64,000 nt of DNA from assembly GCF_000384115.1 (NCBI RefSeq), contig NZ_KB913029.1, positions 2,827,057-2,891,056 of the forward strand, given 5' to 3'. This DNA comes from Sporichthya polymorpha DSM 43042 (GTDB lineage Bacteria > Actinomycetota > Actinomycetes > Sporichthyales > Sporichthyaceae). Both the position numbers and the translations under genes were made by a program. Below, piece after piece: positions 1-64,000 of this stretch. The first letter of the stretch is position 1. Each line of letters begins with the position of its first letter. The notes below the pieces were generated by a model that did not search any database, had not been told where the DNA came from, and saw only the letters and a program-made list of their open reading frames with translations.

Positions 1-522
1 GGCCTGAGCAGCCTGACCCATGCCGACCCCGAGGCCGGCGAGGCGTGCGTGCTGTGGTCGCTCGCGATCCGGCACACCGTCCTGACCGGCGAGCTCGACG
101 CCCGCGTGGGGCTGCTCGGGCTGCCCGTCGAGGCGCGGGAGAAGTGGCTGCGGCGGCTGAACGAGGCCGAGCGCGAGCCGGCGACCACCTTCCGCGACAA
201 CGGTTGGGTCGTCCACGCGCTGCAGGCGGCCTGGGCGTGCATTCTGCAGACGCCGGTGCTGCCCTACGACCCCGACCAGCACCTCGTCGACGCCCTGGAG
301 AACTGCGTCCGGGCGGGCGGGGACACCGACACGGTCGCCGCGATCGCCGGGGGCCTGCTCGGCGCCTGCCACGGGATGGGTGCGATCCCCCAGGACTGGG
401 CCGACGTCCTGCACGGGTGGCCGGGCCGGTCGACCGACGACCTGGTCCACCAGGCCCGCGAGCTCGCCGCCGCGAGCTGGGCCGAGGACCCGGACGCCGA
501 ACTGTTCGACCTTCCGGAGTGA
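1..522 (+). CDS. ADP-ribosylglycohydrolase family protein, C-terminal part
   Basis: Open from the first base of the window, so the start lies upstream; 173 residues are visible. The segment GGDTDTVAAIAGGLLGA, encoded from about 316, is the hallmark of the DraG/ARH family. Its aspartates bind the two metal ions used to hydrolyse ADP-ribose from proteins or small molecules, in the cytoplasm. An upstream THADPEAGEAC segment matches the family's conserved Asp-rich helix region. The family is usually 290-350 residues, so roughly the last half is present. The stop codon runs into the start region of the next gene, suggesting translational coupling. The substrate cannot be told from this fragment. 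Confidence 0.85.
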   Translation, partial: GLSSLTHADPEAGEACVLWSLAIRHTVLTGELDARVGLLGLPVEAREKWLRRLNEAEREPATTFRDNGWVVHALQAAWACILQTPVLPYDPDQHLVDALENCVRAGGDTDTVAAIAGGLLGACHGMGAIPQDWADVLHGWPGRSTDDLVHQARELAAASWAEDPDAELFDLPE

Positions 523-524
523 GT

Positions 525-968
525 GTGCGTTACGCCGAGGACTTCGTCGTGGGGACGGAGTACCGGTTCGGCCGCTGGCCGATGACCGAGGACGACATCG
601 TCGCGTTCGCGAAGACCTTCGACCCGCAGCCGATGCACACCGATCCTGAGGCGGCGTCAGCCGGGCAGTGGGGCGGCGTCATCGCGAGTGGCCTGCACAC
701 GATGGCGGTGTACCAGGCGCTGGTCGTCGAGGCGGTCTGGGCCGATGTCGTCGGCAAGGCCGGCCGCAACGTCAACGCACGGCTGCGCCGGCCCGTCCGT
801 CCCGGCATGGTGCTGACCGGCAAGGCGATGATCACCGAGGTGACCCTGCGCCCCGAGAAGGGTGACGGGATCCTGGCGTGGCGGGCCGAGCTGGTCGACG
901 AGGCGTCCGGCGAGGTCGTGCTGATCGTCGACGCGGACGCCGTGCTGTATCTGCGCCCGGCGGCCTGA
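525..968 (+). CDS. MaoC-like dehydratase (hotdog fold)
   Basis: 147-residue single-hotdog protein of the MaoC/R-hydratase family, which hydrates or dehydrates enoyl-CoA-type thioesters. The catalytic-type segment DPQPMHTDPEAA (Asp and His in the usual D-x4-H spacing) sits near residue 35, followed by the GGVIASGLHT turn near residue 52. I chose GTG 525 because GGAG at 516-519 is five bases upstream and the protein then begins VRYAEDF like its relatives. GTG 519, overlapping the previous stop, is the alternative. It is close behind the glycohydrolase gene but is functionally more like the lipid/acyl-CoA genes further down. The exact substrate is unknown. Confidence 0.85.
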   Translation: MRYAEDFVVGTEYRFGRWPMTEDDIVAFAKTFDPQPMHTDPEAASAGQWGGVIASGLHTMAVYQALVVEAVWADVVGKAGRNVNARLRRPVRPGMVLTGKAMITEVTLRPEKGDGILAWRAELVDEASGEVVLIVDADAVLYLRPAA

Positions 969-1064
969 CCCTCACGGGCCACCCCTGGCACACGCGTCCG
1001 GTTCTCAGGCTCCTCTCACCCGGGGAACTCTGCGGAGTACAGCCCCCGGACCAGAGGAGAGACC

Positions 1065-2672
1065 GTGTCCAGAAGGAGCAGGCGTCCGCGGTTCGCCGTC
1101 CTGCCGATCGCCGTCAGCGCGGCTTTGGTGCTGACCGCGTGCGGTGGTGGCAGCGACAGCGGGGACGCGACGGCGCAGACGGACCCGGCCGCGGTCGCCG
1201 ACGCGGCCGGGGCGCCCGCGGGTGCGGCGGCCGCCCCGGTCGAGGGTGCGGCCCCGGTGGGAGCGCCCGGAGAGGCACCGGCCGGAACCGCTCCGGTGGG
1301 TGCCGCCCCGGTGGACGGCGCGGCCCCGGTCGCCGGGGGAGCCGCGGCGCCGACGGCGAAGAAGGGCAAGGCAGCGAAGGGCGCCGGCGGGGCGGCTGCG
1401 GTCGGCAAGGCCTCGACCGTCTCCGGCGTCACGAGCATCGACAACGCCGCCCAGGCCGCGGAGAACGAGCGAATCGCGGCGGCCAAGAACGGCGCGACCG
1501 ACATCGGCGTCACGAAGGACTCGATCAAGCTCGGCACGGTCTCCGCGCACGGCATCGCGCTCGGGAACCTGCTCGTCACCCCGATGGTGAACGGCATCAA
1601 GGCCGCCTTCGCCTCGATCAACGACCGCGGGGGCGTCCTCGGCCGGCGGCTCTCGCTCGTCGACTGCGACGACGGCCCCGGTGAGGTCTCACGGTCGAAG
1701 GCGTGTCTGAAGAAGCTCGCCGGCCAGGACAAGATCTTCGCGCTGCTCAGCTACTCGAGCTGGGCGTCGGCGTCGATCCACTCGGACCTCGCGCAGTACA
1801 AGCTGCCGGCCGTCGGGACGTGGGCCTACTCGCAGACCGAGTGGCAGGACCCGTACATGTTCCCGACCCACATGTCGATGATTCACGAGGCGATGGCGAA
1901 CGCCCACTGGGTGAAGAACGTCATTCAGCCGAAGACGTACGGCCTGGTGTGTCTGACCAGCCCGGAGATGCAGCTCTCCTGCAACGAGGTGCAGCGCGTC
2001 CTCGACGCCTCGGGCTCGAAGATGGTGAAGAAGCTCGACGTCGCGATCACCGAGACGTCGATGTCGGCGCAGATCCTGTCGCTGCGGGCCGCGCAGCCCG
2101 AGCACGTCGTGCACTACGTCATCAACCCGGCGACGATGGCGAAGTTCATGGTCGAGGCGACGCAGCAGAACTACTACCCGCCCAAGGGGATCTCGGGGAA
2201 CCACCTGGCGGCCGAGGTGCTCGGCTCGCTGTTCGGCAAGCACCCCGTGAACCGCTACTGGACCAACACCACCTACAAGCTCTGGGGTCCGGAGTTCATG
2301 GCGACGATGGCGAAGTACGCCCGCGGCAACAAGGGTCTGAACCACCACATCGTCCAGGCGAACTACGTCGGCAGCCTGATCTTCGAGCGGGCCGCGAAGG
2401 CCGTCGGTCCGAACCTGACGCGTGAGCGGCTGATGGCCCAGCTCGGCAACGGCGACGTCTACGCCTCCGACGCCTCGCTCGATCAGCGGTTCTCGTGGAG
2501 CAAGGCCGAACGGGGTGGCTCGTACGACAACCAGACCTGGAGCAAGGAGATGGGCCAGGGCCGGGAGTACATGTACAAGTACACGTCCACGAACACCGTG
2601 GCCGACCCGAACGGCGCTCCCTCGGGCTTCCAGCCCGACCCGGACCAGTTCGTCATCTACACGCACAAGTAA
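1065..2672 (+). CDS. Substrate-binding lipoprotein of a branched-chain-type ABC importer
   Basis: 535 residues, GTG start with AGAGGAGA just upstream. A lipoprotein signal (Arg-rich start, hydrophobic core, lipobox LTAC at about residue 26) anchors it outside the membrane. Residues about 35-105 form a low-complexity Ala/Pro/Gly linker with repeated AAPV units. The rest is a type-1 periplasmic binding fold of the LivJ/Peripla_BP_6 kind (KLGTVSAHGIALGNL, then INDRGGVLGRRL, typical of the family). No permease or ATPase genes adjoin it; the only Liv-type permeases in the window are about 42 kb away and have no binding protein. The ligand is unknown; the neighbouring catabolic operon makes a small aromatic or terpenoid compound plausible. 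Confidence 0.88.
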   Translation: MSRRSRRPRFAVLPIAVSAALVLTACGGGSDSGDATAQTDPAAVADAAGAPAGAAAAPVEGAAPVGAPGEAPAGTAPVGAAPVDGAAPVAGGAAAPTAKKGKAAKGAGGAAAVGKASTVSGVTSIDNAAQAAENERIAAAKNGATDIGVTKDSIKLGTVSAHGIALGNLLVTPMVNGIKAAFASINDRGGVLGRRLSLVDCDDGPGEVSRSKACLKKLAGQDKIFALLSYSSWASASIHSDLAQYKLPAVGTWAYSQTEWQDPYMFPTHMSMIHEAMANAHWVKNVIQPKTYGLVCLTSPEMQLSCNEVQRVLDASGSKMVKKLDVAITETSMSAQILSLRAAQPEHVVHYVINPATMAKFMVEATQQNYYPPKGISGNHLAAEVLGSLFGKHPVNRYWTNTTYKLWGPEFMATMAKYARGNKGLNHHIVQANYVGSLIFERAAKAVGPNLTRERLMAQLGNGDVYASDASLDQRFSWSKAERGGSYDNQTWSKEMGQGREYMYKYTSTNTVADPNGAPSGFQPDPDQFVIYTHK

Positions 2673-2690
2673 GGCCGCTACCATCGGACC

Positions 2691-3350
2691 ATGACGGTCC
2701 AGAATGAACGATCCACGTCGGACAAGGGCGCTGGGGCCGAGAAAGCACGACTCGGCCCCAGCGCCTATCTCGTGCTCGGGTTCATCGCCGAGCTCGGGCC
2801 CTCGACGCCGTACGACCTCAAGCGCGCGGTCGCGCGCTCGATCGCGTACTTCTGGTCGTTCCCGCACTCGCAGCTCTACGTCGAGCCCGAGCGGCTCGCG
2901 AAGCTCGGGCTGCTGAGCGAGGAGCAGGAGGAGCACGGCCGCCGCCGGCGCCTGTTCTCCATCACCGACGCGGGCCGCGAGGCCCTGCGCGAGTGGCTCG
3001 AGTCGCCGAGCGCCACGCAGACCGAGACGCGCGACCTCGGCCTGCTCAAGCTCTACTTCGCCGACCTCACCTCCCCGGAGCGCGTGAAGGAGATGGCCGA
3101 GGAGCAGATCGCGCTGCACCAGGAGCGGCTGCGCGAGTACGACGCGATCGCGGCGGACATGGCCCGCTTCGAGACGTTGTACCTGCACCAGATCCCGATC
3201 CGGATGGGTTACCTGTTCGAGGAAGCCTTCATCACCTTCTGGACCTCGATCCTCGAGAACCCGCCGTCCCTCGACCCCCGGATCCCGCCGCTGTTCGAGG
3301 AGAAGCCGGGCCGCCGATCGGCGAGCAAGGGGGAGCGCCGCAAGCGCTGA
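2691..3350 (+). CDS. PadR family transcriptional regulator
   Basis: 219 residues. The N-terminal winged helix (about residues 25-100) has the PadR pattern: LGPSAYLVLGFIAELGPSTP, then a recognition helix region ending in SQLYVEPERLAKLGL and the wing HGRRRRLFSITDAG. A C-terminal Vir-type helical dimer domain follows (EWLESPS through EEKPGRR). Such regulators usually repress genes for handling phenolic or other toxic acids and release DNA on binding ligand. The gene starts 18 bp after the binding protein and is followed by the catabolic operon at 3445. An imperfect inverted repeat at 3386-3420 lies between them and is the natural candidate operator. Confidence 0.88.
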   Translation: MTVQNERSTSDKGAGAEKARLGPSAYLVLGFIAELGPSTPYDLKRAVARSIAYFWSFPHSQLYVEPERLAKLGLLSEEQEEHGRRRRLFSITDAGREALREWLESPSATQTETRDLGLLKLYFADLTSPERVKEMAEEQIALHQERLREYDAIAADMARFETLYLHQIPIRMGYLFEEAFITFWTSILENPPSLDPRIPPLFEEKPGRRSASKGERRKR

Positions 3351-3385
3351 CGAGCGGGCCGGGGGTGGCCCGCGGGGGCCAACGA

Positions 3386-3420
3386 AACGATTGACTCTGC
3401 ATGGTCCAGGTTGAATCATT
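3386..3420 (+). promoter_or_regulatory. Candidate PadR operator/promoter before the catabolic operon
   Basis: AACGATTGAC at 3386-3395 and TTGAATCATT at 3411-3420 form an imperfect inverted repeat (7 of 10 positions match) spaced by 15 bases. The first arm contains TTGACT, a good -35 hexamer; the downstream arm lies where a -10 would fall. PadR dimers bind such spaced ATxxAT-type palindromes. The placement between padR and the operon supports the assignment, but the repeat is imperfect. Confidence 0.4.
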
Positions 3421-3444
3421 GGGCCGAGCCCCCGAGGAGGAGTC

Positions 3445-4785
3445 ATGACCGTCGCCCCCGAGCGCCCGTCCTCGGCCACCGGTGCGTCCTTGCCCCTGAC
3501 CGGTGCCGACGAGATCCGTTTCGCGCACATCGACGCGCAGCTCGACGCGCTGCTGCCGCGCGGCGGCAAGCCCGTGTACGACTCGGTCGTCATCGCCGGC
3601 GGGAAGGGCATCACGGCGTGGACGCTGGCGGCGCGACTGGCGCGCAGCGAGCAGTTCGCGGGCAAGGTCGTCGTCGCCGGTGAACCGGTGGCGGAGACCC
3701 GGCAGATCGCCAACGGGTGCTCGATGCGCGGCGCGTCGGCGGACTGGTTGTCCTACGCCGTGCGGCGTCCGCAGGCGGAACTCATCCGCCGGATCGCCGG
3801 ACCCGCTTTCGCCGGGCAGCCGGTGGCGACCCGTCAGTTGACCGCGATGGCACGTCCCGGCATCGACGGTCACTGGGAGATCGGGCCCGCCGCTGCCTGG
3901 CAGGGTGGCCGGCGCGGTTCGAACCGCCCGGTCATGTACGGCGGCCGCAACTCGCGGATGGCCGGCGCCATGCGCGAGATGCTCGACGCGGGGGCGATCG
4001 TCGACGTCGACGACCCGATCCGTTCGCTCGACGACGCCCGCGCTCTCGCGCCCGGCCGCAAGCCGCTGTTCGTCAATCTGACGAAGAACCCCAAGCTGTT
4101 CGGGGCCTCCGCCCCGCCGATTCAGCGCGTCACGCTCGCCTGGCAGTGCGCGTTGCGGGCCGGGTCGGGCGGCCTGCGCCACCCGCTGACGGGCACGACG
4201 GCCTTCGCGCCGCTCGTTCACCGCGACGGGGCCGTCAACGTCGGGTATTTCACCCCGTTCGCGGACCCGCTCTCCCCGGACGCGACCTGGTACGGGCTGA
4301 TGGTCCGTCCGGTCCGGTCGGGCCCGGAGAAGATCGACAAGGCGCGCGAGGTCGCCGCCCTGCGGGAGGAGGTCCTGGGCATCGCCGAGGCCGTCGGACT
4401 CGAGCCCGTCGACGTCGAGGAGACCTGCTTCGGCGGCCTCGCCCCGGCGCCCGCGTTCGGGGCACCGAACCGCTCGGCGCCGGGGACGCTGGAGTTGCGC
4501 CGGCTCGCGACGCCCGGGGCCATCGCCTACTACGCGGACGGCATCCTCGGCGGCGCGATCGGCGGCGTCGTCGCGGCCGAGGCGCTGATCCGCGGGCACG
4601 ACCCGCACGACGCCGTCGTGAAGGCGCTCAAGCCGATCCGCTGGTTCAACGACCTGTGGTGGTTCGAGACCGCCCGCATCCCGAAGCTCGTCGACCTCGC
4701 GATCGGCACGTCCCGCCTCACCACGCGGATCGCGATGGCCTATCCGCACTCGTACTCCCTCAACCACTGGGCCAGCCGGGCCTGA
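3445..4785 (+). CDS. Putative FAD-dependent oxidoreductase/monooxygenase-like protein
   Basis: 446 residues, ATG with a strong GAGGAGGAG ribosome site. Near residue 48, DSVVIAGGKGITAWTLAARL resembles a Rossmann dinucleotide-binding loop of flavoproteins, although the canonical GxGxxG is altered to GGKGIT. Near residue 365, YYADGILGGAIGGVVAAEAL resembles the second FAD-contact motif of the glutathione-reductase/hydroxylase fold. I do not recognise a characterised subfamily. It is the first gene of a co-directional set with aldehyde dehydrogenase, acyl-CoA ligase and FadH-like genes, so a role in the first oxidation of a growth substrate is a reasonable inference. The flavin assignment rests on two motifs only. 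Confidence 0.55.
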   Translation: MTVAPERPSSATGASLPLTGADEIRFAHIDAQLDALLPRGGKPVYDSVVIAGGKGITAWTLAARLARSEQFAGKVVVAGEPVAETRQIANGCSMRGASADWLSYAVRRPQAELIRRIAGPAFAGQPVATRQLTAMARPGIDGHWEIGPAAAWQGGRRGSNRPVMYGGRNSRMAGAMREMLDAGAIVDVDDPIRSLDDARALAPGRKPLFVNLTKNPKLFGASAPPIQRVTLAWQCALRAGSGGLRHPLTGTTAFAPLVHRDGAVNVGYFTPFADPLSPDATWYGLMVRPVRSGPEKIDKAREVAALREEVLGIAEAVGLEPVDVEETCFGGLAPAPAFGAPNRSAPGTLELRRLATPGAIAYYADGILGGAIGGVVAAEALIRGHDPHDAVVKALKPIRWFNDLWWFETARIPKLVDLAIGTSRLTTRIAMAYPHSYSLNHWASRA

Positions 4786-4798
4786 GGAGGCTCCTGTC

Positions 4799-6292
4799 GT
4801 GACCGACGTTCTCACTCCGCCCTCCGCACAGCTGACGGAGCATCAGCTGGTGCCCGCCGCTCCGGCGGCGGCGGCCGAGCTCAAGGCGGTCCTGGACCGG
4901 CAGCGCGCCGACTTCTCGGCAGCGGGCCCGCCGTCGCTGCTGCGGCGCCGGAAGGACCTGCGCAAGCTGGAGGACCTCGTCCTGCGCAACCGCGTCCCGC
5001 TCGCCGAGGCACTGCGCGAGGACTTCGGTCACCGCTCGCGCACCGAGACCGAGATCGCCGAGATCGTCGGCTCCGCGCACTCGCTGCGGTACGCGCGACG
5101 CCACGTCGGGATCTGGATGCTCCCGCGGCTGCGCGGCACGTCGATCTGGTTCCTGCCGGGCAGCAACCGCGTCGTGGCCCAGCCCAAGGGCGTCATCGGC
5201 ATCGTCGCGCCGTGGAACTACCCGGTCCACCTGACGATGGCCCCGCTCGCGGCGGCCCTGGCGGCCGGCAACCGCGCGATGGTCAAGATGAGCGAGTTCA
5301 CGCCGAACACGACCGCTCTGCTGACGCGTCTGCTCGGCGAGGCCTTCCCGGTCGAGCAGGTCTACGTGACCGGTGGCGACGCCGACGTCGCGCGTGAGTT
5401 CTGCTCGCTGCCGCTGGACCACCTGCTCTTCACCGGGTCGACGCAGAACGGCCGGGCCGTCATGCGCGCGGCCGCGGAGAACCTGACCCCGGTGACGCTG
5501 GAGCTCGGCGGGAAGAGCCCGGTCGTGGTCGACGAGCGGTACTCGATCGAGGAGGCTGCGCAGCGCATCGTCTGGGGCAAGCTGTTCAACGCCGGCCAGA
5601 CCTGCGTGGCGCCCGACTACGTCCTTGTTCCCGCGGGCACCGAGGACCGCTTCGTGCGCGCCGCCACCGCGGCCGCGCGTTCGCTCTACCCGACGCTGAC
5701 GTCCAACGAGGACGCGACCGCGATCATCAACTCCGGCCACTACGAGCGGCTCCGCTCGCTGATCGAGGACGCCCGGGCCCAGGGCGCTTCCGTGACGGTC
5801 GCCGAGCACGGCGACACCGGTCAGGACATCGGGGACCCCGCGACCCGGAAGCTCCCGCTGCACGTCGTCACCGGCGTCAGCGACTCGATGCGCCTGGCTC
5901 GCGAGGAGATCTTCGGCCCGGTGCTGCCGGTCGTCGGGTACCGCAAGCTCGACGAGGCGATCGGGTACATCAACGACCGGCCGCGGCCGCTCGCGATGTA
6001 TCTGTTCACCCACAGCGGTCGGCGCAAGCGCGCGCTGCTTCAGCGCACGACCAGCGGCGGCGTCACGGTGAACGACACCCTGCTGCACTACCTGCAGGAC
6101 GGCCTGCCCTTCGGCGGCAGCGGCGAGAGCGGTATGGGTTCCTACCACGGCCGCGAGGGGTTCAAGACGTTCTCGCACCACAAGGCGGTCTTCACCCAGC
6201 GCGGGGCGCTCGGGTTCACCGGGACGAAGCTGCTGTACCCGCCCTACGGGCGGGTCGCCTCGCTCCTGCTGCGGCTGATGCGCCGCATCTGA
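4799..6292 (+). CDS. Aldehyde dehydrogenase (coniferyl-aldehyde-dehydrogenase-like)
   Basis: 497-residue NAD(P)-dependent aldehyde dehydrogenase. Visible family marks are the cofactor segment IVAPWNYPVHL, the FTGSTQNGRAVM loop, the general base Glu235 in TLELGGKSP, the nucleophile Cys269 in NAGQTCVAPDY, and EEIFGPVLPVV. The C-terminal length and the GESGMGSYHGREGFKTFSH end resemble membrane-associated fatty or coniferyl aldehyde dehydrogenases (class 3-like). GTG 4799 is preceded by GAGGAG and lies 13 bp after the flavoprotein stop. It should convert an aldehyde to the free acid that the next gene, an acyl-CoA ligase, would activate. Confidence 0.92.
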   Translation: MTDVLTPPSAQLTEHQLVPAAPAAAAELKAVLDRQRADFSAAGPPSLLRRRKDLRKLEDLVLRNRVPLAEALREDFGHRSRTETEIAEIVGSAHSLRYARRHVGIWMLPRLRGTSIWFLPGSNRVVAQPKGVIGIVAPWNYPVHLTMAPLAAALAAGNRAMVKMSEFTPNTTALLTRLLGEAFPVEQVYVTGGDADVAREFCSLPLDHLLFTGSTQNGRAVMRAAAENLTPVTLELGGKSPVVVDERYSIEEAAQRIVWGKLFNAGQTCVAPDYVLVPAGTEDRFVRAATAAARSLYPTLTSNEDATAIINSGHYERLRSLIEDARAQGASVTVAEHGDTGQDIGDPATRKLPLHVVTGVSDSMRLAREEIFGPVLPVVGYRKLDEAIGYINDRPRPLAMYLFTHSGRRKRALLQRTTSGGVTVNDTLLHYLQDGLPFGGSGESGMGSYHGREGFKTFSHHKAVFTQRGALGFTGTKLLYPPYGRVASLLLRLMRRI

Positions 6293-6320
6293 CGTCCCCC
6301 TCGAGCGAACGGGATCTTCC

Positions 6321-7919
6321 ATGCACGCCCTCATGATGGAGCGGCCGCTCCTGCTGTCCGCCGTGCTGGAGCACGCCGAGCGGCACCACCCGGAGCGGGA
6401 GGTCGTCTCGGCCGAGTTCGGCGGTGGGGAGCGCCGCACCAGCTGGGGCGAGGTCGGGCACCGCGCCCGCCGGCTCGCCACCGCGCTCACCGAGCTCGGA
6501 GTCCGCCCCGGCGACCGCGTCGCGACGCTGGCGCTGAACACCCACCGCCATCTCGAGGCGACCTACGCGATCGCCGGCCTCGGCGCGATCGCTCACACCG
6601 TCAACCCGCGGCTGGATCCCGAGCAGCTGGTCTACGTCCTCGAGCACGCCGGCGTCGGCGTCCTGCTCCTGGACCCGCCCTTCCTCCCGCTGATCGGCCC
6701 CCTGGCCGACCGGCTGCCCGGTATCAAGCACCGGGTCGTGCTCGCCCCGGCGGGCGCGGTCGCGGGGGAGCTGAGCTACGAGGAACTGCTCGCGGGCGGG
6801 TCGGACTCCTTCGACTGGCCCGAGTTCGACGAGCGCACCGCGAGCGGGCTCTGCTACACGTCCGGCACGACGGGGCGACCCAAGGGCGTCCTGTACTCCC
6901 ACCGCTCCTCGGTGCTGCACGCGATGGCGGGCGCACTGCCGGACGCGTTCGGGCTCGGCGCCGCCGACACGGTCCTGCCGGTCGTCCCGATGTTCCACGT
7001 CAATGCCTGGGGCCTCCCGTTCACGACCGCGCTGGTCGGAGCGAAGCTGGTCCTGCCCGCCGACCGCCTCGACGGTGCCCGGCTCGCGGACCTGCTCGAC
7101 GCCGAGGGCGTCACGTTCACCGCCGGGGTCCCGACGATCTGGCACAACCTGCTGACGCACCTGGATCAGACCGGTCGGAAGCTCCCGGCCCTGCGGCGGG
7201 TCGCCTGCGGTGGCTCGGCGGTGCCGCCGTCGATGATCGAGGCGTTCGAGGTCGGCCACGGCGTCACGATGTGTCAGGGCTGGGGCATGACCGAGACCAG
7301 CCCGCTCGGTGCGGTCGGCGCCCTGAAGCCGGGCATGGAGAACCTCGACCGTGCGGAGCGCACGCGGATTCAGGCCGCGCAGGGTCGCGCGTTGTTCGGT
7401 CTGGAGTGGAAGATCGCCGACCCGGCGGGCGAGGCCCTGCCGTGGGACGGCATCGCCGCGGGTGAGCTGTTGGTCCGCGGCCACTGGGTCGCGAGCGGGT
7501 ACCTCGACCACGACGCCGAGGTGTTGCGCGACGGCTGGTTCCCCACCGGCGACATCGCGTCCATCGACCCCGAGGGCTACCTGCGCATCACCGACCGGGT
7601 GAAGGACGTCATCAAGTCCGGCGGTGAGTGGATCTCCTCGGTCGAGCTGGAGAACGTCGCGATGGACCACGCCCACGTCGCGCAGGCGGCGGTGGTCGGC
7701 GTGCCCGACAGCCAGTGGGGCGAACGCCCCGTCCTGTTCGTCCAGCCGCCGCCCGGGGTCGAGCCCGACGTTGCGGCGGTCCTGGCGCACCTCGGGGCCC
7801 ACCTGCCGCGCTGGTGGGTCCCGGATCGGGTCGAGGTCGTGGAGGCGCTCCCGCTCGGGCCCACCGGCAAGGTCCTCAAGCGCGAACTGCGCGCCCGGTT
7901 GACGGAGGTGGCGCCGTGA
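6321..7919 (+). CDS. Acyl-CoA ligase (AMP-binding family)
   Basis: 532-residue member of the ANL adenylate-forming family, making an acyl-CoA from a carboxylic acid, ATP and CoA. The phosphate loop YTSGTTGRPKG starts at residue 179; the adenine motif GWGMTETSP, the hinge-region aspartate in GYLRITDRVKD and the C-terminal catalytic lysine in PTGKVLKREL are all present. Closest in style to medium-chain or aromatic acid ligases. A second in-frame ATG lies at 6333. The stop overlaps the next start (GTGA), so expression is coupled to the downstream LuxR gene. The specific acid is not determined by the sequence. Confidence 0.9.
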   Translation: MHALMMERPLLLSAVLEHAERHHPEREVVSAEFGGGERRTSWGEVGHRARRLATALTELGVRPGDRVATLALNTHRHLEATYAIAGLGAIAHTVNPRLDPEQLVYVLEHAGVGVLLLDPPFLPLIGPLADRLPGIKHRVVLAPAGAVAGELSYEELLAGGSDSFDWPEFDERTASGLCYTSGTTGRPKGVLYSHRSSVLHAMAGALPDAFGLGAADTVLPVVPMFHVNAWGLPFTTALVGAKLVLPADRLDGARLADLLDAEGVTFTAGVPTIWHNLLTHLDQTGRKLPALRRVACGGSAVPPSMIEAFEVGHGVTMCQGWGMTETSPLGAVGALKPGMENLDRAERTRIQAAQGRALFGLEWKIADPAGEALPWDGIAAGELLVRGHWVASGYLDHDAEVLRDGWFPTGDIASIDPEGYLRITDRVKDVIKSGGEWISSVELENVAMDHAHVAQAAVVGVPDSQWGERPVLFVQPPPGVEPDVAAVLAHLGAHLPRWWVPDRVEVVEALPLGPTGKVLKRELRARLTEVAP

Positions 7920-8623
7920 CGGTCACCGAACTCTCGCCGCCGCCCGTAACCACCACGACGGTCGGGGTCGTCATCATCGACCGACACCGGCTGTTCGCCC
8001 GGGGGATGGAGGCCGCGCTGGAGGACGCCTCGTTCGGGCGGGTCTCGGTGCTCGGCACCGGCGACACCGTGCCGCGCGTGTGCGATCTGATCCGGCGTCA
8101 CCGCCCGCGGGTCGTCATCGTCGACCTCGGCCTGCCCGACGCGCTCACCGCGCTGTCGACGGCGCGGCGCCGGTACCCGAGCGTCCGCTTCGCGGCCATG
8201 GCGCCCGAGGCCGAGGCCACCGACGTCGCCGTCTCCGCCCTCGCGGCCGGGGCCGACGGCGTGCTGCTGCGTGACGCCGACCCCGAGGCGGTCGCGACCC
8301 AGTTGCTCGCGATCGCCAGTGGCGGCACCGTGGCACCCCCCGCGGTGCTGGCGAGCCTGCTGCGCCGCCGACCCGCCGACGCGGTGCTCTCCCAGTTGCG
8401 CCGGGCCGACCTCGAGCTGTGGCGGATGGTCGCCGAGGGCCACGAGACCGTCGTCATCGCCCGTCGGCTGTGCGTCTCCGAGCGCACCGCGAAGCGGATG
8501 GTCGCCCGGCTGCTGCAGCGGGTCGGCGTGGCGAACCGTGTGCAGGCCGCCGCGCTCGCCGGCCGCTGCGGCGTCCTGGACTCGGGGCGCACGCCGGACC
8601 GCATGGAGACGGAGCACCCGTGA
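7916..8623 (+). CDS. LuxR-type response regulator embedded in the catabolic operon
   Basis: 235 residues, GTG start overlapping the previous stop, with GGAGG upstream. The N-terminal receiver-like domain runs from VGVVIIDRHRLFARG to a phospho-acceptor-type VVIVDLGLPDA (about residue 70). The C-terminal LuxR-like HTH (LELWRMVAEGHETVVIARRL, then SERTAKRMVARLLQRVGV) is slightly divergent from the GerE norm. No cognate kinase is adjacent. Its position inside a metabolic operon, coupled at both ends, suggests it adjusts expression of the same pathway, perhaps in an atypical phosphorylation-independent way. Confidence 0.82.
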   Translation: MTVTELSPPPVTTTTVGVVIIDRHRLFARGMEAALEDASFGRVSVLGTGDTVPRVCDLIRRHRPRVVIVDLGLPDALTALSTARRRYPSVRFAAMAPEAEATDVAVSALAAGADGVLLRDADPEAVATQLLAIASGGTVAPPAVLASLLRRRPADAVLSQLRRADLELWRMVAEGHETVVIARRLCVSERTAKRMVARLLQRVGVANRVQAAALAGRCGVLDSGRTPDRMETEHP

Positions 8624-10632
8624 ACTACCCCCACCTGTTCACCCCCCTCGCGCTGGGACACCTGACGTTGCCCAACCGGGTCCTGATGGGCTCGATGCAC
8701 CTCGGGCTGGAGGAGGCCCCCGGTGGTTTCGAGCGCATGGCGGCGTTCTACGCCGAGCGTGCGCGGGGCGGCGTGGCGCTGATGGTCACCGGCGGCATCG
8801 CGCCCAGCGAGGTCGGCCGGCCGATGGAACGCGGCGCCACGATGACCTCCGCCGCGGACGTGCTTGACCACCGCATAGTCACCGAAGCCGTCCACGCCGC
8901 CGGCGGCCGGATCGTCATGCAGGTGCTGCACTTCGGGCGGTACGCCAAGCACGAGGGCCTCGTCGCACCGAGCGCGATCCGCGCGCCCATCAACCACCTG
9001 ACGCCGCGTGAGATGACGACCGACGAGGTCGACCGCACGGTCGACGACTTCGCCCGGGCCGCCGAGCTCGCCCGCGAGGCGGGGTACGACGGCGTCGAGA
9101 TCATGGGTTCCGAGGGCTACCTGATCAACACCTTCCTCGCCGGCTGCACCAACCGGCGCACCGACGAGTGGGGCGGCGACGCCCGGGCCCGCATGCGCTT
9201 CCCGCTGGAGATCGTGCGCCGCACCCGTGATCGGGTCGGGTCCGACTTCCTGCTCCTGTTCCGGCTGTCGATGCTCGACCTCGTCCCGGGGGGATCGACG
9301 CTGGCGGAGACCCTTGAGCTCGCCAAGGAGCTCGAGGCCGCGGGGGTCGACATCCTCAACACCGGCATCGGCTGGCACGAGGCGCGGGTGCCGACGATCG
9401 CGACCCCGGTCCCGCGGGCCGCGTTCGCCGAGGTGACCCGGCGGCTGCGCACCGGCGTCGGCATCCCGGTCGCCGCGAGCAATCGCATCAACACTCCCGA
9501 GGTCGCCGAGTTCCTCCTCGCCGACGGGGTGGCCGACCTGGTGTCGATGGCCCGGCCGCTGCTCGCCGACCCGGACTTCGTCGTCAAGGCCCAGGCCGGT
9601 CAGGCCGAGCGGATCAACACCTGCATCGGGTGCAACCAGGCCTGCATCGACCACACGCTCGACGGCCGGATCACCTCGTGTCTGGTCAATCCGCGTGCCT
9701 GCCACGAGACGCTGCTCGACCTCTCCCCGACCCGGCTGCGCAAGCGCGTCGCGGTCGTCGGGGCCGGTCCGGCCGGGATGTCCGCCGCGCTCACGGCGGC
9801 CCGGCGTGGGCACGAGGTCGTCCTGCACGACGCGGCTGACGTGATCGGTGGTCAGTTCGATCTCGCCCGGCGGATCCCGGGCAAGGAGGAGTTCGCCGAG
9901 ACCCTGCGCTACTTCGCGGCCGAGCTGGTCGCAGCCGGCGTCCGGTTGGAGCTGGGCCGGCGCGTGCTGGCGGCGGACCTCACCGGGTTCGACGAGGTCG
10001 TCCTCGCCACCGGGGTCGACCCGCGCGTCCCCGAGCTCGAGGGCATCGACCACCCCAAGGTCGTCGGGTATCTGGAGGTCCTGCGCGGCGAGGTGACCGT
10101 CGGCGCGCGCGTGGCGATCGTGGGCGCGGGCGGGGTCGGCTTCGACGTCGCGGCCTTCCTGACCCAGGACGGACCGTCGGTCAGCACCGACGTCGAACTG
10201 TTCTTCCAGCACTGGGGCGTCGACCCCGACTTCCTCGCCCCCGGCGGCCTGGTCGACGCTGGCCCGGCGCACTCCGCGCGGACGGTCCACCTCCTGCAGC
10301 GCAGGAGCAGCAAGCCGGGGGAGGGGCTCGGTCTCACCACCGGGTGGATCCATCGCACCGAGCTCGCGCGCCGCGGCGTGCGTATGGTCGCCGGCGTGAC
10401 CTACCGCCGCGTCGACGACGAGGGTTTGCACATCGAGACCGGCAACGGACCGCTCACTCTGGAGGTGGACCACGTGGTGATCTGTGCAGGACAGGTGCCG
10501 CGACGCGACCTGTACGACGACCTCGTCGGGGCGGGGGTGTCGGTGCACCTGATCGGCGGGGCCGACGTCGCCGCCGAACTGGACGCCAAGCGCGCGATCG
10601 CGCAGGGCACGACGTTGGCGGCGGCGCTGTGA
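8620..10632 (+). CDS. FadH-type 2,4-dienoyl-CoA reductase / old-yellow-enzyme oxidoreductase
   Basis: 670 residues, the normal length for this trimodular family. Residues 1-370 are an FMN-binding TIM barrel of the old yellow enzyme type (LFTPLALGHLTLPNRVLMGS; QVLHFGRYAKHEG). Cysteines around 334, 337, 341 and 353 (INTCIGCNQACIDH, then TSCLVNP) fit the 4Fe-4S site. The C-terminal half has FAD and NADPH Rossmann motifs (VAVVGAGPAGMSAALTAAR; VAIVGAGGVGFDVAAFL). It reduces unsaturated CoA esters or enones with NADPH. GTG 8620 overlaps the preceding stop; a long upstream in-frame extension is ruled out by that overlap. The true substrate may be a terpenoid or steroid enone rather than a fatty acid. 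Confidence 0.9.
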   Translation: MNYPHLFTPLALGHLTLPNRVLMGSMHLGLEEAPGGFERMAAFYAERARGGVALMVTGGIAPSEVGRPMERGATMTSAADVLDHRIVTEAVHAAGGRIVMQVLHFGRYAKHEGLVAPSAIRAPINHLTPREMTTDEVDRTVDDFARAAELAREAGYDGVEIMGSEGYLINTFLAGCTNRRTDEWGGDARARMRFPLEIVRRTRDRVGSDFLLLFRLSMLDLVPGGSTLAETLELAKELEAAGVDILNTGIGWHEARVPTIATPVPRAAFAEVTRRLRTGVGIPVAASNRINTPEVAEFLLADGVADLVSMARPLLADPDFVVKAQAGQAERINTCIGCNQACIDHTLDGRITSCLVNPRACHETLLDLSPTRLRKRVAVVGAGPAGMSAALTAARRGHEVVLHDAADVIGGQFDLARRIPGKEEFAETLRYFAAELVAAGVRLELGRRVLAADLTGFDEVVLATGVDPRVPELEGIDHPKVVGYLEVLRGEVTVGARVAIVGAGGVGFDVAAFLTQDGPSVSTDVELFFQHWGVDPDFLAPGGLVDAGPAHSARTVHLLQRRSSKPGEGLGLTTGWIHRTELARRGVRMVAGVTYRRVDDEGLHIETGNGPLTLEVDHVVICAGQVPRRDLYDDLVGAGVSVHLIGGADVAAELDAKRAIAQGTTLAAAL

Positions 10633-11063
10633 GCGAACTCCTGAATCTCCCCCCGGCGGTGGCGAAGGGCCTGGCGGCCTGGCACCACATGGTCGCGACC
10701 AAGGACCTGTCCGGCCTGGAGTCGCTGATCCACCCGAACGCGACCTTCTCCTCGCCCGCTTACTGGAGCCCCTACACCGGTTCGGCCGCGGTGACGCACG
10801 TGCTGCAGACCGCGATCTCGGTCTTCTCCGACTTCACCTACCATCGGCAGTTCGCCACCGAGGACGGTCACCACATCACGCTCGAGTTCTCCGCGAAGGT
10901 GGGCGAACTGGAGCTCAAGGGCGTCGACCTCATCGGCTACGACGCCGACGGTCTCATCGAGCGGTTCGAGGTGATGATCCGTCCGTTGCGTTCGCTCGCG
11001 GCCCTGGCCGAGGCGATGAAGCAGCGCGTCGACCTCACCGTCCTGGGCAAGGCGCCGCGATGA
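10629..11063 (+). CDS. NTF2/SnoaL-like protein
   Basis: 144 residues, GTG start overlapping the FadH-like stop. The pattern WHHMVATKDLSGLESLIHPNATFSS, followed by the aromatic-rich YWSPYTGSAAVTHVL, is that of the NTF2-like (SnoaL, ketosteroid-isomerase-like) cone fold. Members serve as small isomerases, cyclases, hydrolases or ligand-binding proteins. It is the last gene of the 3445-11063 run, so it probably acts on, or binds, an intermediate of that pathway. Catalytic residues cannot be assigned from the sequence alone. Confidence 0.8.
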   Translation: MSELLNLPPAVAKGLAAWHHMVATKDLSGLESLIHPNATFSSPAYWSPYTGSAAVTHVLQTAISVFSDFTYHRQFATEDGHHITLEFSAKVGELELKGVDLIGYDADGLIERFEVMIRPLRSLAALAEAMKQRVDLTVLGKAPR

Positions 11064-11095
11064 GGGTCAGCGCGTCGGCTGGGTAGTTTGACCGG

Positions 11096-11578
11096 GTGAG
11101 CATCGAGGGCCCGGTCTTCGATCGGAACGAGACCCCGCTGCAGCGCCTCGATCGGCACTGGGCCGAACTGCTGCAGGAGGTGCGGGTCGTCCAGACCGGC
11201 GTCCAACTGCTGACGGCGTTCCTGCTGATCCTCCCGTTCCAGGACCGGTTCTGGGAGCTCAGCGACCGGTCCCGGGGGCTCTACCTCGTCGCGGTCGCGC
11301 TGTCGGTGACGTCCACCGGCTGCCTGATCACACCGGTCGCCATGCACCGGCTGCTCTTCCGCCAGGGCGCCCGACCCCAGCTCGTCAACGTCGCCCAGAA
11401 GTTCGCCCTCGCCGGCATCGCCCTCCTCGGCGCGGCTGTCTGTGCCGTCCTCACCCTGACCTTCGGCATCGTCGCCGGCACCGCCTGGGGCATCACCGCG
11501 GGCTGCCTCGCCCTCGCGTTCTTCGGCACCGCCTGGCTCGTGGTGCCCCTTCTGATCAAGCGTCAGCTCAGGGCCTGA
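11096..11578 (+). CDS. DUF6328 four-helix membrane protein
   Basis: 160 residues, GTG start. A polar amino end (ETPLQRLDRHWAELLQEVRV) leads to four hydrophobic segments: GVQLLTAFLLILPF, GLYLVAVALSVTSTGCLI, FALAGIALLGAAVCAVLTLTF and a last one ending WLVVPLLIKRQ. This is the architecture of the actinobacterial DUF6328 family, of unknown function. It starts 33 bp after the NTF2-like gene and may be co-transcribed, but nothing links it to the catabolic pathway. Confidence 0.75.
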   Translation: MSIEGPVFDRNETPLQRLDRHWAELLQEVRVVQTGVQLLTAFLLILPFQDRFWELSDRSRGLYLVAVALSVTSTGCLITPVAMHRLLFRQGARPQLVNVAQKFALAGIALLGAAVCAVLTLTFGIVAGTAWGITAGCLALAFFGTAWLVVPLLIKRQLRA

Positions 11579-11650
11579 GCGCTGAACGCGGCGCCCCGCC
11601 GCGCGGGTGAGCTGGGTTGTGGGTGGCGCCGCCCAGAATGCGATTGGAGC

Positions 11651-11680
11651 ACACTATGTAGAACATAGACACTATAGAAC
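11651..11680 (+). promoter_or_regulatory. Repeat operator of the toxin-antitoxin pair
   Basis: An A+T-rich patch directly before the toxin gene holds two direct copies of ACACTAT(GT)AGAAC, at 11651-11664 and 11669-11680. The first copy also lies within the perfect palindrome CTATGT-AGA-ACATAG (11654-11668). TATAGA at 11673-11678 is a good -10. Overlapping repeats and a -10 are what an autoregulated toxin-antitoxin promoter should look like; binding by the downstream HTH antitoxin is inferred. Confidence 0.6.
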
Positions 11681-11696
11681 GCTGGGGTTATGCTGG

Positions 11697-12065
11697 GTGG
11701 AGCGGTGGGAAGTTCGTCTGTTGCCCGAGGTCGAGGACTGGTTCGAGCAGTTGGAGCCGGATCTCGCCGATCGGGTGGCCGGTGCAATCGCGCGGTTGGC
11801 GGAAGAGGGGCCCGGGTGCGGGCGGCCGACGGTTGACAGCATCAAGGGTTCCAAGGTTCACAACTTGAAGGAGTTGCGTCCGGTCACCGGAAGGCGGAGC
11901 GCGCTGCGGATCCTGTTCGCTTTCGATCCGGCGCGACGAGCCGTCCTGTTGGTCGCCGGAGACAAGGTCAACAATTGGAGCAAGTGGTATCGGGACGCGA
12001 TCCCGACGGCTGAACGACGTCACGCAGCTTGGCTCGCTGGAGAGTACGGAGACGACGATGAGTGA
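11697..12065 (+). CDS. HigB/RelE-like toxin (phage Gp49-like family)
   Basis: 122 residues from GTG 11697. Sequence features of the HigB/Gp49 branch of the RelE/ParE superfamily are VERWEVRLLPEVEDWFEQL at the start, a central SKVHNLKELRP, RSALRILFAFDPARRAVLL, then GDKVNNWSKWYRDAIPTAE. Members are ribosome-dependent mRNA nucleases neutralised by a partner antitoxin. The frame is open further upstream, but the operator patch at 11651-11680 lies there, so the GTG behind it is the sensible start even though no strong ribosome site precedes it. It overlaps the antitoxin gene by 8 bp. Its codon use is less G+C-biased than neighbouring genes, suggesting acquisition by transfer. Confidence 0.8.
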   Translation: MERWEVRLLPEVEDWFEQLEPDLADRVAGAIARLAEEGPGCGRPTVDSIKGSKVHNLKELRPVTGRRSALRILFAFDPARRAVLLVAGDKVNNWSKWYRDAIPTAERRHAAWLAGEYGDDDE

Positions 12066-12417
12066 CACGAGCGGCAAGAAGCGCCCGGCTCGCGCGTGGT
12101 CTGCCGTGCGAGAGGAGGCCCTGCGCCGAGGTCAGATCACGGAGGAAGGCGTCGCCCGGGCCCGCGACGTGCACGTTGCGCTGGAGAAGGCATACGCGTT
12201 GCGCGAGGTCCGCAGGTTGCGCGCCGTGACTCAGGAGACCTTGGCCACTCAGATGAAGGTCTCCCAGCCCCGTATTTCCGCCATCGAACGTGGTGAGCTC
12301 TCTCGGACCGAGATCGGGACGTTGAAGGCCTACGTGGAGGCGCTCGGCGGCAAGCTGCGGGTTGTCGCCGACTTCGAGGACCGAACGGTCACTTTGGACG
12401 ACGAAGCCTCCGTGTGA
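12058..12417 (+). CDS. HigA-like XRE-family antitoxin
   Basis: 119 residues. A basic N-terminal region (WSAVREEALRRGQITEEG) is followed by an XRE helix-turn-helix at about residues 55-105 (LRAVTQETLATQMKVSQPRI, then SAIERGELSRTEIGTLKAYV). The last third (GGKLRVVADFEDRTVTL) is typical of antitoxins partnered with Gp49-like toxins. It would bind the toxin and repress the shared promoter through the repeats at 11651-11680. The toxin-first gene order and the 8-bp overlap are those of higBA loci. Confidence 0.85.
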   Translation: MSDTSGKKRPARAWSAVREEALRRGQITEEGVARARDVHVALEKAYALREVRRLRAVTQETLATQMKVSQPRISAIERGELSRTEIGTLKAYVEALGGKLRVVADFEDRTVTLDDEASV

Positions 12418-12445
12418 CGGCCTCGAAGTTTGGACTGACGGCAGA

Positions 12446-12991
12446 TCAGAACTTCAGCATCGGGGCGGGGCGCAGGGGGTTCTCGCGGATCCCGCGGGCG
12501 GCGGCGCGGACGAGGAGTGGTCGGAAACCGCGGGCGGGATAGGTGGCGGTCAGCGCCCGGTAGTCGGACCGGCGGGCGCCGGGGACGTTGATGAGCCCGG
12601 CGGCGACGTCGGTCAGGTCGGCGCGACGGAAGGCCTCGACCAGCGGGTCGTCGTGCCGGGCCTTCCGGATGCGGTGGTGCTCGGTGATCATCGCGGCGAC
12701 GAGGTCGGCCTGGGGTGCGCCGGGGCCGCCGAGCTCCTCGACGGCGCGCGCGGCCGACGGCGGGAGGTAGTCCCAGGTCCGGTCGAACCAGATTCCGGCG
12801 TCGTGGAAGAACGCCGCGACGCCGAGGGCGTCGGCGGTGTCCGGACGGACCTCGGTCTGCAGACCGACGAGCCCGATGACGCGGTGCACGTGCCCGCGGT
12901 AGATCGGCAGCGTCGGACCGAACGTCCCCGCGTTCTTCTCGAGCAGGGCGTCCGCGACCTCGTGGGCGCGGTCGAGCGGGGCAGTGGTCAC
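12446..12991 (-). CDS. HD-domain metal-dependent phosphohydrolase-like protein
   Basis: 181 residues, GTG start with GGGAG six bases upstream. Histidine and aspartate positions fit an HD fold: RGHVHRV near residue 33, AAFFHDAGIWFD near residue 60, ITEHHR near residue 102 and ADLTDV near residue 122. HD proteins hydrolyse phosphate esters such as nucleotides, or have lost activity; the substrate is not evident. It converges on the antitoxin gene and is divergent from the dienelactone hydrolase at 13029, with only 37 bp between the start codons, so the two may share a regulatory region. Confidence 0.75.
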   Translation of the reverse strand: MTTAPLDRAHEVADALLEKNAGTFGPTLPIYRGHVHRVIGLVGLQTEVRPDTADALGVAAFFHDAGIWFDRTWDYLPPSAARAVEELGGPGAPQADLVAAMITEHHRIRKARHDDPLVEAFRRADLTDVAAGLINVPGARRSDYRALTATYPARGFRPLLVRAAARGIRENPLRPAPMLKF

Positions 12992-13028
12992 GGTGATCTC
13001 CCGTCGGTGGGTGTTCTAGCGTGCTCTC

Positions 13029-13757
13029 GTGGAGATTCCGAGCGCAATCCTGGACACCGAAACGCCCGACGGCCCGATGGCGGTGCTGGTCAAGCGCCCG
13101 GCCGCGGGGGAGTTCCCGACCGTCGCGATGTTCCACGACGGGCCCGGCATCCGGACCGCGACGCACGTCTTCTCCGAGAAGCTCGCCGGCGCGGGATACC
13201 AGGTCGTGGTGCCCGACCTCTTCCACCGCCACGGCCGTCTGATCGGTTTCGAGCCGGCCCAGCGCGCCGCCGACCCGTCGATCGGCGAGCGGATGATGGG
13301 CATGGTCCGCAGCCTCACCGACGACGGGATCCAGGCCGACATGGACGCCGCGCTCGCCGCAGCCGGTGTCGACCCGGCGCAGCCCGTGGTGACCATCGGG
13401 TTCTGCCTCGGCGCTCGCGCGGCCACCCGTGCGGTGCTGACCCGGCCCGAGCGGTACGTCGCCGGGGCGCTGTGGCACCCGTCGTTCCTGGCGGACGACG
13501 CCGATACCTCCCCGCACCGGCGCGGCGCCGAGCTGACCCGTCCGCTGTACATCGGGATCGGCGGCGCGGACCAGATCCAGCCGCAGGAGAAGCAGCAGCC
13601 GTTCCTCGACGCGGCGCTCCCGACCGGTCTGGTCGACCTTGTCGTCTTCGACGGCGCCGACCACGGCTACACCTGGCCCGACCACCCCAGTTACCACGAG
13701 CAGGCCGCCACGGTGAGCTTCGAACGGACCACTGCGCTGTTCGCGAAGGCCCTCTGA
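13029..13757 (+). CDS. Dienelactone hydrolase family protein
   Basis: 242-residue alpha/beta hydrolase. The nucleophile is Cys in TIGFCLGARAA (near residue 122), as in true dienelactone hydrolases, with Asp/His partners in VVFDGADHGYTW near residue 205. GPGIRTATHVF and the early Glu-containing strand fit the family. It hydrolyses lactones or esters in the cytoplasm; the classic role is opening dienelactone in chlorocatechol breakdown, but many actinobacterial members have other substrates. purU follows after 14 bp, and no pathway partner is next to it. Confidence 0.88.
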   Translation: MEIPSAILDTETPDGPMAVLVKRPAAGEFPTVAMFHDGPGIRTATHVFSEKLAGAGYQVVVPDLFHRHGRLIGFEPAQRAADPSIGERMMGMVRSLTDDGIQADMDAALAAAGVDPAQPVVTIGFCLGARAATRAVLTRPERYVAGALWHPSFLADDADTSPHRRGAELTRPLYIGIGGADQIQPQEKQQPFLDAALPTGLVDLVVFDGADHGYTWPDHPSYHEQAATVSFERTTALFAKAL

Positions 13758-13771
13758 GGGATCATGCTCGG

Positions 13772-14638
13772 ATGAGCGCGCACTACGTCCTTACTCTCGG
13801 CTGCCCCGACCGCACCGGCATCGTCGCCCGAATTGCCTCGTTCCTCTCCGATGCGGGCGGTTGGATCACCGAGGCGGCCTACCACGCCGACCCCGACACG
13901 AACTGGTTCTTCACCCGCCAGGTGGTGCGCGCAGACTCTCTGTCCTTCGGTCTGGAGGAGCTGCGCGACCGCTTCGCGACCCTCGCCGCCGAGCTCGGCG
14001 CCGACGCCGACTGGCGCGTCAGCGACACCACGCAGCCGGGCCGGGTCGTGATCCTGGTCTCCAAGGAGGGCCACTGCCTGTACGACCTGCTGGGTCGCTA
14101 CGCGGGCAACGACCTCCCGATGGAGGTGCGGGCCGTCATCGGCAACCACAAGGACCTGGAGTCGATCACCGCCGCGCACGGCATCCCGTTCCACTACGTG
14201 CCGTTCCCCGGCCCGGGCGAGGACAAGACCGCCTCGTTCGAGGAGGTCCGCCGGCTGGTCGACGCCGAGGACCCGGACGCGATCGTGCTCGCGAAGTTCA
14301 TGCAGATCGTCCCGGACTGGCTGTGCGAGCGCTGGGCCGGACGGGCGATCAACATCCACCACAGCTTTCTGCCGTCGTTCGTCGGCGGCCGGCCGTACCA
14401 CCAGGCCGCCGAGCGCGGCGTCAAGCTGGTCGGCGCGACCTGCCACTACGTCACCGCCGAGCTCGACGCGGGCCCGATCATCGAGCAGGACGTCATCCGC
14501 GTCGACCACTCCGACGCCGTCGCCGACATGGTCCTCAAGGGCCGTGACATCGAGAAGGTCGTCCTCGCCCGCGGCCTCCGCTGGCACCTGGAGGACCGCG
14601 TCCTCGTCCACGGGAACAAGACCGTCGTCTTCCACTGA
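13772..14638 (+). CDS. purU: Formyltetrahydrofolate deformylase
   Basis: 288 residues, full length for PurU. The N-terminal ACT domain (YVLTLGCPDRTGIVARIASF) senses small molecules. The C-terminal formyltransferase-type fold has VLVSKEGHCLYDLL-like start residues, FMQIVPDWLCERW, and the catalytic block INIHHSFLPSFVGG with the Asn-His pair, then HYVTAELDAGPII. It releases formate and tetrahydrofolate from 10-formyl-THF, balancing one-carbon pools for purine synthesis. The start ATG is well separated from artefactual upstream extension. A bidirectional hairpin terminator follows directly. Confidence 0.94.
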   Translation: MSAHYVLTLGCPDRTGIVARIASFLSDAGGWITEAAYHADPDTNWFFTRQVVRADSLSFGLEELRDRFATLAAELGADADWRVSDTTQPGRVVILVSKEGHCLYDLLGRYAGNDLPMEVRAVIGNHKDLESITAAHGIPFHYVPFPGPGEDKTASFEEVRRLVDAEDPDAIVLAKFMQIVPDWLCERWAGRAINIHHSFLPSFVGGRPYHQAAERGVKLVGATCHYVTAELDAGPIIEQDVIRVDHSDAVADMVLKGRDIEKVVLARGLRWHLEDRVLVHGNKTVVFH

Positions 14639-14692
14639 CCGTAACGTCAGCGGAATCGAGCGCTATAGCGCGCGATCTCGCTGACGTTACGG
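14639..14692. terminator. Bidirectional terminator hairpin between purU and the sensor kinase gene
   Basis: Perfect 14-bp inverted repeat CCGTAACGTCAGCG (14639-14652) and its complement (14679-14692); the inner sequence is itself nearly palindromic around CGCTATAGCG. The left arm begins right after the purU stop, and the right arm contains the TAA stop of the convergent kinase gene (14687-14689). It can therefore end transcripts from both sides. Confidence 0.8.
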
Positions 14693-16126
14693 CCCGCGCT
14701 CCGTCAACGGAAGCCGGACGATGAAGCGGGTGTCGCCGGGGACGGAGGAGACGGTGAGATCGCCGCCGTGGCGTTCGACGACGATGCGGTAGGAGATGTC
14801 GAGGCCGAGCCCGCTGCCCTGACCGACGGGCTTGGTGGTGAAGAACGGCTGGAAGATCTTGAGCTGGAGTTCGGGCGGGACGCCGGGGCCGGTGTCGCAG
14901 ATCTCCACCTTGACGAAGTCGTTGTCCCGACAGCTGCGGACCGTCAGGGTCCCCTCGCCGTTCATCGCCTGCAGCGCGTTGTCGATCAGGTTCGTCCAGA
15001 CCTGATTGACCTCGGCCGGGTAGACCGGCACCGGGGGGAGGTCGCGGTCGAGCTCCTTGACGATCTGGATGCCCTCGGCCTTGCCGGCCATCAGCATCAG
15101 GGTGCTCTTCAGCCCGAGATGGATGTCGACGCGCTCGTAGGGGGTGCGGTCCATGTGCGAGTACTGCTTGGCGGCGCCGACGAGGGTGGAGATGCGCGTG
15201 ACGGAGTCGGTGATCTCGGTCAGCAGCGTCTCGGTCTCCAGCGCGGAGGCGAGCCAGTGCAGGGCCGGTTCGAGCATCTCGGCCGGCACACCGCCCTGGA
15301 TCCGAGCCAGACAGGAGTTGGACGTGCCGGCGGCGGCGAAGATCGGCGCGAGCTGCCAGCCGCTGGTGACGCCACGCTCGTCCATCCAGTCGGAGAGTTC
15401 GTCCTCGCGTTCGGACGCCTCCAGCGCCGTGAGGTCCGGCGCCTTCGCGGCGAGGGTGACGGCCTCCTCCTGGGTCTCGACGAGCAGCCGCAGCACGTCG
15501 CGGTCGATCTGGTCGTCCGCGAGCTTGGCCAGCTTGTGCCTCATCGTGCCGACGCGCTCGCGCAGCCCGGCCGTCGCGCGGACCGCGGCCGCGGCGGGGT
15601 TGTTGAGCTCGTGCGTGAGGCCGGCGGAGAGAGCGCCGAGCGCGAGCAGTTGCTCGCGTCGTCCGACCCGCTCCTGGCTGTTGCGCATCCCGATGAACAT
15701 GCCGTCGAGCAGGTGCAGCGCCATGGGAAACCAGGTCTGCATCAGTTCGACCAGCGTCGCGGCGCGCATCACGAGGACGCGGGCGTCCTGGACCACGTGG
15801 ACCGACACCGTGTACCGCTGGGCGGTCTCGTCCCGGACGAAGGCGCGCATCGCGCCGGCGTACGCGCCGACCGTGCTGCTGCGGTTCACCTCGACCTCGT
15901 CGCGGCCGACGCGCTGGCACAGGCGGATCTCGCCGTCGAGCAGGAGGAGGAAGACCTCGGCGGGGTCGCCCTCGCGCAGCAGGGTCTCGCCCGCGGACGC
16001 CTCGGCCACCCAGGCGCGTTCGGTGACCCAGGCGAGCTGTTCCTCGGTGAGGTGCTCGAAGAGGAACAGGTCGCCCACCTGATCGGGCGTCAGGCGGACA
16101 CCCGTGTCGATCACGATGTCGGTCAT
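14687..16126 (-). CDS. Sensor histidine kinase with N-terminal cyclic-nucleotide-binding domain
   Basis: 479 residues, soluble, with no membrane helices. Residues about 15-135 form a CRP-like cyclic-nucleotide-binding domain (LFEHLTEEQLAWVTERA, GETLLREGDPAEVFLLLLDG). The kinase core has the phospho-acceptor His172 in GLTHELNNPAAA, the N box (NQVWTNLIDNALQAM), the G1 box (DTGPGVPPEL) and the G2 box (GQGSGLGLDIS). The start overlaps by 4 bp (ATGA) the stop of the fused response regulator, so the two are coupled and very likely a cognate pair. The likely input is a ligand bound by the CNB domain, and the output the flavoprotein partner. Confidence 0.9.
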   Translation of the reverse strand: MTDIVIDTGVRLTPDQVGDLFLFEHLTEEQLAWVTERAWVAEASAGETLLREGDPAEVFLLLLDGEIRLCQRVGRDEVEVNRSSTVGAYAGAMRAFVRDETAQRYTVSVHVVQDARVLVMRAATLVELMQTWFPMALHLLDGMFIGMRNSQERVGRREQLLALGALSAGLTHELNNPAAAAVRATAGLRERVGTMRHKLAKLADDQIDRDVLRLLVETQEEAVTLAAKAPDLTALEASEREDELSDWMDERGVTSGWQLAPIFAAAGTSNSCLARIQGGVPAEMLEPALHWLASALETETLLTEITDSVTRISTLVGAAKQYSHMDRTPYERVDIHLGLKSTLMLMAGKAEGIQIVKELDRDLPPVPVYPAEVNQVWTNLIDNALQAMNGEGTLTVRSCRDNDFVKVEICDTGPGVPPELQLKIFQPFFTTKPVGQGSGLGLDISYRIVVERHGGDLTVSSVPGDTRFIVRLPLTERGP

Positions 16127-17841
16127 GGTCCCGCCAGAAATCGATGGGCGAGGGTGACTGCCATCGCGCCCTCGCCGACGGCGGAGGCGACGCGTTTCAC
16201 CGACTCGCTGCGGACGTCGCCCGCGACGAAGACGCCGGGGACGCTGGACTCGAGGTGCCACGGGTCGCGGTCGAGCGACCAGCCGGCGGGACGCTGACCG
16301 TCGACGAGGAGGTCCGGCCCGGTGAGGAGGAAACCGCGGGGATCGCGGGCGATGGTCCCGTCGAGCCAGTCCGTGCGCGGCTGCGCGCCGATGAAGACGA
16401 AGCAGTGGCTGGCCTCGACCTCCTCGGCGACGCCGCTCTCGGTGCAGCGCAGGGTGAGGGACTCCAGGTGGCCCTCGCCGTGGACCTGCTCGACGACGGT
16501 GTGCGTCCGGACGCTGACGTTCTCGATCGCCCGGAGTTGCTCGATCAGGTAGTGCGACATGCTCGCCTCGAGCCCGGCTCCACGGACGACGAGCGTGACG
16601 GACTTCGCGCGGGCGGAGAAGAAGACCGCCGCCTGCCCCGCGGAGTTGGCGCCCCCGACGATGTACACGTCGCGGCCCTCGCAGCTCGCGGCCTCGGTGG
16701 AGGCCGAGCCGTAGTAGACGCCGCGGCCGGTCAGCTCGCGCGCACCGGGGCAGTCGAGTTCGCGGTAGTAGACGCCGGTGGCGAGAATGACGGTGTGGGC
16801 GCCGACCTCGACCCCGTCGCTGAGGCCGATGGACAGCGCCGAGCCCCGCGGGGCCAGACTTGCGGCGTGCCGCGCGGTCAGGATCTCGGTCCCGAACTTC
16901 ACGGCCTGCCGCCGGGCCCGATCCGCGAGCTGCGCACCTGACACTCCGTCAGGGAAGCCCAGGTAGTTCTCGATCCGCGAGGACTGGCCGGCCTGTCCGC
17001 CCGTCGCGCGCTTTTCCACCAGCAGGGTCCGGAGGCCCTCGCTCGCGCCGTAGACGGCGGCCCCCAGCCCGGCCGGACCGCCGCCGATGACGACGAGGTC
17101 GTAGAACTCGTCGACCGGTGCGGTCGCGAGGCCGACCGCGCTCGCCAGGTCGGCCATCGCGGGCTCGACCAGCGCCCGTCCGTCCGGCGTCACCACGACG
17201 GGCAGGGTCGCGCCGTCCTGTCCGGCGGCGGCGAGGATCCGCTCACCCTCGGGGGAGTCGGCGGAGTACCACCGGTAGGGGACCGCGTTGCGGGCCAAGA
17301 AGTCGCGCGCGGTGAACGACGGCTGCGACCAGCGGTGGCCGACGACCTTCACCTCGGTGGCCGGCGCGTCCGGCTCGCGGGAGTAGCTCTCCAGCATCGC
17401 GTCGAGGACCGGGTAGAGCTTCTCCTCCGGCGGGTCCCACGGCTTGAGCAGGTAGTGGTCGACGTCGACGACGTTGATCGCCGCGATCGCGGCGTCGGTG
17501 TCGGCGTATGCGGTGAGCAGGGCACGCCGGGCGCGGGGGAACAGGTCCATCGCCTGTTCCAGGAACTCGATGCCGCTCATCTCCGGCATCCGGTAGTCGG
17601 CGAGCAGGACGGCCACGCGGCCGCCGCGAAGCTTCAGCTCGCGTAATGCCGCGAGCGCGTCCGCGCCGGACTCGGCCCGCACGATCCGGTGCCGCTCCCC
17701 GTACTTCCGGCGCAGGTCGCGGGCGACGGCACGCGAAACTGACGGGTCGTCGTCGATGGTCAGGATGACGGGGCGATCGGCAGCGCTGTCGGTACTCTCG
17801 GTGGTTCCCTCGGCCGAGGGTTGCGTCGTCACGCCGGTCAT
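16123..17841 (-). CDS. Response regulator fused to thioredoxin-reductase-like flavoprotein
   Basis: 572 residues in three parts. Residues 20-150 are a complete receiver (TIDDDPSVS, phospho-acceptor Asp82 in LLADYRMPEMSG, Thr in ALLTAYAD, Lys in LLKPWDP). Residues about 160-235 look like a glutaredoxin fold whose CxxC is replaced (GHRWSQPSFTARDFL, then TLPVVVTPDGR). Residues 245-572 match thioredoxin reductase with FAD (VVIGGGPAGLGAAVYGASEG) and NADPH (VYIVGGANSAGQAAVFF) sites. The redox-active CxxC is absent: the region reads STEAASCEG, with one Cys. It probably works as an NADPH-dependent, phosphorylation-controlled flavoenzyme or redox sensor rather than a classical reductase. Confidence 0.9.
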   Translation of the reverse strand: MTGVTTQPSAEGTTESTDSAADRPVILTIDDDPSVSRAVARDLRRKYGERHRIVRAESGADALAALRELKLRGGRVAVLLADYRMPEMSGIEFLEQAMDLFPRARRALLTAYADTDAAIAAINVVDVDHYLLKPWDPPEEKLYPVLDAMLESYSREPDAPATEVKVVGHRWSQPSFTARDFLARNAVPYRWYSADSPEGERILAAAGQDGATLPVVVTPDGRALVEPAMADLASAVGLATAPVDEFYDLVVIGGGPAGLGAAVYGASEGLRTLLVEKRATGGQAGQSSRIENYLGFPDGVSGAQLADRARRQAVKFGTEILTARHAASLAPRGSALSIGLSDGVEVGAHTVILATGVYYRELDCPGARELTGRGVYYGSASTEAASCEGRDVYIVGGANSAGQAAVFFSARAKSVTLVVRGAGLEASMSHYLIEQLRAIENVSVRTHTVVEQVHGEGHLESLTLRCTESGVAEEVEASHCFVFIGAQPRTDWLDGTIARDPRGFLLTGPDLLVDGQRPAGWSLDRDPWHLESSVPGVFVAGDVRSESVKRVASAVGEGAMAVTLAHRFLAGP

Positions 17842-17843
17842 TC

Positions 17844-18092
17844 TTACGCGCGCGCGCCGGAAATGTCGGCGGCGAACCCGGCGATGTGGTCGATCGCGGT
17901 GTTACGTGCGCCCTCGGCGGGAGTGCGGTCCCGGCGGACCGTCAGCAGGAGTCCGCCCGGCAGGGGCGCGAGCACCGCGAGGACGAGGGGGGTCGGGTCG
18001 GCGTCCTCATCCGTCCCTACCTCCTCTCCCGCCTCGGCAGTTTCACTGGGGGTGTCACCCTTTCTGGTGGCGAAAGCCGCCTGACCGCCCAC
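17844..18092 (-). CDS. Small hypothetical protein upstream of the fused response regulator
   Basis: Up to 82 residues from GTG 18092 (or 90 from GTG 18116). I do not recognise it. The last 50 codons (DADPTPLVLAVLAPLPGGLL, then a charged RRDRTPAEGARN stretch) have almost exclusively G/C third positions, as real genes here do. The first 30 codons do not, and they run through a fragment of the dispersed palindrome (18049-18066). The stop lies 2 bp before the ATG of the response regulator, suggesting coupling. It could be a remnant of a longer gene with a decayed or replaced front end. No convincing start codon or ribosome site is visible. Confidence 0.35.
   Translation of the reverse strand: MGGQAAFATRKGDTPSETAEAGEEVGTDEDADPTPLVLAVLAPLPGGLLLTVRRDRTPAEGARNTAIDHIAGFAADISGARA
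18049..18066. repeat. Half copy of the dispersed palindrome
   Basis: GGGGTGTCACCCTTTCTG repeats one arm of the long palindromes at 24616-24659 and 57977-58032, without the partner arm. It lies 33 bp beyond the ilvD terminator hairpin, again near a gene end, so it may be a decayed third member of the same repeat family. Confidence 0.5.
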
Positions 18093-18098
18093 CCCAGG

Positions 18099-18173
18099 CG
18101 GGATGACGTCCCACACGACCCGGGTGTCAGCCCTCGTACGGGCCGACAGGGCCCTGTGCGGGACGTCATCCCG
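18099..18173. terminator. Long hairpin downstream of ilvD
   Basis: CGGGATGACGTCCCACAC (18099-18116) pairs with 18156-18173 (17 of 18 positions). An inner stem (GTCAGCCC with GGGCCGAC) extends the fold around a short TCGTAC loop. It begins 12 bp after the ilvD stop on the minus strand and is its likely transcription terminator. Confidence 0.7.
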
Positions 18174-18184
18174 CAGAGGCAGGG

Positions 18185-20023
18185 TCAGGGAACGAGCCGG
18201 GCGGCGCCCTGGTCGGCCGACAGGGCCATCGAGGCGTAGGCGCGCAGCGCCGCGGAGACTGGACGCTCCCGGTTCACGGGCTGCCAGCCGGTCTTCTCCC
18301 GGGCGGCCCGGCGCGCGGCCAGCTCCTCGGGGGAGACGAGCAGCTGGATCGACCGGGTCGGGATGTCGATCTCGATGAGGTCGCCCTCCTCGACGAGACC
18401 GATCGTGCCGCCCGCGGCCGCCTCAGGGGAGACGTGGCCGATCGAGAGACCCGACGTCCCGCCGGAGAAGCGGCCGTCGGTGATCAGCGCGCAGGACGGG
18501 CCGAGGCCGCGGCCCTTGAGGAACGAGGTCGGGTAGAGCATCTCCTGCATGCCCGGCCCGCCCTTGGGACCCTCGTACCGGACGACGACCACGTCACCGG
18601 CGACGATCTTCCCGCCGAGGATCGCGGAGACCGCGTCCTCCTGAGACTCCGTCACCTTGGCCGGACCCTTGAAGTACAGCTGGTCCGCGGCGATGCCGGC
18701 GGTCTTCACGACGCAGCCGTTCTCGGCGAGGTTGCCGTAGAGGACGGCGAGGCCGCCGTCGGCGGAGTAGGCGTGCTCGACGTCGCGGATGCAGCCGTCA
18801 GCGGCGTCGGTGTCGAGGCTGTCCCAGCGTGCCGTCGAGGAGAACGCCTCGGTGGTGCGCACACCACCGGGGGCGGCGGAGAACAGCTCCAACGCCTTCG
18901 GGTTCGCGTTCTCGCGGCGGATGTCCCAGGCCGCGAGCCAGGACTCCAGGTCCGGCGAGTGGATCGTGTGGACGTTGCGCTCGAGCAGACCCGCGCGCTC
19001 GAGCTCGCCGAGCAGGGCGGGGATGCCGCCGGCCCGGTGGACGTCCTCCATGTGGTACTTCGGCGTGTTCGGCGCGACCTTGCTCAGGCACGGGGTGGAG
19101 CGCGAGAGCCGGTCGATCTCGGAGAGGTCGAAGTCGACCTCTCCCTCGCGCGCCGCGGCGAGCAGGTGCAGGACGGTGTTCGTCGAACCGCCCATCGCGA
19201 TGTCGAGGCGCATCGCGTTGGCGAACGCCTCGCGGGTCGCGATGTTGCGCGGCAGCACCGAGGCGTCGTCCTCGCCGTAGTAGCGGCGGCACAGGTCGAC
19301 GACGATGCGGCCGGCTTCGAGGAACAGCTCCTTGCGGGCGGCGGACGTCGCGAGCGTCGAGCCGTTGCCCGGCAGCGACAGGCCGAGAGCCTCGGTGAGG
19401 CAGTTCATCGAGTTCGCGGTGAACATGCCCGAGCACGACCCGCAGGTCGGGCAGGCGGAGCGCTCGACGTCGAGGAGTTCGGCGTCGGAGACGCTCTCGT
19501 CGGCGGACGCCGTCATCGCGGAGATCAGGTCGAGCTTGGGACGGGCCACCCCGTCGCTGACGACCACCTTCCCGGCCTCCATCGCCCCGCCGGAGACGAA
19601 GACCGTCGGGATGTTCAGCCGCATGGCGGCGATGAGCATGCCCGGGGTGATCTTGTCGCAGTTCGAGATGCAGACGAGGGCGTCGGCCTGGTGGGCCTGG
19701 ACCATGTACTCGACCGAGTCCGCGATCAGCTCACGGCTCGGGAGGCTGTAGAGCATGCCGCCGTGGCCCATGGCGATGCCGTCGTCGACCGCGATCGTGT
19801 TGAACTCGCGCCCGACGCCGCCCGCGGCGGCGATCTCGGCGCAGACGAGCTGGCCGAGGTCCTTGAGATGGACGTGGCCCGGGACGAACTGCGTGAACGA
19901 ATTCGCTACCGCAATGATCGGCTTCCCGAAGTCACTGTCGGTCATGCCGGTCGCGCGCCAGAGGGCGCGCGCTCCGGCCATGTTCCGGCCGTGCGTGCTG
20001 GTGCGGGAACGCAGATCTGCCAT
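18185..20023 (-). CDS. ilvD: Dihydroxy-acid dehydratase
   Basis: 612 residues, full length for IlvD. Family marks include [30 protein letters not shown] (cluster ligand Cys), [33 protein letters not shown] and [20 protein letters not shown] near the end. The enzyme dehydrates dihydroxy acids to 2-keto acids in valine, leucine and isoleucine synthesis and carries an Fe-S cluster. It is divergent from the acyl-CoA dehydrogenase gene with about 90 bp between starts, and is followed by a strong terminator. No other ilv genes are in the window. Confidence 0.97.
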
Positions 20024-20113
20024 TGTTCGGTCCTAACTCGGGCGTTTTCCGGGCCTGGCCCGGCAGCGCAGCACCTCCATCGTACGAGCGATGTCGGAGG
20101 AACCTTGAGCTCC

Positions 20114-21259
20114 ATGGATCCGTACCGGACCCCCGAACGGCTCGCGCTGCGCCAGCTGGTGCGGGCATTCGTGGTCAACGAGGTACTGCCCCACCAGGAT
20201 TCCTGGGAACGCGCCGGTGAACTGCCGAGTGATCTGCACCTCGCCGCGGCGCGCGTGGGGCTGCTGGGGTTGCAGTACCCGGAATCGGCCGGGGGAGGCG
20301 GCGGGGACGCGATCGACCTGGTCACGCTGACCGAGGAGGCTCTTTACGCGGGCGCCGCGGGCGGGCTGATCGCGAGCCTGTTCACCACCGGGATCTCGGT
20401 GCCGCACCTGATCGCGGCCGGTGACCCGGGCCAGATCGAGCGCTGGGTCCGGCCCGCGCTGGCCGGGACCGCGATCGGGGCCCTGGCGATCACCGAACCC
20501 GACGGCGGCTCGGACGTCGCGGGGCTCCGGACCACCGCGGTCCGGGACGGCGACTCCTACGTGGTCAACGGGGCCAAGACCTACATCACCTCCGGGTGTC
20601 GGGCCGACTTCGTCGTGACGGCGGTGCGGACGGGCGGCCCCGGGGCCCGCGGGGTCTCCCTGCTGGTGATCGAGCGCGGGACGCCGGGGTTCACCGTCTC
20701 CCGGAAGCTGGAGAAGATGGGCTGGCTGTGCTCGGACACCGCCGAGCTCGCGTTCACCGACTGTCGCGTCCCGGTAACCAACCTCGTCGGAGCCGAGAAC
20801 ACCGGCTTCGTCCAGATCGCGCAGCACTTCGTCACCGAGCGGCTGATGCTCGCGGTTCAGGCCTACGCCGCGGCCCAGCGGTGCCTGGACCTGACCGTCG
20901 AGTGGTGCCGGTTGCGAGCGACGTTCGGCGAGAAGTTGATCAGCCGTCAGCTGGTGCAGCACACCCTGGTCGAGATGGCCCGGCGGATCGACGTCGCCCG
21001 CACCTACACGCGCAACCTTGCGGTCCGGTACACCGAGGGCGAGGACTGCGTGACCGAGGTCTGCTTCGCGAAGAACACCGCCGTCGAGGCCGGCGAGTGG
21101 GTCGTCGACCAGGCCGTCCAGCTCCACGGCGGGCTCGGCTACATGCGCGAGGCCGAGGTCGAGCGCCAGTACCGCGACATGCGGATCCTCGGCATCGGCG
21201 GCGGGACGTCGGAAATCCTCGCCGGGCTGGCGGCGAAGCGGCTGGGCCTCACCGACTGA
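20114..21259 (+). CDS. Acyl-CoA dehydrogenase
   Basis: 381-residue flavoprotein of the acyl-CoA dehydrogenase family, oxidising acyl-CoA to enoyl-CoA with electrons passed to ETF. Seen are the N-terminal helical domain, ALAITEPDGGSDVAGLRTTA (FAD/substrate loop), NGAKTYITSGCRADFVV, and the C-terminal QLHGGLGYMREAEVERQYRD segment with the usual catalytic-base region. ATG 20114 is given, but GGAGG at 20096-20100 is better spaced from TTG 20105, which would add three residues. The gene is alone between ilvD and a convergent membrane-protein gene. Confidence 0.92.
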   Translation: MDPYRTPERLALRQLVRAFVVNEVLPHQDSWERAGELPSDLHLAAARVGLLGLQYPESAGGGGGDAIDLVTLTEEALYAGAAGGLIASLFTTGISVPHLIAAGDPGQIERWVRPALAGTAIGALAITEPDGGSDVAGLRTTAVRDGDSYVVNGAKTYITSGCRADFVVTAVRTGGPGARGVSLLVIERGTPGFTVSRKLEKMGWLCSDTAELAFTDCRVPVTNLVGAENTGFVQIAQHFVTERLMLAVQAYAAAQRCLDLTVEWCRLRATFGEKLISRQLVQHTLVEMARRIDVARTYTRNLAVRYTEGEDCVTEVCFAKNTAVEAGEWVVDQAVQLHGGLGYMREAEVERQYRDMRILGIGGGTSEILAGLAAKRLGLTD

Positions 21260-21278
21260 CGGCCGGGCTGACGTACCG

Positions 21279-22037
21279 TCAGGCCGCGACCGACTCCCGC
21301 TCGCGGGCGGCGACCGGGCGCGGGACGCAGGCGAGCACCACCAGGGCGATCCCGGAGACGGCCCACACCGTCTGCTCGGTCACGGCGCCGGTGCCGAAGG
21401 CCTGCTCGACGAACTCGGACGCGCCACCGTCCATCGCGAGGAACATGTAGCCCATCACCAGCGCCGACGCGGTCTGCGAGATGCGGACGTCGGGTCCGCA
21501 GGCGCCGGCGAGCTCGGCGGCGGTCCCGGTGCGCGGACCGACCGCGTACGGCAGCGCCGAGGAGCGGCGTCCGCACCGCTCGGTGAACCAGCCCTGCGCC
21601 CAGGCCGCGGCCTCGAGCAGGTAGTAGGCGATCAGCGCGTAGGTCACGACGGCGACGCCGTGCCCGCGGTGCTGCAGCCACATGTACGTCATCGCGACCA
21701 TGCCGATCAGCGCTGGGACCCAGAGCAGGTTCACCGGCACCCCGCGCTGGAACTGCGCGAGCATCCACGCCGCGACCGCGATCGACAGCGCGCCGAAGAT
21801 GTACTGCCACGCACGCGCCTGGCCGGGCATCGACGCCCACGGGGCGAACATCCAGACCATGCCGAGGTTCATCGCGAGGTGGGTGAAGTGCCACCCGCGG
21901 ATCTGCGGCCGGTCCGGGCCGAGCGTCAGCACGTGGACGACGTGCGTCGCGGTGATGACGGTGAGGACCAGCGTCCCGAGCACCTGCACCCACAGCGGCA
22001 TGAGGTTCATGCCGCCGGCGCCGTGGTGGTCATGCAT
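21279..22037 (-). CDS. DUF5134 multi-pass membrane protein
   Basis: 252 residues with about seven hydrophobic helices, beginning MHDHHGAGGMNLMPLWVQVL. It matches the actinobacterial DUF5134 pattern: short His-rich start, THVVHVL, HLAMNLGMVWMFAPW, MTYMWLQHRGH. The several membrane-embedded His and Met residues suggest metal (possibly copper) or haem contact, which is inference. It overlaps the upstream PepSY gene by 8 bp, so the two form one transcription unit. Function is not established for the family. Confidence 0.8.
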   Translation of the reverse strand: MHDHHGAGGMNLMPLWVQVLGTLVLTVITATHVVHVLTLGPDRPQIRGWHFTHLAMNLGMVWMFAPWASMPGQARAWQYIFGALSIAVAAWMLAQFQRGVPVNLLWVPALIGMVAMTYMWLQHRGHGVAVVTYALIAYYLLEAAAWAQGWFTERCGRRSSALPYAVGPRTGTAAELAGACGPDVRISQTASALVMGYMFLAMDGGASEFVEQAFGTGAVTEQTVWAVSGIALVVLACVPRPVAARERESVAA

Positions 22038-23520
22038 GGGTGGCCGCCCTTCCCCGGCGCACCGAGCGCCAGATGCGTTCGATCACGAGGTAGAGCAGGA
22101 ACGACACCGCCAGCGTCGGCAGCGCGTAGGCGAGCAGGCCGAAGACGACCATCATCGGCACCGGCACGGTCTTCCAGAGCGGCCCCGACACCCGCGGCGG
22201 GACGCCGAGGGTGCCGCGCGGACGGCGGATCCACCACATCCGGTAGCCCGCGACGATCAGCACGATCACGCCGATCGACAGTGCGGTGAGGAACAGCTGC
22301 GTCCAGATTCCGAAGAGCGTCGCCTGGTGGAAGTAGATGCCCGCCGAGGTCGCGCGGTCCATCCAGGGCTTTTCGTCCCAGTCGACGCGGTCGAGCACCG
22401 TGCCGGTGTTGCCGTCGACGGCGATCGTCGTCGGTTCCAGCGGCCACTTGGTGTCCCGGAGCTCGGCCTTCCAGCCCTTGCCCTCAGCGGTGGGCGGTGT
22501 GTACTTCACGAGGCCGTCGAGTCCCGCCGACTCGGCCGAGCGGGCGACGGTGTCGATCTGCGGCAGGACGGCCGCGGCGTCGAAGCCGGAGGCGTCCGAC
22601 GGGACGTCAGATCCGCCGTTGTGCTCGGCGTGCTCATTGTGCGCCCCGCCGATCGGGGCGGACAGCGGCGCACCGCCGGGCAGGCTCGCGTCGAGCGACG
22701 GCCCGGAGTTGCTGAACGTCGCACGCAGGTCGTCGACGCGGGAGCCGGCGAAGTTCGTCCACGTCAGGCCGGTGCCGACGAGCGAGAGCAGCGCGACGGT
22801 GAGCCAGAGCCCGAGTGTGGTGTGCAGCGCGTTCGCCCGCGCGTAGGGCGTCCGGGCGCCGCGAAAGGAGAAGGCGCGGACGAACGAGCGGCGGATCGTC
22901 GGCCACTTCAGGTAGATGCCGGTGAGGATCGAGACCAGCAGCCAGCTCGCGGCGAGCTCGGACAGCGGTGCGATGTTGTCGCCGAGCCGCCAGCTCGAGT
23001 GCATGTTGCGCAGCCACTCGCCGGGTCGTTCGTCCTCGACGATCTCGCCGGTGACCTCGCCGGTCACGGGATCCACGTAGACACTCACGGCGCCGGGCGC
23101 GTGCCCGAATCCGCTCGCGGTGCCGCCGGGCGGCGCCAGCGCGACGGCGGTCGTCTCCCGGCCCTCGAACGCGTCCGGTGCGGCCGGGGTCACCGCCGTG
23201 ACCGTCCAGCCCGGGTGTTCGGCACGTGCCGCCTCGACCTGTTCCGAGAGCGGTTTGGGTTCGGCCCAGTCGACCGACGACGCGCTAAGAGTCTTGTCGT
23301 GCAGCGCCGACTCGATCTGCGGGTTCCAGGCGAACAGGATCCCCGTGACCGCGAGCGACAGGATGATCGGTGCAGCGAGGAAGCCGGAGAGGAAGTGCAG
23401 ACGCACCAGCAGGCGCGTCGTCTCCGGGCGGCGCCGGCGTGGGCCGGGGCCGGGCAGGACGGGTGGCGGGGGCGTGGGTCCGCCGGTCTCGGTCCGGACG
23501 GGCGCGACGTCGAGCGCCAT
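22030..23520 (-). CDS. PepSY-associated transmembrane protein
   Basis: 496 residues, ATG behind AGGAGG. Architecture is the PepSY_TM family: a first helix (HFLSGFLAAPIILSLAVTG), a long extracytoplasmic part with two PepSY-like units (VYVDPVTGEVTGEIVEDERP; IAVDGNTGTVLDRVDWDEKP), a second helix before RRSFVRAF, then two C-terminal helices. A His/Gly-rich insert (GAHNEHAEHNGGSD, near residue 295) may bind metal. Relatives are linked to iron or copper handling and membrane reductase activity. It is co-transcribed with DUF5134 at 22037 and divergent from the F420 oxidoreductase. Confidence 0.87.
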   Translation of the reverse strand: MALDVAPVRTETGGPTPPPPVLPGPGPRRRRPETTRLLVRLHFLSGFLAAPIILSLAVTGILFAWNPQIESALHDKTLSASSVDWAEPKPLSEQVEAARAEHPGWTVTAVTPAAPDAFEGRETTAVALAPPGGTASGFGHAPGAVSVYVDPVTGEVTGEIVEDERPGEWLRNMHSSWRLGDNIAPLSELAASWLLVSILTGIYLKWPTIRRSFVRAFSFRGARTPYARANALHTTLGLWLTVALLSLVGTGLTWTNFAGSRVDDLRATFSNSGPSLDASLPGGAPLSAPIGGAHNEHAEHNGGSDVPSDASGFDAAAVLPQIDTVARSAESAGLDGLVKYTPPTAEGKGWKAELRDTKWPLEPTTIAVDGNTGTVLDRVDWDEKPWMDRATSAGIYFHQATLFGIWTQLFLTALSIGVIVLIVAGYRMWWIRRPRGTLGVPPRVSGPLWKTVPVPMMVVFGLLAYALPTLAVSFLLYLVIERIWRSVRRGRAATHA

Positions 23521-23666
23521 CGGCGTCCTCCTGGTGCGGGATGCCCGTCCACTCGCCGCGGCGTCGTTGGTGCGATCGGTGTCAGGCGCTACTGCAACAG
23601 GTCGACGGCCCGGTGCCTCGAGTTCCCGGTCCGTCCCGATTCGCCCGATCGGCCTAAGGTCGTTGC

Positions 23667-24605
23667 GTGACTGCTCTCGAATTCGCCGTGTTCACCGAAC
23701 CGCAGCAGGGCGCTTCCTACGACGATCTGCTCGCCGTCGCCCGGACCGCCGAGGACGCGGGCTACGCCGCCTTCTTCCGGTCCGACCACTACCTCGTGAT
23801 GGGGGACGGGGAGGGCCTGCCCGGCCCGACCGACGCCTGGATCACGCTGGCCGGCCTGGCGCGTGAGACCTCCCGCGTCCGGCTCGGGACGCTCGTCACC
23901 GCCGCGACGTTCCGTGAGCCCGGCCCGCTCGCGATCGCGGTCGCGCAGGTCGACGGAATGTCCGGCGGCCGCGTCGAGTTCGGCCTCGGGGCCGGGTGGT
24001 ACGAGCGCGAACACCAGGCCTACGGGCTCCGCTTCCCGGACACCGGTGAGCGGTTCGACCGCTTCGCCGAGCAGCTCGAGGTCATCACCGGCCTGTGGGC
24101 GACCGAAGGCGGCTTCACGTTCTCGGGCAAGCACTACGAGGTGCTCGACTCGCCCGGCCTGCCGAAGCCGACCCAGCGGCCCGGCCCGCCGGTCGTCATC
24201 GGCGGTGTCGGCGCCAAGCGGACCCCGGCCCTGGCCGCGCAGTTCGCCGCCGAGTTCAACGTCGCGTTCCAGCCGCTGGAGACCGCGACGACGCAGTTCG
24301 CCCGCGTCGACGACGCCTGCCGCGCGATCGGCCGCGACCCGGCGACGATGCGCCGCTCGCTCGCCCAGGTCGTCTGCGTCGGCCGCGACGACGCCGAGGT
24401 CGCCCGCCGCGCTGCCGCGATCGGCCGCGAGGTCGACGAGCTCAAGGAGAACGGCCTCGCCGGCACCCCCGCGGAGGTCGTCGACAAGATCGGCCGTCTC
24501 CTCGAGGCGACCGGCATCGTCCGGGTCTACCTCCAGACCCTGGACCTCGCCGACCTCGACCACGTCGAACTGATCGCCGCCGAGGTCCGCCCCGCCTTCG
24601 CCTGA
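23667..24605 (+). CDS. LLM-class F420-dependent oxidoreductase
   Basis: 312 residues with the luciferase-like TIM barrel. Seen are EFAVFTEPQQGASYDDLLAV at the start, RSDHYLVMGDG, LGTLVTAATFREPGPLAIAV, GRVEFGLGAGWYEREHQAYG, and the C-terminal GTPAEVVDKIGRLLEATGI. Actinobacterial members of this type use deazaflavin F420 and oxidise or reduce secondary metabolites or cell-wall lipids. GTG start. The gene stands alone and ends at a 20-bp perfect-stem terminator shared with the convergent acyl-CoA synthetase gene. The substrate is unknown. Confidence 0.9.
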   Translation: MTALEFAVFTEPQQGASYDDLLAVARTAEDAGYAAFFRSDHYLVMGDGEGLPGPTDAWITLAGLARETSRVRLGTLVTAATFREPGPLAIAVAQVDGMSGGRVEFGLGAGWYEREHQAYGLRFPDTGERFDRFAEQLEVITGLWATEGGFTFSGKHYEVLDSPGLPKPTQRPGPPVVIGGVGAKRTPALAAQFAAEFNVAFQPLETATTQFARVDDACRAIGRDPATMRRSLAQVVCVGRDDAEVARRAAAIGREVDELKENGLAGTPAEVVDKIGRLLEATGIVRVYLQTLDLADLDHVELIAAEVRPAFA

Positions 24606-24609
24606 CCCC

Positions 24610-24666
24610 GTCAGAAAAGGGTGACACCCCTTACTCCGCAGTAAGGGGTGTCACCCTTTCTTGACA
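24610..24666. repeat. Dispersed long palindrome serving as bidirectional terminator (copy 1)
   Basis: AAAGGGTGACACCCCTTACT (24616-24635), loop CCGC, and its exact complement (24640-24659): a 20-bp perfect stem in the gap between convergent genes ending at 24605 and 24683. The 50 bases from 24610 are identical to 57977-58026, between another convergent pair. The A-run on one side and T-run on the other let it act as a terminator in both directions. Confidence 0.85.
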
Positions 24667-24682
24667 CAGGTCAGACGGGCTG

Positions 24683-26329
24683 TCAGACCGGCTTCGAGCC
24701 GTCCTCGCCAGGGGCGAGGTCGAGCTGCTGGGCCATGCGCTCGCGGAGGATGTTCTTCTGGATCTTGCCGGTGACGGTCATCGGGTAGTCGTCGACGATC
24801 ACGACGTACTTCGGGATCTTGTGGTGGGAGATCTTGCCGGTGCAGAACTCGCGGACCGCCGCGGCGTCGAGGGTCTTGCCCTCGGCGACCTTGACGCAGG
24901 CGCAGAGCTCCTCGCCGAACCTCTCGTCGGGGACGCCGACGACCTGGACGTCGACGATGTCCGGGTGTGTGTAGAGGAACTCCTCGATCTCGCGGGGGGC
25001 GATGTTCTCCCCGCCGCGGATGACGGTGTCCTTGATGCGGCCGACGATCTTGACGTAGCCGTCAGCGTCCATCTCGGCGAGGTCGCCGGTGCGCATCCAG
25101 CCGGCCTCGTCGATGGCCTCGGCGGTCTTCTCGGGGTCGTTCCAGTAGCCGCGCATCACCGAGTAGCCGCGGGTGCGGAACTCGCCGCGAGTGCCGCGGG
25201 GGACGATCTTGTTGGTCTCGGGGTCGACGATCGCGATCTCCAGGTGCGGGTGCACGCGGCCGATCGTGGAGACGCGACGCTCGAGGTCGTCGTCGGTACG
25301 GGTGTGGCACGAGACCGGCGAGGTCTCGGTCATCCCGTAGGCGATCGTCACCTCGGACATGCCCATCTCCGACACGACGCGCTTCATGACCTCGACCGGG
25401 CAGGGGGAGCCGGCCATGATGCCGGTCCGCAGGCTGGTGAGGTCGAGGTCGCCGATCGACGGGTCGGCGAGCATCGCGATGAACATCGTCGGGACCCCGT
25501 AGAGCGAGGTGCAGCGCTCCTGCGCCACGGCCTTCAGCGTCGCGGCCGGGTCGAACGCGGGGGCGGGGATGACGACCGTCGCGCCGTGGGAGAGGCCCGC
25601 GAGGTTGCCCATGACCATGCCGAAGCAGTGGTAGAAGGGCACCGGCACGCAGACCCGGTCATCGGACGTGTATCTGCAGACGGCACCGACGAAGTAGCCG
25701 TTGTTCAGGATGTTGTGGTGGGTCAGCGTCGCGCCCTTGGGGAAGCCCGTCGTGCCCGAGGTGTACTGGATGTTGATCGGGTCGTCGAAGCTCAGTGAGT
25801 CCTGACGCTCCATCACCTCGGGGCCGGGCTCGGTGCCGGTCGAGAGCTGGGTCCACTCCGGGTCGCCGATGAAGACGATGTCCGCAAGCTCGGGGCACTC
25901 GGGCGCGACCTCGCCGACCATCGCGCGGTAGTCGCTGGTCTTGAAGGACGGGACCGTGATCAGCATCCGGCTGCCCGACTGGTTGAGCACGTACTTGAGC
26001 TCGTGGGTCCGGTACGCCGGGTTGACGACGACCAGGATCGCGCCGACGCGCGCGGCCGCGTACTGGGTGATGACCCACTCGCCGAGGTTCGGCGCCCACA
26101 GCGCCACCCGGTCGCCGGCCTGAATGCCCTTGGCGAGCAGCCCGGCGGCCAGGCGGGAGACGTCCGCGTCGAGCTCGGCGAACGTCCAGCGCTTGCCGGC
26201 CTGGACGTCGACCAGGGCCTCGAGGTCGCCGTTGTCCCGGGCCCGGCGGGTCAGAACCGCGCCGATCGTCTCGCCGAGCAGCGGGACGTCGGACGTGCCG
26301 GAGGCGTAGGACGGGGCGGGGGCAGACAT
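24683..26329 (-). CDS. AMP-binding fatty-acyl-CoA synthetase
   Basis: 548 residues, ATG 26329 with AAGGAG well placed upstream; a longer in-frame extension lacks support. ANL family marks are the P-loop YTSGTTGFPKGATLTHHN, AYGMTETSPVSCHT, the hinge-region motif MRTGDLAEMDADGYVKIVGR, and the catalytic-lysine region MTVTGKIQKNILRERM. Closest to medium/long-chain acyl-CoA synthetases of the FadD/AcsF type, activating fatty acids for degradation. The gene stands alone, and its upstream region is shared with the OmpR-type regulator at 26512. Confidence 0.92.
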   Translation of the reverse strand: MSAPAPSYASGTSDVPLLGETIGAVLTRRARDNGDLEALVDVQAGKRWTFAELDADVSRLAAGLLAKGIQAGDRVALWAPNLGEWVITQYAAARVGAILVVVNPAYRTHELKYVLNQSGSRMLITVPSFKTSDYRAMVGEVAPECPELADIVFIGDPEWTQLSTGTEPGPEVMERQDSLSFDDPINIQYTSGTTGFPKGATLTHHNILNNGYFVGAVCRYTSDDRVCVPVPFYHCFGMVMGNLAGLSHGATVVIPAPAFDPAATLKAVAQERCTSLYGVPTMFIAMLADPSIGDLDLTSLRTGIMAGSPCPVEVMKRVVSEMGMSEVTIAYGMTETSPVSCHTRTDDDLERRVSTIGRVHPHLEIAIVDPETNKIVPRGTRGEFRTRGYSVMRGYWNDPEKTAEAIDEAGWMRTGDLAEMDADGYVKIVGRIKDTVIRGGENIAPREIEEFLYTHPDIVDVQVVGVPDERFGEELCACVKVAEGKTLDAAAVREFCTGKISHHKIPKYVVIVDDYPMTVTGKIQKNILRERMAQQLDLAPGEDGSKPV

Positions 26330-26449
26330 CAGTCGAGCTCCTTTGCGGTCACACAGACGTGCCGGGGACAGCGTGTTCTCCCTACGAGGATCTCTCCGAC
26401 CTGCGGTTTTTGCCAGGCCGGGGGCCCGCGGCACCAACGGTTGATGGGG

Positions 26450-26499
26450 TCACAGCGCACCCACAAGGTCGGCACAGAGCTGCGACAGACCCCCGACCG
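26450..26499 (+). promoter_or_regulatory. 11-bp-phased CACAG repeats before an OmpR-type regulator gene
   Basis: CACAG-like pentamers start at 26451, 26462 (CACAA), 26473, 26484 (GACAG) and weakly 26495 (GACCG), each exactly 11 bp apart. The first is part of TCACAGC, the half-site described for mycobacterial PhoP. The array ends about 24 bp before the ATG, so the transcript may be leaderless or nearly so. An equivalent array precedes the paralogous regulator at 54621. Confidence 0.7.
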
Positions 26500-26511
26500 A
26501 CAGTAATCGGC

Positions 26512-27270
26512 ATGACGACGTTGATCCCGAACCCGTCCAGCCCCGTCGAGCCCGCCGAGCGCCCGATCGTGCGCCACCCCGACGGCAGCCCGGTGCGCGT
26601 CCTGGTCGTCGACGACGAGCAGAGCCTGTCCGAGTTGTTGCAGATGGCACTGCGCTACGAGGGCTGGGAGATCCGGACCGCCGCCAACGGCTCGGACGCC
26701 CTCCGCGTCGCCCGCGAGTTCCGGCCCGACGCGGTCGTGCTCGACATCATGCTGCCCGACATGGACGGTCTGACCGTTCTGCACAAGCTGCGCGCCGAGG
26801 CCGACACCCCGGTGCTGTTCCTGACCGCGAAGGACGCCGTCGCCGACCGCGTCGCCGGCCTGACCGCCGGGGGCGACGACTACGTCACCAAGCCGTTCAG
26901 CCTCGAGGAGGTCGTGGCGCGCCTGCGCAGCCTCGTCCGCCGCTCGCTCGCGGCCGGCAACGCCAACGCGAACCGCCTCGTCGTCGGCGACCTCGTCATG
27001 GACGAGGACAGCCACGAGGTCCGCCGCGGGGGCGAGGAGATCAAGCTGACCGCGACCGAGTTCGAGCTGCTCCGCTACCTGATGCGCAACCCGAAGCGGG
27101 TGCTCTCGAAGGCCCAGATCCTCGACCGCGTCTGGAAGTACGACTTCGGCGGCCAGGCGAACGTCGTCGAGATCTACATCTGCTACCTGCGCAAGAAGAT
27201 CGATGCCGGCCGCGAGCCGATGATCCACACCCTCCGCGGCGCCGGCTACGTGCTGAAACCCGCCGCCTGA
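26512..27270 (+). CDS. OmpR/PhoB-type response regulator (orphan)
   Basis: 252 residues. The receiver spans about 28-140 (VRVLVVDDEQSLSELLQMAL, phospho-acceptor Asp78 in VVLDIMLPDMDG, Lys in DDYVTKPFSLEE). The winged-helix DNA-binding domain follows (ELLRYLMRNPKRVLSKAQIL, then LRKKIDAGREPMIHTLRGAG). It is highly similar to the regulator at 54621, but no kinase gene follows; the downstream gene is unrelated. It may be served by the kinase at 55375 or by one elsewhere. The 11-bp CACAG array upstream suggests autoregulation or cross-regulation by its paralogue. Confidence 0.93.
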   Translation: MTTLIPNPSSPVEPAERPIVRHPDGSPVRVLVVDDEQSLSELLQMALRYEGWEIRTAANGSDALRVAREFRPDAVVLDIMLPDMDGLTVLHKLRAEADTPVLFLTAKDAVADRVAGLTAGGDDYVTKPFSLEEVVARLRSLVRRSLAAGNANANRLVVGDLVMDEDSHEVRRGGEEIKLTATEFELLRYLMRNPKRVLSKAQILDRVWKYDFGGQANVVEIYICYLRKKIDAGREPMIHTLRGAGYVLKPAA

Positions 27271-27327
27271 GCTGCCGCCGCCTGACCTGTCCGCCTTCTT
27301 CGGGTCAGACGGCGGCGCGGGGGATCG

Positions 27328-27373
27328 TGCGTCCGACGATGTGGCTGCAATAGCAACCACATCGTCGGACGCA
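27328..27373. terminator. Strong hairpin after the orphan response regulator
   Basis: A perfect 17-bp repeat, TGCGTCCGACGATGTGG (27328-27344) with its complement (27357-27373), extended inward by five of six pairs around an AATA loop. It lies 57 bp after the regulator stop and just before the next gene's GTG, so it probably ends the regulator transcript. Confidence 0.75.
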
Positions 27374-27391
27374 ACGCGGTTGGATGGGGGC

Positions 27392-28207
27392 GTGCGCGCG
27401 GACCTCGATCTGAACGACCTCGACGAGGTTCGGCGCCGGGTCGTGGATCCGGTGCTGAGCGCGATGCTGCGGCCGGGGGAGCTGGTCTCCGCCGACCTCG
27501 TCGTCGCCGACGACTGGCCCGACACCGACGAGACCCGCTGGGCCTGGAAGCGGTGGCCGAACAACCCGAACGCCGCCCGGCCGGGGGACGAGCCGGACTC
27601 GCTCTACCTGGTGATCCGGGCGATCGAGGGCGAGGAACACACCGCCTGGCTCGGAACACTCGGGTTCTACCTCCACGACGTCGACGACATCGTGGAACGG
27701 TTGGTGTCCGACCTCAACGACTGGATCTGTGAGACGCGTTTCGGCTGGGGTCAGCTTCGGGGGATGGACACGGAGCCACCCGGGCCGCGGGCGGAACCGT
27801 CCGGGCGCTCGGTCGTCGGGCTCTGGGTCGGGGTGCGGACCGTCGAGGTGACGATCGACCGGCGCCCCGTCGACCCCGCGACCCTCGGCCTGTCGGACGA
27901 GCTGCTCGCCGACCTCCAAGCCTGGCGTGACCGCTTCGAGGACTGGGCCACTGCGGCCGACGCGGAGGCTCAACGTCGTTCCGAGACGTTGCAAGCGCAA
28001 CCGTCGGGGTTCACCGTCACCTACGTCGACGCCGCGAAGACCGAGGAGGAGGTCGCCGCCGTCCGCGCCGCCCGGGATGAGGCCCACCTCGGGTCGTGGC
28101 GCCGCGCGGTCGCGGAACTCGAACCCGCCCGCGACGCCCTGCTGGCCCGGCTGGCGACCGAGCTCGGCCACGCCTACGTCGCGCCCCCGCCGGCCCGGAT
28201 CCGCTGA
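27392..28207 (+). CDS. Hypothetical soluble protein
   Basis: 271 residues from GTG 27392; an earlier in-frame ATG lies inside the terminator hairpin and is unlikely. I do not recognise the family. The N-terminal 120 residues are acidic with Trp (VADDWPDTDETRWAWKRWPN), the middle has LWVGVRTVEVTIDRRPVDP, and the C-terminal third is helical and charged (EEEVAAVRAARDEAHLGSWR), suggesting a coiled coil. There is no signal peptide or membrane segment, so it should be cytoplasmic. It converges on the GspE-type gene across a hairpin. Confidence 0.65.
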   Translation: MRADLDLNDLDEVRRRVVDPVLSAMLRPGELVSADLVVADDWPDTDETRWAWKRWPNNPNAARPGDEPDSLYLVIRAIEGEEHTAWLGTLGFYLHDVDDIVERLVSDLNDWICETRFGWGQLRGMDTEPPGPRAEPSGRSVVGLWVGVRTVEVTIDRRPVDPATLGLSDELLADLQAWRDRFEDWATAADAEAQRRSETLQAQPSGFTVTYVDAAKTEEEVAAVRAARDEAHLGSWRRAVAELEPARDALLARLATELGHAYVAPPPARIR

Positions 28208-28214
28208 ACCTGGC

Positions 28215-28262
28215 TTGCGTCCGGGAAAGTGGTCGTCGGGGCGACCGTTTTCACGGACGTAA
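28215..28262. terminator. Imperfect bidirectional hairpin between convergent genes
   Basis: Bases 28215-28237 and 28240-28262 pair over 19 of 23 positions (key parts TTGCGTCCG, GAAA and GGTCG with their complements) with only a tiny loop. It lies between the hypothetical gene ending at 28207 and the GspE-type gene ending at 28279. Confidence 0.6.
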
Positions 28263-28278
28263 CGGGGTCAGGGGATGA

Positions 28279-29556
28279 TCACTCCGCGGCGATGACGCGG
28301 AGGACCTCGTCGAGGGTGGTGAGGTCCTCGGAGACGAGGCGGACGGCTTCGGTGATCAGGGTGGGCATGCCCTCGGCGATGGCTTCGAAGCGGACGACGT
28401 CGGCGTTGGCGCCGTCGGCGACGAGGGCGCGGATCGAGGGGGTCATGCGGAGCATCTCGTAGACGCCGACGCGGTCGTGGTAGCCGGTGCCGCCGCAGGC
28501 GGAACAGCCGGTGCCGACGAGGAACTCGGCCTTCGGGGTACCGCCGTGCCGGAGGTAGATCGCGCGTTGCTCGGGGGTGGGCTCGGCGGGGCGGGCGCAC
28601 GTCGGGCAGGTCCGCCGCAGCAGTCGCTGCGCCATCACGGTCAGGACCGAGGACGTCACGAGGTACGGCTCGACGCCCATCTCCAGGAACCGGTACAGCG
28701 CGGAGACCGAGTCGCGGGCGTGGACGGTCGAGAGGACGAGGTGCCCGGTGAGCGCGGCCTGCACGGCGATCTTCGCGGTCTCCGGGTCGCGGATCTCGCC
28801 GACGAGGATGACGTCCGGGTCCTGGCGCAGCAGCGAGCGCAGGCCGGTCGCGAACGTGGTTCCGATCGCAGGGTTGATCTGGATCTGCGTGATGGTGTCG
28901 ACGACGTACTCGACGGGGTCCTCGATCGAGCAGAGGTTCGCGCCGACGGAGTCGAGCTCGCCGAGGGTCGCGTAGAGCGTCGTGGTCTTGCCGCTGCCGG
29001 TCGGGCCGGAGCACAGCAGCATGCCGGAGGTGTTCGCGGCCGCGGCGGCCCAGGCGCGGGCGGTCTCGGGGTGCATGCCGAGCTCGGCGTAGCGGACGCG
29101 ACGGCGCTCGGACTCGAGCAGCCGCAGCACGACCTTCTCGCCGTTGACCCCGAGGGTGGTCGACACCCGGACATCCACCGCGCGTTCGCCGCGCGCATCA
29201 GCGGTCCGGAAGATGAACTGGCCGTCCTGGGGACGGCGCTTCTCGACGATGTCCATGCCGGCGAGGACCTTGATGCGGCTGACCACGCCGGCGGCGAGCT
29301 CGAGCGGCATCTGCAGGACCTCGTGCAGCACCCCGTCAACCCGGTACCGGACGCGGACGCGGTACTCCTGCGGCTCGATGTGGATGTCCGACGCGCGGTC
29401 GGTCAGCGCGTGCGAGACGAGTTCGTCGACGACCTCGACGGGGGAGATGTCCGCGCCGATCGTGACCAGACCGGCGGCACGGCCGAGGACGCCGATCACC
29501 TCGGCCGGGCCGCCGTTCGACACCGAGCCCGACCCGGGCCACCAGCGCGCACGCAC
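28279..29556 (-). CDS. GspE/PilB-type secretion ATPase, short form
   Basis: 425 residues from GTG 29556 (GGAGG ten bases upstream). Family marks are SDIHIEPQEYRVRVRYRVDG, the Walker A CSGPTGSGKTTTLYATL, the Asp box IEDPVEYVVDTITQIQINP, the Walker B DPDVILVGEIRDPETA, the His box STVHARDSVSALYRF, and a tetracysteine zinc site (RTCPTCARP and GCSACGGTGYHDRVG). It powers type II secretion or type IV pilus assembly in other bacteria. PilB-type proteins are usually near 560 residues; here the N-terminal GspE_N/MshEN domain is missing. No pilin or assembly genes adjoin it. Confidence 0.9.
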   Translation of the reverse strand: MRARWWPGSGSVSNGGPAEVIGVLGRAAGLVTIGADISPVEVVDELVSHALTDRASDIHIEPQEYRVRVRYRVDGVLHEVLQMPLELAAGVVSRIKVLAGMDIVEKRRPQDGQFIFRTADARGERAVDVRVSTTLGVNGEKVVLRLLESERRRVRYAELGMHPETARAWAAAAANTSGMLLCSGPTGSGKTTTLYATLGELDSVGANLCSIEDPVEYVVDTITQIQINPAIGTTFATGLRSLLRQDPDVILVGEIRDPETAKIAVQAALTGHLVLSTVHARDSVSALYRFLEMGVEPYLVTSSVLTVMAQRLLRRTCPTCARPAEPTPEQRAIYLRHGGTPKAEFLVGTGCSACGGTGYHDRVGVYEMLRMTPSIRALVADGANADVVRFEAIAEGMPTLITEAVRLVSEDLTTLDEVLRVIAAE

Positions 29557-29660
29557 AATGTCCCGTCCTCCGGTCGGCAGCGTCGTGACCTGTTTGTCGG
29601 TCCGTGGGCGCCGCGACTTGACGGTGTTGGCGGGTGAATGGCGGGAATTGAACCGACGCG

Positions 29661-30236
29661 TCAGGACTGCGCGTTGCGCACGATCGAGGCGGCGACGTCC
29701 CGCGCGATGCGGAAGACCACGTCCGGCTCGAGCGGCAGACCCTCGGACGCGATCGCGGCCATGTGCATCGCGAGCAGCGCCATCCGCACCTGCAGCCGCA
29801 GCTCGGGGCGAGCCTCGGGGCCGACGACGGTCGCCGCGATCCGGTCGACGGCCCGCCGCGGACCTTCCCCGGAGACCAGGCCGAGCTCGCGCATCAGGCG
29901 CTGGTTGGCGTTGATGAACTTGCCGATCTGCAGGCCCTGGGCGCGGACCAGGTCCGCCCACCGGGCGAGCAGCTCGTCGAGGTCGGGGCGGGTCTGCTCG
30001 GCCCAGGTCACGATCTCCTCGACGGCGTCGAGGTAGCTCCCGACGAGCTCGCGGGCGATCTCTTCCTTGCTCGTGAAGTGGTGGTACAGCGCGGCCTTGG
30101 TGACGCCGAGCTCCTCGGCGACCTGGCGCATGGAGACCCCGTCGTAGCCGTCGCGGCTGAACAGGTCGAGCGCCGTCGAGAGCGCGCGGGCACGGGTACC
30201 CGGGGTCGGCGCCTGCGGCGCCGGCTCGGCACTCAT
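29661..30236 (-). CDS. TetR family transcriptional repressor
   Basis: 191 residues, ATG with AGGAGG six bases upstream. The N-terminal HTH is clear (ALDLFSRDGYDGVSMRQVAE, then ELGVTKAALYHHFTSKEEIA). The C-terminal all-helical ligand domain has no recognisable specificity. It is divergent from the MFS exporter at 30445, with a palindrome at 30377-30396 between them, the classic arrangement of a drug-responsive repressor controlling its pump and itself. Confidence 0.93.
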   Translation of the reverse strand: MSAEPAPQAPTPGTRARALSTALDLFSRDGYDGVSMRQVAEELGVTKAALYHHFTSKEEIARELVGSYLDAVEEIVTWAEQTRPDLDELLARWADLVRAQGLQIGKFINANQRLMRELGLVSGEGPRRAVDRIAATVVGPEARPELRLQVRMALLAMHMAAIASEGLPLEPDVVFRIARDVAASIVRNAQS

Positions 30237-30376
30237 CGGGCCTCCTGGGAAAACGTTCGTCGCGAAAATCCAGTCGCATCCGCGCGGGCTGCGAGTAAAT
30301 CTAGGGGGTGTAGACCTCATCCGTTCGGCCAGTTCTGCCTCGAACGGAATGTGCGCGCCGGCAAATGCGTTGCGAG

Positions 30377-30396
30377 CTTACCGACCGGTCAGTTAG
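30377..30396. promoter_or_regulatory. Palindromic TetR-type operator
   Basis: A 20-bp near-palindrome (16 of 20 positions symmetric) with the perfect core GACCGGTC at 30383-30390 and flanks CTTACC/AGTTAG. This is the size and symmetry bound by TetR/QacR-like repressors. It lies between the divergent tetR and MFS genes, 49 bp before the MFS start. Confidence 0.75.
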
Positions 30397-30444
30397 CTTA
30401 GGTGGCCGGAGGGGAACGCACAGCCGAACGGCAGGAGTCCACGC

Positions 30445-32388
30445 ATGTCCCAGGAGGCACCGGCAGCGCCGGCCGCCCCGCCTGCCTCGCGCCCGGTCGA
30501 CGAATTCGGGTACGAGCAGCGATCACATCGCGAAATTCTTCTCGTGATGTCGGGTCTGATGATCGCGATGATGCTCGCGATGCTCGACAACATGATCGTC
30601 GCGCCGGCGTTGCCGACGATCGTCGGTGAGCTCGGGGGGCTCGAGCACCTGGCCTGGGTGACCACGGCCTACATCCTCGGCGTCGCCGTCGCGACCCCCG
30701 TGTGGGGCAAGCTGATGGATCTCTTCGACCGGAAGCTGATCTTCGTCGGCTCGATCGTGATGTTCCTGGTCGGCTCCGCGCTGTGCGGCATGGCTCAGAG
30801 CATGACCGAACTGATCCTGTTCCGCGCCTTCCAGGGTCTGGGCGCGGGCGGTCTGATCGTGGGCGTCATGGCGGTGATGGCCGTGATCGTGCCGCCCCGC
30901 GAGCGGGGCAAGTACGCCGGCTACTTCATGGCGATCATGCCGGTGTCGATGATCGCCGGTCCGCTCATCGGCGGCTGGATCACCGACCACGCCTCGTGGC
31001 GCTGGGCGTTCTACGTGAACGTGCCTGTCGGTGGCCTCGCGCTGTTCGTGGTCATGGCGACCATGCACCTGCCGAAGCCGCCGAAGAAGAAGGTCTCCAT
31101 CGACTGGTGGGGCACCGGCCTGATGGTCACCTGGGTCACCGCGATCATCCTCGTCACCAGCTGGGGCGGCACCGAGTACGGCTGGGGCTCCCCGACGATC
31201 CTCGGGCTGGTCGCGGTCAGCGTGATCGGGTTCGTCGCCTTCCTCGGCGTCGAGCGCAGGGCGGCCGAGCCGGTCCTGCCGCTCGGGGTCTTCCGCAACT
31301 CGAACTTCACCTACGTCGCGGTGCTCAGCTTCGCGGTCGGGTTCGTGATGTTCGGCGGCATGACCTTCCTGCCGCAGTTCCAGCAGTACGTGCAGGGGCA
31401 GTCCGCCACCAACTCCGGTCTGCTGCTGATGCCGATGATGGTGGGCTCGCTGTTCACCAGCGTCACCTCGGGCCAGCTGATCACCAAGACCGGGTCGTAC
31501 CGGATCTACCCGATTCTCGGCACCGTGGCGATGGCCGTCGGCCTCGCGCTGATGGCGACCATGGGCACCGGGACCGGCGAGGTCGAGACCGGCATCTACA
31601 TGTTCATCATGGGCTCCGGCATGGGCCTGCTGTTCCAGTCGACGATGCTGATCGCGCAGAACAGCGTCGAGATGAAGGACATCGGCGCGGCCACCGCGAC
31701 CGCGACCTTCGTCCGCAGCATGGGCGGCTCGCTGGGTGTCAGCGCGCTGGGCGCGATCTACGCGCACCAGCTCACCGGCACCATCACCGACCGCCTCGGG
31801 CCAAACAACCCGGTCGGCGACGGCACCGAGCTCTCGCCCGAGGTCGTCCGGACCATGCCCGAGCAGGTCGTCGACGCGATCCAGCACGGCATCGTCGACG
31901 GCCTCTCGCCGGTCTTCGTGGTGTCCGCGATCCTCGCGGCCCTCGCGATCCCGGCGGCGCTCGCGATCAAGCACGTCCCGCTCCGCGGCGGGCCGGGCTC
32001 GGCGCCGGCGCCGGCCGCGCCGGCCGCGCCGGCTCCCGTTTCCCCGGAGACGATGAGCAAGGCGACCGCCGCCGCGACCGAGGCGTCGACGCTCACCGTG
32101 CGACCGGTGGGCCCGGGCCTGGTGGTCCGCGGCGTCGACGGGGCTCCGGTTCCGGGGGCGTCGGTGACGCTGCTGAGTCGGTCGGGTCGTGAGCTCGAGG
32201 TCGGCACGGCGGACGAGACCGGGTCGTACCTGCCCTCGGCCGCCGGCGCCGAGGCGTACGCGGTGATTGCGTCCGCCCCGGGCTACGCCCCGCACGCCGG
32301 GCGCATCGCTCCGCCGAACGGGGTCGCGCAGAAGGTCGTGCTGACGCCGCTGGGCGCCGAGCAGCCGGTCGGTCAGACGGTCAGCTGA
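30445..32388 (+). CDS. DHA2-type MFS exporter with C-terminal carboxypeptidase-regulatory-like domain
   Basis: 647 residues. Residues about 30-530 are a 14-helix drug/H+ antiporter of the EmrB/QacA group: motif A-like WGKLMDLFDRKLIFVGS, motif C-like MPVSMIAGPLIGGWI, and the early AMLDNMIVAPALPTI. After an Ala/Pro linker, residues about 555-640 form a beta-sandwich resembling carboxypeptidase regulatory domains (VRGVDGAPVPGASVTLLSRS, then TADETGSYLP and SAPGYAPHAG). Ordinary DHA2 pumps end near residue 500-540, so this is a fusion. It is controlled by the divergent TetR. The export substrate is unknown. Confidence 0.92.
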   Translation: MSQEAPAAPAAPPASRPVDEFGYEQRSHREILLVMSGLMIAMMLAMLDNMIVAPALPTIVGELGGLEHLAWVTTAYILGVAVATPVWGKLMDLFDRKLIFVGSIVMFLVGSALCGMAQSMTELILFRAFQGLGAGGLIVGVMAVMAVIVPPRERGKYAGYFMAIMPVSMIAGPLIGGWITDHASWRWAFYVNVPVGGLALFVVMATMHLPKPPKKKVSIDWWGTGLMVTWVTAIILVTSWGGTEYGWGSPTILGLVAVSVIGFVAFLGVERRAAEPVLPLGVFRNSNFTYVAVLSFAVGFVMFGGMTFLPQFQQYVQGQSATNSGLLLMPMMVGSLFTSVTSGQLITKTGSYRIYPILGTVAMAVGLALMATMGTGTGEVETGIYMFIMGSGMGLLFQSTMLIAQNSVEMKDIGAATATATFVRSMGGSLGVSALGAIYAHQLTGTITDRLGPNNPVGDGTELSPEVVRTMPEQVVDAIQHGIVDGLSPVFVVSAILAALAIPAALAIKHVPLRGGPGSAPAPAAPAAPAPVSPETMSKATAAATEASTLTVRPVGPGLVVRGVDGAPVPGASVTLLSRSGRELEVGTADETGSYLPSAAGAEAYAVIASAPGYAPHAGRIAPPNGVAQKVVLTPLGAEQPVGQTVS

Positions 32389-32407
32389 GCCGCTCGGCAG
32401 GACCCGC

Positions 32408-33025
32408 TCAGATCAGGTCTTCCTTGGGAGGCCCGGGAAGCGTGTGGCGCTGCTCCAGCCAGCAGTTGCCGACGCGGTGGTAACCCCGGGCCTCCCAGAA
32501 GCCGAGGGTGTCCGGCGTGACGTAGTCCCAGCCGCGGAACCACTTCGGACCCTTCCAGCAGTACAGGTGGGGCAGCACGAGCCGGACCGGCGCGCCGTGC
32601 TCCGCCGAGAGCGGGACGCCGTTGAGCGTCGTGGCAATCAGTGCCTGCGGGGATCGCAGGTCCTCGACGGTGACGTTCGCCGAGTAGCCGTACTCGCCGT
32701 AGACGAGGACGTCGGTGACGCCGGGCGGCGGCGGGGCCACCTCGAGCAGCGTCGCGGCCGGCACGCCCTCCCACTCCAGGTCGAGGCAGCTCCAGCCGCT
32801 GGCGCAGTGCAGGTCGGCGGTGACGCCGGTGGCCGGGGCATCGAGCAGTTCCGCGACGGAAGTCGTCACGGCGCGGTCGGCGAGCTGACCACCGACCGCG
32901 ATCGGCCACGGGTCAGGTTTGCGACGAGGGACGGGGCCGTAGTGGCGGACCGGCAGGTCCGGTCGCGCCTTCTGACCCGGCGGCAGCGGGTGGTCCTGGT
33001 CGGACGTCGAGTCGGGCGCGGCCAC
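32408..33025 (-). CDS. Sulfite-oxidase-like molybdopterin-binding protein
   Basis: 205 residues from GTG 33025. The oxidoreductase-molybdopterin fold of the YuiH/SUOX type is visible: WPIAVGGQLADRAVTTSVAE, the molybdenum-ligand Cys in DLHCASGWSCLDLEWEGVP, YGEYGYSANVTVEDL, EHGAPVRLVLPHLYCWKGPK and the WFRGWDYVTPDTLGFWE tail. No Tat or Sec signal is visible, so it appears cytoplasmic. It is shorter than animal sulfite oxidase, lacking the dimer domain. No cofactor-synthesis or cytochrome partner adjoins it, so its substrate is open. Confidence 0.87.
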   Translation of the reverse strand: MAAPDSTSDQDHPLPPGQKARPDLPVRHYGPVPRRKPDPWPIAVGGQLADRAVTTSVAELLDAPATGVTADLHCASGWSCLDLEWEGVPAATLLEVAPPPPGVTDVLVYGEYGYSANVTVEDLRSPQALIATTLNGVPLSAEHGAPVRLVLPHLYCWKGPKWFRGWDYVTPDTLGFWEARGYHRVGNCWLEQRHTLPGPPKEDLI

Positions 33026-33147
33026 GATCCCAGCTAAGCATCCGGGCCTGCGAGGTCTCACAACGGCCCCTGACGGCCGGGCGGCGGATTGCGCTACCTG
33101 CGAGTAGGGCCGACCCGTACCCTTCGGGCAGCGAATCAGGAGGGTGC

Positions 33148-34359
33148 GTGCACATCGAGCTGCCGACGTGGGCCATCTACGTCTCGATGCCGCTGATCGC
33201 CGCCATCATCGGGTACGTCACCAAGCTGGTCGCCGTCGAGATGATGATGCGGCCGCTTGAGTTCAAGGGCATCCCGCCGTACCTCGGGTGGCAGGGCGTC
33301 ATCCCGCGCTTCGCGCCGCGCATGGCGGCGATCGCCACCGACCTGATGCTCTCCCGACTGCTGACGACACGGGAGCTCTTCGACCGCATCGATGGCCGCG
33401 AGATGGCCGCTCGGTTGCAGGAACCGATGCGCGCCACCATCGACGAGATGACGCGCGAGATCATGGCGCGCCATCAGCCGCTGGTTTGGGAGGCGATGCC
33501 CGAGGTCGGCCGCAAGGCGGTCATCTGGGCCGTCCAACGGCAGGCGCCGAAGATGGTCGAACGCCTCGTCGACGACCTCAAGCGCGACCCCGAGTCGGTC
33601 ATCGACCTGCGGGCCGTCGCGGTCGACGCGCTGGTCCGCGACAAGGCCCTGCTCGTCTCGCTGATCCGGCGGATCGGCAAGAACGAGTTCAACTTCATCA
33701 TCCGCGTGGGCGCGCCGTTCGGGTTCGTCCTCGGTTGCGTCCAAGCCGGCGTCTGGGCGGCCACGCACAACGAGTGGGTCGTGCCGATCTTCGGCGGCCT
33801 CGTCGGCTTCCTCTCCGACTGGGCCGCGCTGCAGCTGATCTTCCGCCCGGTCCAGCCCCGCCGCTTCGCGATCTTCCGCTGGCAGGGCCTGTTCCACCGT
33901 CGTCGTGCCCAGGTCATCGAGGACTACGCGAAGGTCCTCGGTGAGGAGATCCTCACCCCGACGAACCTGATCGACGCCATGCTCACCGGCCCGCAGGCCG
34001 ACCGCCTCTTCGCGCTCGTCGCCCGCGAGGTCGACACCGCCGTCAACGCCCAGGTCGGCCCGGCCAAGCCGCTCGTCGTCCTCGCCGTCGGCGGCCGCAA
34101 GTACCAGGAGCTCCGCTCCGAGATCGTCGCCGCCGCCGTCACCCGCATGCGGGGCAGCATCGACGACGTCGGCGCCTACGCGATGGAGGCCCTCGACGTC
34201 CAGGGCACGATCATCACCAAGATGTCCGCGATGACCGACGAGGAGTACGAGAACCTCCTCCGCCCCGCGTTCAAACAGGACGAGTGGAAGCTCATCGCCG
34301 TCGGCGGCGTCCTCGGCTTCCTCATCGGCGAGCTCCAGGTCCACCTGCTGCTGACCTGA
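33148..34359 (+). CDS. DUF445 membrane protein
   Basis: 403 residues, GTG start behind AGGAGGG. The first helix (TWAIYVSMPLIAAIIGYVT) and the following NPxxHR-like region VAVEMMMRPLEFKGIPPYLG, repeated late as SDWAALQLIFRPVQPRRFAI, identify DUF445 (YheB-like), with helices near residues 195-235 and at the C-terminus (LIAVGGVLGFLIGELQVHLL). The cytoplasmic or extracellular middle is amphipathic. Function is unknown; family members are inner-membrane proteins with an internal duplication. It stands alone and converges on the RDD genes. Confidence 0.85.
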   Translation: MHIELPTWAIYVSMPLIAAIIGYVTKLVAVEMMMRPLEFKGIPPYLGWQGVIPRFAPRMAAIATDLMLSRLLTTRELFDRIDGREMAARLQEPMRATIDEMTREIMARHQPLVWEAMPEVGRKAVIWAVQRQAPKMVERLVDDLKRDPESVIDLRAVAVDALVRDKALLVSLIRRIGKNEFNFIIRVGAPFGFVLGCVQAGVWAATHNEWVVPIFGGLVGFLSDWAALQLIFRPVQPRRFAIFRWQGLFHRRRAQVIEDYAKVLGEEILTPTNLIDAMLTGPQADRLFALVAREVDTAVNAQVGPAKPLVVLAVGGRKYQELRSEIVAAAVTRMRGSIDDVGAYAMEALDVQGTIITKMSAMTDEEYENLLRPAFKQDEWKLIAVGGVLGFLIGELQVHLLLT

Positions 34360-34383
34360 CGCGGGGTTCGCTCGCGCGACGCC

Positions 34384-34866
34384 TCACCGCGCTCTGATGA
34401 CGATCGTCCCGGTCAGCTGGTCGGCCCAGCTGCGCTGCCGTCCGTCGCCGTCGCTGTGTGGCGATAACGCAGTGAGCAGCAGGCGCGGCAAGCCGCCGAG
34501 CGAGAAGACCAGGAACAGCCATCGCAACCCGGCGGAGCTGAGCCCAGGGTTCGCGAGGGTGTCCATTCGGGCGACGCGGATTCGCAGCAGCCGCTTGCCC
34601 AAAGTGGCGCCGGACCGCGTCAGGGAGCCGATCTCGTAGGCGCCCCAGACCGCCAACAGGCACACCCCGGCGACTCGTTGTGCGGTGGAGTCGCTGTCGG
34701 TGCCGAGCAGGACGAGAAGGACGAACGGTGCCAGGAGCAGCAGATCCACGAGTCGGGCCAGCCAACGGCGGCGCAGGCCACCGGGCTCTACGCCGGGCGG
34801 GAACTCGAAGACCTCCCACGCCTGGGCGAGGCTCATGCCCTGCTGCTCCCACGGGGGAACGGTCAT
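34384..34866 (-). CDS. RDD-family membrane protein
   Basis: 160 residues, ATG 34866 with GAGAGG close upstream. RDD marks are RRWLARLVDLLLLAPFVLLV (first helix with the conserved Arg-Asp), GAYEIGSLTRSGATLGKRLL with the usual Gly-Lys turn, a third helix after RWLFLVFSLGGLPRLLLTA, and WADQLTGTIVI near the end, equivalent to the conserved HDRLAGT. Such small proteins are thought to be transport- or homeostasis-related. It follows a frameshifted RDD homologue by 8 bp, so this is a tandem duplicate in one operon. Confidence 0.83.
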   Translation of the reverse strand: MTVPPWEQQGMSLAQAWEVFEFPPGVEPGGLRRRWLARLVDLLLLAPFVLLVLLGTDSDSTAQRVAGVCLLAVWGAYEIGSLTRSGATLGKRLLRIRVARMDTLANPGLSSAGLRWLFLVFSLGGLPRLLLTALSPHSDGDGRQRSWADQLTGTIVIRAR

Positions 34867-34874
34867 AGTGCCTC

Positions 34875-35335
34875 TCACCCATCGATCTCTGGGCGTTGCC
34901 GCGCGAGCTCGACAACGACAGTGCCGGCCGCCCGGTCGTGCCAACCCCGCCGCCAACCCGACTGATCCGTCGCCGTGGTCACCAACAGAATCAGCGGTCC
35001 GATCCCGCAGGGGATCGCGCCGATCAGCCAGTAAGCACCGACCCGCCCCGTGGCGCGCCCTGAACGGGGTTGGACCCGCCGTGGAATCGGAGCACGCGAA
35101 GTCCGAGCAACAGCTTTCCGACAGTCGTCCCCCAGCGCGCGACGGCCACCACCTCATAGGCGAACACCGCTCCCAACAAGATCCCAACAACTGTCCACTC
35201 GGTGGTGTCCGCGCCGGCGAGCACCGCGAGTCCGATTGCCCCGGCGCACAGAGCGGTGTCGATCAGTCGGGCTGCGATGCGGCGAACCAGGCCGGCGGCC
35301 GAGACCGGAGGTTCCCCTCCCTCGGCTCTCGGCAC
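34875..35335 (-). pseudogene. RDD-family gene interrupted by a -1 frameshift
   Basis: The first frame (35335 down to about 35065, GTG start) encodes AARLIDTALCAGAIGLAVLA, a second helix, and WGTTVGKLLLGLRVLRFHGG, then stops early at 35024. The neighbouring -1 frame, from about 35080 on, continues the RDD fold: VGAYWLIGAIPCGIGPLILL, then SGWRRGWHDRAAGTVVVELA to a stop at 34875. Both halves have good codon use. A single-base loss around 35065-35080 (near a CCCC run), an assembly error or a ribosomal frameshift would explain it. Reunited, the protein would be about 153 residues, close to its intact neighbour. Confidence 0.75.
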
Positions 35336-35492
35336 ACTGGCAATCTGTCAGATCGGTGCCTCGAAGCGCCATCCGCCGGGCGTCCGCGGGCCCAACTCCA
35401 CCCAGTGCGCAGATCGGCCCCGGTGCCGGGCGGTTTGGCGGTGCTCAACTGCGCACCGGGTGCAGGTCGGCGCGCGGGCGGCGGGTCAGGGA

Positions 35493-37823
35493 TCAGCGGC
35501 CGCCGGCCTGGCCGATGCCGTTGACGCGGAGGGTGTACGGAGCCTCCAAGGTGGCCTTCTCGGTGGGGTCGTCCCAGCCAACGACGGCGACGAGGAGGGG
35601 GTACCGGCGCAGGGCCTTGAGCTGAGCCGGCGTCAGGGTCACCGAGTGCTTGCCCGCGAAGCGGAAGACCTGAATCCGGCGACCGACCTCGTCGATGCCG
35701 ACGATCTGGAGCGACCAGTCCTTCACCGGGATCGGGGAGATCTGGGTCATCGTCCGGAACAGGTCGGTGCTGGACCCGTCGCTGATCAGCTGCCCGCCGA
35801 CGGCGATGTCGTCGACGGCCCAGCCGCCCATGTTGATCAGCGGATCCGACTTGAAGCGGAACCCGAGCAGAACGTCCTTCCCGGCGTACTCCGACAGGTC
35901 GAACACCTGGGGCGTCGGGACCGGGACGCTGCCGGTGAACCCGTAGCCGAACTCGCTCTTGGTGGTGAACGCGTTCTCCAGCGTCGAGTACGTCTTCCCG
36001 CCGTCGGTGGAGATCAGGACGTATGCGAAGTCGTAGTCCTGCTCGAGGTTGTAGACGGTGGTGAACGTCAGCAGCGGGTTGGCCGCGGGGACCTTCGCCG
36101 GGAAGACGATGCTCGCGTCGGTGTCGGGTGTGTTGCCGGAGAACAAGACCGGGTTGTCGAGCGGGGTCGACGGCAGCGGCGGGGCCGCGATCGTCGGCAG
36201 GGACGGGACGTTCGGCACCGGCGGCAGCGAGACCGCCGGCAGCGGGTAGGAGTTCTGGACGGTCCACTGCACCGGCAGCGGCGGCAGCGACCGGTCGCCG
36301 GCGAAGCTCAGCGACTTCAGCTGCGCGCCGTCGAGCGGGCCGACGCCGAGGCCGCGCAGGGCCACGTAGTCCGCCCCGTTCGACGCGGCGCCCACGGCAC
36401 TCATCGCCGCCGGGTTGAGCAGGTTCACCGCCGCCCGCAGGCTCGGAGTCGTGACGAGCTTGCGGTTCACGCCCGACAGGCGCATGCCCCTCTGCTCGAG
36501 CAGACGGTCGAGCAGGTTCATCAGCTGGTAGTCGCGCAGGAGCTGGGGAACCTTGGGTTGGCTCTCCAGGCGGCTCAGGACGTTCCGCAGCGAGCTCAGG
36601 CCCCGTCGGGCGTTTTCGCGGTGGAGCTCGGAGAGCACCTCGGGACCGAAGCGGTCGGCGAGGTAGAGCAGGAACGCCTCGGCGTTGCCGTAGTCGGCGA
36701 GCAGTTCCTTCGCGGTGCCCTGGTCACCCCAGCGCGTCAGGGAGTTCGCCGGCCCACCGCAGGGGACCGGGGCCGGGTTGTACTTCGTCACCAGCGTCCG
36801 GAAGCCCTGGAAGCACGCGACGTAGGCGTTGTAACCGAACTCGTTCACGCTCAGGCGCGAGTCCATGTAGCCGGTGACGTGCTCGGCGTACATCGACAGG
36901 CCCTCGTTGACCCAGTCGACCTCGTCGACGTCGATGTAGTACATGAGCAGGTGCTGGTACTCGTGCGCGAAGACGGACTCGTAGAAGTACGGGCTGCCGT
37001 CGCGGTTCCGGCAGGGGTCCTCGCTCGGCTGGTGCGGCGGGTTCGGGCCGAGGCTGTGGGCCCAGTCCTCCGCATCGATCGTCATGATGTTGCGGTCGGT
37101 CAGCTCGTTCGCGGCCGGGTTGAAGAACCCCGCGACGCCGGACCGGTCCTTGGGCCAGTTGTAGAACGACGCGTCCCGGATGTTGTCGATCAGCGTCACG
37201 ACCTTGTTGCCGTCGCCGGAGAAGTCCATGCCCGTCGTCGTCAGGTCCTGCTGGGCTTGCGACCCGTCGCGGTCCGGCGCGACGCTGAAGGCCTCGGACT
37301 CCCGCGGGAGGATGTTCTGGTCGTACTCGCGGATCAGGTACCGGACCTGCTCGTCGGTGATCGTCGTGTAGCCCGGCAGCTTCGCGCGGCAGTCGCCCGG
37401 TCGCGGCTCGATGCCCGTCGACACCCCGTCGGAGCCCGACGCGATCCAGACCTCGATGGCGTCGCCGACCCCGCGGAGGGTGAACTCCTTCATGTACTGC
37501 AGGCCGGTGACGAAGTCGACGGACGGCCACATCCGCTTGGTGCCGACCGGCGGGGTCTTCCCGGCCGTGGTCTGCCCCGGCCGGACCGCCTGCGCCTGCC
37601 CGGCGGGGGTCCCGAGCCACCGGGCGACGGTCTCGGCCGTGTCCGGGGCCAGCGGCAGCTTCTCCGTCGACGGCTCGTAGTGCGACACCGCCGCGGGGAG
37701 GATTCCCGGCGCGGCCGCGGCCGCGGCCGTGTCCGGGCTAGCCGCCTGAGCCCCGCCGTCACCGGTCATCGGGCTTAGCACCAGGGCGGCGACCACGAGG
37801 CCGGCAGTCCACACACGCGTCAT
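35493..37823 (-). CDS. Large secreted zinc metallopeptidase (HEXXH, gluzincin-like)
   Basis: 776 residues. A signal peptide (MTRVWTAGLVVAALVLSP) is followed by an Ala-rich stretch. The zinc site is HEYQH at residues 287-291, with a third ligand probably Glu307 in WVNEGLSMYAEH. After an extended helical region and a Pro-rich linker (PLPAVSLPPVPNVPSLPTIA), the C-terminal 200 residues form a beta-rich module with YNLEQDYDFAYVLISTDGGK and MGGWAVDDIAVGG, like the accessory domains of immune-inhibitor-A (M6) peptidases. It is exported and probably degrades extracellular protein. GTG 37841 is an alternative start. There is no downstream anchor. Confidence 0.82.
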   Translation of the reverse strand: MTRVWTAGLVVAALVLSPMTGDGGAQAASPDTAAAAAAPGILPAAVSHYEPSTEKLPLAPDTAETVARWLGTPAGQAQAVRPGQTTAGKTPPVGTKRMWPSVDFVTGLQYMKEFTLRGVGDAIEVWIASGSDGVSTGIEPRPGDCRAKLPGYTTITDEQVRYLIREYDQNILPRESEAFSVAPDRDGSQAQQDLTTTGMDFSGDGNKVVTLIDNIRDASFYNWPKDRSGVAGFFNPAANELTDRNIMTIDAEDWAHSLGPNPPHQPSEDPCRNRDGSPYFYESVFAHEYQHLLMYYIDVDEVDWVNEGLSMYAEHVTGYMDSRLSVNEFGYNAYVACFQGFRTLVTKYNPAPVPCGGPANSLTRWGDQGTAKELLADYGNAEAFLLYLADRFGPEVLSELHRENARRGLSSLRNVLSRLESQPKVPQLLRDYQLMNLLDRLLEQRGMRLSGVNRKLVTTPSLRAAVNLLNPAAMSAVGAASNGADYVALRGLGVGPLDGAQLKSLSFAGDRSLPPLPVQWTVQNSYPLPAVSLPPVPNVPSLPTIAAPPLPSTPLDNPVLFSGNTPDTDASIVFPAKVPAANPLLTFTTVYNLEQDYDFAYVLISTDGGKTYSTLENAFTTKSEFGYGFTGSVPVPTPQVFDLSEYAGKDVLLGFRFKSDPLINMGGWAVDDIAVGGQLISDGSSTDLFRTMTQISPIPVKDWSLQIVGIDEVGRRIQVFRFAGKHSVTLTPAQLKALRRYPLLVAVVGWDDPTEKATLEAPYTLRVNGIGQAGGR

Positions 37824-37882
37824 GGGGGCGGTTCCTTCCACGCAGGGCCGTACCGGGAGTTAACGAGCGAGCGGGTGGTCTG

Positions 37883-39148
37883 TCACGTCGGATCGTCGGA
37901 GGGTCGCGGATCGGTTGCGGTGGGTGCCCGGTAGCGCCGGAACACCGGGACGGCGAGCGCGAGCAGGACGACGGCCGCGCAGAGCAGCCCGCCGCCGACC
38001 CACGAGGCCTGGACGCCGACCGCGGCGGCCGTGGTGCCGGCCCGGACGTCGCCGAGGCGGGGGCCGCCGGCGACGACGACGATGAAGACGCCCTGCATCC
38101 GCCCGCGCATCTCGTCGGGGGCGTAGGTCTGCAGCATCGTCTGCCGGTACACGGCCGAGACGAGGTCCGCGGCCCCGCCGACGGCGAGCAGGAAAACGGC
38201 CAGCCAGAGGTTGCCCGCGAGTCCCGCTCCCGCGACCGCCAGGCCCCACACGACGATCGCCACGACGAGCGCGACGCCCTGCCGCTGCACGCGCCCGACC
38301 CAGCCCGAGGTCGCGCCGGCGACCACCGCCCCGATCGCCAGTGCCGCGAACAACCAACCGACCGCGGCGTCGCCGCCGAGCTCCTCGGCGCGGGCGGGGA
38401 ACAACGCGCGCGGCATGGCGAAGACCATCGCGACGATGTCGACGGCGAACGACACCAGCAGCACCGGCCGGGTGGCGATGAAGGCGAGGCCGTCGATCAC
38501 CGACCGCAGCCCCGGCGCGCTGATCTCGCCCAACGGCGGCAGGCTCGGCAGCCGCACGGCGGCGTAGAGCGCGGCCAGGTACAGCACGGCGTCGAGCGCG
38601 TACGCGGCCGAGAGCGAGACCTGGGTGATGATCAGCGCCGCCAGCAGCGGGCCGGCCATCATGCTCACGTTGCTGGTCGTGAAGCCGAGGGTGTTGGCGG
38701 CCGCGATCTGCTCGGGCGGCACGACGCGGGGGATGATCGCGCCGCGCGTCGACCCGACCACCGCGAACGCCGCCGACTGCAGCGCGACCAGGGCGAGCAG
38801 GACGGTGACGCTGTCGCCGTCGAGCAGCGAGTGCGCGAGCAGGCCCAGCGTCGTCAGCCACATCGTCACCGAGCCGACGAGCAGCACCCGCCGTCGGTCG
38901 AGCGCGTCCGCGACGGCCCCGCCCCACAGACCGAACACGATCAGCGGCACGAGGCCGACCGCGCCCATCATCCCGACCCAGAACGACGAGCCGGTGATGT
39001 CGTAGATCTCGACCGGCACGGCCACCGCCGTGACCTGGAATCCGACGAACGCGATCGCGTTGCCCGCCCACAGCCGGCGGTAGTCGCGATGCTCCAGGGG
39101 GCTCAGGTCGATCGCGTGGCGACGCCAGCCGCGTCGGTCGCCCCCCAT
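37883..39148 (-). CDS. MFS transporter (EntS/MFS_3-like)
   Basis: 421 residues with about 12 helices. It starts [20 protein letters not shown], has [19 protein letters not shown] as the conserved loop 2-3 motif, [20 protein letters not shown], and [21 protein letters not shown] near helix 10. This is the EntS/TetV-like (MFS_3) branch, often siderophore or drug exporters. ATG 39148 lacks a strong ribosome site; further in-frame ATGs lie upstream at 39196 and 39214 but overlap a palindrome at 39184-39207. It is divergent from gpsA. The cargo is unknown. Confidence 0.87.
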
Positions 39149-39183
39149 GCGCCGGAAGGTTACGTGCCGCACCGGGGCCCGGA

Positions 39184-39207
39184 GCCTGCGGGACATGTAC
39201 CGCAGGC
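39184..39207. promoter_or_regulatory. 24-bp palindrome between MFS gene and gpsA
   Basis: GCCTGCGG (39184-39191) and CCGCAGGC (39200-39207) are exact complements, and the inner eight bases are centred on ACATGT, so 22 of 24 positions are symmetric. It lies 36 bp before the MFS start and 19 bp before gpsA. It has the look of an operator for a dimeric regulator acting on one or both genes. Confidence 0.5.
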
Positions 39208-39225
39208 GGTGCAAGGATGGGCGCC

Positions 39226-40233
39226 GTGCGTCAGGTGAAGGTCGCGGTGCTCGGGGCCGGCTCGTGGGGGACCACGGTCGCCTCCCTCGCCGCCCGCAAC
39301 GTCGACACGGTCCTGTGGGCCCGGGACGCGGCGGTGGTCGAGGAGATTCGCGAGAAGCACCAGAACAGCCGCTACCTCGCGGGGTTCGCCCTCCCGCGGC
39401 GGCTGCGCGCGACCACCTCGCTGGAGGAGGCGGTCTACAACGCGGACGTGCTCGTCACCGGCATCCCCTCGCACGGCATGCGCCAGGTGCTCAGCGACTG
39501 CGCGGACTTCGTTAGGCCCTGGATCCCGATCATCAGCCTGACCAAGGGCCTGGAGCAGGGCACGCGCCTGCGGATGACCCAGGTCATCGACGAGCTGCTG
39601 CCCGGCCACCCGACGGGTCTGCTCGCCGGGCCGAACCTCGCCGCGGAGATCATGGCCGGTTACGCCGCGGCCGCCGTCATCGCGCTGCCGGACGAGCAGG
39701 TCGCCGCGTCGCTGCAGACGGTGTTCGCAAGCCCCCGCTTCCGCGTGTACACGAACACCGACGTCGTGGGCTGCGAGCTCGGCGGTGCGTTGAAGAACGT
39801 CATCGCGATCGCCGCCGGCATGGGCACGGGCCTCGGCGTCGGGGACAACACCCGGGCGATGGTCATCACCCGCGGGCTGGCCGAGCTGACCCGGCTCGGC
39901 GAGGCGCTAGGCGGCGACCCGCGCACCTTCGCCGGCCTCACCGGCCTCGGTGATCTGATGGCCACGTGCGTGAGCCCCTACAGCCGAAACCGCATGGTGG
40001 GGGAGAAGCTTGCGCTCGGCATGACGACCGAGCAGATCGTCGCCGAGATGAACATGGTTGCCGAGGGCATCAAGACCTCCTCGGTCGTGGTCGAGCTCGC
40101 CGAGGAGCACGGCGTCCCGGTCCCGATCTGCCAGGAGGTGCACGGCGTGCTGCACCTCGGCCGCAGCCCGGTGCAGGCCTACCGCGGCCTGCGCCGGACC
40201 GCCGCCACGTCCGAGATCGACGGGCTGGCCTGA
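39226..40233 (+). CDS. gpsA: NAD(P)-dependent glycerol-3-phosphate dehydrogenase
   Basis: 335 residues from GTG 39226, chosen because AAGGA at 39213-39217 is correctly spaced for it but is adjacent to ATG 39217. The N-terminal Rossmann motif [41 protein letters not shown], the active-site lysine in [20 protein letters not shown], and [20 protein letters not shown] are all GpsA hallmarks. The enzyme makes sn-glycerol 3-phosphate for phospholipid synthesis. In many actinobacteria it lies near phospholipid or D-Ala-D-Ala ligase genes; here it stands alone beside an MFS gene. Confidence 0.96.
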
Positions 40234-40263
40234 CGCCCAGTCAGGTCAGTCAGGTCAGCCCGG

Positions 40264-41157
40264 TCAGGCCGCGACCTCGAGGTCCATCGGCACGAGGTGC
40301 ACCTTGTCGTCGGTCTGGAACTGGATGAACATCCGGTAGCGCCCGGGCTTGGTGAACATCGGTGCGAGGGTCAGCTCCGGCCCGCCGGTGACGTTCGCGT
40401 CGTCGGGGTTCGGGGTCTCCTCCGGGTGGACGTGGACCGCGGACAGGTCGCCCTCGCGGAACCCGGTGATGTGGGCGAACGACGCGAGGTACGGCTGCAG
40501 CGCCGACACGCCCTCGCCGTCCTTGGTGATCGAGAGCATCAGCTTGTCGCCGTTCACCTTGGGCTGCCCGTTGATCTGAAGCTCGTAGCCGTCGACGCTC
40601 GCCGTGCTCAGGGTGGCCGGGGCGGTGGTGGCGGGCTGGTACTTCCCCTTCACGGTGAACTTGGTGCCGAGGATGCGGTCGTCGAACTCGCCGTCGGGCG
40701 TCAGCGCCTGGAACTCCGTCACGAGGTGGTACGGGCCGGGCTCGGGGACGGTGATGTCGATGCTCCACTCGCCGCTCTTCGCGTCCAGCGACGGGTGGAT
40801 GTGCTGATAGTTCGTCAGATCTTCCCGGACCAGGTACGTGTGCATGAGCTTGGTCTGCTGCCGGGTGTAGTCCTTCTGGACACCGTTCGGACCCTCGATC
40901 GTGAAGGTGAGCTTTCCGGACCGGCCGGGCTCGGTCGGAGTCTTCACACCGGCGAGCCGGTACCCGCCCAGGGACGCGGCCGTGCCGTCACCGACCTTGC
41001 TCATGTCCATGCTTGTGCCGTTCATGTCGGCCATGTTGTGGCCGCCCGCGGTCCGAGCAGCGTGAGCGGAGTGGTCGGCGGAGTCGTCGTCACCGCCGCA
41101 GGCGGTGAGGGTCAGGGTCAGCAGCAGGGCCGCCGCAGCGGCCGGAATGCGGTTCAT
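40264..41157 (-). CDS. His/Met-rich secreted lipoprotein, possibly copper-handling
   Basis: 297 residues with a lipoprotein signal (AAAALLLTLTLTAC). Directly after the lipid Cys comes a His/Met-rich patch (DHSAHAARTAGGHNMADM, then GTSMDM), then beta-rich domains with YLVREDLTNYQHIHPSLD, GPYHLVTEF, and near the end AVHVHPEETPNP and MFIQFQTDDKVHLVPMDLEV. The patch suits Cu(I)/Cu(II) or other soft-metal binding outside the membrane. The family is common in actinobacteria but I know no firm function. It converges on gpsA across a short run of GTCAG repeats (about 40239-40268). Confidence 0.7.
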   Translation of the reverse strand: MNRIPAAAAALLLTLTLTACGGDDDSADHSAHAARTAGGHNMADMNGTSMDMSKVGDGTAASLGGYRLAGVKTPTEPGRSGKLTFTIEGPNGVQKDYTRQQTKLMHTYLVREDLTNYQHIHPSLDAKSGEWSIDITVPEPGPYHLVTEFQALTPDGEFDDRILGTKFTVKGKYQPATTAPATLSTASVDGYELQINGQPKVNGDKLMLSITKDGEGVSALQPYLASFAHITGFREGDLSAVHVHPEETPNPDDANVTGGPELTLAPMFTKPGRYRMFIQFQTDDKVHLVPMDLEVAA

Positions 41158-41306
41158 CGGGGTCCTGTCGTGGTGCGGGGGCAGTTCGGGGACGTCCGTC
41201 GGGCGCAACGGTTCCCCCTGACCGGTCGCGCCGACGGCGGGTTCAGTTCCCGGCGAGGGGTACCGATACCGGGGAGGATGCTGAATTTCGAAATCATCAA
41301 CCTCGC

Positions 41307-41334
41307 TTGTCACTCACGTCACTCCTGTTACATT
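41307..41334 (+). promoter_or_regulatory. Promoter for the SpoIID-like gene
   Basis: TTGTCA (41307-41312) and TACATT (41329-41334) with a 16-base spacer and an upstream TGT extension form a good housekeeping-type promoter. It would give a leader of about 100 bases before ATG 41445. The region is visibly less G+C-rich than its surroundings. Confidence 0.55.
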
Positions 41335-41444
41335 CGAGATCTGGGGGGCGCTCGCATTCGGCAGGGGAGGCCGGGCGCCCGGGTCGGGACGAGATCGGGG
41401 TCCGGACCGGACCGGTAGACGTCGAGCGGACAAGGAGCGGGGAC

Positions 41445-42935
41445 ATGCGACGCGTCCGCACGGCGGCGGCAGTGGTGCTGGGCCTCGGACTGGTGGTGCC
41501 GCCGGCGCTGCTGGCCGGGGCCGAGGGGGCCCAGGAGCCGGAGATTCGGCCGGTGAACGGCGTCTTCGAGCTCGTGGGCAAGGGCTATGGCCACGGCCGC
41601 GGCATGTCCCAATGGGGCGCGCAGGGGGCCGCCACGCTGGGCATCGGCCACCCCGAGATTCTCGCCTTCTACTACCCGGGGACCACCCCGGCCACGATCT
41701 CCGACACCTCGGCCATCAAGGTCCACGTCACCGACGACCGCAACGGCAACCTCGAGGTCCGGCCGCGCAAGGGCCTGCGGGTTCGGGTCGGTTCGACGTG
41801 GAGGACGGCGCCCACGAAGCTGAACGGCAAGACCGTCACGCTCTGGCGGGTCGAGCGCGTCAAGGGCGGCAAGCTGCGCGTCCGCGGGCTCGCGGGCGGC
41901 ACGTGGCGGACGCTGACGTTCTCCGGCAAGGGCCAGCACCCCGGCCCGGTCCGCTTCGTCGGGCCGACGTCCTCGAACGTGATCCGCCTGGTCCTGAACT
42001 CCGCCGAGCAGCGCGACTACCGCGGCCAGCTCGTCGCGATGTCCTCCGGCGGCACCGTGCGAGTCGTCAACCAGGTCAAGATGCGCGACTACCTGCGCTC
42101 GGTCGTCCCCAGCGAGTCGTACCCGAGCTGGGCGCCGGCGGCGCTGGAGGCGCAGTCGGTGGCGGCGCGGACCTATGCGCTGTGGCGGAAGCGGTACGTG
42201 CCCCTCGGCTTCGCGGACATCTGCGACACGACGATGTGCCAGGTCTACCACGGAGCGCGGACCGCCAACGGCAAGGGAACCGTCACCCGCAACTGGGAGT
42301 ACAAGAGCACCAACGCGGCGATCAAGGCGACGGCCGGCCGCTACCTGACCTACAACGACGCGCCCGCGCTCACCGAGTTCTCCGCGTCCAACGGCGGGTT
42401 CTCCACCCCGGGCGACAAGCCGTACCTGATCGCGAAGCCCGACCCGTGGGACGGCGTCGTCGCCAACACCGCGAGCTCGTGGAAGGCGACGCTGAAGGCG
42501 TCCTCGATCTCGAGCGCGTACCCCGAGATCGGCAAGCTCCGGGCGATGCGCGTGACCAAGCGCGACGGCCGGGGGGAGTGGGGCGGCCGCGTGGTGCAGG
42601 TCCGGCTGATCGGCTCGACCCGCACCGTGCTCGTCGCCGGGACCAGCTTCGCCTCGCGGATGGGCCTGCGGCACTCGTGGTGGAACAGCGCCCTCGCGCC
42701 GATCCCGACGCCGACCCCGAGCCCCAGCCCGACCCCGACTCCGACGCCCACCCTGACCCCGCCGGCCACGCCGACCCCGACCCCGACGCCGGCCGCGGCC
42801 AAGCGTTCCGCCCCGGCGCCCGCGGCCCCGCCGCCGGCGACCCCGGTCCCGACGCCGGCACCGACCGCCACGCCGGTCCCGAGCCCGGAGCCGACCACGG
42901 CGCCGACCACGGAGCCGGGCGACTCAGGTCAGTAG
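41445..42935 (+). CDS. SpoIID/LytB-domain secreted protein
   Basis: 496 residues, ATG with AAGGAG at the right distance; upstream in-frame codons are not supported. Signal peptide RRVRTAAAVVLGLGLVVPPA. GKGYGHGRGMSQWGAQGAA and LRSVVPSESYPSWAPAALEA, QSVAARTYALWR, VYHGARTANGKG, LTEFSASNGGFS are the SpoIID/LytB signatures; these enzymes or activators cut glycan strands of peptidoglycan. The last 80 residues are a Pro/Thr-rich tail (IPTPTPSPSPTPTP), likely a wall-spanning stalk. Probably acts in cell-wall remodelling outside the membrane. It overlaps a small convergent gene by 7 bp. Confidence 0.92.
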   Translation: MRRVRTAAAVVLGLGLVVPPALLAGAEGAQEPEIRPVNGVFELVGKGYGHGRGMSQWGAQGAATLGIGHPEILAFYYPGTTPATISDTSAIKVHVTDDRNGNLEVRPRKGLRVRVGSTWRTAPTKLNGKTVTLWRVERVKGGKLRVRGLAGGTWRTLTFSGKGQHPGPVRFVGPTSSNVIRLVLNSAEQRDYRGQLVAMSSGGTVRVVNQVKMRDYLRSVVPSESYPSWAPAALEAQSVAARTYALWRKRYVPLGFADICDTTMCQVYHGARTANGKGTVTRNWEYKSTNAAIKATAGRYLTYNDAPALTEFSASNGGFSTPGDKPYLIAKPDPWDGVVANTASSWKATLKASSISSAYPEIGKLRAMRVTKRDGRGEWGGRVVQVRLIGSTRTVLVAGTSFASRMGLRHSWWNSALAPIPTPTPSPSPTPTPTPTLTPPATPTPTPTPAAAKRSAPAPAAPPPATPVPTPAPTATPVPSPEPTTAPTTEPGDSGQ

Positions 42936-43138
42936 TTGACCAGCGTCAGCAGGTAGAACGAGGTCAGCGCGGAGGCGCAGGCGGCGGTGACGAGGACGAG
43001 GACCGCGACCGCGCCGTAGCCGGAGCGGGACCAGGCCCCGCGGTGCCGGGCGCGCCGGGATCGTGACCGCCCGTGACCCTCGGTCCGGCGGACCGATGAC
43101 GCTGCGGAGCGGCGGCGGGAGAGCACGGAACTGGCCAT
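42929..43138 (-). CDS. Small single-pass membrane protein
   Basis: 69 residues, ATG 43138 with GGAG nine bases upstream. The first 38 residues are Ser/Arg-rich and strongly basic (SVLSRRRSAASSVRRTEGHG); the end is one hydrophobic helix (GYGAVAVLVLVTAACASALT, then SFYLLTLVNY). Third positions of the helix codons are all G or C, so it looks genuinely translated. A basic cytoplasmic tail with a C-terminal helix could interact with membrane or nucleic acid. Function is unknown. It overlaps the SpoIID gene end by 7 bp on the opposite strand. Confidence 0.55.
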   Translation of the reverse strand: MASSVLSRRRSAASSVRRTEGHGRSRSRRARHRGAWSRSGYGAVAVLVLVTAACASALTSFYLLTLVNY

Positions 43139-43567
43139 CAGGGCCGCTCCGGGACCGTGGGGAGGGCGAGCGCGTCCCCGGGCCAGGTAAACGGGCTACC
43201 AGACCACGCACCGTTCTGTGCCGTGATCACCCGGAATTCCCCTTCCAATCCCCAACAACTCGTCACCAAATCTCGCAGATTGGTCAGCTTGGAGGGGCGC
43301 TGCGCGGGTTGTACAGGGTTTGGGCGTGTCGGGCCGGAATCGACACGCCGGGTGATGCCGTGATTACGGATCGGGGCGATTTCGGCCGCTCCGCGCTCGG
43401 CGGGACGGGGCAAAGCCGGACATACCTCTCGAATCACGCCAGTAACACTAGTCCCAAGGTTTTACTTTTCTCGCGTGCGTGACAAAGGCCTCAGCGCCCC
43501 CCGCCGGGCGCGCACGTAACGAAAGGGGCGATCGCGGCGTTGTCCAGATGAGCCCCGAGGAGTGCGC
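43139..43567. other. Intergenic region before the secreted protease
   Basis: About 430 bp without a convincing gene on either strand; short frames have poor codon use. It holds a 9-bp perfect hairpin, GGCGTGTCG (43323-43331) with CGACACGCC (43341-43349), and lower-G+C stretches around 43230-43280 and 43430-43485, suitable for promoters of the protease (rightward) and of the small membrane protein (leftward). No known riboswitch was recognised. Confidence 0.5.
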
Positions 43568-44431
43568 GTGCCCCAGTTCCGCCGTACCGCCCGGGTGCGG
43601 CGTGCCGTCACGGCCGCCGCGCTGGCCCTCGGCGTGGCCGCGGCCGTCCCGGTGCCGGCGCGGGCGGCCGGGTCAGCCGGACCGCCGGCCGGACCGCCGG
43701 ACTTCGCGCCGATCCGCTCGGCGACCGTCCACCCCGGCGTCGTGCTGGTGACCGACGGCAAGGGCTGCACCGCGAACTTCGTCTTCACCGACGCGGCGGG
43801 GCGCTACTACCTCGGCCAGGCCGCCCACTGCGCGAGCCGCGGCGAGCCCGACAACTTCAACGGGTGCGTCGACCCGGTGCTCCCGCTCGGGACCGAGGTT
43901 CGGGTGGCCGGGGCGGACGTCACCGGGGTCCTCGCGTACAGCTCGTGGAACACGATGCAGCGGGTCGCGGAGTCCGACCACGTCACCTGCCGGGCGAACG
44001 ACTTCGCGCTGGTGCGGCTGCCCGCGGACGCGGTGCGCGTCCTCAACCCGTCCGTGCCGTGGTTCGGCGGCCCGGTCGGTCTGAGCTCGGGGTCGGAGAG
44101 CACCGGCGACTTCGCCTACGCCTACGGCAACGCGCCCATCCGGCAGGGCATCGGGCTGCTCGCGCCGAAGCGCGGGGTGATCGTCGAGCGCTCCGACGAC
44201 GACTGGACCTACCTGGTCTACTTCCTCACCCCGGTGATCCCGGGCGACTCGGGCAGCGGCGTGCTCGACGAGAGCGGCCGGGCGCTCGGCGTCGCGTCCA
44301 GCCTGATCTTCGTCCCGCACCCGGCGAGCAACGGCGTGGTCAACCTGGCGAAGGCGCTGGCCTACGCCCAGCAGCACTCCGGTATTCAGGGTCTGCGCCT
44401 GGTGCCGGGCACCGAGGCGTTCACGGACTGA
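43568..44431 (+). CDS. Secreted trypsin-like serine protease
   Basis: 287 residues from GTG 43568 (GGAG five bases upstream; GTG 43562 overlaps that site). Signal peptide ending PVPARAAG. The catalytic triad is His87 in GQAAHCAS, Asp145 in ANDFALVRL and Ser228 in PGDSGSGVL, in chymotrypsin-fold order, with cysteines around the active His and in NGCVDP. A short Pro/Gly-rich segment (GSAGPPAGPPDFAP) precedes the domain. It would act outside the cell on protein substrates. It ends in an 11-bp overlap with the convergent LivMG gene. Confidence 0.9.
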   Translation: MPQFRRTARVRRAVTAAALALGVAAAVPVPARAAGSAGPPAGPPDFAPIRSATVHPGVVLVTDGKGCTANFVFTDAAGRYYLGQAAHCASRGEPDNFNGCVDPVLPLGTEVRVAGADVTGVLAYSSWNTMQRVAESDHVTCRANDFALVRLPADAVRVLNPSVPWFGGPVGLSSGSESTGDFAYAYGNAPIRQGIGLLAPKRGVIVERSDDDWTYLVYFLTPVIPGDSGSGVLDESGRALGVASSLIFVPHPASNGVVNLAKALAYAQQHSGIQGLRLVPGTEAFTD

Positions 44432-46505
44432 CCTCGCTCGCCTCCGCGAGGTCCTCGGGCCGCGCGGCCGCGGCCGCCGCGTCGGTCGCGGCGACGATCT
44501 TCGGCACGTACCGCATCCGGGTGCCGAGGTAGCGGGCCTGCACCTCGGGGTCGGCCGCGACCTCGGCCGGCGTGCCCTCGGCGAGGATCCGGCCCTCGGC
44601 GAGGACGTAGACCAGGTCGCAGGAGTCGAGGACGGCCTTCACGTAGTGCTCGACCAGGAGCACCGTCAGGCCGAGGTCGGCGTGCAGTCGCTTGAGCAGG
44701 CTGAACAGCGCGACGCTGGAGGCCGGGTCCAGGCCGGCCGCCGGTTCGTCGAGCAGCAGCAGGCGCGGCCCGGAGAGCAGACAGCGCCCGATCTCCGCGC
44801 GCCGCCGGGCGGAGAACTCCAGCGTCCCGCAGCGCTCGTTCCAGTAGCGGTCGATGTCGAGCAGGCGTGCGGCCGCCCACGCGGCGTCCTCGGCCTCGCG
44901 GAGCCGGGCCGCGGCGCGGGGGTCGCCCGCGAGGAACCGCAGGGGGTTGATCCCGATGCGCTGGTACGCCCCGGCCAGCAGGTTGTCGCCGACGGAGAGG
45001 TCGGGCATCACCCGCGTGGTCTGGAACGTCCGGGCGACCCCGAGCTTGGCGCGGTCCCAGGCCGGCAGGGTCGAGACGTCGGTCCCGAACAGCGACACCG
45101 TCCCCTGGTCCGGCCGGCGCACCCCGGAGATCACGTCGAACAGCGTCGACTTGCCGGCGCCGTTCGGGCCGAGCAGGCCGACCATCGACTCGTTGGGGAT
45201 CCGGATCGTCGCCCCGTCGAGGGCGTGCACCGCCCCGAAACTGACGACGACGTCGTGGGCCTCGGCCGCGTTCGCGATCTCCGGCCGCGGGGGCAGCCAG
45301 GCTTCGAGCACGGCCAGGGCGGCGGCGCGCTCGTCCGGGGTCAGCATGCCGATCGGGGCCTCGTCGCCCTCGGCGCCGAGACCCTCGGACCCGCGCAGGA
45401 TCGCGGCGTCCAGGCGCTCCCGGGCGGTGCGCGTGCGCCGGCCGCCGTGGAGGAGGTAGCGGTAGGCGTCGGCGGCCCGGCCACCCATCCCGCGGGAGCC
45501 GAAGACGGCCCCGGCGAGCAGACCGACCGCGGCGAGGAGAAACGGGCTGATCCGCAGTTCCTCGAGCTCGACCGGGGTCAGCTGGAAGGACACCGCGACC
45601 AGGACGACGAACGCGATCGAGTCCAGTCCGGCCAGCACCGGGATCGCCAGCAGCACCAGGGAGTACGGCGAGAGCAGGTTCGGGAACGGCGGCGGTGACT
45701 CCAGGTGCCAGGCGGCCACGATGCCGCCGGCACCCGCCAGTGCGCCGGAGACGGCGAAGGCGAGCACGCGGAACTTCAGCGGGCTGATGCCGACGGCGGC
45801 CGCGGCCTGGCGGTCGGCCCCCACGAGATGGAAGGCCAGGCCCATGGGCGAGCGGCGCAGCCGCACCAGAAGCACGAGGGCGAGCGCGAGCCAGCCCCAG
45901 GCGAAGAAGTAGAAGGCCGTGTCGCCCTGGATGTCGAGGCCGAAGAACCCGGGTCGTTCGATCGTCAGGATGTTGCCGCGGATGTCGCCGCCGGACAGAC
46001 CGCCGGCCAGGTCGCCGTAGGTGTAGATCGTGCGCTCGATGATGATCTGCAGGCCGAGCGTCAGGACCACGAGGTAGATGCCGGGCAGCCGCGCGGACGA
46101 GAGCGCGACGAGCGCGAGCGCCAGCGCGCCGCCCGCGATCACGGCGACGGCCGCGATCACCCAGGGCAGGTCCCCGCCGTCGACGCCGCCGAGGCCGTTG
46201 GCGCCGGGGCCGTCGTCGGGATTCCGGGTCAGATACCCCATCAGGTAGATCGCCGACCCGTAGATCCCCGCGGTGGCCAGCGAGATCTCACGGGCCCAGC
46301 CGATGAGGACGAGCAGACCGAGACCGGTCAGTGCGATCGGCACGGCGCCGGCGACGGTGAAGACCTTGTAGGACGGTGCGGTGACGGCGTAGAGGACCAC
46401 CACCGCGAGCGCCACCAGCGAGCCGGGGGCGGACATGGCCGTGAGGACGGGGCGGGACGTGGTGCGTCGGACGTCCGGGCGGTTCAGGTGGGGGACGCGG
46501 CTCAT
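44421..46505 (-). CDS. Fused LivM permease - LivG ATPase of a branched-chain-type importer
   Basis: 694 residues. Residues 1-350 are a LivM-type permease (multiple helices; LPGIYLVVLTLGLQIIIERT; GADRQAAAAVGISPLKFRVL). After a linker, residues 430-670 are an ATPase: GLLGPNGAGKSTLFDVISGV (Walker A), RTFQTTRVMPDLSV (Q loop), LLLLDEPAAGLDP (Walker B), VEHYVKAVLDSCD (H loop). The signature region reads LEFSARRRAEIG, so the usual Ser/Tyr-Gly-Gly is altered. LivM-LivG fusions are known in actinobacteria. It forms an operon with livF and livH by 4-bp overlaps, lacking a binding protein. Confidence 0.92.
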   Translation of the reverse strand: MSRVPHLNRPDVRRTTSRPVLTAMSAPGSLVALAVVVLYAVTAPSYKVFTVAGAVPIALTGLGLLVLIGWAREISLATAGIYGSAIYLMGYLTRNPDDGPGANGLGGVDGGDLPWVIAAVAVIAGGALALALVALSSARLPGIYLVVLTLGLQIIIERTIYTYGDLAGGLSGGDIRGNILTIERPGFFGLDIQGDTAFYFFAWGWLALALVLLVRLRRSPMGLAFHLVGADRQAAAAVGISPLKFRVLAFAVSGALAGAGGIVAAWHLESPPPFPNLLSPYSLVLLAIPVLAGLDSIAFVVLVAVSFQLTPVELEELRISPFLLAAVGLLAGAVFGSRGMGGRAADAYRYLLHGGRRTRTARERLDAAILRGSEGLGAEGDEAPIGMLTPDERAAALAVLEAWLPPRPEIANAAEAHDVVVSFGAVHALDGATIRIPNESMVGLLGPNGAGKSTLFDVISGVRRPDQGTVSLFGTDVSTLPAWDRAKLGVARTFQTTRVMPDLSVGDNLLAGAYQRIGINPLRFLAGDPRAAARLREAEDAAWAAARLLDIDRYWNERCGTLEFSARRRAEIGRCLLSGPRLLLLDEPAAGLDPASSVALFSLLKRLHADLGLTVLLVEHYVKAVLDSCDLVYVLAEGRILAEGTPAEVAADPEVQARYLGTRMRYVPKIVAATDAAAAAARPEDLAEASEVSP

Positions 46506-47203
46506 GCCGAGGCCTCCCCGGTGATGACGGTCGCGAGTTCCTCATCCGGCACGATCTGCCCCTTGTCGATGACGAGGATCCGGTCGCTGAACTCCTCGCG
46601 GACCTGCTGGAACTGTTCCGCGATCAGAACGGCGACGCCCGAGTCGGCCGCGATGCCGCGCAGCGTCTCGTAGATGCGGTCGACGACCATCGGGGCCAGG
46701 CCCTGCGACGGTTCCTCGACGAGCAGCAGTTGCGGCTTGGTCATCATCGCCCGCGCCACCGCGAGCATCTGCTGCTCACCGCCGGAGAGCGTGCCTGCCC
46801 GCTGGCCGATGCGCTCTCCCAGGATCGGGAACAACTCGGCGGCGTAGAACATCTGGTCGCGGCGGTGCGCCTTGCGCATCGAGGTCGCGCCGATCAGGAG
46901 GTTCTCCTCGACGGTCAGGTTGGCGAAGATTCGTCGGCCCTCGGGGGAGAAGCCGATCCCGGCCGCGACGCGCTGGTGGGCCGGCCACCGGGTGATGTCC
47001 TGCTCGCCCAATCGAATCGAACCGGCGATCACCGGCACGGTGCCCATGACGGTCTTGAGCAACGTCGACTTCCCGGCACCGTTCGCGCCGAGCAGGCTGA
47101 TCACCTCGCCGCCCCGGACCTCCATGTCGACCCGGTGGAGCACGGCCTGGCCGGAGTAGCCGGCCACCAACTGATGCACCGTCAGTACGGCCCGCGCGCT
47201 CAC
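46502..47203 (-). CDS. LivF-type ABC ATPase
   Basis: 233 residues from GTG 47203, which overlaps the permease stop by 4 bp. It has GANGAGKSTLLKTVMGTVPV (Walker A), GRRIFANLTVEENLLIG, an intact signature GTLSGGEQQMLAVARAMM, LLLVEEPSQGLAP (Walker B; E-E-P in place of D-E-P) and IAEQFQQVREEFSD (H-loop region with Gln in place of His). It pairs with the LivG half of the 44421 fusion to drive import of amino acids, amides or related small molecules through LivH/LivM. Its own 3' end overlaps the fusion gene by 4 bp. Confidence 0.92.
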   Translation of the reverse strand: MSARAVLTVHQLVAGYSGQAVLHRVDMEVRGGEVISLLGANGAGKSTLLKTVMGTVPVIAGSIRLGEQDITRWPAHQRVAAGIGFSPEGRRIFANLTVEENLLIGATSMRKAHRRDQMFYAAELFPILGERIGQRAGTLSGGEQQMLAVARAMMTKPQLLLVEEPSQGLAPMVVDRIYETLRGIAADSGVAVLIAEQFQQVREEFSDRILVIDKGQIVPDEELATVITGEASA

Positions 47204-48198
47204 AGGGACTGCCTCTCCAGGAGGAAGACGTTCTCTCGTCGGAACCGGGCGACCGCGACGATGATCGCGAGCAGCGAGCCGTAGAGCACCAGGGTCTGGA
47301 CGGCCCGGTCGACCGTGCCGAAGACCCCGATGATCAGTGCGGTCTCCAGGAACGAGAACACCAGCGCGCCGAGGAAGGCCAGGGGGATCGAGCGCATGCC
47401 GCCGACCGCGGCGATGGCCAGGCCGTTGAGGAAGAGCAGGAGCATCTCGGCCGGGTTCGGCCCGGCGGTCACGGCGATCAGCACGCCGGCCAGGGCGGCG
47501 AGGGCGCCGGAGCCGGCGTAGACCAGCGTGCCGACCGCGCGCAGCTTGACCCCGCACCAGACCCCCGCCTCCTGGTCGTCCGCGAGCGCCCGGATCACCA
47601 GGCCGGTGTGGGTGCGCGTGAGCAGGACGCCCAGGATCATCGAGAGCACCGCGACGATGGCGAGCGTCACCAGCCGGTGCCGTGTCAGCGGGACGTCGTG
47701 GAAGACGTAGGTGTGGGTGCCGAAGGGGCTGTCCGGGAGCGAGTCCGGCTGGACGTTGAGGTACTGGAAGAAGCCGATCAGCGCCATCATCCCGCCGAGC
47801 GAGACGATCGTCAGCGTCATGATGTTCAGGCTCGCGATGCGGCGCGACATGACGATCCAGCCGTAGGCGGCGCCGATCGCCGCGCCCATCACGATGACGA
47901 GCAGCAGCGCCACGAACGGGTCGAGTTCGGGGCGGCTGCCGTACCGGTGCGCGCCGTCGGCGTCCGACCCGAACTGGACGATGAAGTTCGGGACGACGTC
48001 CTCACCCGGCAGGAACTCGGGGGAGCGGAAGCACAGCAGCCAGTAGCAGAGCGCGGCGGCCGCGGCGATCCCGCCGTGCACGAACGCGATCGTGCGCGAG
48101 ATCCGGTAGCTCAGGATGATCGAGATCGGCAGGAAGCCGTACAGGCCGGCGTTGACGAACCCCGCGATCAGGACCGTGTCGAGCAGCGACAGGTGCAT
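47200..48198 (-). CDS. LivH-type permease
   Basis: 332 residues, about eight helices: LLDTVLIAGFVNAGLYGFLP, IAFVHGGIAAAAALCYWLL (the loop where typical LivH has GxxY), IASLNIMTLTIVSLGGMMAL, VIRALADDQEAGVWCGVKLR (coupling region), NPAEMLLLFLNGLAIAAVGG. First gene of the livH-livF-livMG unit. Transcription starts about 100 bp before it in a region that also faces the ferredoxin-reductase gene end. The absence of a binding-protein gene next to it implies one encoded elsewhere, for example the lipoprotein at 1065. Confidence 0.9.
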   Translation of the reverse strand: MHLSLLDTVLIAGFVNAGLYGFLPISIILSYRISRTIAFVHGGIAAAAALCYWLLCFRSPEFLPGEDVVPNFIVQFGSDADGAHRYGSRPELDPFVALLLVIVMGAAIGAAYGWIVMSRRIASLNIMTLTIVSLGGMMALIGFFQYLNVQPDSLPDSPFGTHTYVFHDVPLTRHRLVTLAIVAVLSMILGVLLTRTHTGLVIRALADDQEAGVWCGVKLRAVGTLVYAGSGALAALAGVLIAVTAGPNPAEMLLLFLNGLAIAAVGGMRSIPLAFLGALVFSFLETALIIGVFGTVDRAVQTLVLYGSLLAIIVAVARFRRENVFLLERQSL

Positions 48199-48314
48199 GC
48201 GTCGTAGAACCTCCGATGCCGCGCCGGGACCAGCGCATCACGAGGAATGTCGGCCTGACGCTAATGCACGGGGCTGGGGAGGCCCAGTTTCGAAAACGCC
48301 AGATGGTGCGGACC

Positions 48315-49520
48315 CTAGGTCCGCAGGGCTGTTACGTCAACGTCGTCCGCTTTTAGACCGATGGTCTCCTTCAGTCCCTCGATCAGGTCCCAGGTGTTCA
48401 CGGCCATCGCGGCGCTGACCCGGCCGGCCCGGACCCAGAGCGCGACGAACTTCCGCGCCGCGACGTCGCCGGAGAGCACGACGTCGTCGGTGGGGTCGCC
48501 GAGGCCGACGTACTCCAGACCGAGGTCGAACTGGTCGGAGAAGAAGTACGGCAGCCGGTCGTAGACCTCCTGGGCGCCCGCGGCGTTGCGACCGGCGGTT
48601 CGGCCCTGGTTCAGCGCGTTGGCCCAGTGCTCCACGCGGACACGGCGGCGCAGGCGCGGGTGCTCGGCCGCGGCGACGTCACCGGCGGCGTAGACGTCCG
48701 GGGCCGAGGTCCGCAGGTGGGCGTCGACCGCGATGCCGTCGTCGAGGGCCAGGCCGGCGTCGGCCGCCAGCTCGAGCCGCGGCCGGACGCCGATGCCCAC
48801 GACGACGACGTCCGCAGGCTCGACCCGGCCGTCCGTCAGCTCGACGGCCTCGACCCGGCCGGCGCCGCGCACCGCGGCGACACCGGTCCCCAGGCGGAGC
48901 TCGACGCCGTGGTCGGCGTGCAGGTCCCGGAAGACCGTGCCGACGGTCGGTCCGAGGACGCGCTGGAGCGGCACGTCGAGGGGATCGATCAGCACGACCT
49001 CGGCGCCCAGCTGGCGGGCCGAGGCGGCCACCTCGGTGCCGATCCAGCCGGCGCCGACGACGGCCACGCGCCGCCCGTCGCGGACGGCACCGCGCACGGC
49101 CTCGCCGAGGGCAACGGCGTCCTCGACGGTGCGCAACCGGTGCACGCCCTCGAGGTCGTGCCCGGGGACGCTGAGAACGCGCGGCGTGGCGCCGGTCGCC
49201 AGGACGGCGGCGTCGTAGTCGAGCGGGGCGTCGCCGTCGAGGTGGATCCGGTGCGCCGCCACGTCCAGCGAGACCGCCCGCTTCCAGGTGACGAGCTCGA
49301 TGTCGTGCTCGGCGTAGTAGCGGTCCTCGTGGACGTAGTGGGGGACGTCCTCCTCGCCGCGCAGTCCCTGCTTCGACAGCGACGGCCGCTCGTAGGGGTG
49401 CCGGGCCTCCTCGCCGACGAGCACGATCCGCCCGTCGAACCCGTACTCGCGCGCGCCCTCGGCGGCCTTCGCACCGGCCAGTCCGGCACCGACGACGACG
49501 AGGGTCTTCCGGATGGACAT
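48315..49520 (-). CDS. FAD/NAD(P)-dependent ferredoxin-reductase-like oxidoreductase
   Basis: 401 residues of the BphA4/rhodocoxin-reductase type: TLVVVGAGLAGAKAAEGARE (FAD), PYERPSLSKQGLRGEED, VLATGATPRVLSVPGHDLEG, VAVVGAGWIGTEVAASARQL (NAD), VYAAGDVAAAEHPRLRRRVR, VEHWANALNQGRTAGRNAAG, with a C-terminal domain ending ETIGLKADDVDVTALRT. It passes electrons from NAD(P)H to a ferredoxin or Rieske protein. It follows folE by 15 bp in the same direction, and both lie divergent from a Cys-rich regulator, suggesting an iron-sulfur or redox response. No oxygenase partner is nearby. Confidence 0.92.
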   Translation of the reverse strand: MSIRKTLVVVGAGLAGAKAAEGAREYGFDGRIVLVGEEARHPYERPSLSKQGLRGEEDVPHYVHEDRYYAEHDIELVTWKRAVSLDVAAHRIHLDGDAPLDYDAAVLATGATPRVLSVPGHDLEGVHRLRTVEDAVALGEAVRGAVRDGRRVAVVGAGWIGTEVAASARQLGAEVVLIDPLDVPLQRVLGPTVGTVFRDLHADHGVELRLGTGVAAVRGAGRVEAVELTDGRVEPADVVVVGIGVRPRLELAADAGLALDDGIAVDAHLRTSAPDVYAAGDVAAAEHPRLRRRVRVEHWANALNQGRTAGRNAAGAQEVYDRLPYFFSDQFDLGLEYVGLGDPTDDVVLSGDVAARKFVALWVRAGRVSAAMAVNTWDLIEGLKETIGLKADDVDVTALRT

Positions 49521-49535
49521 GGCGGTCTCCTTCGG

Positions 49536-50126
49536 TCAGGGGCGGATGCCGGCGAGCGCGAAGAACTCGGCCCGTGAGCTGGGTTGGTCGCGGAGGAGCC
49601 CGTGGAGGGCGGAGGTCACGGTGGTGGAGCCACGGGCCTGGACGCCGCGGAGTGACATGCACAGGTGCTCGGCCTCGATCACCACGGCCACGCCCTTCGG
49701 GCGGAGGTGCTCGGCGAGCCAGTCGGCGACCTGCTGGGTGAGCCGTTCCTGCACCTGGAGGTCGCGGGCGAACAGCTCGACGACCCGGGCGAGCTTGGAG
49801 AGCCCGAGGATCCGTTCGCCGGGCAGGTAGGCCACGTGGGCGCGGCCCAGGAACGGCAGCAGGTGGTGCTGGCAGAGGGAGTGGACCGGGATGTCGCGGG
49901 CGAGGACGAGCTCGTCGTAGCCCTCGTCGTTGGGGAACGTCGTGGGGTTGAACGAGCGGGGCGTCAGGAGTTCGGCGTAGGCCGCGGCGACCCGGCGCGG
50001 GGTGTCGCGGGTGTGCTCGGACGTCGGGTCCTGACCCAGGGCGCGCAGCAGATCGGCGACGGCCCGCTCGGCGGCGTCCACGTCCACGGTCGGGCCGCCG
50101 CGAACGGCGTAGAGGGGCACGGTCAT
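49536..50126 (-). CDS. folE: GTP cyclohydrolase I
   Basis: 196 residues, ATG 50126 with AAGG eight bases upstream (GTG 50135 is an alternative). Zinc and catalytic residues are present: SLCQHHLLPFLGRAHVAYLP (Cys and the His pair) and HLCMSLRGVQARGSTTVTSA. GERILGLSKLARVVELFARD and QVQERLTQQVADWL are the classic FolE motif. It makes dihydroneopterin triphosphate for folate or pterin synthesis. No other folate genes are here, so this may be a second, conditionally used copy, controlled with the reductase gene and the divergent HTH regulator. Confidence 0.94.
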   Translation of the reverse strand: MTVPLYAVRGGPTVDVDAAERAVADLLRALGQDPTSEHTRDTPRRVAAAYAELLTPRSFNPTTFPNDEGYDELVLARDIPVHSLCQHHLLPFLGRAHVAYLPGERILGLSKLARVVELFARDLQVQERLTQQVADWLAEHLRPKGVAVVIEAEHLCMSLRGVQARGSTTVTSALHGLLRDQPSSRAEFFALAGIRP

Positions 50127-50136
50127 CGGGGTCACC

Positions 50137-50222
50137 TTCTAAAAGTGTCTTGTTTTGACGATAGAAGGCGGCCCGGGAGCCGGTCAACGGTTTCCTTGCG
50201 ACAACTGGAGTTCGTTTTAGAG
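50137..50222. promoter_or_regulatory. Facing repeat elements between folE and the HTH regulator gene
   Basis: Two 24-base elements face away from each other: one on the minus strand (50137-50160) and one on the plus strand (50199-50222). They share the pattern CG(T/A)CAA, AG and TTTTAGA at matching positions. Each TTTTAGA lies a short distance before its gene, where a -10 or operator would be. This mirrored layout suggests one regulator controlling both directions, probably the HTH protein at 50230. Confidence 0.5.
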
Positions 50223-50229
50223 TGGGGCC

Positions 50230-50934
50230 ATGACCTCGTCGGCGCGCGACGCCCAGATCGCCGGCGTCGCGGCGCTGGACCAGCCGCTGCGCCGCGACCT
50301 CTATGCGCTGATCGCCGAGCTCGACACCTGGGTCGGCCGGGACGAGGCCGCCGAGCGGCTGTCGGTGCCGCGGTCGGTCGCGGCCTTCCACCTCGACAAG
50401 CTGACCGAGGTCGGTCTGCTGGAGGTGCGCTACGAGCGTCCGCCGGGCAAGGCCGGTCCGGGGGCGGGACGGCCGGCGAAGCTGTACCGCCGCGCACGTT
50501 CCGAGCTCACGGTCTCGGTGCCCGAGCGGCAGTACGAGTTGGCCGGCGAGATCCTCGCCGACGCCGTTCACGAGGCCGCCGAGACGGGATGCCCGGTCCG
50601 GGAGGCGCTGACCCGCGTCGCCCGGGAGAAGGGCAGTGAGGTGGGAACCGCGGCGCGGGCCGAGCTGCCACGCCGCCCGTCGGGGCGCGCGCTGCGCGAC
50701 GCGGCGATGTCCGCGCTGCGGGAGTTGGGCTTCGAACCCCGCGAGCACCGGGGCGAGATCGCGCTCGCCAACTGCCCGTTCCATCGTCTGATGGAACGTC
50801 ACACCCTGTTGATCTGCGGCATGAACCTCGACCTGCTCACCGGGCTCGCCGACGGGCTTGAGGCTTCCGACCGCCTCGCGCCGCGGCTCGACCCGGAGCC
50901 GCCGATGTGCTGCGTCCGGATCGGGCCGGCCTGA
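50230..50934 (+). CDS. HTH regulator with C-terminal cysteine cluster (SufR/ArsR-like)
   Basis: 234 residues, ATG. The N-terminal winged helix (WVGRDEAAERLSVPRSVAAF, then HLDKLTEVGLLEVRYERPPG) is like ArsR/SufR regulators. The C-terminal half has cysteines in ALANCPFHRL, LLICGMN and EPPMCCVRIG, the spacing of an iron-sulfur-binding SufR-type sensor. Its divergent neighbours are folE and a flavoprotein reductase, with mirrored elements at 50137-50222 between them. The most likely role is sensing Fe-S status, oxidants or NO and controlling that divergent pair. Cluster binding is inferred. Confidence 0.82.
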   Translation: MTSSARDAQIAGVAALDQPLRRDLYALIAELDTWVGRDEAAERLSVPRSVAAFHLDKLTEVGLLEVRYERPPGKAGPGAGRPAKLYRRARSELTVSVPERQYELAGEILADAVHEAAETGCPVREALTRVAREKGSEVGTAARAELPRRPSGRALRDAAMSALRELGFEPREHRGEIALANCPFHRLMERHTLLICGMNLDLLTGLADGLEASDRLAPRLDPEPPMCCVRIGPA

Positions 50935-50958
50935 GTCCCGGGCCCGGTCGGTGATTGA

Positions 50959-52146
50959 CTAGCTGTCGCCGCCGTCGAGGCGCAGGGTCCGCAGCACCTG
51001 ACGCGCGGTCTCGCCGCCCGTCTCCTCGGCGATGTTCAGCGCCGTGGGGACGTCGAGGTCGTCGAGCAGCGCGGCGACCGCCGCCTCACCGGCCGCGCCG
51101 TTGCCGCCGGGCTTCCCGGCGGCGGAGTAGAGCTGGTCGAGCCGGGCGTCGGCAGCGGCGAGGTCGTCGTGCGAGAACTCCCACGGGTTCGCCCACGGCC
51201 GGTCGAGCAGGTACAGCCGGATGCCGGCCGCGCGGTACTTCGTCAGCAGGTCCGCGACCAGGACGAGGTTGCCGGTCGACTTGGCCATCTTCTCGCCGTG
51301 GATGTTGACCGTCCCGACGGCGAGACGGCCCCGCGCGAGGTGGCCGATGCGGGAGGCGGCCTCCCCGATCGCGATCTGGTAGGCGTGGTGCGGGAACACG
51401 AGGTCGGCGCCGCCGGCGAGGACGTCGAAGCCCGGGCCCAGGTGGGCGTGCGCCATCGCGGCGCACTCGGCGTGCCAGCCCGGTCGGCCCCAGCCCCACG
51501 GGCTCGGCCACGCGGGGTGGTTCTCGTCGGAGGGTCGCCAGACGGCGACGTCGAACGGGTCGTCCTTGAGCGGGGCGTCCGGGTCGTTGCCGAACTCGCG
51601 GAACAGCGTGACCGCCTGGTCGCGGTCGATGCCGAACTCCTCCGGCACGTGCGCCCCGCGGAAGTACACGAAGCCCTCGCGGTGGTAGGCCTTCTTGTTG
51701 TGCAGCAGGGCCGCGGCCAGCGCGATCACGTGCGCGACGTGGTGGCGGGCGCGCGGGTCGAACGTCGGCTTCGCGACGCGCAGGGCGTTCATGTCCTGCT
51801 CGAACAGGAACTGCTGGGAGAGCGCGAACTCGTCGTAGTTCCGGCCCCGCGTCGCCGCGGCGGCGGTGAGGACGTCGTCGACGTCGGTGACGTTGCGGCA
51901 GACCTCGACGTCGACCCCGGTCAGGCCCATCACGGTCGCGCAGACGTCGGCCCAGACGAACGTGGCCGCGTGACCGAGGTGGGTGACGTCGTAGGGGGTG
52001 ATCCCGCAGACGTACAGCCGTCCCGGCGAGAGCATCGGCAGGCGCACCCCGCCGAGGCGCAGCACACGGTCGACGGGCTGCGGCGGTATCGCGGTGCGGC
52101 CGGCCATGCCGACGACGCCGGACCCGAGTCTGGTGATCCCTGCCAT
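50959..52146 (-). CDS. mshC: MshC/cysteinyl-tRNA-synthetase-like ligase
   Basis: 395 residues from ATG 52146. HIGH-type motif in GITPYDVTHLGHAATF with the zinc-ligand Cys just before (YVCG), NVTDVDDVL, GRPGWHAECAAMAHAHLG (Cys/His), FPHHAYQIAIGEAAS and GEKMAKSTGNLVLV (KMSKS type). It lacks the anticodon-binding extension of CysS, as MshC does; MshC joins cysteine to GlcN-inositol in mycothiol synthesis. The middle (residues about 120-190, including ALSQQFLFEQDMNALRVAKP, HNKKAYHREGFVYF) differs from the MshC sequences I know, so it could be a divergent orthologue or a distinct paralogue. Divergent from def. Confidence 0.72.
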   Translation of the reverse strand: MAGITRLGSGVVGMAGRTAIPPQPVDRVLRLGGVRLPMLSPGRLYVCGITPYDVTHLGHAATFVWADVCATVMGLTGVDVEVCRNVTDVDDVLTAAAATRGRNYDEFALSQQFLFEQDMNALRVAKPTFDPRARHHVAHVIALAAALLHNKKAYHREGFVYFRGAHVPEEFGIDRDQAVTLFREFGNDPDAPLKDDPFDVAVWRPSDENHPAWPSPWGWGRPGWHAECAAMAHAHLGPGFDVLAGGADLVFPHHAYQIAIGEAASRIGHLARGRLAVGTVNIHGEKMAKSTGNLVLVADLLTKYRAAGIRLYLLDRPWANPWEFSHDDLAAADARLDQLYSAAGKPGGNGAAGEAAVAALLDDLDVPTALNIAEETGGETARQVLRTLRLDGGDS

Positions 52147-52186
52147 GACCCCATCTTGCCAACTGCCGCCGAATAACATCGCGGGC

Positions 52187-52747
52187 ATGACGGCGGAGAC
52201 TGCAGGCGGGCCGGTCGGCCAGGTCCGACCCATCACCTACTACGGCGAGGACGTGCTCCACCGGCCGTGCGCCGAGGTCACCCGGGACACCCCCGACCTC
52301 GACCAGCTGATCGCCGACATGTTCGCCAGCATGTACGCCGCCGAGGGTGTCGGCCTGGCCGCCAACCAGATCGGCGTCGGCCTGCGGATCTTCGTCATCG
52401 ACTGCCCGGAGCAGGACGACGAGGGCCGCCCGACCGGGCACAGCGTCGTCGGCACCGTGATCAACCCGGTGCTGCACCTGCCCGACGGCCACCGCGAGCT
52501 GGTCGAGCGCACCGAGGGCTGCCTGTCGGTGCCCGGGGCGACGGCGGTGCTGGCCCGGGTCAGCGAGGCCCGCGTCACCGGCTTCGACGCGAACTGGGAG
52601 CCGATCGAGATCTCCGGCACCGGCCTGGTCGCGCGCTGCCTCCAGCACGAGTGCGACCACCTCGAGGGCACCGTCTACGTCGACCGGCTGCCGAAGCGGG
52701 CCCGCAAGCAGGCCCTCGCCGACGCCGACTTCAGCCGCGGGGCCTGA
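52187..52747 (+). CDS. def: Peptide deformylase
   Basis: 186 residues with the three defining motifs: GVGLAANQIG, EGCLSVPG (metal-ligand Cys) and QHECDHLEGTVYVDR (two His ligands and catalytic Glu). It removes the N-formyl group from nascent proteins at the ribosome exit. ATG 52187 is used; upstream in-frame codons run into the start region of the divergent ligase. The N-terminal tail of about 15 residues is slightly extended, common in actinobacteria. It is not next to fmt, and another def may exist. Confidence 0.95.
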   Translation: MTAETAGGPVGQVRPITYYGEDVLHRPCAEVTRDTPDLDQLIADMFASMYAAEGVGLAANQIGVGLRIFVIDCPEQDDEGRPTGHSVVGTVINPVLHLPDGHRELVERTEGCLSVPGATAVLARVSEARVTGFDANWEPIEISGTGLVARCLQHECDHLEGTVYVDRLPKRARKQALADADFSRGA

Positions 52748-52753
52748 GGGCGC

Positions 52754-53647
52754 TCAGTCGACGAAGCCCGCGAGGGAGGACCGGTACCGCTCCCCGGTGT
52801 TCGGGTCCGGGAGCACCAGGTAGGCCTCGACCGGCCCGGGGAACAGCGGTGAGTAGGTCACCCACACCGTGCACGACTCCCCGGCGGGGACGGCCGCGCA
52901 GGTGCTCTCACGCACCGCGAAGCTGACCGTCCCGGCGATGCCGATGTCGTCGTCGCCGAGGCGGGAGGCGGTGGACTTCGCCGGCCGACCCTCGATCATC
53001 GGAGTGCCGAACGCCAGCGGCTCCGTCGCGGTGTTGACCACCGTGATCGGCACGCTGAGAGCGCCGGACCCGAACGCCCGCGCCGGGAACTGCAACCGGG
53101 AGGGCGCGATCAGGGGCCCCCGGGTCGGCCGGGCGTTGATGCGGATCTCCCCGAAGTAGGAGCCGCCGGCGCCGGCGCAGCGCTGCTCGAACAGCGCCCA
53201 GAACCGGTCCGTCTCCGCGGCGAAGTCGAGGACCTCGAAGCGCCCGGACTGCCCTGCGGTGCAGGAGCGGTCCCCGCCGGTCACGTTCAGCACCGCGCGC
53301 CCGGGCGTCGGCCTCGCCGTCGGGTCGTGGTGCGTGCCCACCGTCATCGGCTCGCCGGCCGGCGGGATCAGGTCGAAGACGAACCGCTCGCCCCCCGGGT
53401 TCTGCGTGGTGATCCGCAGTCCGTCGCCGGACCACGTGACCCGCACCGAGTCCGCGCCGGACCGCCACACGTGCGGGGTGCCGCCGGTGATCGGGTCGCC
53501 GGGCTCGCCGAAGATCGAGAGCACCACGGCGTCCGCCGGCGCGGTGGCCCGGGCGGCCGCGGCCGCCGGGGTTGCGAGACCCGCGCCGGCCGCGGCGAGG
53601 CAGAGCGTGAGGGCCAGGCCGCGCCGGAGCGCGAGGTGAGTCCGCAT
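52754..53647 (-). CDS. Hypothetical secreted beta-rich protein
   Basis: 297 residues with a signal peptide (ALRRGLALTLCLAAAGAGLA, cleavage near TPAAAAARA). No enzymatic motif seen. The first half has GGTPHVWRSGADSVRVTWSG and NVTGGDRSCTAGQSGRFEVL; the second half, from RLQFPARAFGSGALSVPITV to SCTVWVTYSPLFPGP, looks like an immunoglobulin-like choice-of-anchor module with a CxxC-type disulfide. Probably extracellular or surface associated. It converges on def with 6 bp between stop codons and follows another secreted-protein gene. Confidence 0.7.
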   Translation of the reverse strand: MRTHLALRRGLALTLCLAAAGAGLATPAAAAARATAPADAVVLSIFGEPGDPITGGTPHVWRSGADSVRVTWSGDGLRITTQNPGGERFVFDLIPPAGEPMTVGTHHDPTARPTPGRAVLNVTGGDRSCTAGQSGRFEVLDFAAETDRFWALFEQRCAGAGGSYFGEIRINARPTRGPLIAPSRLQFPARAFGSGALSVPITVVNTATEPLAFGTPMIEGRPAKSTASRLGDDDIGIAGTVSFAVRESTCAAVPAGESCTVWVTYSPLFPGPVEAYLVLPDPNTGERYRSSLAGFVD

Positions 53648-53675
53648 GCGCGCATGCTAAGCGCGGAATCGGGGC

Positions 53676-54410
53676 CTACGTGAACGAAGCGGGCGAAGTG
53701 GACAGGCTCGGTTGCGCCGGAACGGCGTCCGCGCGGTCCGGCATCCGGAGCTCGAAGCGACGCAGCTCCGGACCGGGTCCGCCCTCGAACCGCTGCTTCA
53801 GCCGGTCGCGCAGCTCGAGCCGCCCGCCGGGGCGGCCACCGAGGTCGCCGCCGAGGTCGCCGTCGAGACGCTTCAGGATCGTCCCGGGGATCTCGGCCGC
53901 CGTGGGCACGGTCGTGATCCGGTCGGCCGCGGCGGTGTCGCTGCCCTTCGCGAGGGTCCCGGCCACCATCACCTCGTCGCCGGTCGCGAGGTCGGCGGTG
54001 TCCTTCCGAACGGTCCAGGTGCCGTCGTCGTTCTTCGTCACGCTCCAGCCCGCGCCGCCGACGGCGGTGTCGGAGCTCCGGGTCCAGGAGCGCCGGTAGC
54101 CGTCCTCGCTGACGACGGTGAGGCGGTCGGCGTCGACGGATTCGATCGTGCCGATCTGGGTCAGGCGCGTGAGGAAGCCGCCCTTGCCGTCGGAGACGAC
54201 GGACTCGCTGTGCAGCAGCCCGCCGAAACCGTGGGCGCGCTGGCCGGGCGTGGCCGTGGCCTCGGCGCTGGCACTGGCACTGGCGCCGGGGCTCGGCGAG
54301 CCGGTCGCGTCGGTGTCGGTGCTCGGCTGGCCGGCCGCGATGGCGGCGCCGCCGCCGGCGACGAGGGCGACCGCGGCGAGGCCGACGGTCAGGGTGGTCG
54401 GGATCTTCAT
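53676..54410 (-). CDS. Secreted protein divergent from a two-component system
   Basis: 244 residues. Signal peptide-like start MKIPTTLTVGLAAVALVAGG, then a Ser/Ala/Thr-rich linker (SPSPGASASASAEATATPGQ). The folded part has three small beta units (IGTIESVDADRLTVVSEDGY, SVTKNDDGTWTVRKDTADLA, GDEVMVAGTLAKGSDTAAAD) resembling DUF5666-like beta-barrel repeats, and a charged C-terminal tail with Gly/Arg/Leu repeats (LGGDLGGRPGGRLELRDRLK). It is divergent from the OmpR-type regulator at 54621 across the CACAG array, so it is a likely target or sensor partner of that system. Function is unknown. Confidence 0.72.
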   Translation of the reverse strand: MKIPTTLTVGLAAVALVAGGGAAIAAGQPSTDTDATGSPSPGASASASAEATATPGQRAHGFGGLLHSESVVSDGKGGFLTRLTQIGTIESVDADRLTVVSEDGYRRSWTRSSDTAVGGAGWSVTKNDDGTWTVRKDTADLATGDEVMVAGTLAKGSDTAAADRITTVPTAAEIPGTILKRLDGDLGGDLGGRPGGRLELRDRLKQRFEGGPGPELRRFELRMPDRADAVPAQPSLSTSPASFT

Positions 54411-54560
54411 CAGGACTCCAGGAAGGGGGACGGGACGGTGTGGTCGAGGTGTGGATCCAGGCGTGGACCCGGCATGCCTCCAGAGTCGCGACGAAACTTG
54501 GAGCGACCTTGTGCGTGGCTGGGCTGCGCAGATGAGCTCGGCGCCGGGGGTGGCGGGTTC

Positions 54561-54598
54561 CACAGGAGCGGCACAGAAATGCCACAGACTCGGAACAG
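54561..54598 (+). promoter_or_regulatory. 11-bp-phased CACAG repeats before the second OmpR-type regulator gene
   Basis: CACAG starts at 54561, 54572 and 54583, and AACAG at 54594, exactly 11 bp apart. Spacing to the following ATG (54621) is 22 bp, almost the same as in the array at 26450-26499 before the paralogue. Phased direct repeats are what OmpR/PhoB-type dimers bind. The array also faces the divergent secreted-protein gene at 54410. Confidence 0.72.
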
Positions 54599-54620
54599 AG
54601 CGATGGGCAGAATGATGATC

Positions 54621-55367
54621 ATGCCGACCTCCGACAGCAGCACGGACTCCCGCCCTCAGCTCCGGCGTGCGGACGGGTCGCCGGTCCGCGTGCTCGTCGT
54701 CGACGACGAGCCGAGCCTGACCGATCTGCTCTCGATGGCGCTGCGCTACGAGGGCTGGGAGATTCGGACGGCGGGGGACGGGGCGACGGCGATGAAGGCC
54801 GCCCGCGAGTTCCGGCCCGACGCGGTCGTGCTCGATGTGATGCTGCCCGACGTCGACGGCCTGGAGCTGCTGCGCCGGCTGCGCGCGGACACCCCGGACA
54901 TCCCGGTGCTGTTCCTGACCGCGCGCGACGCCGTCGAGGACCGCATCGCGGGCCTGACCGCGGGCGGCGACGACTACGTCACCAAGCCGTTCAGCCTGGA
55001 GGAGGTCGTCGCGCGGCTGCGGGGGCTGATCCGCCGGACGCGCGCGGCCGACGCCCGCAACGAGGCGCTCCTGGTGGTCGGCGACCTCACGCTCGACGAG
55101 GACAGCCACGAGGTCCGTCGCGGTGGCGAGGAGATCAATCTGACCGCCACCGAGTACGAACTGCTGCGCTACCTGATGCGCAACCCGCGCCGGGTGCTGT
55201 CGAAGGCGCAGATCCTCGACCGGGTCTGGAACTACGACTTCGGCGGACAGGCGAACGTCGTCGAGCTGTACATCTCCTACCTGCGCAAGAAGATCGACGC
55301 GGGCCGGGCGCCCATGATCCACACGCTGCGCGGGGCCGGGTACGTCCTCAAGCCGGCCGAGCAGTGA
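54621..55367 (+). CDS. OmpR/PhoB-type response regulator
   Basis: 248 residues from ATG 54621; further ATGs at 54603, 54612 and 54615 are in frame, but 54621 gives the same distance from the CACAG array as in the paralogue. Receiver (VRVLVVDDEPSLTDLLSMAL, phospho-acceptor Asp72 in VVLDVMLPDVDG, FLTARDAV, DDYVTKPFSLEE) and winged helix (LLRYLMRNPRRVLSKAQILD). Very similar in sequence to the regulator at 26512. The histidine kinase gene follows after 7 bp, making a normal two-component operon. Likely senses envelope conditions. Confidence 0.94.
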   Translation: MPTSDSSTDSRPQLRRADGSPVRVLVVDDEPSLTDLLSMALRYEGWEIRTAGDGATAMKAAREFRPDAVVLDVMLPDVDGLELLRRLRADTPDIPVLFLTARDAVEDRIAGLTAGGDDYVTKPFSLEEVVARLRGLIRRTRAADARNEALLVVGDLTLDEDSHEVRRGGEEINLTATEYELLRYLMRNPRRVLSKAQILDRVWNYDFGGQANVVELYISYLRKKIDAGRAPMIHTLRGAGYVLKPAEQ

Positions 55368-55374
55368 CCGGTCG

Positions 55375-56910
55375 ATGACACGGTTGCACCGCGCCTGGCT
55401 CACCTGGGGCCCGCGCGGGTGGAGCCTGCGCACCCGGCTGATCGCGGTGCTCCTGGCGCTGCTGTCCGTCGTCAGCCTCGTCATCGGCGTGGTCAGCGTG
55501 GTCGCGCTGCGCAGCTACCTCATCGACCAGCTCGACGAGCGGCTCGACGCCGCCGCCGACCGCACCACGCGCTCGATCGAGTCTCCGATCAACGCCCAGT
55601 TCGGCCTGTTCGGCCCGGGTCAGATCGAAGGGACGGTGATCGCGCGCGTCCGCAACGGGCAGCTCGTGACGGTCCCGCGGGTGCTGACCACCAGCGGCGA
55701 GACCGGGCAGGTCGCCGGCAACCCGTCGGTGCTGCTCACCGTCGAGCCCGAGACCGGCGCGCACACGCGCGACCTCGGCGGCGACCTCGGGAAGTACCGC
55801 GTCCGCGCGGAGTGGGTGTCGGACGGGACGATCGCCGTCACCGGCCTGCCGATGGCGAACGTGAGCGACACGGTGTTCCGGCTGGCCGCGATCATCACCG
55901 CGGTCACCCTCGCCGGGCTGGCGCTCGCGGCCGCGGCCGGCGCCGCCATCGTTCGTCTGACGCTGCGTCCGTTGCGCCGGGTGGCCGCGACGGCGACGCA
56001 GGTTGCGACGATGCCGCTCGACCGTGGTGAGGTCGCGCTCGCGGTTCGGGTCCCCGAGGAGGACACCGATCCGCGCACCGAGGTCGGCCAGGTCGGCGCG
56101 GCCATCAACAACATGCTCGGCCACGTCGGCGCTGCGCTGAATGCCCGTCAGGCGAGCGAGACGCGGGTGCGGCGCTTCGTCGCCGACGCGAGCCACGAGC
56201 TGCGGACACCGCTCGCCGCGATCCGCGGCTACGCCGAGCTGAGCCGGCGGAGCCAGGAGCCGGTGCCCGAGGACGTCGCGCACGCCATGAGCCGGGTCGA
56301 GTCGCAGGCCGTGCGCATGACCGGGCTCGTCGAGGACCTGTTGCTGCTCGCCAGCCTGGACTCCGGGCGGCCGCTGGTCCGCGAGCCCGTCGACCTGACG
56401 CAGTTGCTGATCGGCGCCATCGGCGACGCCCACGCGGCCGGACCGACCCACGTGTGGCGGCTGGACGTCCCCGAGGAGCCGGTCACCGTCATCGGCGAGA
56501 ACGCCCGGCTCACCCAGGTCGTCACGAACCTGCTCGGCAACGCGCGCGCCCACACCCCGCCGCAGACCGAGGTGACCGTCAGCCTCCGCGTCGAGGGGAC
56601 GGGGCCGGCGCAGCAGGCGGTCGTCGCCGTCAGCGACAACGGCCCGGGCATTGCGCCCGAGCTGCTGCCGGAGGTCTTCGAACGGTTCGCCCGGGGCGAC
56701 TCGTCACGGTCCCGCGCGGCCGGGAGCACCGGGCTCGGGCTGGCGATCGTGGCCGCCGTCGTGGCCGCGCACCACGGCACCGTCTCGGTGCAGAGCGTTC
56801 CGGGCAATACGGTCTTCACGGTGCGAATCCCCGTCGGCCAACTACCGCCCGTCGAGGCGGACGGGGCAGCCGTCCCCTCCGACACTCGGACGGACGTACC
56901 TACGTCTTGA
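55375..56910 (+). CDS. Membrane sensor histidine kinase
   Basis: 511 residues. Two membrane helices (LIAVLLALLSVVSLVIGVVS and LAAIITAVTLAGLALAAAAG) flank an extracytoplasmic sensor of about 130 residues with no recognisable ligand motif. HAMP follows (LRPLRRVAATATQVATMPLD), then HisKA with phospho-acceptor His274 in SHELRTPLAAIRGYAELSR, N box (RLTQVVTNLLGNARAHTP), G1 (VSDNGPGIAPELL), F box and G2 (GSTGLGLAIVAAVVAAHHG). Coupled to the regulator at 54621. A long hairpin ends the transcript at 56973-57009. It may also serve the orphan regulator at 26512. Confidence 0.95.
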   Translation: MTRLHRAWLTWGPRGWSLRTRLIAVLLALLSVVSLVIGVVSVVALRSYLIDQLDERLDAAADRTTRSIESPINAQFGLFGPGQIEGTVIARVRNGQLVTVPRVLTTSGETGQVAGNPSVLLTVEPETGAHTRDLGGDLGKYRVRAEWVSDGTIAVTGLPMANVSDTVFRLAAIITAVTLAGLALAAAAGAAIVRLTLRPLRRVAATATQVATMPLDRGEVALAVRVPEEDTDPRTEVGQVGAAINNMLGHVGAALNARQASETRVRRFVADASHELRTPLAAIRGYAELSRRSQEPVPEDVAHAMSRVESQAVRMTGLVEDLLLLASLDSGRPLVREPVDLTQLLIGAIGDAHAAGPTHVWRLDVPEEPVTVIGENARLTQVVTNLLGNARAHTPPQTEVTVSLRVEGTGPAQQAVVAVSDNGPGIAPELLPEVFERFARGDSSRSRAAGSTGLGLAIVAAVVAAHHGTVSVQSVPGNTVFTVRIPVGQLPPVEADGAAVPSDTRTDVPTS

Positions 56911-56972
56911 CCAACGCCCCGACCGCTAGGGTCTGACGCTGCGTCAGGGGGCGGCGCACGTCGAGGTGATAA

Positions 56973-57009
56973 GAGCGGATTTGCCCGGAAAGTTCGGGGA
57001 AATCCGCTC
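56973..57009. terminator. Terminator after the two-component operon
   Basis: GAGCGGATTTGCCCGGA (56973-56989) pairs with 56993-57009 over 15 of 17 positions around a three-base loop, 62 bp after the kinase stop. The rest of the gap to 57219 has no gene that I can support; it contains an A+T-richer stretch near 57050-57115 suitable for the LuxR gene's promoter. Confidence 0.65.
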
Positions 57010-57218
57010 CGGCACGTCCGGGGGCGTTCCCCCATTCGGGTGATCCCACACAAAGAAGAAGCCGGAATTTGCAAAGCAGAACTGCAGTAACACCAGCCTC
57101 AGTACCGTGATCTTCGAAGCGAAAGAACGACCTGCTTGCTCGCTGGTTCCGTGGGCCACGGGGGGACTGAAGAGCGTTGGATTCGATGAGCTACCGGACC
57201 CAGTCCGAGGGGGCACAG

Positions 57219-57965
57219 ATGCGTGCTCCGATGCAGGCCTCGGTACCGGCCCGCGCCCAGGTCGCCACCGGGTACGCCGTGGTGCCCCAGCCCGCGGCCG
57301 CCACGGTCTCCGCCGCCGAGGCCAACGCCGCCCGCGCCGAGGCGCTCCGCCGGCAGGGCGTCATCCGCGTGGTGCTCGCCGAGAGCCTCGCGCTCTACGG
57401 CGGCGCTCTCGTCGCACTGCTCTCGTTCGAGCGTGACATCCAGGTCGTGGCCGCCGTCCGCTCCGACGGCGACGCCGTCGCCGCCGTCACCCGGACCCGC
57501 GCCGACGTCGCGATCGTCGACGTCGACGCCGCCGGCCGCGACGGGTTCGCGCTCTCGCGCAAGCTTCACGAAGCCGCGCCCCGCTGCAAGGTCCTCGTGC
57601 TCACCAGCAGCGTCACGCCCGGCACCCTGCGCCGCGCTCTCGAGGCCCACGCCCAGGGTCTGGTCGACAAGGACGCCCCCGCCTCCTGGCTCGCGGAGAG
57701 CATCCGCCGCGTCGCCGGCGGCGAGCGCGTCGTCGACCCGAAGCTCGCGATCGCGGCCCTCGAGACCGACACCCACACCCTGACCCAGCGCGAGCTCGAG
57801 GTCCTCCGCCGCGCCGCCCAGGGGGAGTCCGTCCGCGAGATCGCCGCCCGGCTCTGCCTCTCCGACGGCACCGTCCGGAACTACCTGTCGAAGATCATCG
57901 GCAAGCTCGGCGCCCGCAACCGCATCGACGCCATCCGCATCGTGAGGGACTCCGGCTGGCTGTAG
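57219..57965 (+). CDS. LuxR/NarL-type response regulator
   Basis: 248 residues from ATG 57219, which has GAGGGGG five bases upstream; ATG 57186 and TTG 57177 are in frame but poorly supported. After an Ala-rich lead, the receiver runs from VIRVVLAESLALYGGALVAL through AIVDVDAAGRDGF (phospho-acceptor-type Asp) to GLVDKDAPASWLAESIRRVA. The HTH is canonical GerE (LTQRELEVLRRAAQGESVRE, then LCLSDGTVRNYLSKIIGKLG). It resembles DesR-like membrane-state regulators. No kinase adjoins it. It ends at the long dispersed palindrome. Confidence 0.9.
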   Translation: MRAPMQASVPARAQVATGYAVVPQPAAATVSAAEANAARAEALRRQGVIRVVLAESLALYGGALVALLSFERDIQVVAAVRSDGDAVAAVTRTRADVAIVDVDAAGRDGFALSRKLHEAAPRCKVLVLTSSVTPGTLRRALEAHAQGLVDKDAPASWLAESIRRVAGGERVVDPKLAIAALETDTHTLTQRELEVLRRAAQGESVREIAARLCLSDGTVRNYLSKIIGKLGARNRIDAIRIVRDSGWL

Positions 57966-57976
57966 CCCCCGCTGTC

Positions 57977-58032
57977 GTCAGAAAAGGGTGACACCCCTTA
58001 CTCCGCAGTAAGGGGTGTCACCCTTTTCTGAC
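57977..58032. repeat. Dispersed long palindrome serving as bidirectional terminator (copy 2)
   Basis: A perfect 26-bp stem (57977-58002 with 58007-58032) around a CCGC loop, between convergent genes ending at 57965 and 58050. Key parts are GTCAGAAAAGGGTGACAC and its complement. It shares 50 identical bases with copy 1 (24610-24659). T and A runs near each end of the stem suit termination in both directions. Confidence 0.88.
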
Positions 58033-58049
58033 AGTCCGGCGGGCCGCGG

Positions 58050-59825
58050 TCAGGCGGGGGCCCCCTGCCAGTGGCCGACGAGGTCGCGGTAGAGGGCGGA
58101 GCTCGCGAGCAGGTCGTCGTGGGTGCCGAGCGCGGCGGTGGCGCCGTCGAGGACGAGGATGCGGTCGGCGCGCAGGGCCGAGCTCATCCGGTGGGCGACG
58201 ACGATGAGCGTGCCCCCGCGGGCGGCGAAGGCCTGCTCGGCCATCATCTCCGCGGACGGGTCGAGGTGGCAGGTCGCTTCGTCGAGGACGGCGAGGGGTG
58301 CGGCGGAGAGATAGGCCCGCGTCAGCGCGATCAGCTGGCGCTCACCGGCGGACAGCGTGGTCGGGTCGATGCGGGCGTCGAGGCCGCCGAGTCGGTCCCG
58401 CAGGGCCGTCAGACCGACGGCGTAACAGGCCCACTCGACCATCTCGGGCGTCGCGTCCGGCCGGAGGTAGCGGACGTTCTCGCCGAGCGTCCCGCTGAAG
58501 ACGAACGCCTCCTGGGGGATCAGCACGCGCACGCGCGCCCGGGTCTGGGGGTCGAGCGCCCCGATGTCGGTGCCGGCGACGGTCACCGTCCCCGTCCCGG
58601 GCTGGAGCATCCCGCAGATCAGGTTCACCAGCGTCGACTTGCCGATGCCGCTGGGCCCGACGACGGCCAGGTGCTCGCCGGGGACGACGGTCAGCGAGAG
58701 GTTGCGCAGCACGGGCTCGGCGTGCGGGCCGTAGGCGAACCCGACCTTCCGCAGCCGGACCTCCACCAACGCCGGGTGGGGCCGCCAGGTGGTGCCGCCC
58801 GGCGCCACCGGGAGTGGCGCCGGGCGGGTCGGACCCGCGCCGAGGATGCGCCCGAGCGTCACCCACAGCGGGATGATCGAGTCGCTGACGCACGCGGTCA
58901 GCGCGGTCATCGCCGGCGCGATCGCCGCGGCCGCGTAGGTCACCGACCCGGCGATCTCGCCCGGGCTGGTGCCGCGGTCCAGCAGCCACGGGATGCCGAG
59001 GACGATGAGGACGATCGGCACGCGCGCCCCGAGCCCGACGACGAGCAGGCGCCACGCGGTGACCGCGGCGACGGCCCGCCCGAGCCGCGCGTTCTCGTCG
59101 ATGCGGTCGCCGACGCCGGTCCGGATGTGCTCCGCGGCGCCCGCGGCCTGGATGTCGCGCAGGCCCTCCATCGTCCCGGTCACGCTCGCCGCGACGTGCT
59201 CGCCGGAGAGGATGAACGCCCGTTCGCGTCGCACGACCACCGGCAGCGAACAGCCGAAGATCACCAGCGACAGGACGACCGGCGGGACGACGAAGATCAG
59301 CACGTCGGTGGAGAGCGTGCTCTGCCCGGCCATCGAGCTGCCGATGCCGGCGACGAACGCGAGGATGCCGAGGATGCCCATGCCGAGCGTGCCGCGGACC
59401 GTCTCGATCTGCTGCGAGAGCCGGGCGACCGCGCCCGCATCGGGCCGGCCGTCCGGGGCCGTCGCGGACTGCAGCGTCTCGGCGACGACGAACTCGACGA
59501 GGTGGTCGCGGAACGGTTCGACGAGCCCGGCGACCGACTTCACCGCCTTGCCCGCTCCGACGGCCGCGACCAGTGCGGTGGCGGCCAGCAGGGCGAGCCA
59601 GGTCAGGCCGGTGCGGCGGTCGCCGACGAGGAAGCCGTCGTCGAGGGCACGGGCCACGACCTTGCCGTGCAGGAACGCGGGCACCGAGGCGAGTGCCGTC
59701 CAGAGGACGGTCATCACCGCGGCGCGCGGGTTCGCGCGGCACGCACCGACCAGGGCGTGCCACACCGCCGAGGTCGGGGTGCCGGCCGCCTTGGTCGTCC
59801 CCGTCTCCACCGTCGGGGTGCTCAC
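58050..59825 (-). CDS. ABC exporter half-transporter, catalytically intact NBD
   Basis: 591 residues from GTG 59825, which overlaps the upstream transporter's stop by 4 bp. An N-terminal six-helix export domain (LASVPAFLHGKVVARALDDG, LIFVVPPVVLSLVIFGCSLP) and a C-terminal ATPase: GPSGIGKSTLVNLICGML (Walker A), LIPQEAFVFSGTLGENV (intact Q loop), LSAGERQLIALTRAYL (signature, LSAGE), LAVLDEATCHLD (Walker B with catalytic Glu), VVAHRMSSALRAD (H loop). It forms a heterodimer with the product of 59822-61618. Paired exporters of this style carry peptides or small molecules; a small peptide gene lies upstream. Confidence 0.92.
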   Translation of the reverse strand: MSTPTVETGTTKAAGTPTSAVWHALVGACRANPRAAVMTVLWTALASVPAFLHGKVVARALDDGFLVGDRRTGLTWLALLAATALVAAVGAGKAVKSVAGLVEPFRDHLVEFVVAETLQSATAPDGRPDAGAVARLSQQIETVRGTLGMGILGILAFVAGIGSSMAGQSTLSTDVLIFVVPPVVLSLVIFGCSLPVVVRRERAFILSGEHVAASVTGTMEGLRDIQAAGAAEHIRTGVGDRIDENARLGRAVAAVTAWRLLVVGLGARVPIVLIVLGIPWLLDRGTSPGEIAGSVTYAAAAIAPAMTALTACVSDSIIPLWVTLGRILGAGPTRPAPLPVAPGGTTWRPHPALVEVRLRKVGFAYGPHAEPVLRNLSLTVVPGEHLAVVGPSGIGKSTLVNLICGMLQPGTGTVTVAGTDIGALDPQTRARVRVLIPQEAFVFSGTLGENVRYLRPDATPEMVEWACYAVGLTALRDRLGGLDARIDPTTLSAGERQLIALTRAYLSAAPLAVLDEATCHLDPSAEMMAEQAFAARGGTLIVVAHRMSSALRADRILVLDGATAALGTHDDLLASSALYRDLVGHWQGAPA

Positions 59826-61618
59826 GACGTTCCCCACGGGACGCGGGAGACGGTGCCGGGACCGTCCAGCGGGTCGGGCGTCGGCTCGGTGCGGTACAGG
59901 GACTCGATCGCGAACGGGTCGGTCGCGCCGGTGCCGAAGATCGCGCGGTACTCGGGGTCGGCCCAGAGCGTGGCGTGGGGCGCGTAGCCGCGGACGCGGC
60001 CGGCTTCCAGCCAGACGACGTAATCCGCGCGGGCGGCGGTGGACGCGCGGTGCGCGACGATCACCTGCGTCTGCCCGGTGCCGCTGCGCTGCAGAGCCGC
60101 CGTCACCTGAAGCTCCGTCACGGTGTCCAGGCTCGATGTCGCGTCGTCGAGGACGAGAACCCGGCCGGAGTGCGCGAGAGCGCGGGCCAGGCCGAGCCGC
60201 TGGGCCTCGCCACCGGACATCGGGGCCTGCGGCAGGGGTGTCGCGTACCCGAGGGGCAGGCGACGGATGAAGCCGTCGGCGGCCGCGGCCTCCGCCGCCG
60301 CGGTCACGGTCTCCGGCCCGGGACGGTGGTGCCCGAAGGCGATCGTCCCGCCGACCGTGCCGCCGAGCAGCGCCGGGCGCGGGAAGGCGTACGTGACCGC
60401 GGTGTGCAGCGCGGCCGGGCTGAGGTCGCGCAGCAGCTGGCCGTCGATGCACACGAGCCCGGAGTCCGGTTCGACGAGCCGGCCGAACAACGCGGCGAGC
60501 GTCGACTTGCCCGAGCCCGAGCGGCCCACGACCGCCACGGACGCCCCGGCCGGGATGTGCAGGGTGACGCCGCGCAGTGCCGCGTTCTCGCCGGAGCCCA
60601 CCCGGACGTCGACCAGCGTCAGCGCGCCGGGCCCGGTCAGTTCCTCGACGGTGCCGTACTCGGTGGGGGGCACCTCGAGCGCGTCCACGCACCGACGGGC
60701 CGCGCCGCGGGACTGGCCGTAGGCGAGCAGCTTCGCGAGCGCGTTCACGACCTCCACCCCGAGCGCGACGTACGCGCCGGCGGCCACCATGTCGCCGACG
60801 CTGATCCGGCCGGCCGAGAGCTGCCACCCGGCGACGCCGAGGACGACGACCTCGAGCATCGGCAGCAGCGCGGCGCTCTGACCGACGGCGCTCGCGTGCG
60901 CGGTCCACAGGCTCGCCCCGTGCCGGCGCAGGTCCTCGACCGGCTCGAGGACGCGGGCGCGCTCGGAATCGAGGGTGCCGGCGGCGGCCACGGTGCGCGC
61001 ACCGGCGAGGGCCTCGGTCAGGCGTCCGGCGACCTCGCCCTGCGCGGCGGAGTACTGCTCGGTCACGTCGGTGACGGTCCGGACCAGCAGGCCGAGCAGG
61101 ACGCTCAGCGCCAGCAGGCCGGCGAGGAACGCGACGCCGCACCAGACGTCGATGCGGAAGAGCATCACCATCGCGCCGACGGCGGGGATGCCGGCGGCGA
61201 ACGCGCCGACGAGGCGGACGGGCGCGGCGCCGGTCTGCTCGGCGTGCGCGCTGGTGCGGCTGACCAGGTCGCCCGCCGGGATCGCGCGCGTCAGGCGCGG
61301 GCCGGCAGTGGTGGCGTGGCTGAGGAGACGGTGCCGGATGCGCGCGGTGGCGCCGGCGGTCACGGCCCCGCCGGACAGGGCGAGCAGCGACTCGGCGACG
61401 CCGACCCCGAGCAGGAGACCGACCGCGATCTGCGTCCAGGTCAGGCCGAGCGGGCCCTCCGCGGGGGCGTCGACCAGGGCGGCGTCGAGCGCCTTGCCGA
61501 TCGCGTGGGGGAGGACGAGGGAGGCGCCGGCGACGGCGACCGAGGCGAGGACCAGCACGAGCAGAGATCCACGGACGGAGCGGACTCCGGTCCGGATCAA
61601 TCGCTCGGTTTCGGCCAC
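59822..61618 (-). CDS. ABC exporter half-transporter, degenerate NBD
   Basis: 598 residues, GTG 61618 with GAGGTGA upstream. Export-type membrane domain (SLLVLVLASVAVAGASLVLP; LVSRTSAHAEQTGAAPVRLV), then an ATPase with GRSGSGKSTLAALFGRLV (Walker A) and MSGGEAQRLGLARALAH (signature). In the Q loop the Gln is missing (TYAFPRPALLGG), and the Walker B ends VLVLDDATSSLD, with Asp in place of the catalytic Glu. Together with the intact partner this gives an asymmetric heterodimer with one weak ATP site. First gene of the exporter pair; the peptide gene at 61843 lies upstream beyond a terminator hairpin. Confidence 0.92.
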   Translation of the reverse strand: MAETERLIRTGVRSVRGSLLVLVLASVAVAGASLVLPHAIGKALDAALVDAPAEGPLGLTWTQIAVGLLLGVGVAESLLALSGGAVTAGATARIRHRLLSHATTAGPRLTRAIPAGDLVSRTSAHAEQTGAAPVRLVGAFAAGIPAVGAMVMLFRIDVWCGVAFLAGLLALSVLLGLLVRTVTDVTEQYSAAQGEVAGRLTEALAGARTVAAAGTLDSERARVLEPVEDLRRHGASLWTAHASAVGQSAALLPMLEVVVLGVAGWQLSAGRISVGDMVAAGAYVALGVEVVNALAKLLAYGQSRGAARRCVDALEVPPTEYGTVEELTGPGALTLVDVRVGSGENAALRGVTLHIPAGASVAVVGRSGSGKSTLAALFGRLVEPDSGLVCIDGQLLRDLSPAALHTAVTYAFPRPALLGGTVGGTIAFGHHRPGPETVTAAAEAAAADGFIRRLPLGYATPLPQAPMSGGEAQRLGLARALAHSGRVLVLDDATSSLDTVTELQVTAALQRSGTGQTQVIVAHRASTAARADYVVWLEAGRVRGYAPHATLWADPEYRAIFGTGATDPFAIESLYRTEPTPDPLDGPGTVSRVPWGTS

Positions 61619-61754
61619 CGCGTCACCTCAGGAACGGTCGGAACAGACGAGACGTCAGCGAAAGGGCCCGGCGTGGGGCCCGCGAGAAGGGCACGACGAC
61701 GACAGCAACCCAAGCTTTTGGCCCGGTTTGCCGGTGAAGGGGAGATAATGTGAG

Positions 61755-61795
61755 GGATCCCGTGCGGGCGACCTCCAAACGCCCGCACGGGATCC
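61755..61795. terminator. Perfect hairpin between the small peptide gene and the ABC exporter
   Basis: GGATCCCGTGCGGGCG (61755-61770) and its exact complement (61780-61795), loop of nine bases. It begins 48 bp after the stop of the 25-codon peptide gene (minus strand). It could end most transcripts there and let a fraction read through into the exporter genes, giving much peptide and little transporter. Confidence 0.7.
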
Positions 61796-61842
61796 TTCAT
61801 TTCGGCGCCCGTCCCCTCAGGGACAGGAGCTCAAGGCGTGGC

Positions 61843-61920
61843 TCAGCCCAGGCCGATGCGGATGCGCAGCGTGCCGAGCAGGGCGCCAACAGAGCCGAGA
61901 AGACCACCGAGAAGACCCAT
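61843..61920 (-). CDS. 25-residue Gly/Leu-repeat peptide
   Basis: Reading leftward from ATG 61918-61920: 25 codons then TGA. It begins MGLLGGLLGSVGALLG and ends with a short tail carrying two arginines. An AAGGAG site lies seven bases before the start, one of the best ribosome sites in the window. The two GLLG units come from an exact tandem repeat of GGTCTTCTCGG units in the DNA. The product is hydrophobic, Gly-zipper-like and mildly cationic, without Cys, signal peptide or known lantibiotic leader. It lies upstream of, and in line with, a heterodimeric ABC exporter. A secreted surface-active or membrane-active peptide is inferred; a small membrane toxin or structural peptide is the alternative. 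Confidence 0.6.
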   Translation of the reverse strand: MGLLGGLLGSVGALLGTLRIRIGLG

Positions 61921-62356
61921 GACATTTCTCCTTGTTGTGAGGGTGGGTGGAGATCCGCCGGTGGTCTCGGCCGGGATTACCGGCCGCACCACCGTGCGTC
62001 ACTCCTCGTATTTCTTTCGTAGCCGCCGAAGCGACTGCTTTGGCCGAATTTGATCTTGATCGGTTTCGGGTGAAACCATCTCTGCGACCAATCGGTTACT
62101 GCGCGTCTAAGACTGCCGCCTTCTCCGGGACTGTGAATACATAAACGGTTACCGACCGACAAGTAGGCGGTCAAAAGCGACAAAGGCAGTGAAAAAAACT
62201 CGCACTCAGTAATTCGATCATGACCAGAAGTAACAAAAACCGGATCTTGACCCTTAATTCCGACTGTCTGCGATCACCCCGATCCGGACCGCAATCGGCG
62301 ATAGCGTCGGACCCCCGGAACCCGTCGCACGGGTCGGTCGGGCGAGGAGGAGAGCA
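61921..62356. promoter_or_regulatory. Leader and promoter region of the peptide gene, and start region of the methyltransferase gene
   Basis: On the minus strand, TTGACC (62169-62174) with TAACCG 17 bases on, or TTGTCG (62157-62162) with TATTCA (62134-62139), could be promoters, giving a leader of about 200 bases. Within it, 61959-61974 and 61980-61994 form a strong hairpin (CGGTGGT and GGCCGG stems) just before the ribosome site. GTAACCG occurs twice on this strand, 53 bp apart (62093-62099 and 62146-62152). The stretch 62150-62260 is unusually A+T-rich. No further gene is convincing. Confidence 0.4.
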
Positions 62357-63307
62357 GTGACGGACACCGGTGGCGGTCACGCAACGCAGTTGTCCGGACC
62401 GGACACCTCTCCGGCCGACACTCCCGCGGGCACGGACACCGAGCACGCCGAGACCAAGGCGATCATCGCCGCGGCGTTCGACAACTCGGCCGACACCTAC
62501 GAGCAGGTCGGCGTGGAGTTCTTCGCGCCGCTCGGGGCCGAACTGGTCCGCCGAGCCGCCCCGCAGCCGGGGGAGCACGTCCTCGACCTCGGGTGCGGCC
62601 GCGGGCACTGCCTGTTCCCGGCCGCCGAGGCGGTGGGCAGCCGGGGTTCGGTGACCGGCACCGACCTCTCGCCGCGCATGGTCCAGCTCTGCGCCGCGGA
62701 GGCGGCCCGGCGGGGGCTCGCGCACGTGCACGTCGAGTTGGGCGACGCCTCCGAGCCGGCCTTCCCCGCGGGGAACTTCGACCTGATCACCGCCGGCATG
62801 GTCATGTTCTTCGTCCCGGAGCCGCGCAAGGCGCTGCCGCGCGTGGCCGCGCTGCTGCGCCCGGGGGGCCGCTTCGCGATGAGTTCGTTCGGCCCGTCGG
62901 ACCCGAAGTTCGACGAGACGATGGGCATCCTCTACCGGCACCGCATCGGCCCGCCGTGGGAGGACAACCCCGACAAGCCCTTCACCACGCACGAGACGAT
63001 CACGGCGATGCTCGCCGACTCCGGGTTCGTCGACATCGAGATCACCGAGCTGCAGCACGACATCGTGTTCTCCGACCTCGACGGGTACTGGGCGTGGGTC
63101 GGCTCGCACGGCGGGCGGATCATGATCGACCAGGTCCGCCCGGAGCACCTGCCGGCCGCCCGGGCCGACGTCTACGCGATGCTCTCCGAGCACCGCGAGG
63201 CGGACGGGTCGCTGATTCACCGCTCCCGCGCCTGGTTCACCACCGCGCGACGTCCTCCGGTGACCACCCACCCCGGTGGCAAGGGGACCGCGAGGGTGCC
63301 GGCTTGA
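62357..63307 (+). CDS. SAM-dependent methyltransferase
   Basis: 316 residues, GTG start behind GGAGGAG. Class I fold: the SAM-binding loop VLDLGCGRGHCLFPAAEA, the acidic residue region GTDLSPRMVQLCAAEAARRG, GDASEPAFPAGNFDLITAGM (motif II-like), and PRVAALLRPGGRFAMSSFG. A hydrophilic N-terminal 30-residue tail is Asp/Thr-rich. The acceptor molecule is not indicated; the family covers ubiquinone/menaquinone-type, lipid and natural-product methylation. The stop overlaps the GNAT gene start (TTGA). It is divergent from the peptide gene and could in principle modify its product. Confidence 0.88.
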   Translation: MTDTGGGHATQLSGPDTSPADTPAGTDTEHAETKAIIAAAFDNSADTYEQVGVEFFAPLGAELVRRAAPQPGEHVLDLGCGRGHCLFPAAEAVGSRGSVTGTDLSPRMVQLCAAEAARRGLAHVHVELGDASEPAFPAGNFDLITAGMVMFFVPEPRKALPRVAALLRPGGRFAMSSFGPSDPKFDETMGILYRHRIGPPWEDNPDKPFTTHETITAMLADSGFVDIEITELQHDIVFSDLDGYWAWVGSHGGRIMIDQVRPEHLPAARADVYAMLSEHREADGSLIHRSRAWFTTARRPPVTTHPGGKGTARVPA

Positions 63308-63804
63308 TCGTCGATCCACCGGTTCTGATCCGCCCCGCCACCGAGGAGGACTGGCCCGCGATCTGGCCGTTCCTCTGGCTGATCGTGGCGGCGGGGGAGA
63401 CGTACACCGTCGATCGCGACCTCGACGAGGAGACGGCCCGCGCCTGGTGGATGCGCCCGGAGGCCCGGGTGTTCGTCGCGATCGCGCAGGGCCGCATCGT
63501 CGGGTCGGCGAAGCTCACCCGGAACTTCGACGGGCCGGCCTCCTCCGTCGCGAACGCGAGCTTCCTCGTCGATCCCGGGTTCGCCGGTCGTGGGGTGGGC
63601 CGGGCGCTCGGGGAGCACGTCCTCGCCGCGGCGAAGGACGCCGGGTTCCGGGCCATGCAGTTCAACGCGGTGGTGGAGACGAACGTCACCGCCGTCACGC
63701 TCTGGCTCGGCCTCGGCTTTCAGATCCTCGCGACGATCCCGGACGCGTTCGAGCACCCCAAGCACGGCCCGGTGGGCCTGCACGTGATGTACCGGAAGCT
63801 GTAG
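63304..63804 (+). CDS. GNAT-family N-acetyltransferase
   Basis: 166 residues starting at TTG 63304, whose codon overlaps the methyltransferase stop; GAGGG lies just upstream and no ATG or GTG start is nearby in frame. The GNAT fold is clear: VLIRPATEEDWPAIWPFLWL, GRIVGSAKLTRNF, NASFLVDPGFAGRGVGRALG (acetyl-CoA loop), and NAVVETNVTAVTLWLGLGFQ. The acceptor could be an amine of a small molecule or a protein N-terminus. It is coupled to the methyltransferase, so the two may act in one modification pathway. Confidence 0.85.
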   Translation: MIVDPPVLIRPATEEDWPAIWPFLWLIVAAGETYTVDRDLDEETARAWWMRPEARVFVAIAQGRIVGSAKLTRNFDGPASSVANASFLVDPGFAGRGVGRALGEHVLAAAKDAGFRAMQFNAVVETNVTAVTLWLGLGFQILATIPDAFEHPKHGPVGLHVMYRKL

Positions 63805-63831
63805 CGGGGCCGCGACCTAGGATCGGAGGCC

Positions 63832-64000
63832 ATGTCCTCCGACCGCATCGTCAAGCCCGCCGCGATCTCCGGCTTCCCCGAGTGGCTGCCGCAGATCCGC
63901 CTCGTCGAGCAGCAGTGGCTCGACCGGATCCGCGCGACCTACGAGCGCTACGGGTTCTGCTCGGTCGAGACGCCGTCGGTGGAGGCTCTCGAGGTCCTGA
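63832..64000 (+). CDS. hisS: Histidyl-tRNA synthetase, N-terminal part
   Basis: Starts at ATG 63832 with GGAGG immediately upstream and runs off the window after 56 codons. The visible sequence (KPAAISGFPEWLPQIRLVEQ, then QWLDRIRATYERYGFCSVET) matches the amino end of bacterial HisRS, up to the motif 1 region. The start follows the GNAT gene by 27 bp. It is the class II enzyme that charges tRNA-His; actinobacterial proteins of this subtype are about 430-450 residues, so nearly 90% is outside the window. Confidence 0.93.
   Translation, partial: MSSDRIVKPAAISGFPEWLPQIRLVEQQWLDRIRATYERYGFCSVETPSVEALEVL

Follow-up and report, generated by a model that had tools for sequence, protein, structure and literature searches.

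A widespread actinomycete kinase-regulator gene pair whose thioredoxin reductase-like module lacks the redox cysteine pair and carries one conserved cysteine elsewhere

Introduction

Response regulators in which a receiver (REC) is joined to a thioredoxin reductase (TrxR)-like module are already known at the level of annotation. The described case is SCO7298 of Streptomyces coelicolor, a TrxB-type regulator with a paired kinase, SCO7297, in the order regulator-kinase (PMC9739842, PMC5847659). In the accessible parts of the literature, this type is listed as having a TrxB-type output (PMC9739842), SCO7298 is named trxB3 (PMC9952706), and expression studies take a Streptomyces protein of the type to be a thioredoxin reductase. 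The regulator described here has the same receiver, TrxR-like module and paired kinase, but lacks the redox CxxC; SCO7298 was compared by its description. We found no biochemistry of the class in open-licence literature, including the accessible text of PMC8945050, PMC5847659, PMC3188489, PMC9739842, PMC9952706 and PMC2631018, so this absence carries little weight; PMC8945050 and PMC3188489 had nothing that bore on the subject. To that extent, SCO7298/SCO7297 bears out an earlier note on this DNA, which had spoken of an annotated class with a largely undefined biochemical role.

Low-Mr thioredoxin reductase (TrxB) shares its fold and FAD motifs with the regulator studied here. In contrast to TrxB, this regulator lacks the CxxC and the HRRxxFR-type clamp, has Ala for the second Rossmann Gly, and adds a receiver, a thioredoxin (Trx)-fold domain and a new cysteine, C387. 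AhpF similarly combines a Trx-fold domain and a TrxR-like module in one chain, each with its redox cysteines retained, but has no receiver.

Results

The gene pair

The window, a stretch of 64,000 nucleotides from Sporichthya polymorpha DSM 43042, contains a regulator gene followed on the same (-) strand by a histidine kinase gene, the two overlapping by ATGA at 16123-16126 (Table 1). These coordinates and the 4-bp overlap agree with the earlier note. The open reading frame listing offers the kinase a longer GTG start at 16261; we preferred the ATG at 16126. Of the reading given in that note, the kinase-regulator pair, the complete receiver and a flavoprotein (non-DNA) output were upheld, whereas a single Cys as CxxC remnant, a cyclic-nucleotide signal and NADPH specificity were not.

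Table 1. Features of the kinase-regulator locus in window coordinates
Feature	Coordinates	Strand	Remarks
Gap to upstream ilvD	17842..18184	(-)	343 nt; presumed promoter region (putative)
Regulator gene	16123..17841	(-)	572 aa; receiver, Trx/glutaredoxin (Grx)-fold domain without CxxC, TrxR-like flavoprotein module
Receiver domain (aa 26-138)	17428..17766	(-)	Pfam Response_reg 3.4e-13; predicted phospho-acceptor D82
Trx/Grx-fold domain (aa 164-235)	17137..17352	(-)	S172-x-x-S175 in place of relatives' C-x-x-C; Pro214
TrxR-like FAD/nucleotide module (aa 247-571)	16129..17103	(-)	Pyr_redox_2 1.1e-32; fold by structural matches
E383-A-A-S-C387 motif (E-A-x-x-C)	16681..16695	(-)	S379 and T382 just before it are the lost CxxC positions
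Histidine kinase gene	14687..16126	(-)	479 aa; ATG start overlaps regulator stop by 4 bp
Cyclic-nucleotide-type domain (aa 43-131)	15734..16000	(-)	Pfam; ligand cassette degenerate, with Glu replaced by A92 and Arg by Y105
H-box THELNNP (aa 171-177)	15596..15616	(-)	Predicted phospho-donor H172
HATPase_c domain (aa 372-475)	14702..15013	(-)	Pfam 1e-24

Distribution and co-inheritance

The pair is one copy of a module that is widespread in actinomycetes, Streptomyces included. We compared 113 regulator sequences, no two of which were identical over the compared stretch, and built a tree from 58 chosen rows (24 of the 112 in clade A, the group of the window regulator). L030 was omitted from the clade counts as the same locus as L146. 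Two of the 112 clade A proteins, L021 and L082, are gaps in the residue alignment, leaving 110 readable, though both aligned in another comparison.

A kinase accompanied the clade A regulator in 111 of 112 loci (109/109, plus two of three added later). The gap between the two matches was at most 164 nt in 107 loci, and 1.3 and 3.9 kb in two more. With a kinase in 109 of 110 clade A loci, the pairing exceeds chance, and the kinase-regulator pair claimed by the earlier note is thus supported by gene order and by co-inheritance. Two genomes hold two copies each, and in both the kinase subtype tracks the regulator subtype, not the genome. Identity of the L131 kinase to the kinases next to L132 and L029 is 64% and 55%, against 43% to the one next to L011, which shares its genome; for the regulators the values are 73% and 72% versus 55%. 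Similarly, the kinase of L132 shows 64% and 59% identity, against 44% to that of L021 in its own genome.

Clade B is the sister group in the tree. Its members (e.g. L129) carry the same flavoenzyme and, as in clade A, have lost the CxxC and have C387 (13/14). They differ in that a cyclic-nucleotide-type sensor domain is fused directly, with no receiver, and the loci fetched contained no match to the kinase. Sensor and effector of these types therefore also exist within a single chain. Group C had no kinase in 12 of 12 loci with room to see one, C387 in 0/13 and all five receiver residues together in 0/13. D82 is still Asp in 7/13 of these proteins, so their receiver chemistry has been lost only in part. 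The glutaredoxin-TrxR fusions of group D (e.g. L125) have the Trx-fold and TrxR parts in the order of the window regulator; they differ from it in a TrxR CxxC (7/7), a Grx CxxC in the six rows that reach it, and Tyr at the C387 position (7/7). One of them, L148, is short at its N-terminus and absent from the tree. The CxxC is gone from both redox domains in A, B and C, and both are kept in group D. Two single loci depart from the common pattern: L131 has Thr at 387, yet retains kinase and receiver, and L130 keeps D82 and C387 with Met for K133, the 1.2 kb downstream containing a UBP-type zinc-finger (zf-UBP) gene and no kinase. L135 has no downstream sequence and is uninformative about a kinase.

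The operon often includes a zf-UBP gene: one was present in 53 of the 80 named loci, which are the best 80 of 588 confirmed and are therefore biased to close relatives and Streptomyces, and just upstream in six of 14 fetched clade B loci. A C-terminal di-glycine was considered as a ligand of the zinc finger and rejected, none being common to the kinase C-termini, or to the regulator C-termini, that were listed.

The kinase

The kinase matched Pfam cNMP_binding (1.4e-09) and HATPase_c, and HisKA weakly, under the cut-off (0.012). Its H-box and the N, G1, F and G2 stretches of HATPase_c are conserved, and H172 is invariant in 32/32 rows of A2. The cyclic-nucleotide-type domain named in the earlier note is hence present, but the signal that it implied was not supported. 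As mapped by weak pairwise alignments of 109 kinases, residue 92 is Ala in 101, Ser in seven and Gly in one, with Glu in none, and residue 105 is Tyr for Arg in 109/109. Because the canonical Glu and Arg are both lost, the residues make cAMP or cGMP an unlikely signal.

Receiver and Trx-fold domain

The receiver is complete, as claimed before: D31, D32, D82, T110 and K133 are all there. Among the readable clade A regulators, D82 and T110 were found in 110/110 and K133 in 109/110. The middle domain had no significant Pfam match and none to Trx/Grx, only GST_N_2 at E 0.13. In the AlphaFold2 model, residues 164-235 follow a strand-helix-strand-helix-strand-strand-helix course, which is the thioredoxin-type order. 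This domain reads W-S-Q-P-S where relatives have W-C-x-x-C, with neither CxxC nor Cxx[S/T], and S172 is invariant (40/40 rows). The lack of a CxxC in the proposed glutaredoxin-like domain was therefore confirmed, and the order seen in the model makes a thioredoxin-type fold probable.

The flavoprotein module and C387

The expected TrxR-like flavoprotein output agrees with the Pyr_redox_2 match and with the FAD GxGxxG and GD motifs. In clade A, G253, G255, G541 and D542 are each kept in 110 of 112 rows and G258 in 111, the misses being gaps or single substitutions. By alignment, the canonical Cys pair falls on S379 and T382, and in 110/110 readable clade A rows position 379 is Ser or Ala and 382 is Thr, Ser, His, Val or Ile. 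C387 lies five residues downstream, inside a near-invariant E-A-x-x-C motif, in a column that holds Tyr or Phe in CxxC-bearing relatives; it is Cys in 109 of the 110 readable clade A proteins. The single cysteine is thus a new position, not a CxxC reduced to one Cys as had been thought.

The nucleotide-binding GxGxxA keeps G396 and A401, but its second Gly is Ala398 in 110/110 readable clade A rows; this residue is Gly in the TrxB of the same genome, in 7/7 of D, 13/13 of C and 11/14 of B. The HRRxxFR-type motif, which we take to be the NADPH clamp, is V-R-G-x-x-L in the window regulator and H-R-R-x-x-L-R in the genome's own TrxB; clade D is also without the clamp. At the clamp positions of clade A (n=110), 419 is Val in 95, Ile in 12, Ala in two and Leu in one, and 421 is Gly in 104 and Ala in six. 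Since Ala398 replaces the second Gly and the clamp is gone, nucleotide binding by the module is less certain and may be weak or lost, and the NADPH enzyme of the earlier note is not borne out.

The AlphaFold2 model of the regulator is moderate (pLDDT 76.9, pTM 0.57), with the flavin-side loops 280-282 and 290-301 below 50. Its top Foldseek match was 4o5q (AhpF). It fits the flavin-reducing structure 5mh4 (3.4 A/297) better than the oxidised form of the same enzyme, 5mjk (6.0 A/284), and 1f6m (3.3 A/300) better than 1tde (6.4 A/293), the flavin-reducing and oxidised conformers of a single enzyme. As modelled, then, the regulator is closer to flavin-reducing than to oxidised conformers.

Discussion

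We hold with moderate confidence that the pair is a two-component system with a phosphorylation-gated, FAD-dependent, one-cysteine output, and not a thioredoxin reductase. From the observed gene order, domain content, residue conservation and co-inheritance we infer the steps of phosphotransfer, gating, cofactor binding and chemistry as follows. Autophosphorylation of the kinase on H172 would be controlled by the degenerate cyclic-nucleotide-type domain, whose ligand is most likely something other than cAMP or cGMP, and the phosphate would then move to the regulator, at D82. A large domain rotation is essential to low-Mr thioredoxin reductases, and phosphorylation of D82 may gate the attached FAD module, probably through such a rotation. 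The dithiol relay to thioredoxin appears dismantled in both the TrxR and Trx-fold domains, and C387, probably with the acidic E383, would be the new reactive group. Electrons would likely pass from reduced pyridine nucleotide to FAD and on to the one-cysteine centre, which may either reduce a small sulfur species or a single dedicated partner, or be modified by it.

A more specific version of this scheme is unlikely as a whole, though we mention it: the E-A-x-x-C proteins would be a one-cysteine branch of the TrxR superfamily that handles a sulfur signal (persulfides or low-molecular-weight thiol adducts, not thioredoxin), and acts together with a ubiquitin-tail-binding type of zinc finger. 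Its switch would be phosphorylation by a kinase in which the cyclic-nucleotide fold has been rebuilt (Tyr for Arg, Ala for Glu) for another ligand.

The usual reactive Cys pair is lost and one conserved Cys stands elsewhere, so to call this type of regulator a thioredoxin reductase is probably misleading; the label on the Streptomyces protein misleads as well if its redox pair is absent. Here phosphorylation could be in direct control of a redox flavoprotein, one with a new cysteine and a sensor domain probably tuned to a ligand other than cAMP or cGMP.

It is also conceivable, but rather less probable than the phosphorylation-gated output, that the flavin module is a redox sensor, reading the reductant/oxidant state and altering the receiver or a partner such as the zf-UBP protein. 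This would fit the absence of the dithiol relay from both redox domains, the altered nucleotide motif, the separate canonical TrxB in the genome and the zf-UBP genes of the named loci; however, the window pair has no zf-UBP gene beside it, the one in this genome lying elsewhere, and the completeness of the receiver and its co-inherited kinase point to the receiver as an input.

TrxR-like ferredoxin/flavodoxin-NADP reductases (FNRs) are also without CxxC, and they are found among both the structural (6gar, Z 25.3; 8c16, Z 24.3) and the sequence matches. It is improbable, however, that the module is an electron-transfer flavoenzyme of that kind, passing FAD electrons directly to a protein carrier with C387 structural: the best FNR sequence match scored 72 bits versus 154 for TrxR, the FNRs stood at ranks 48 to 50 among the 50 structural matches listed, and a near-invariant Cys in two clades would be left unexplained. 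That a flavin pseudo-enzyme has been retained as a scaffold only is very improbable: two redox centres and the second Rossmann Gly are gone, which could point that way, but the FAD motifs persist in at least 110 of 112 rows and a near-invariant Cys is new. An ordinary thioredoxin reductase under two-component control, as implied by the available text on the TrxB-type output (PMC9739842) and the name trxB3 (PMC9952706), is hardly credible with a CxxC in 0/110 readable clade A proteins, none in the Trx-fold domain where it was read, and a TIGR01292 match under its cut-off (215.2 versus 343.45 bits).

Replacement of mycothione reductase (Mtr) by the regulator was considered and rejected: over 98 genomes there was no association, a strong Mtr match (E 1e-150 or better) occurring in 3/29 genomes with clade A and 7/69 without. 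Within the window's own family (five genomes), clade A is present in G000, G002 and G003, which have no strong Mtr match, and G001 and G004, without clade A, have one. MshC was above its cut-off in 91 of the 98 genomes, so mycothiol does not discriminate between them.

A regulator and kinase encoded by overlapping genes

The regulator gene ends and the kinase gene starts within a common ATGA, in agreement with the 4-bp overlap described in an earlier note made from the sequence alone. The ilvD gene lies 343 nt upstream of the regulator gene on the same strand and purU (formyltetrahydrofolate deformylase) is convergent downstream of the kinase gene, so that the pair most likely constitutes a two-gene unit. 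The Pfam matches of the regulator are a receiver and Pyr_redox_2; those of the kinase are a cyclic-nucleotide-type domain, HATPase_c and, weakly, HisKA. The S. polymorpha genome encodes a single regulator of this REC-TrxR kind, and a canonical TrxB containing CATCDG is encoded separately.

Coding regions of the regulator-kinase pair (window positions)
Gene	Position	Strand	Description
Regulator	16123-17841	-	572 aa, ATG start
Kinase	14687-16126	-	479 aa, ATG start, 3' of regulator gene

The CxxC is lost and a different cysteine is conserved

The stretch CATCDGFFFRDQDI of the organism's own TrxB aligned without gaps to SASTEAASCEGRDV of the window regulator, placing S379 and T382 at the lost CxxC positions and C387 five residues beyond T382. 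The proposal that the CxxC had been left with one Cys was thus not sustained, while the glutaredoxin-like domain did prove to be without its CxxC, with Ser at both former positions (S172 and S175). C387 was Cys at 109 of the 110 loci of our first set (exception L030) and in 109/110 readable rows of clade A, which comprises regulators of the window type; L131 has Thr. E383 aligns with the acidic residue following the CxxC of TrxB; of the 110 readable clade A rows, 103 have Glu and 3 have Asp at this position.

Conservation of the kinase-regulator pairing

In the regulator search, which covered 98 genomes, the best relative was at least 55% identical over at least 528 residues in 29 genomes; a named-genome scan added 80 loci, the best 80 of 588. 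A kinase homologue was present downstream on the same strand at 109 of the 110 first-set loci, 80 of which are these best 80 of 588. The gap between regulator and kinase matches was at most 164 nt at 107 loci of this set, and 1.3 and 3.9 kb at L041 and L045. The sole kinase-less locus in the set, L030, belongs to group C (below). Among three clade A loci added later, the kinase was present at L131 and L132; at L130 the 1.2 kb available downstream held a UBP-type zinc-finger (zf-UBP) gene and no kinase. Two genomes carry two copies each, and there the kinase subtype tracked the regulator subtype rather than the genome. Because the kinase is found at 109/110 loci and subtypes match in the two-copy genomes, the pairing is both conserved and co-inherited. 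Separately, the clade A regulator at L130 carries Met in place of the receiver Lys.

A small zf-UBP protein gene was found at 53 of the 80 named loci (best 80 of 588), directly 3' of the kinase in 52 of these and upstream at L088. Since it also occurs just 5' of the fused gene at 6/14 loci of clade B, in which a cyclic-nucleotide-type domain is fused to the flavoprotein module (L113, L114, L115, L127, L138 and L145), zf-UBP goes with both architectures. No zf-UBP gene lies beside the window pair; the genome encodes one, over cut-off, away from it.

Relationship to other TrxR-like proteins

In a tree of 58 TrxR domains, a 100/100 branch separated groups A, B and C from TrxB and from group D, the glutaredoxin-TrxR proteins whose two parts each have a CxxC (support 88/47 as a group). 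Clade A was supported at 100/98 and clade B at 99/98, with C387 in 13/14 of the latter. Group C, which requires two changes on the tree and is not a single clade, has eroded receivers: T110 was kept in 1/13, K133 in 2/13, D82 in 7/13 and all five receiver residues together in 0/13, although L133 and L146 still have all three receiver Asp. C387 was found in 0/13 and the kinase was absent from 12/12 group C loci with room downstream. The simplest reading is that both CxxC motifs were lost and C387 gained before the A/B/C split, and that C387 and the kinase were later lost in C, a reading limited by the rooting on D + TrxB and by a long TrxB branch. The most useful new point is that the redox centre by which thioredoxin reductase is defined is missing from this class, which has a different conserved Cys in common with a sister clade where a sensor domain is fused straight to the flavoprotein.

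The receivers are eroded and C387 is absent in the regulator paralogues at L118-L124, L133-L137 and L146, near which there was no kinase match; these paralogues are possibly pseudo-receiver flavoproteins.

Cofactor and ligand positions

The FAD glycines and GD motif are retained in the regulator. The HRRxxFR-type clamp, which we take to be the NADPH 2'-phosphate site, reads V-R-G-x-x-L, and is absent from group D also. The second Gly of GxGxxA is replaced by Ala398 in 110/110 readable clade A rows, and is Gly in TrxB, D, C and 11/14 B. Because of these two changes, use of NADPH by the regulator, as the earlier note had expected, is unsupported, and nucleotide binding as such is less certain. 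The best Foldseek match of the regulator was AhpF, and the regulator model (one model, compared by itself; pTM 0.57) was closer to flavin-reducing than to flavin-oxidising conformers, a state that would fit an enzyme lacking a disulfide.

In pairwise alignments of the kinase to cGMP- and cAMP-kinase domains (weak; best E 4e-06), the ligand Glu and Arg fell on A92 and Y105, respectively. Despite the weak alignments, these columns were constant across 109 kinases, with Ala in 101, Ser in 7 and Gly in 1 at residue 92, and Tyr in 109/109 at residue 105. Eight clade B sequences read by eye keep the ligand Glu and have no Arg at its position. In the kinase model (pLDDT 81.0, pTM 0.49) the N-terminal domain is rich in strands, H172 sits on a long helix and there is a helical insert at ~209-279; no membrane segment was seen in the kinase by eye.

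A known class and its possible mechanism

The module is genuine and conserved, and its class is annotated but uncharacterised. The view that the class was biochemically undefined holds for the portions of the literature available to us, in which REC-TrxR fusions are already recorded (PMC5847659) and SCO7298 is given as a TrxB-type regulator with SCO7297 as its kinase (PMC9739842). On the strength of that TrxB-type annotation, SCO7298 would belong to clade A. According to the sections available, sco7298 mRNA is raised by polysulfide, including in an AdpA-less background (PMC9952706), and by acid shock (PMC2631018); the same portions of PMC9739842, PMC9952706 and PMC2631018 report no enzyme test of SCO7298. 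We infer that the kinase would transfer a phosphoryl group to the regulator, that phosphorylation may gate the flavoprotein, and that the latter would use one-cysteine chemistry. Since polysulfide induces sco7298, sulfane sulfur is a lead to the substrate, and nothing more.

Other observations

In the window's family (genomes G000-G004), the three genomes with the regulator had no strong mycothione reductase match and the two with such a match had no regulator, an exclusion not seen over the 98 genomes. At 50962-52173 (-), the window encodes a CysS/MshC-like protein whose score against MshC, 265 bits, is under the cut-off of 485; an MshC over cut-off (602.6 bits) is encoded elsewhere, making this gene an extra cysteine-ligase-like one. 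At 11607-12417 (+), a gene coding for a Gp49/DUF891-type protein (Pfam Gp49, 7.9e-18) overlaps a small-protein gene whose product is HTH antitoxin-like by eye, a pair resembling HigB/HigA toxin-antitoxin. A gene for an OmpR-like regulator lies together with one for a membrane-type sensor kinase at 53712-56910 (+), as read by eye.
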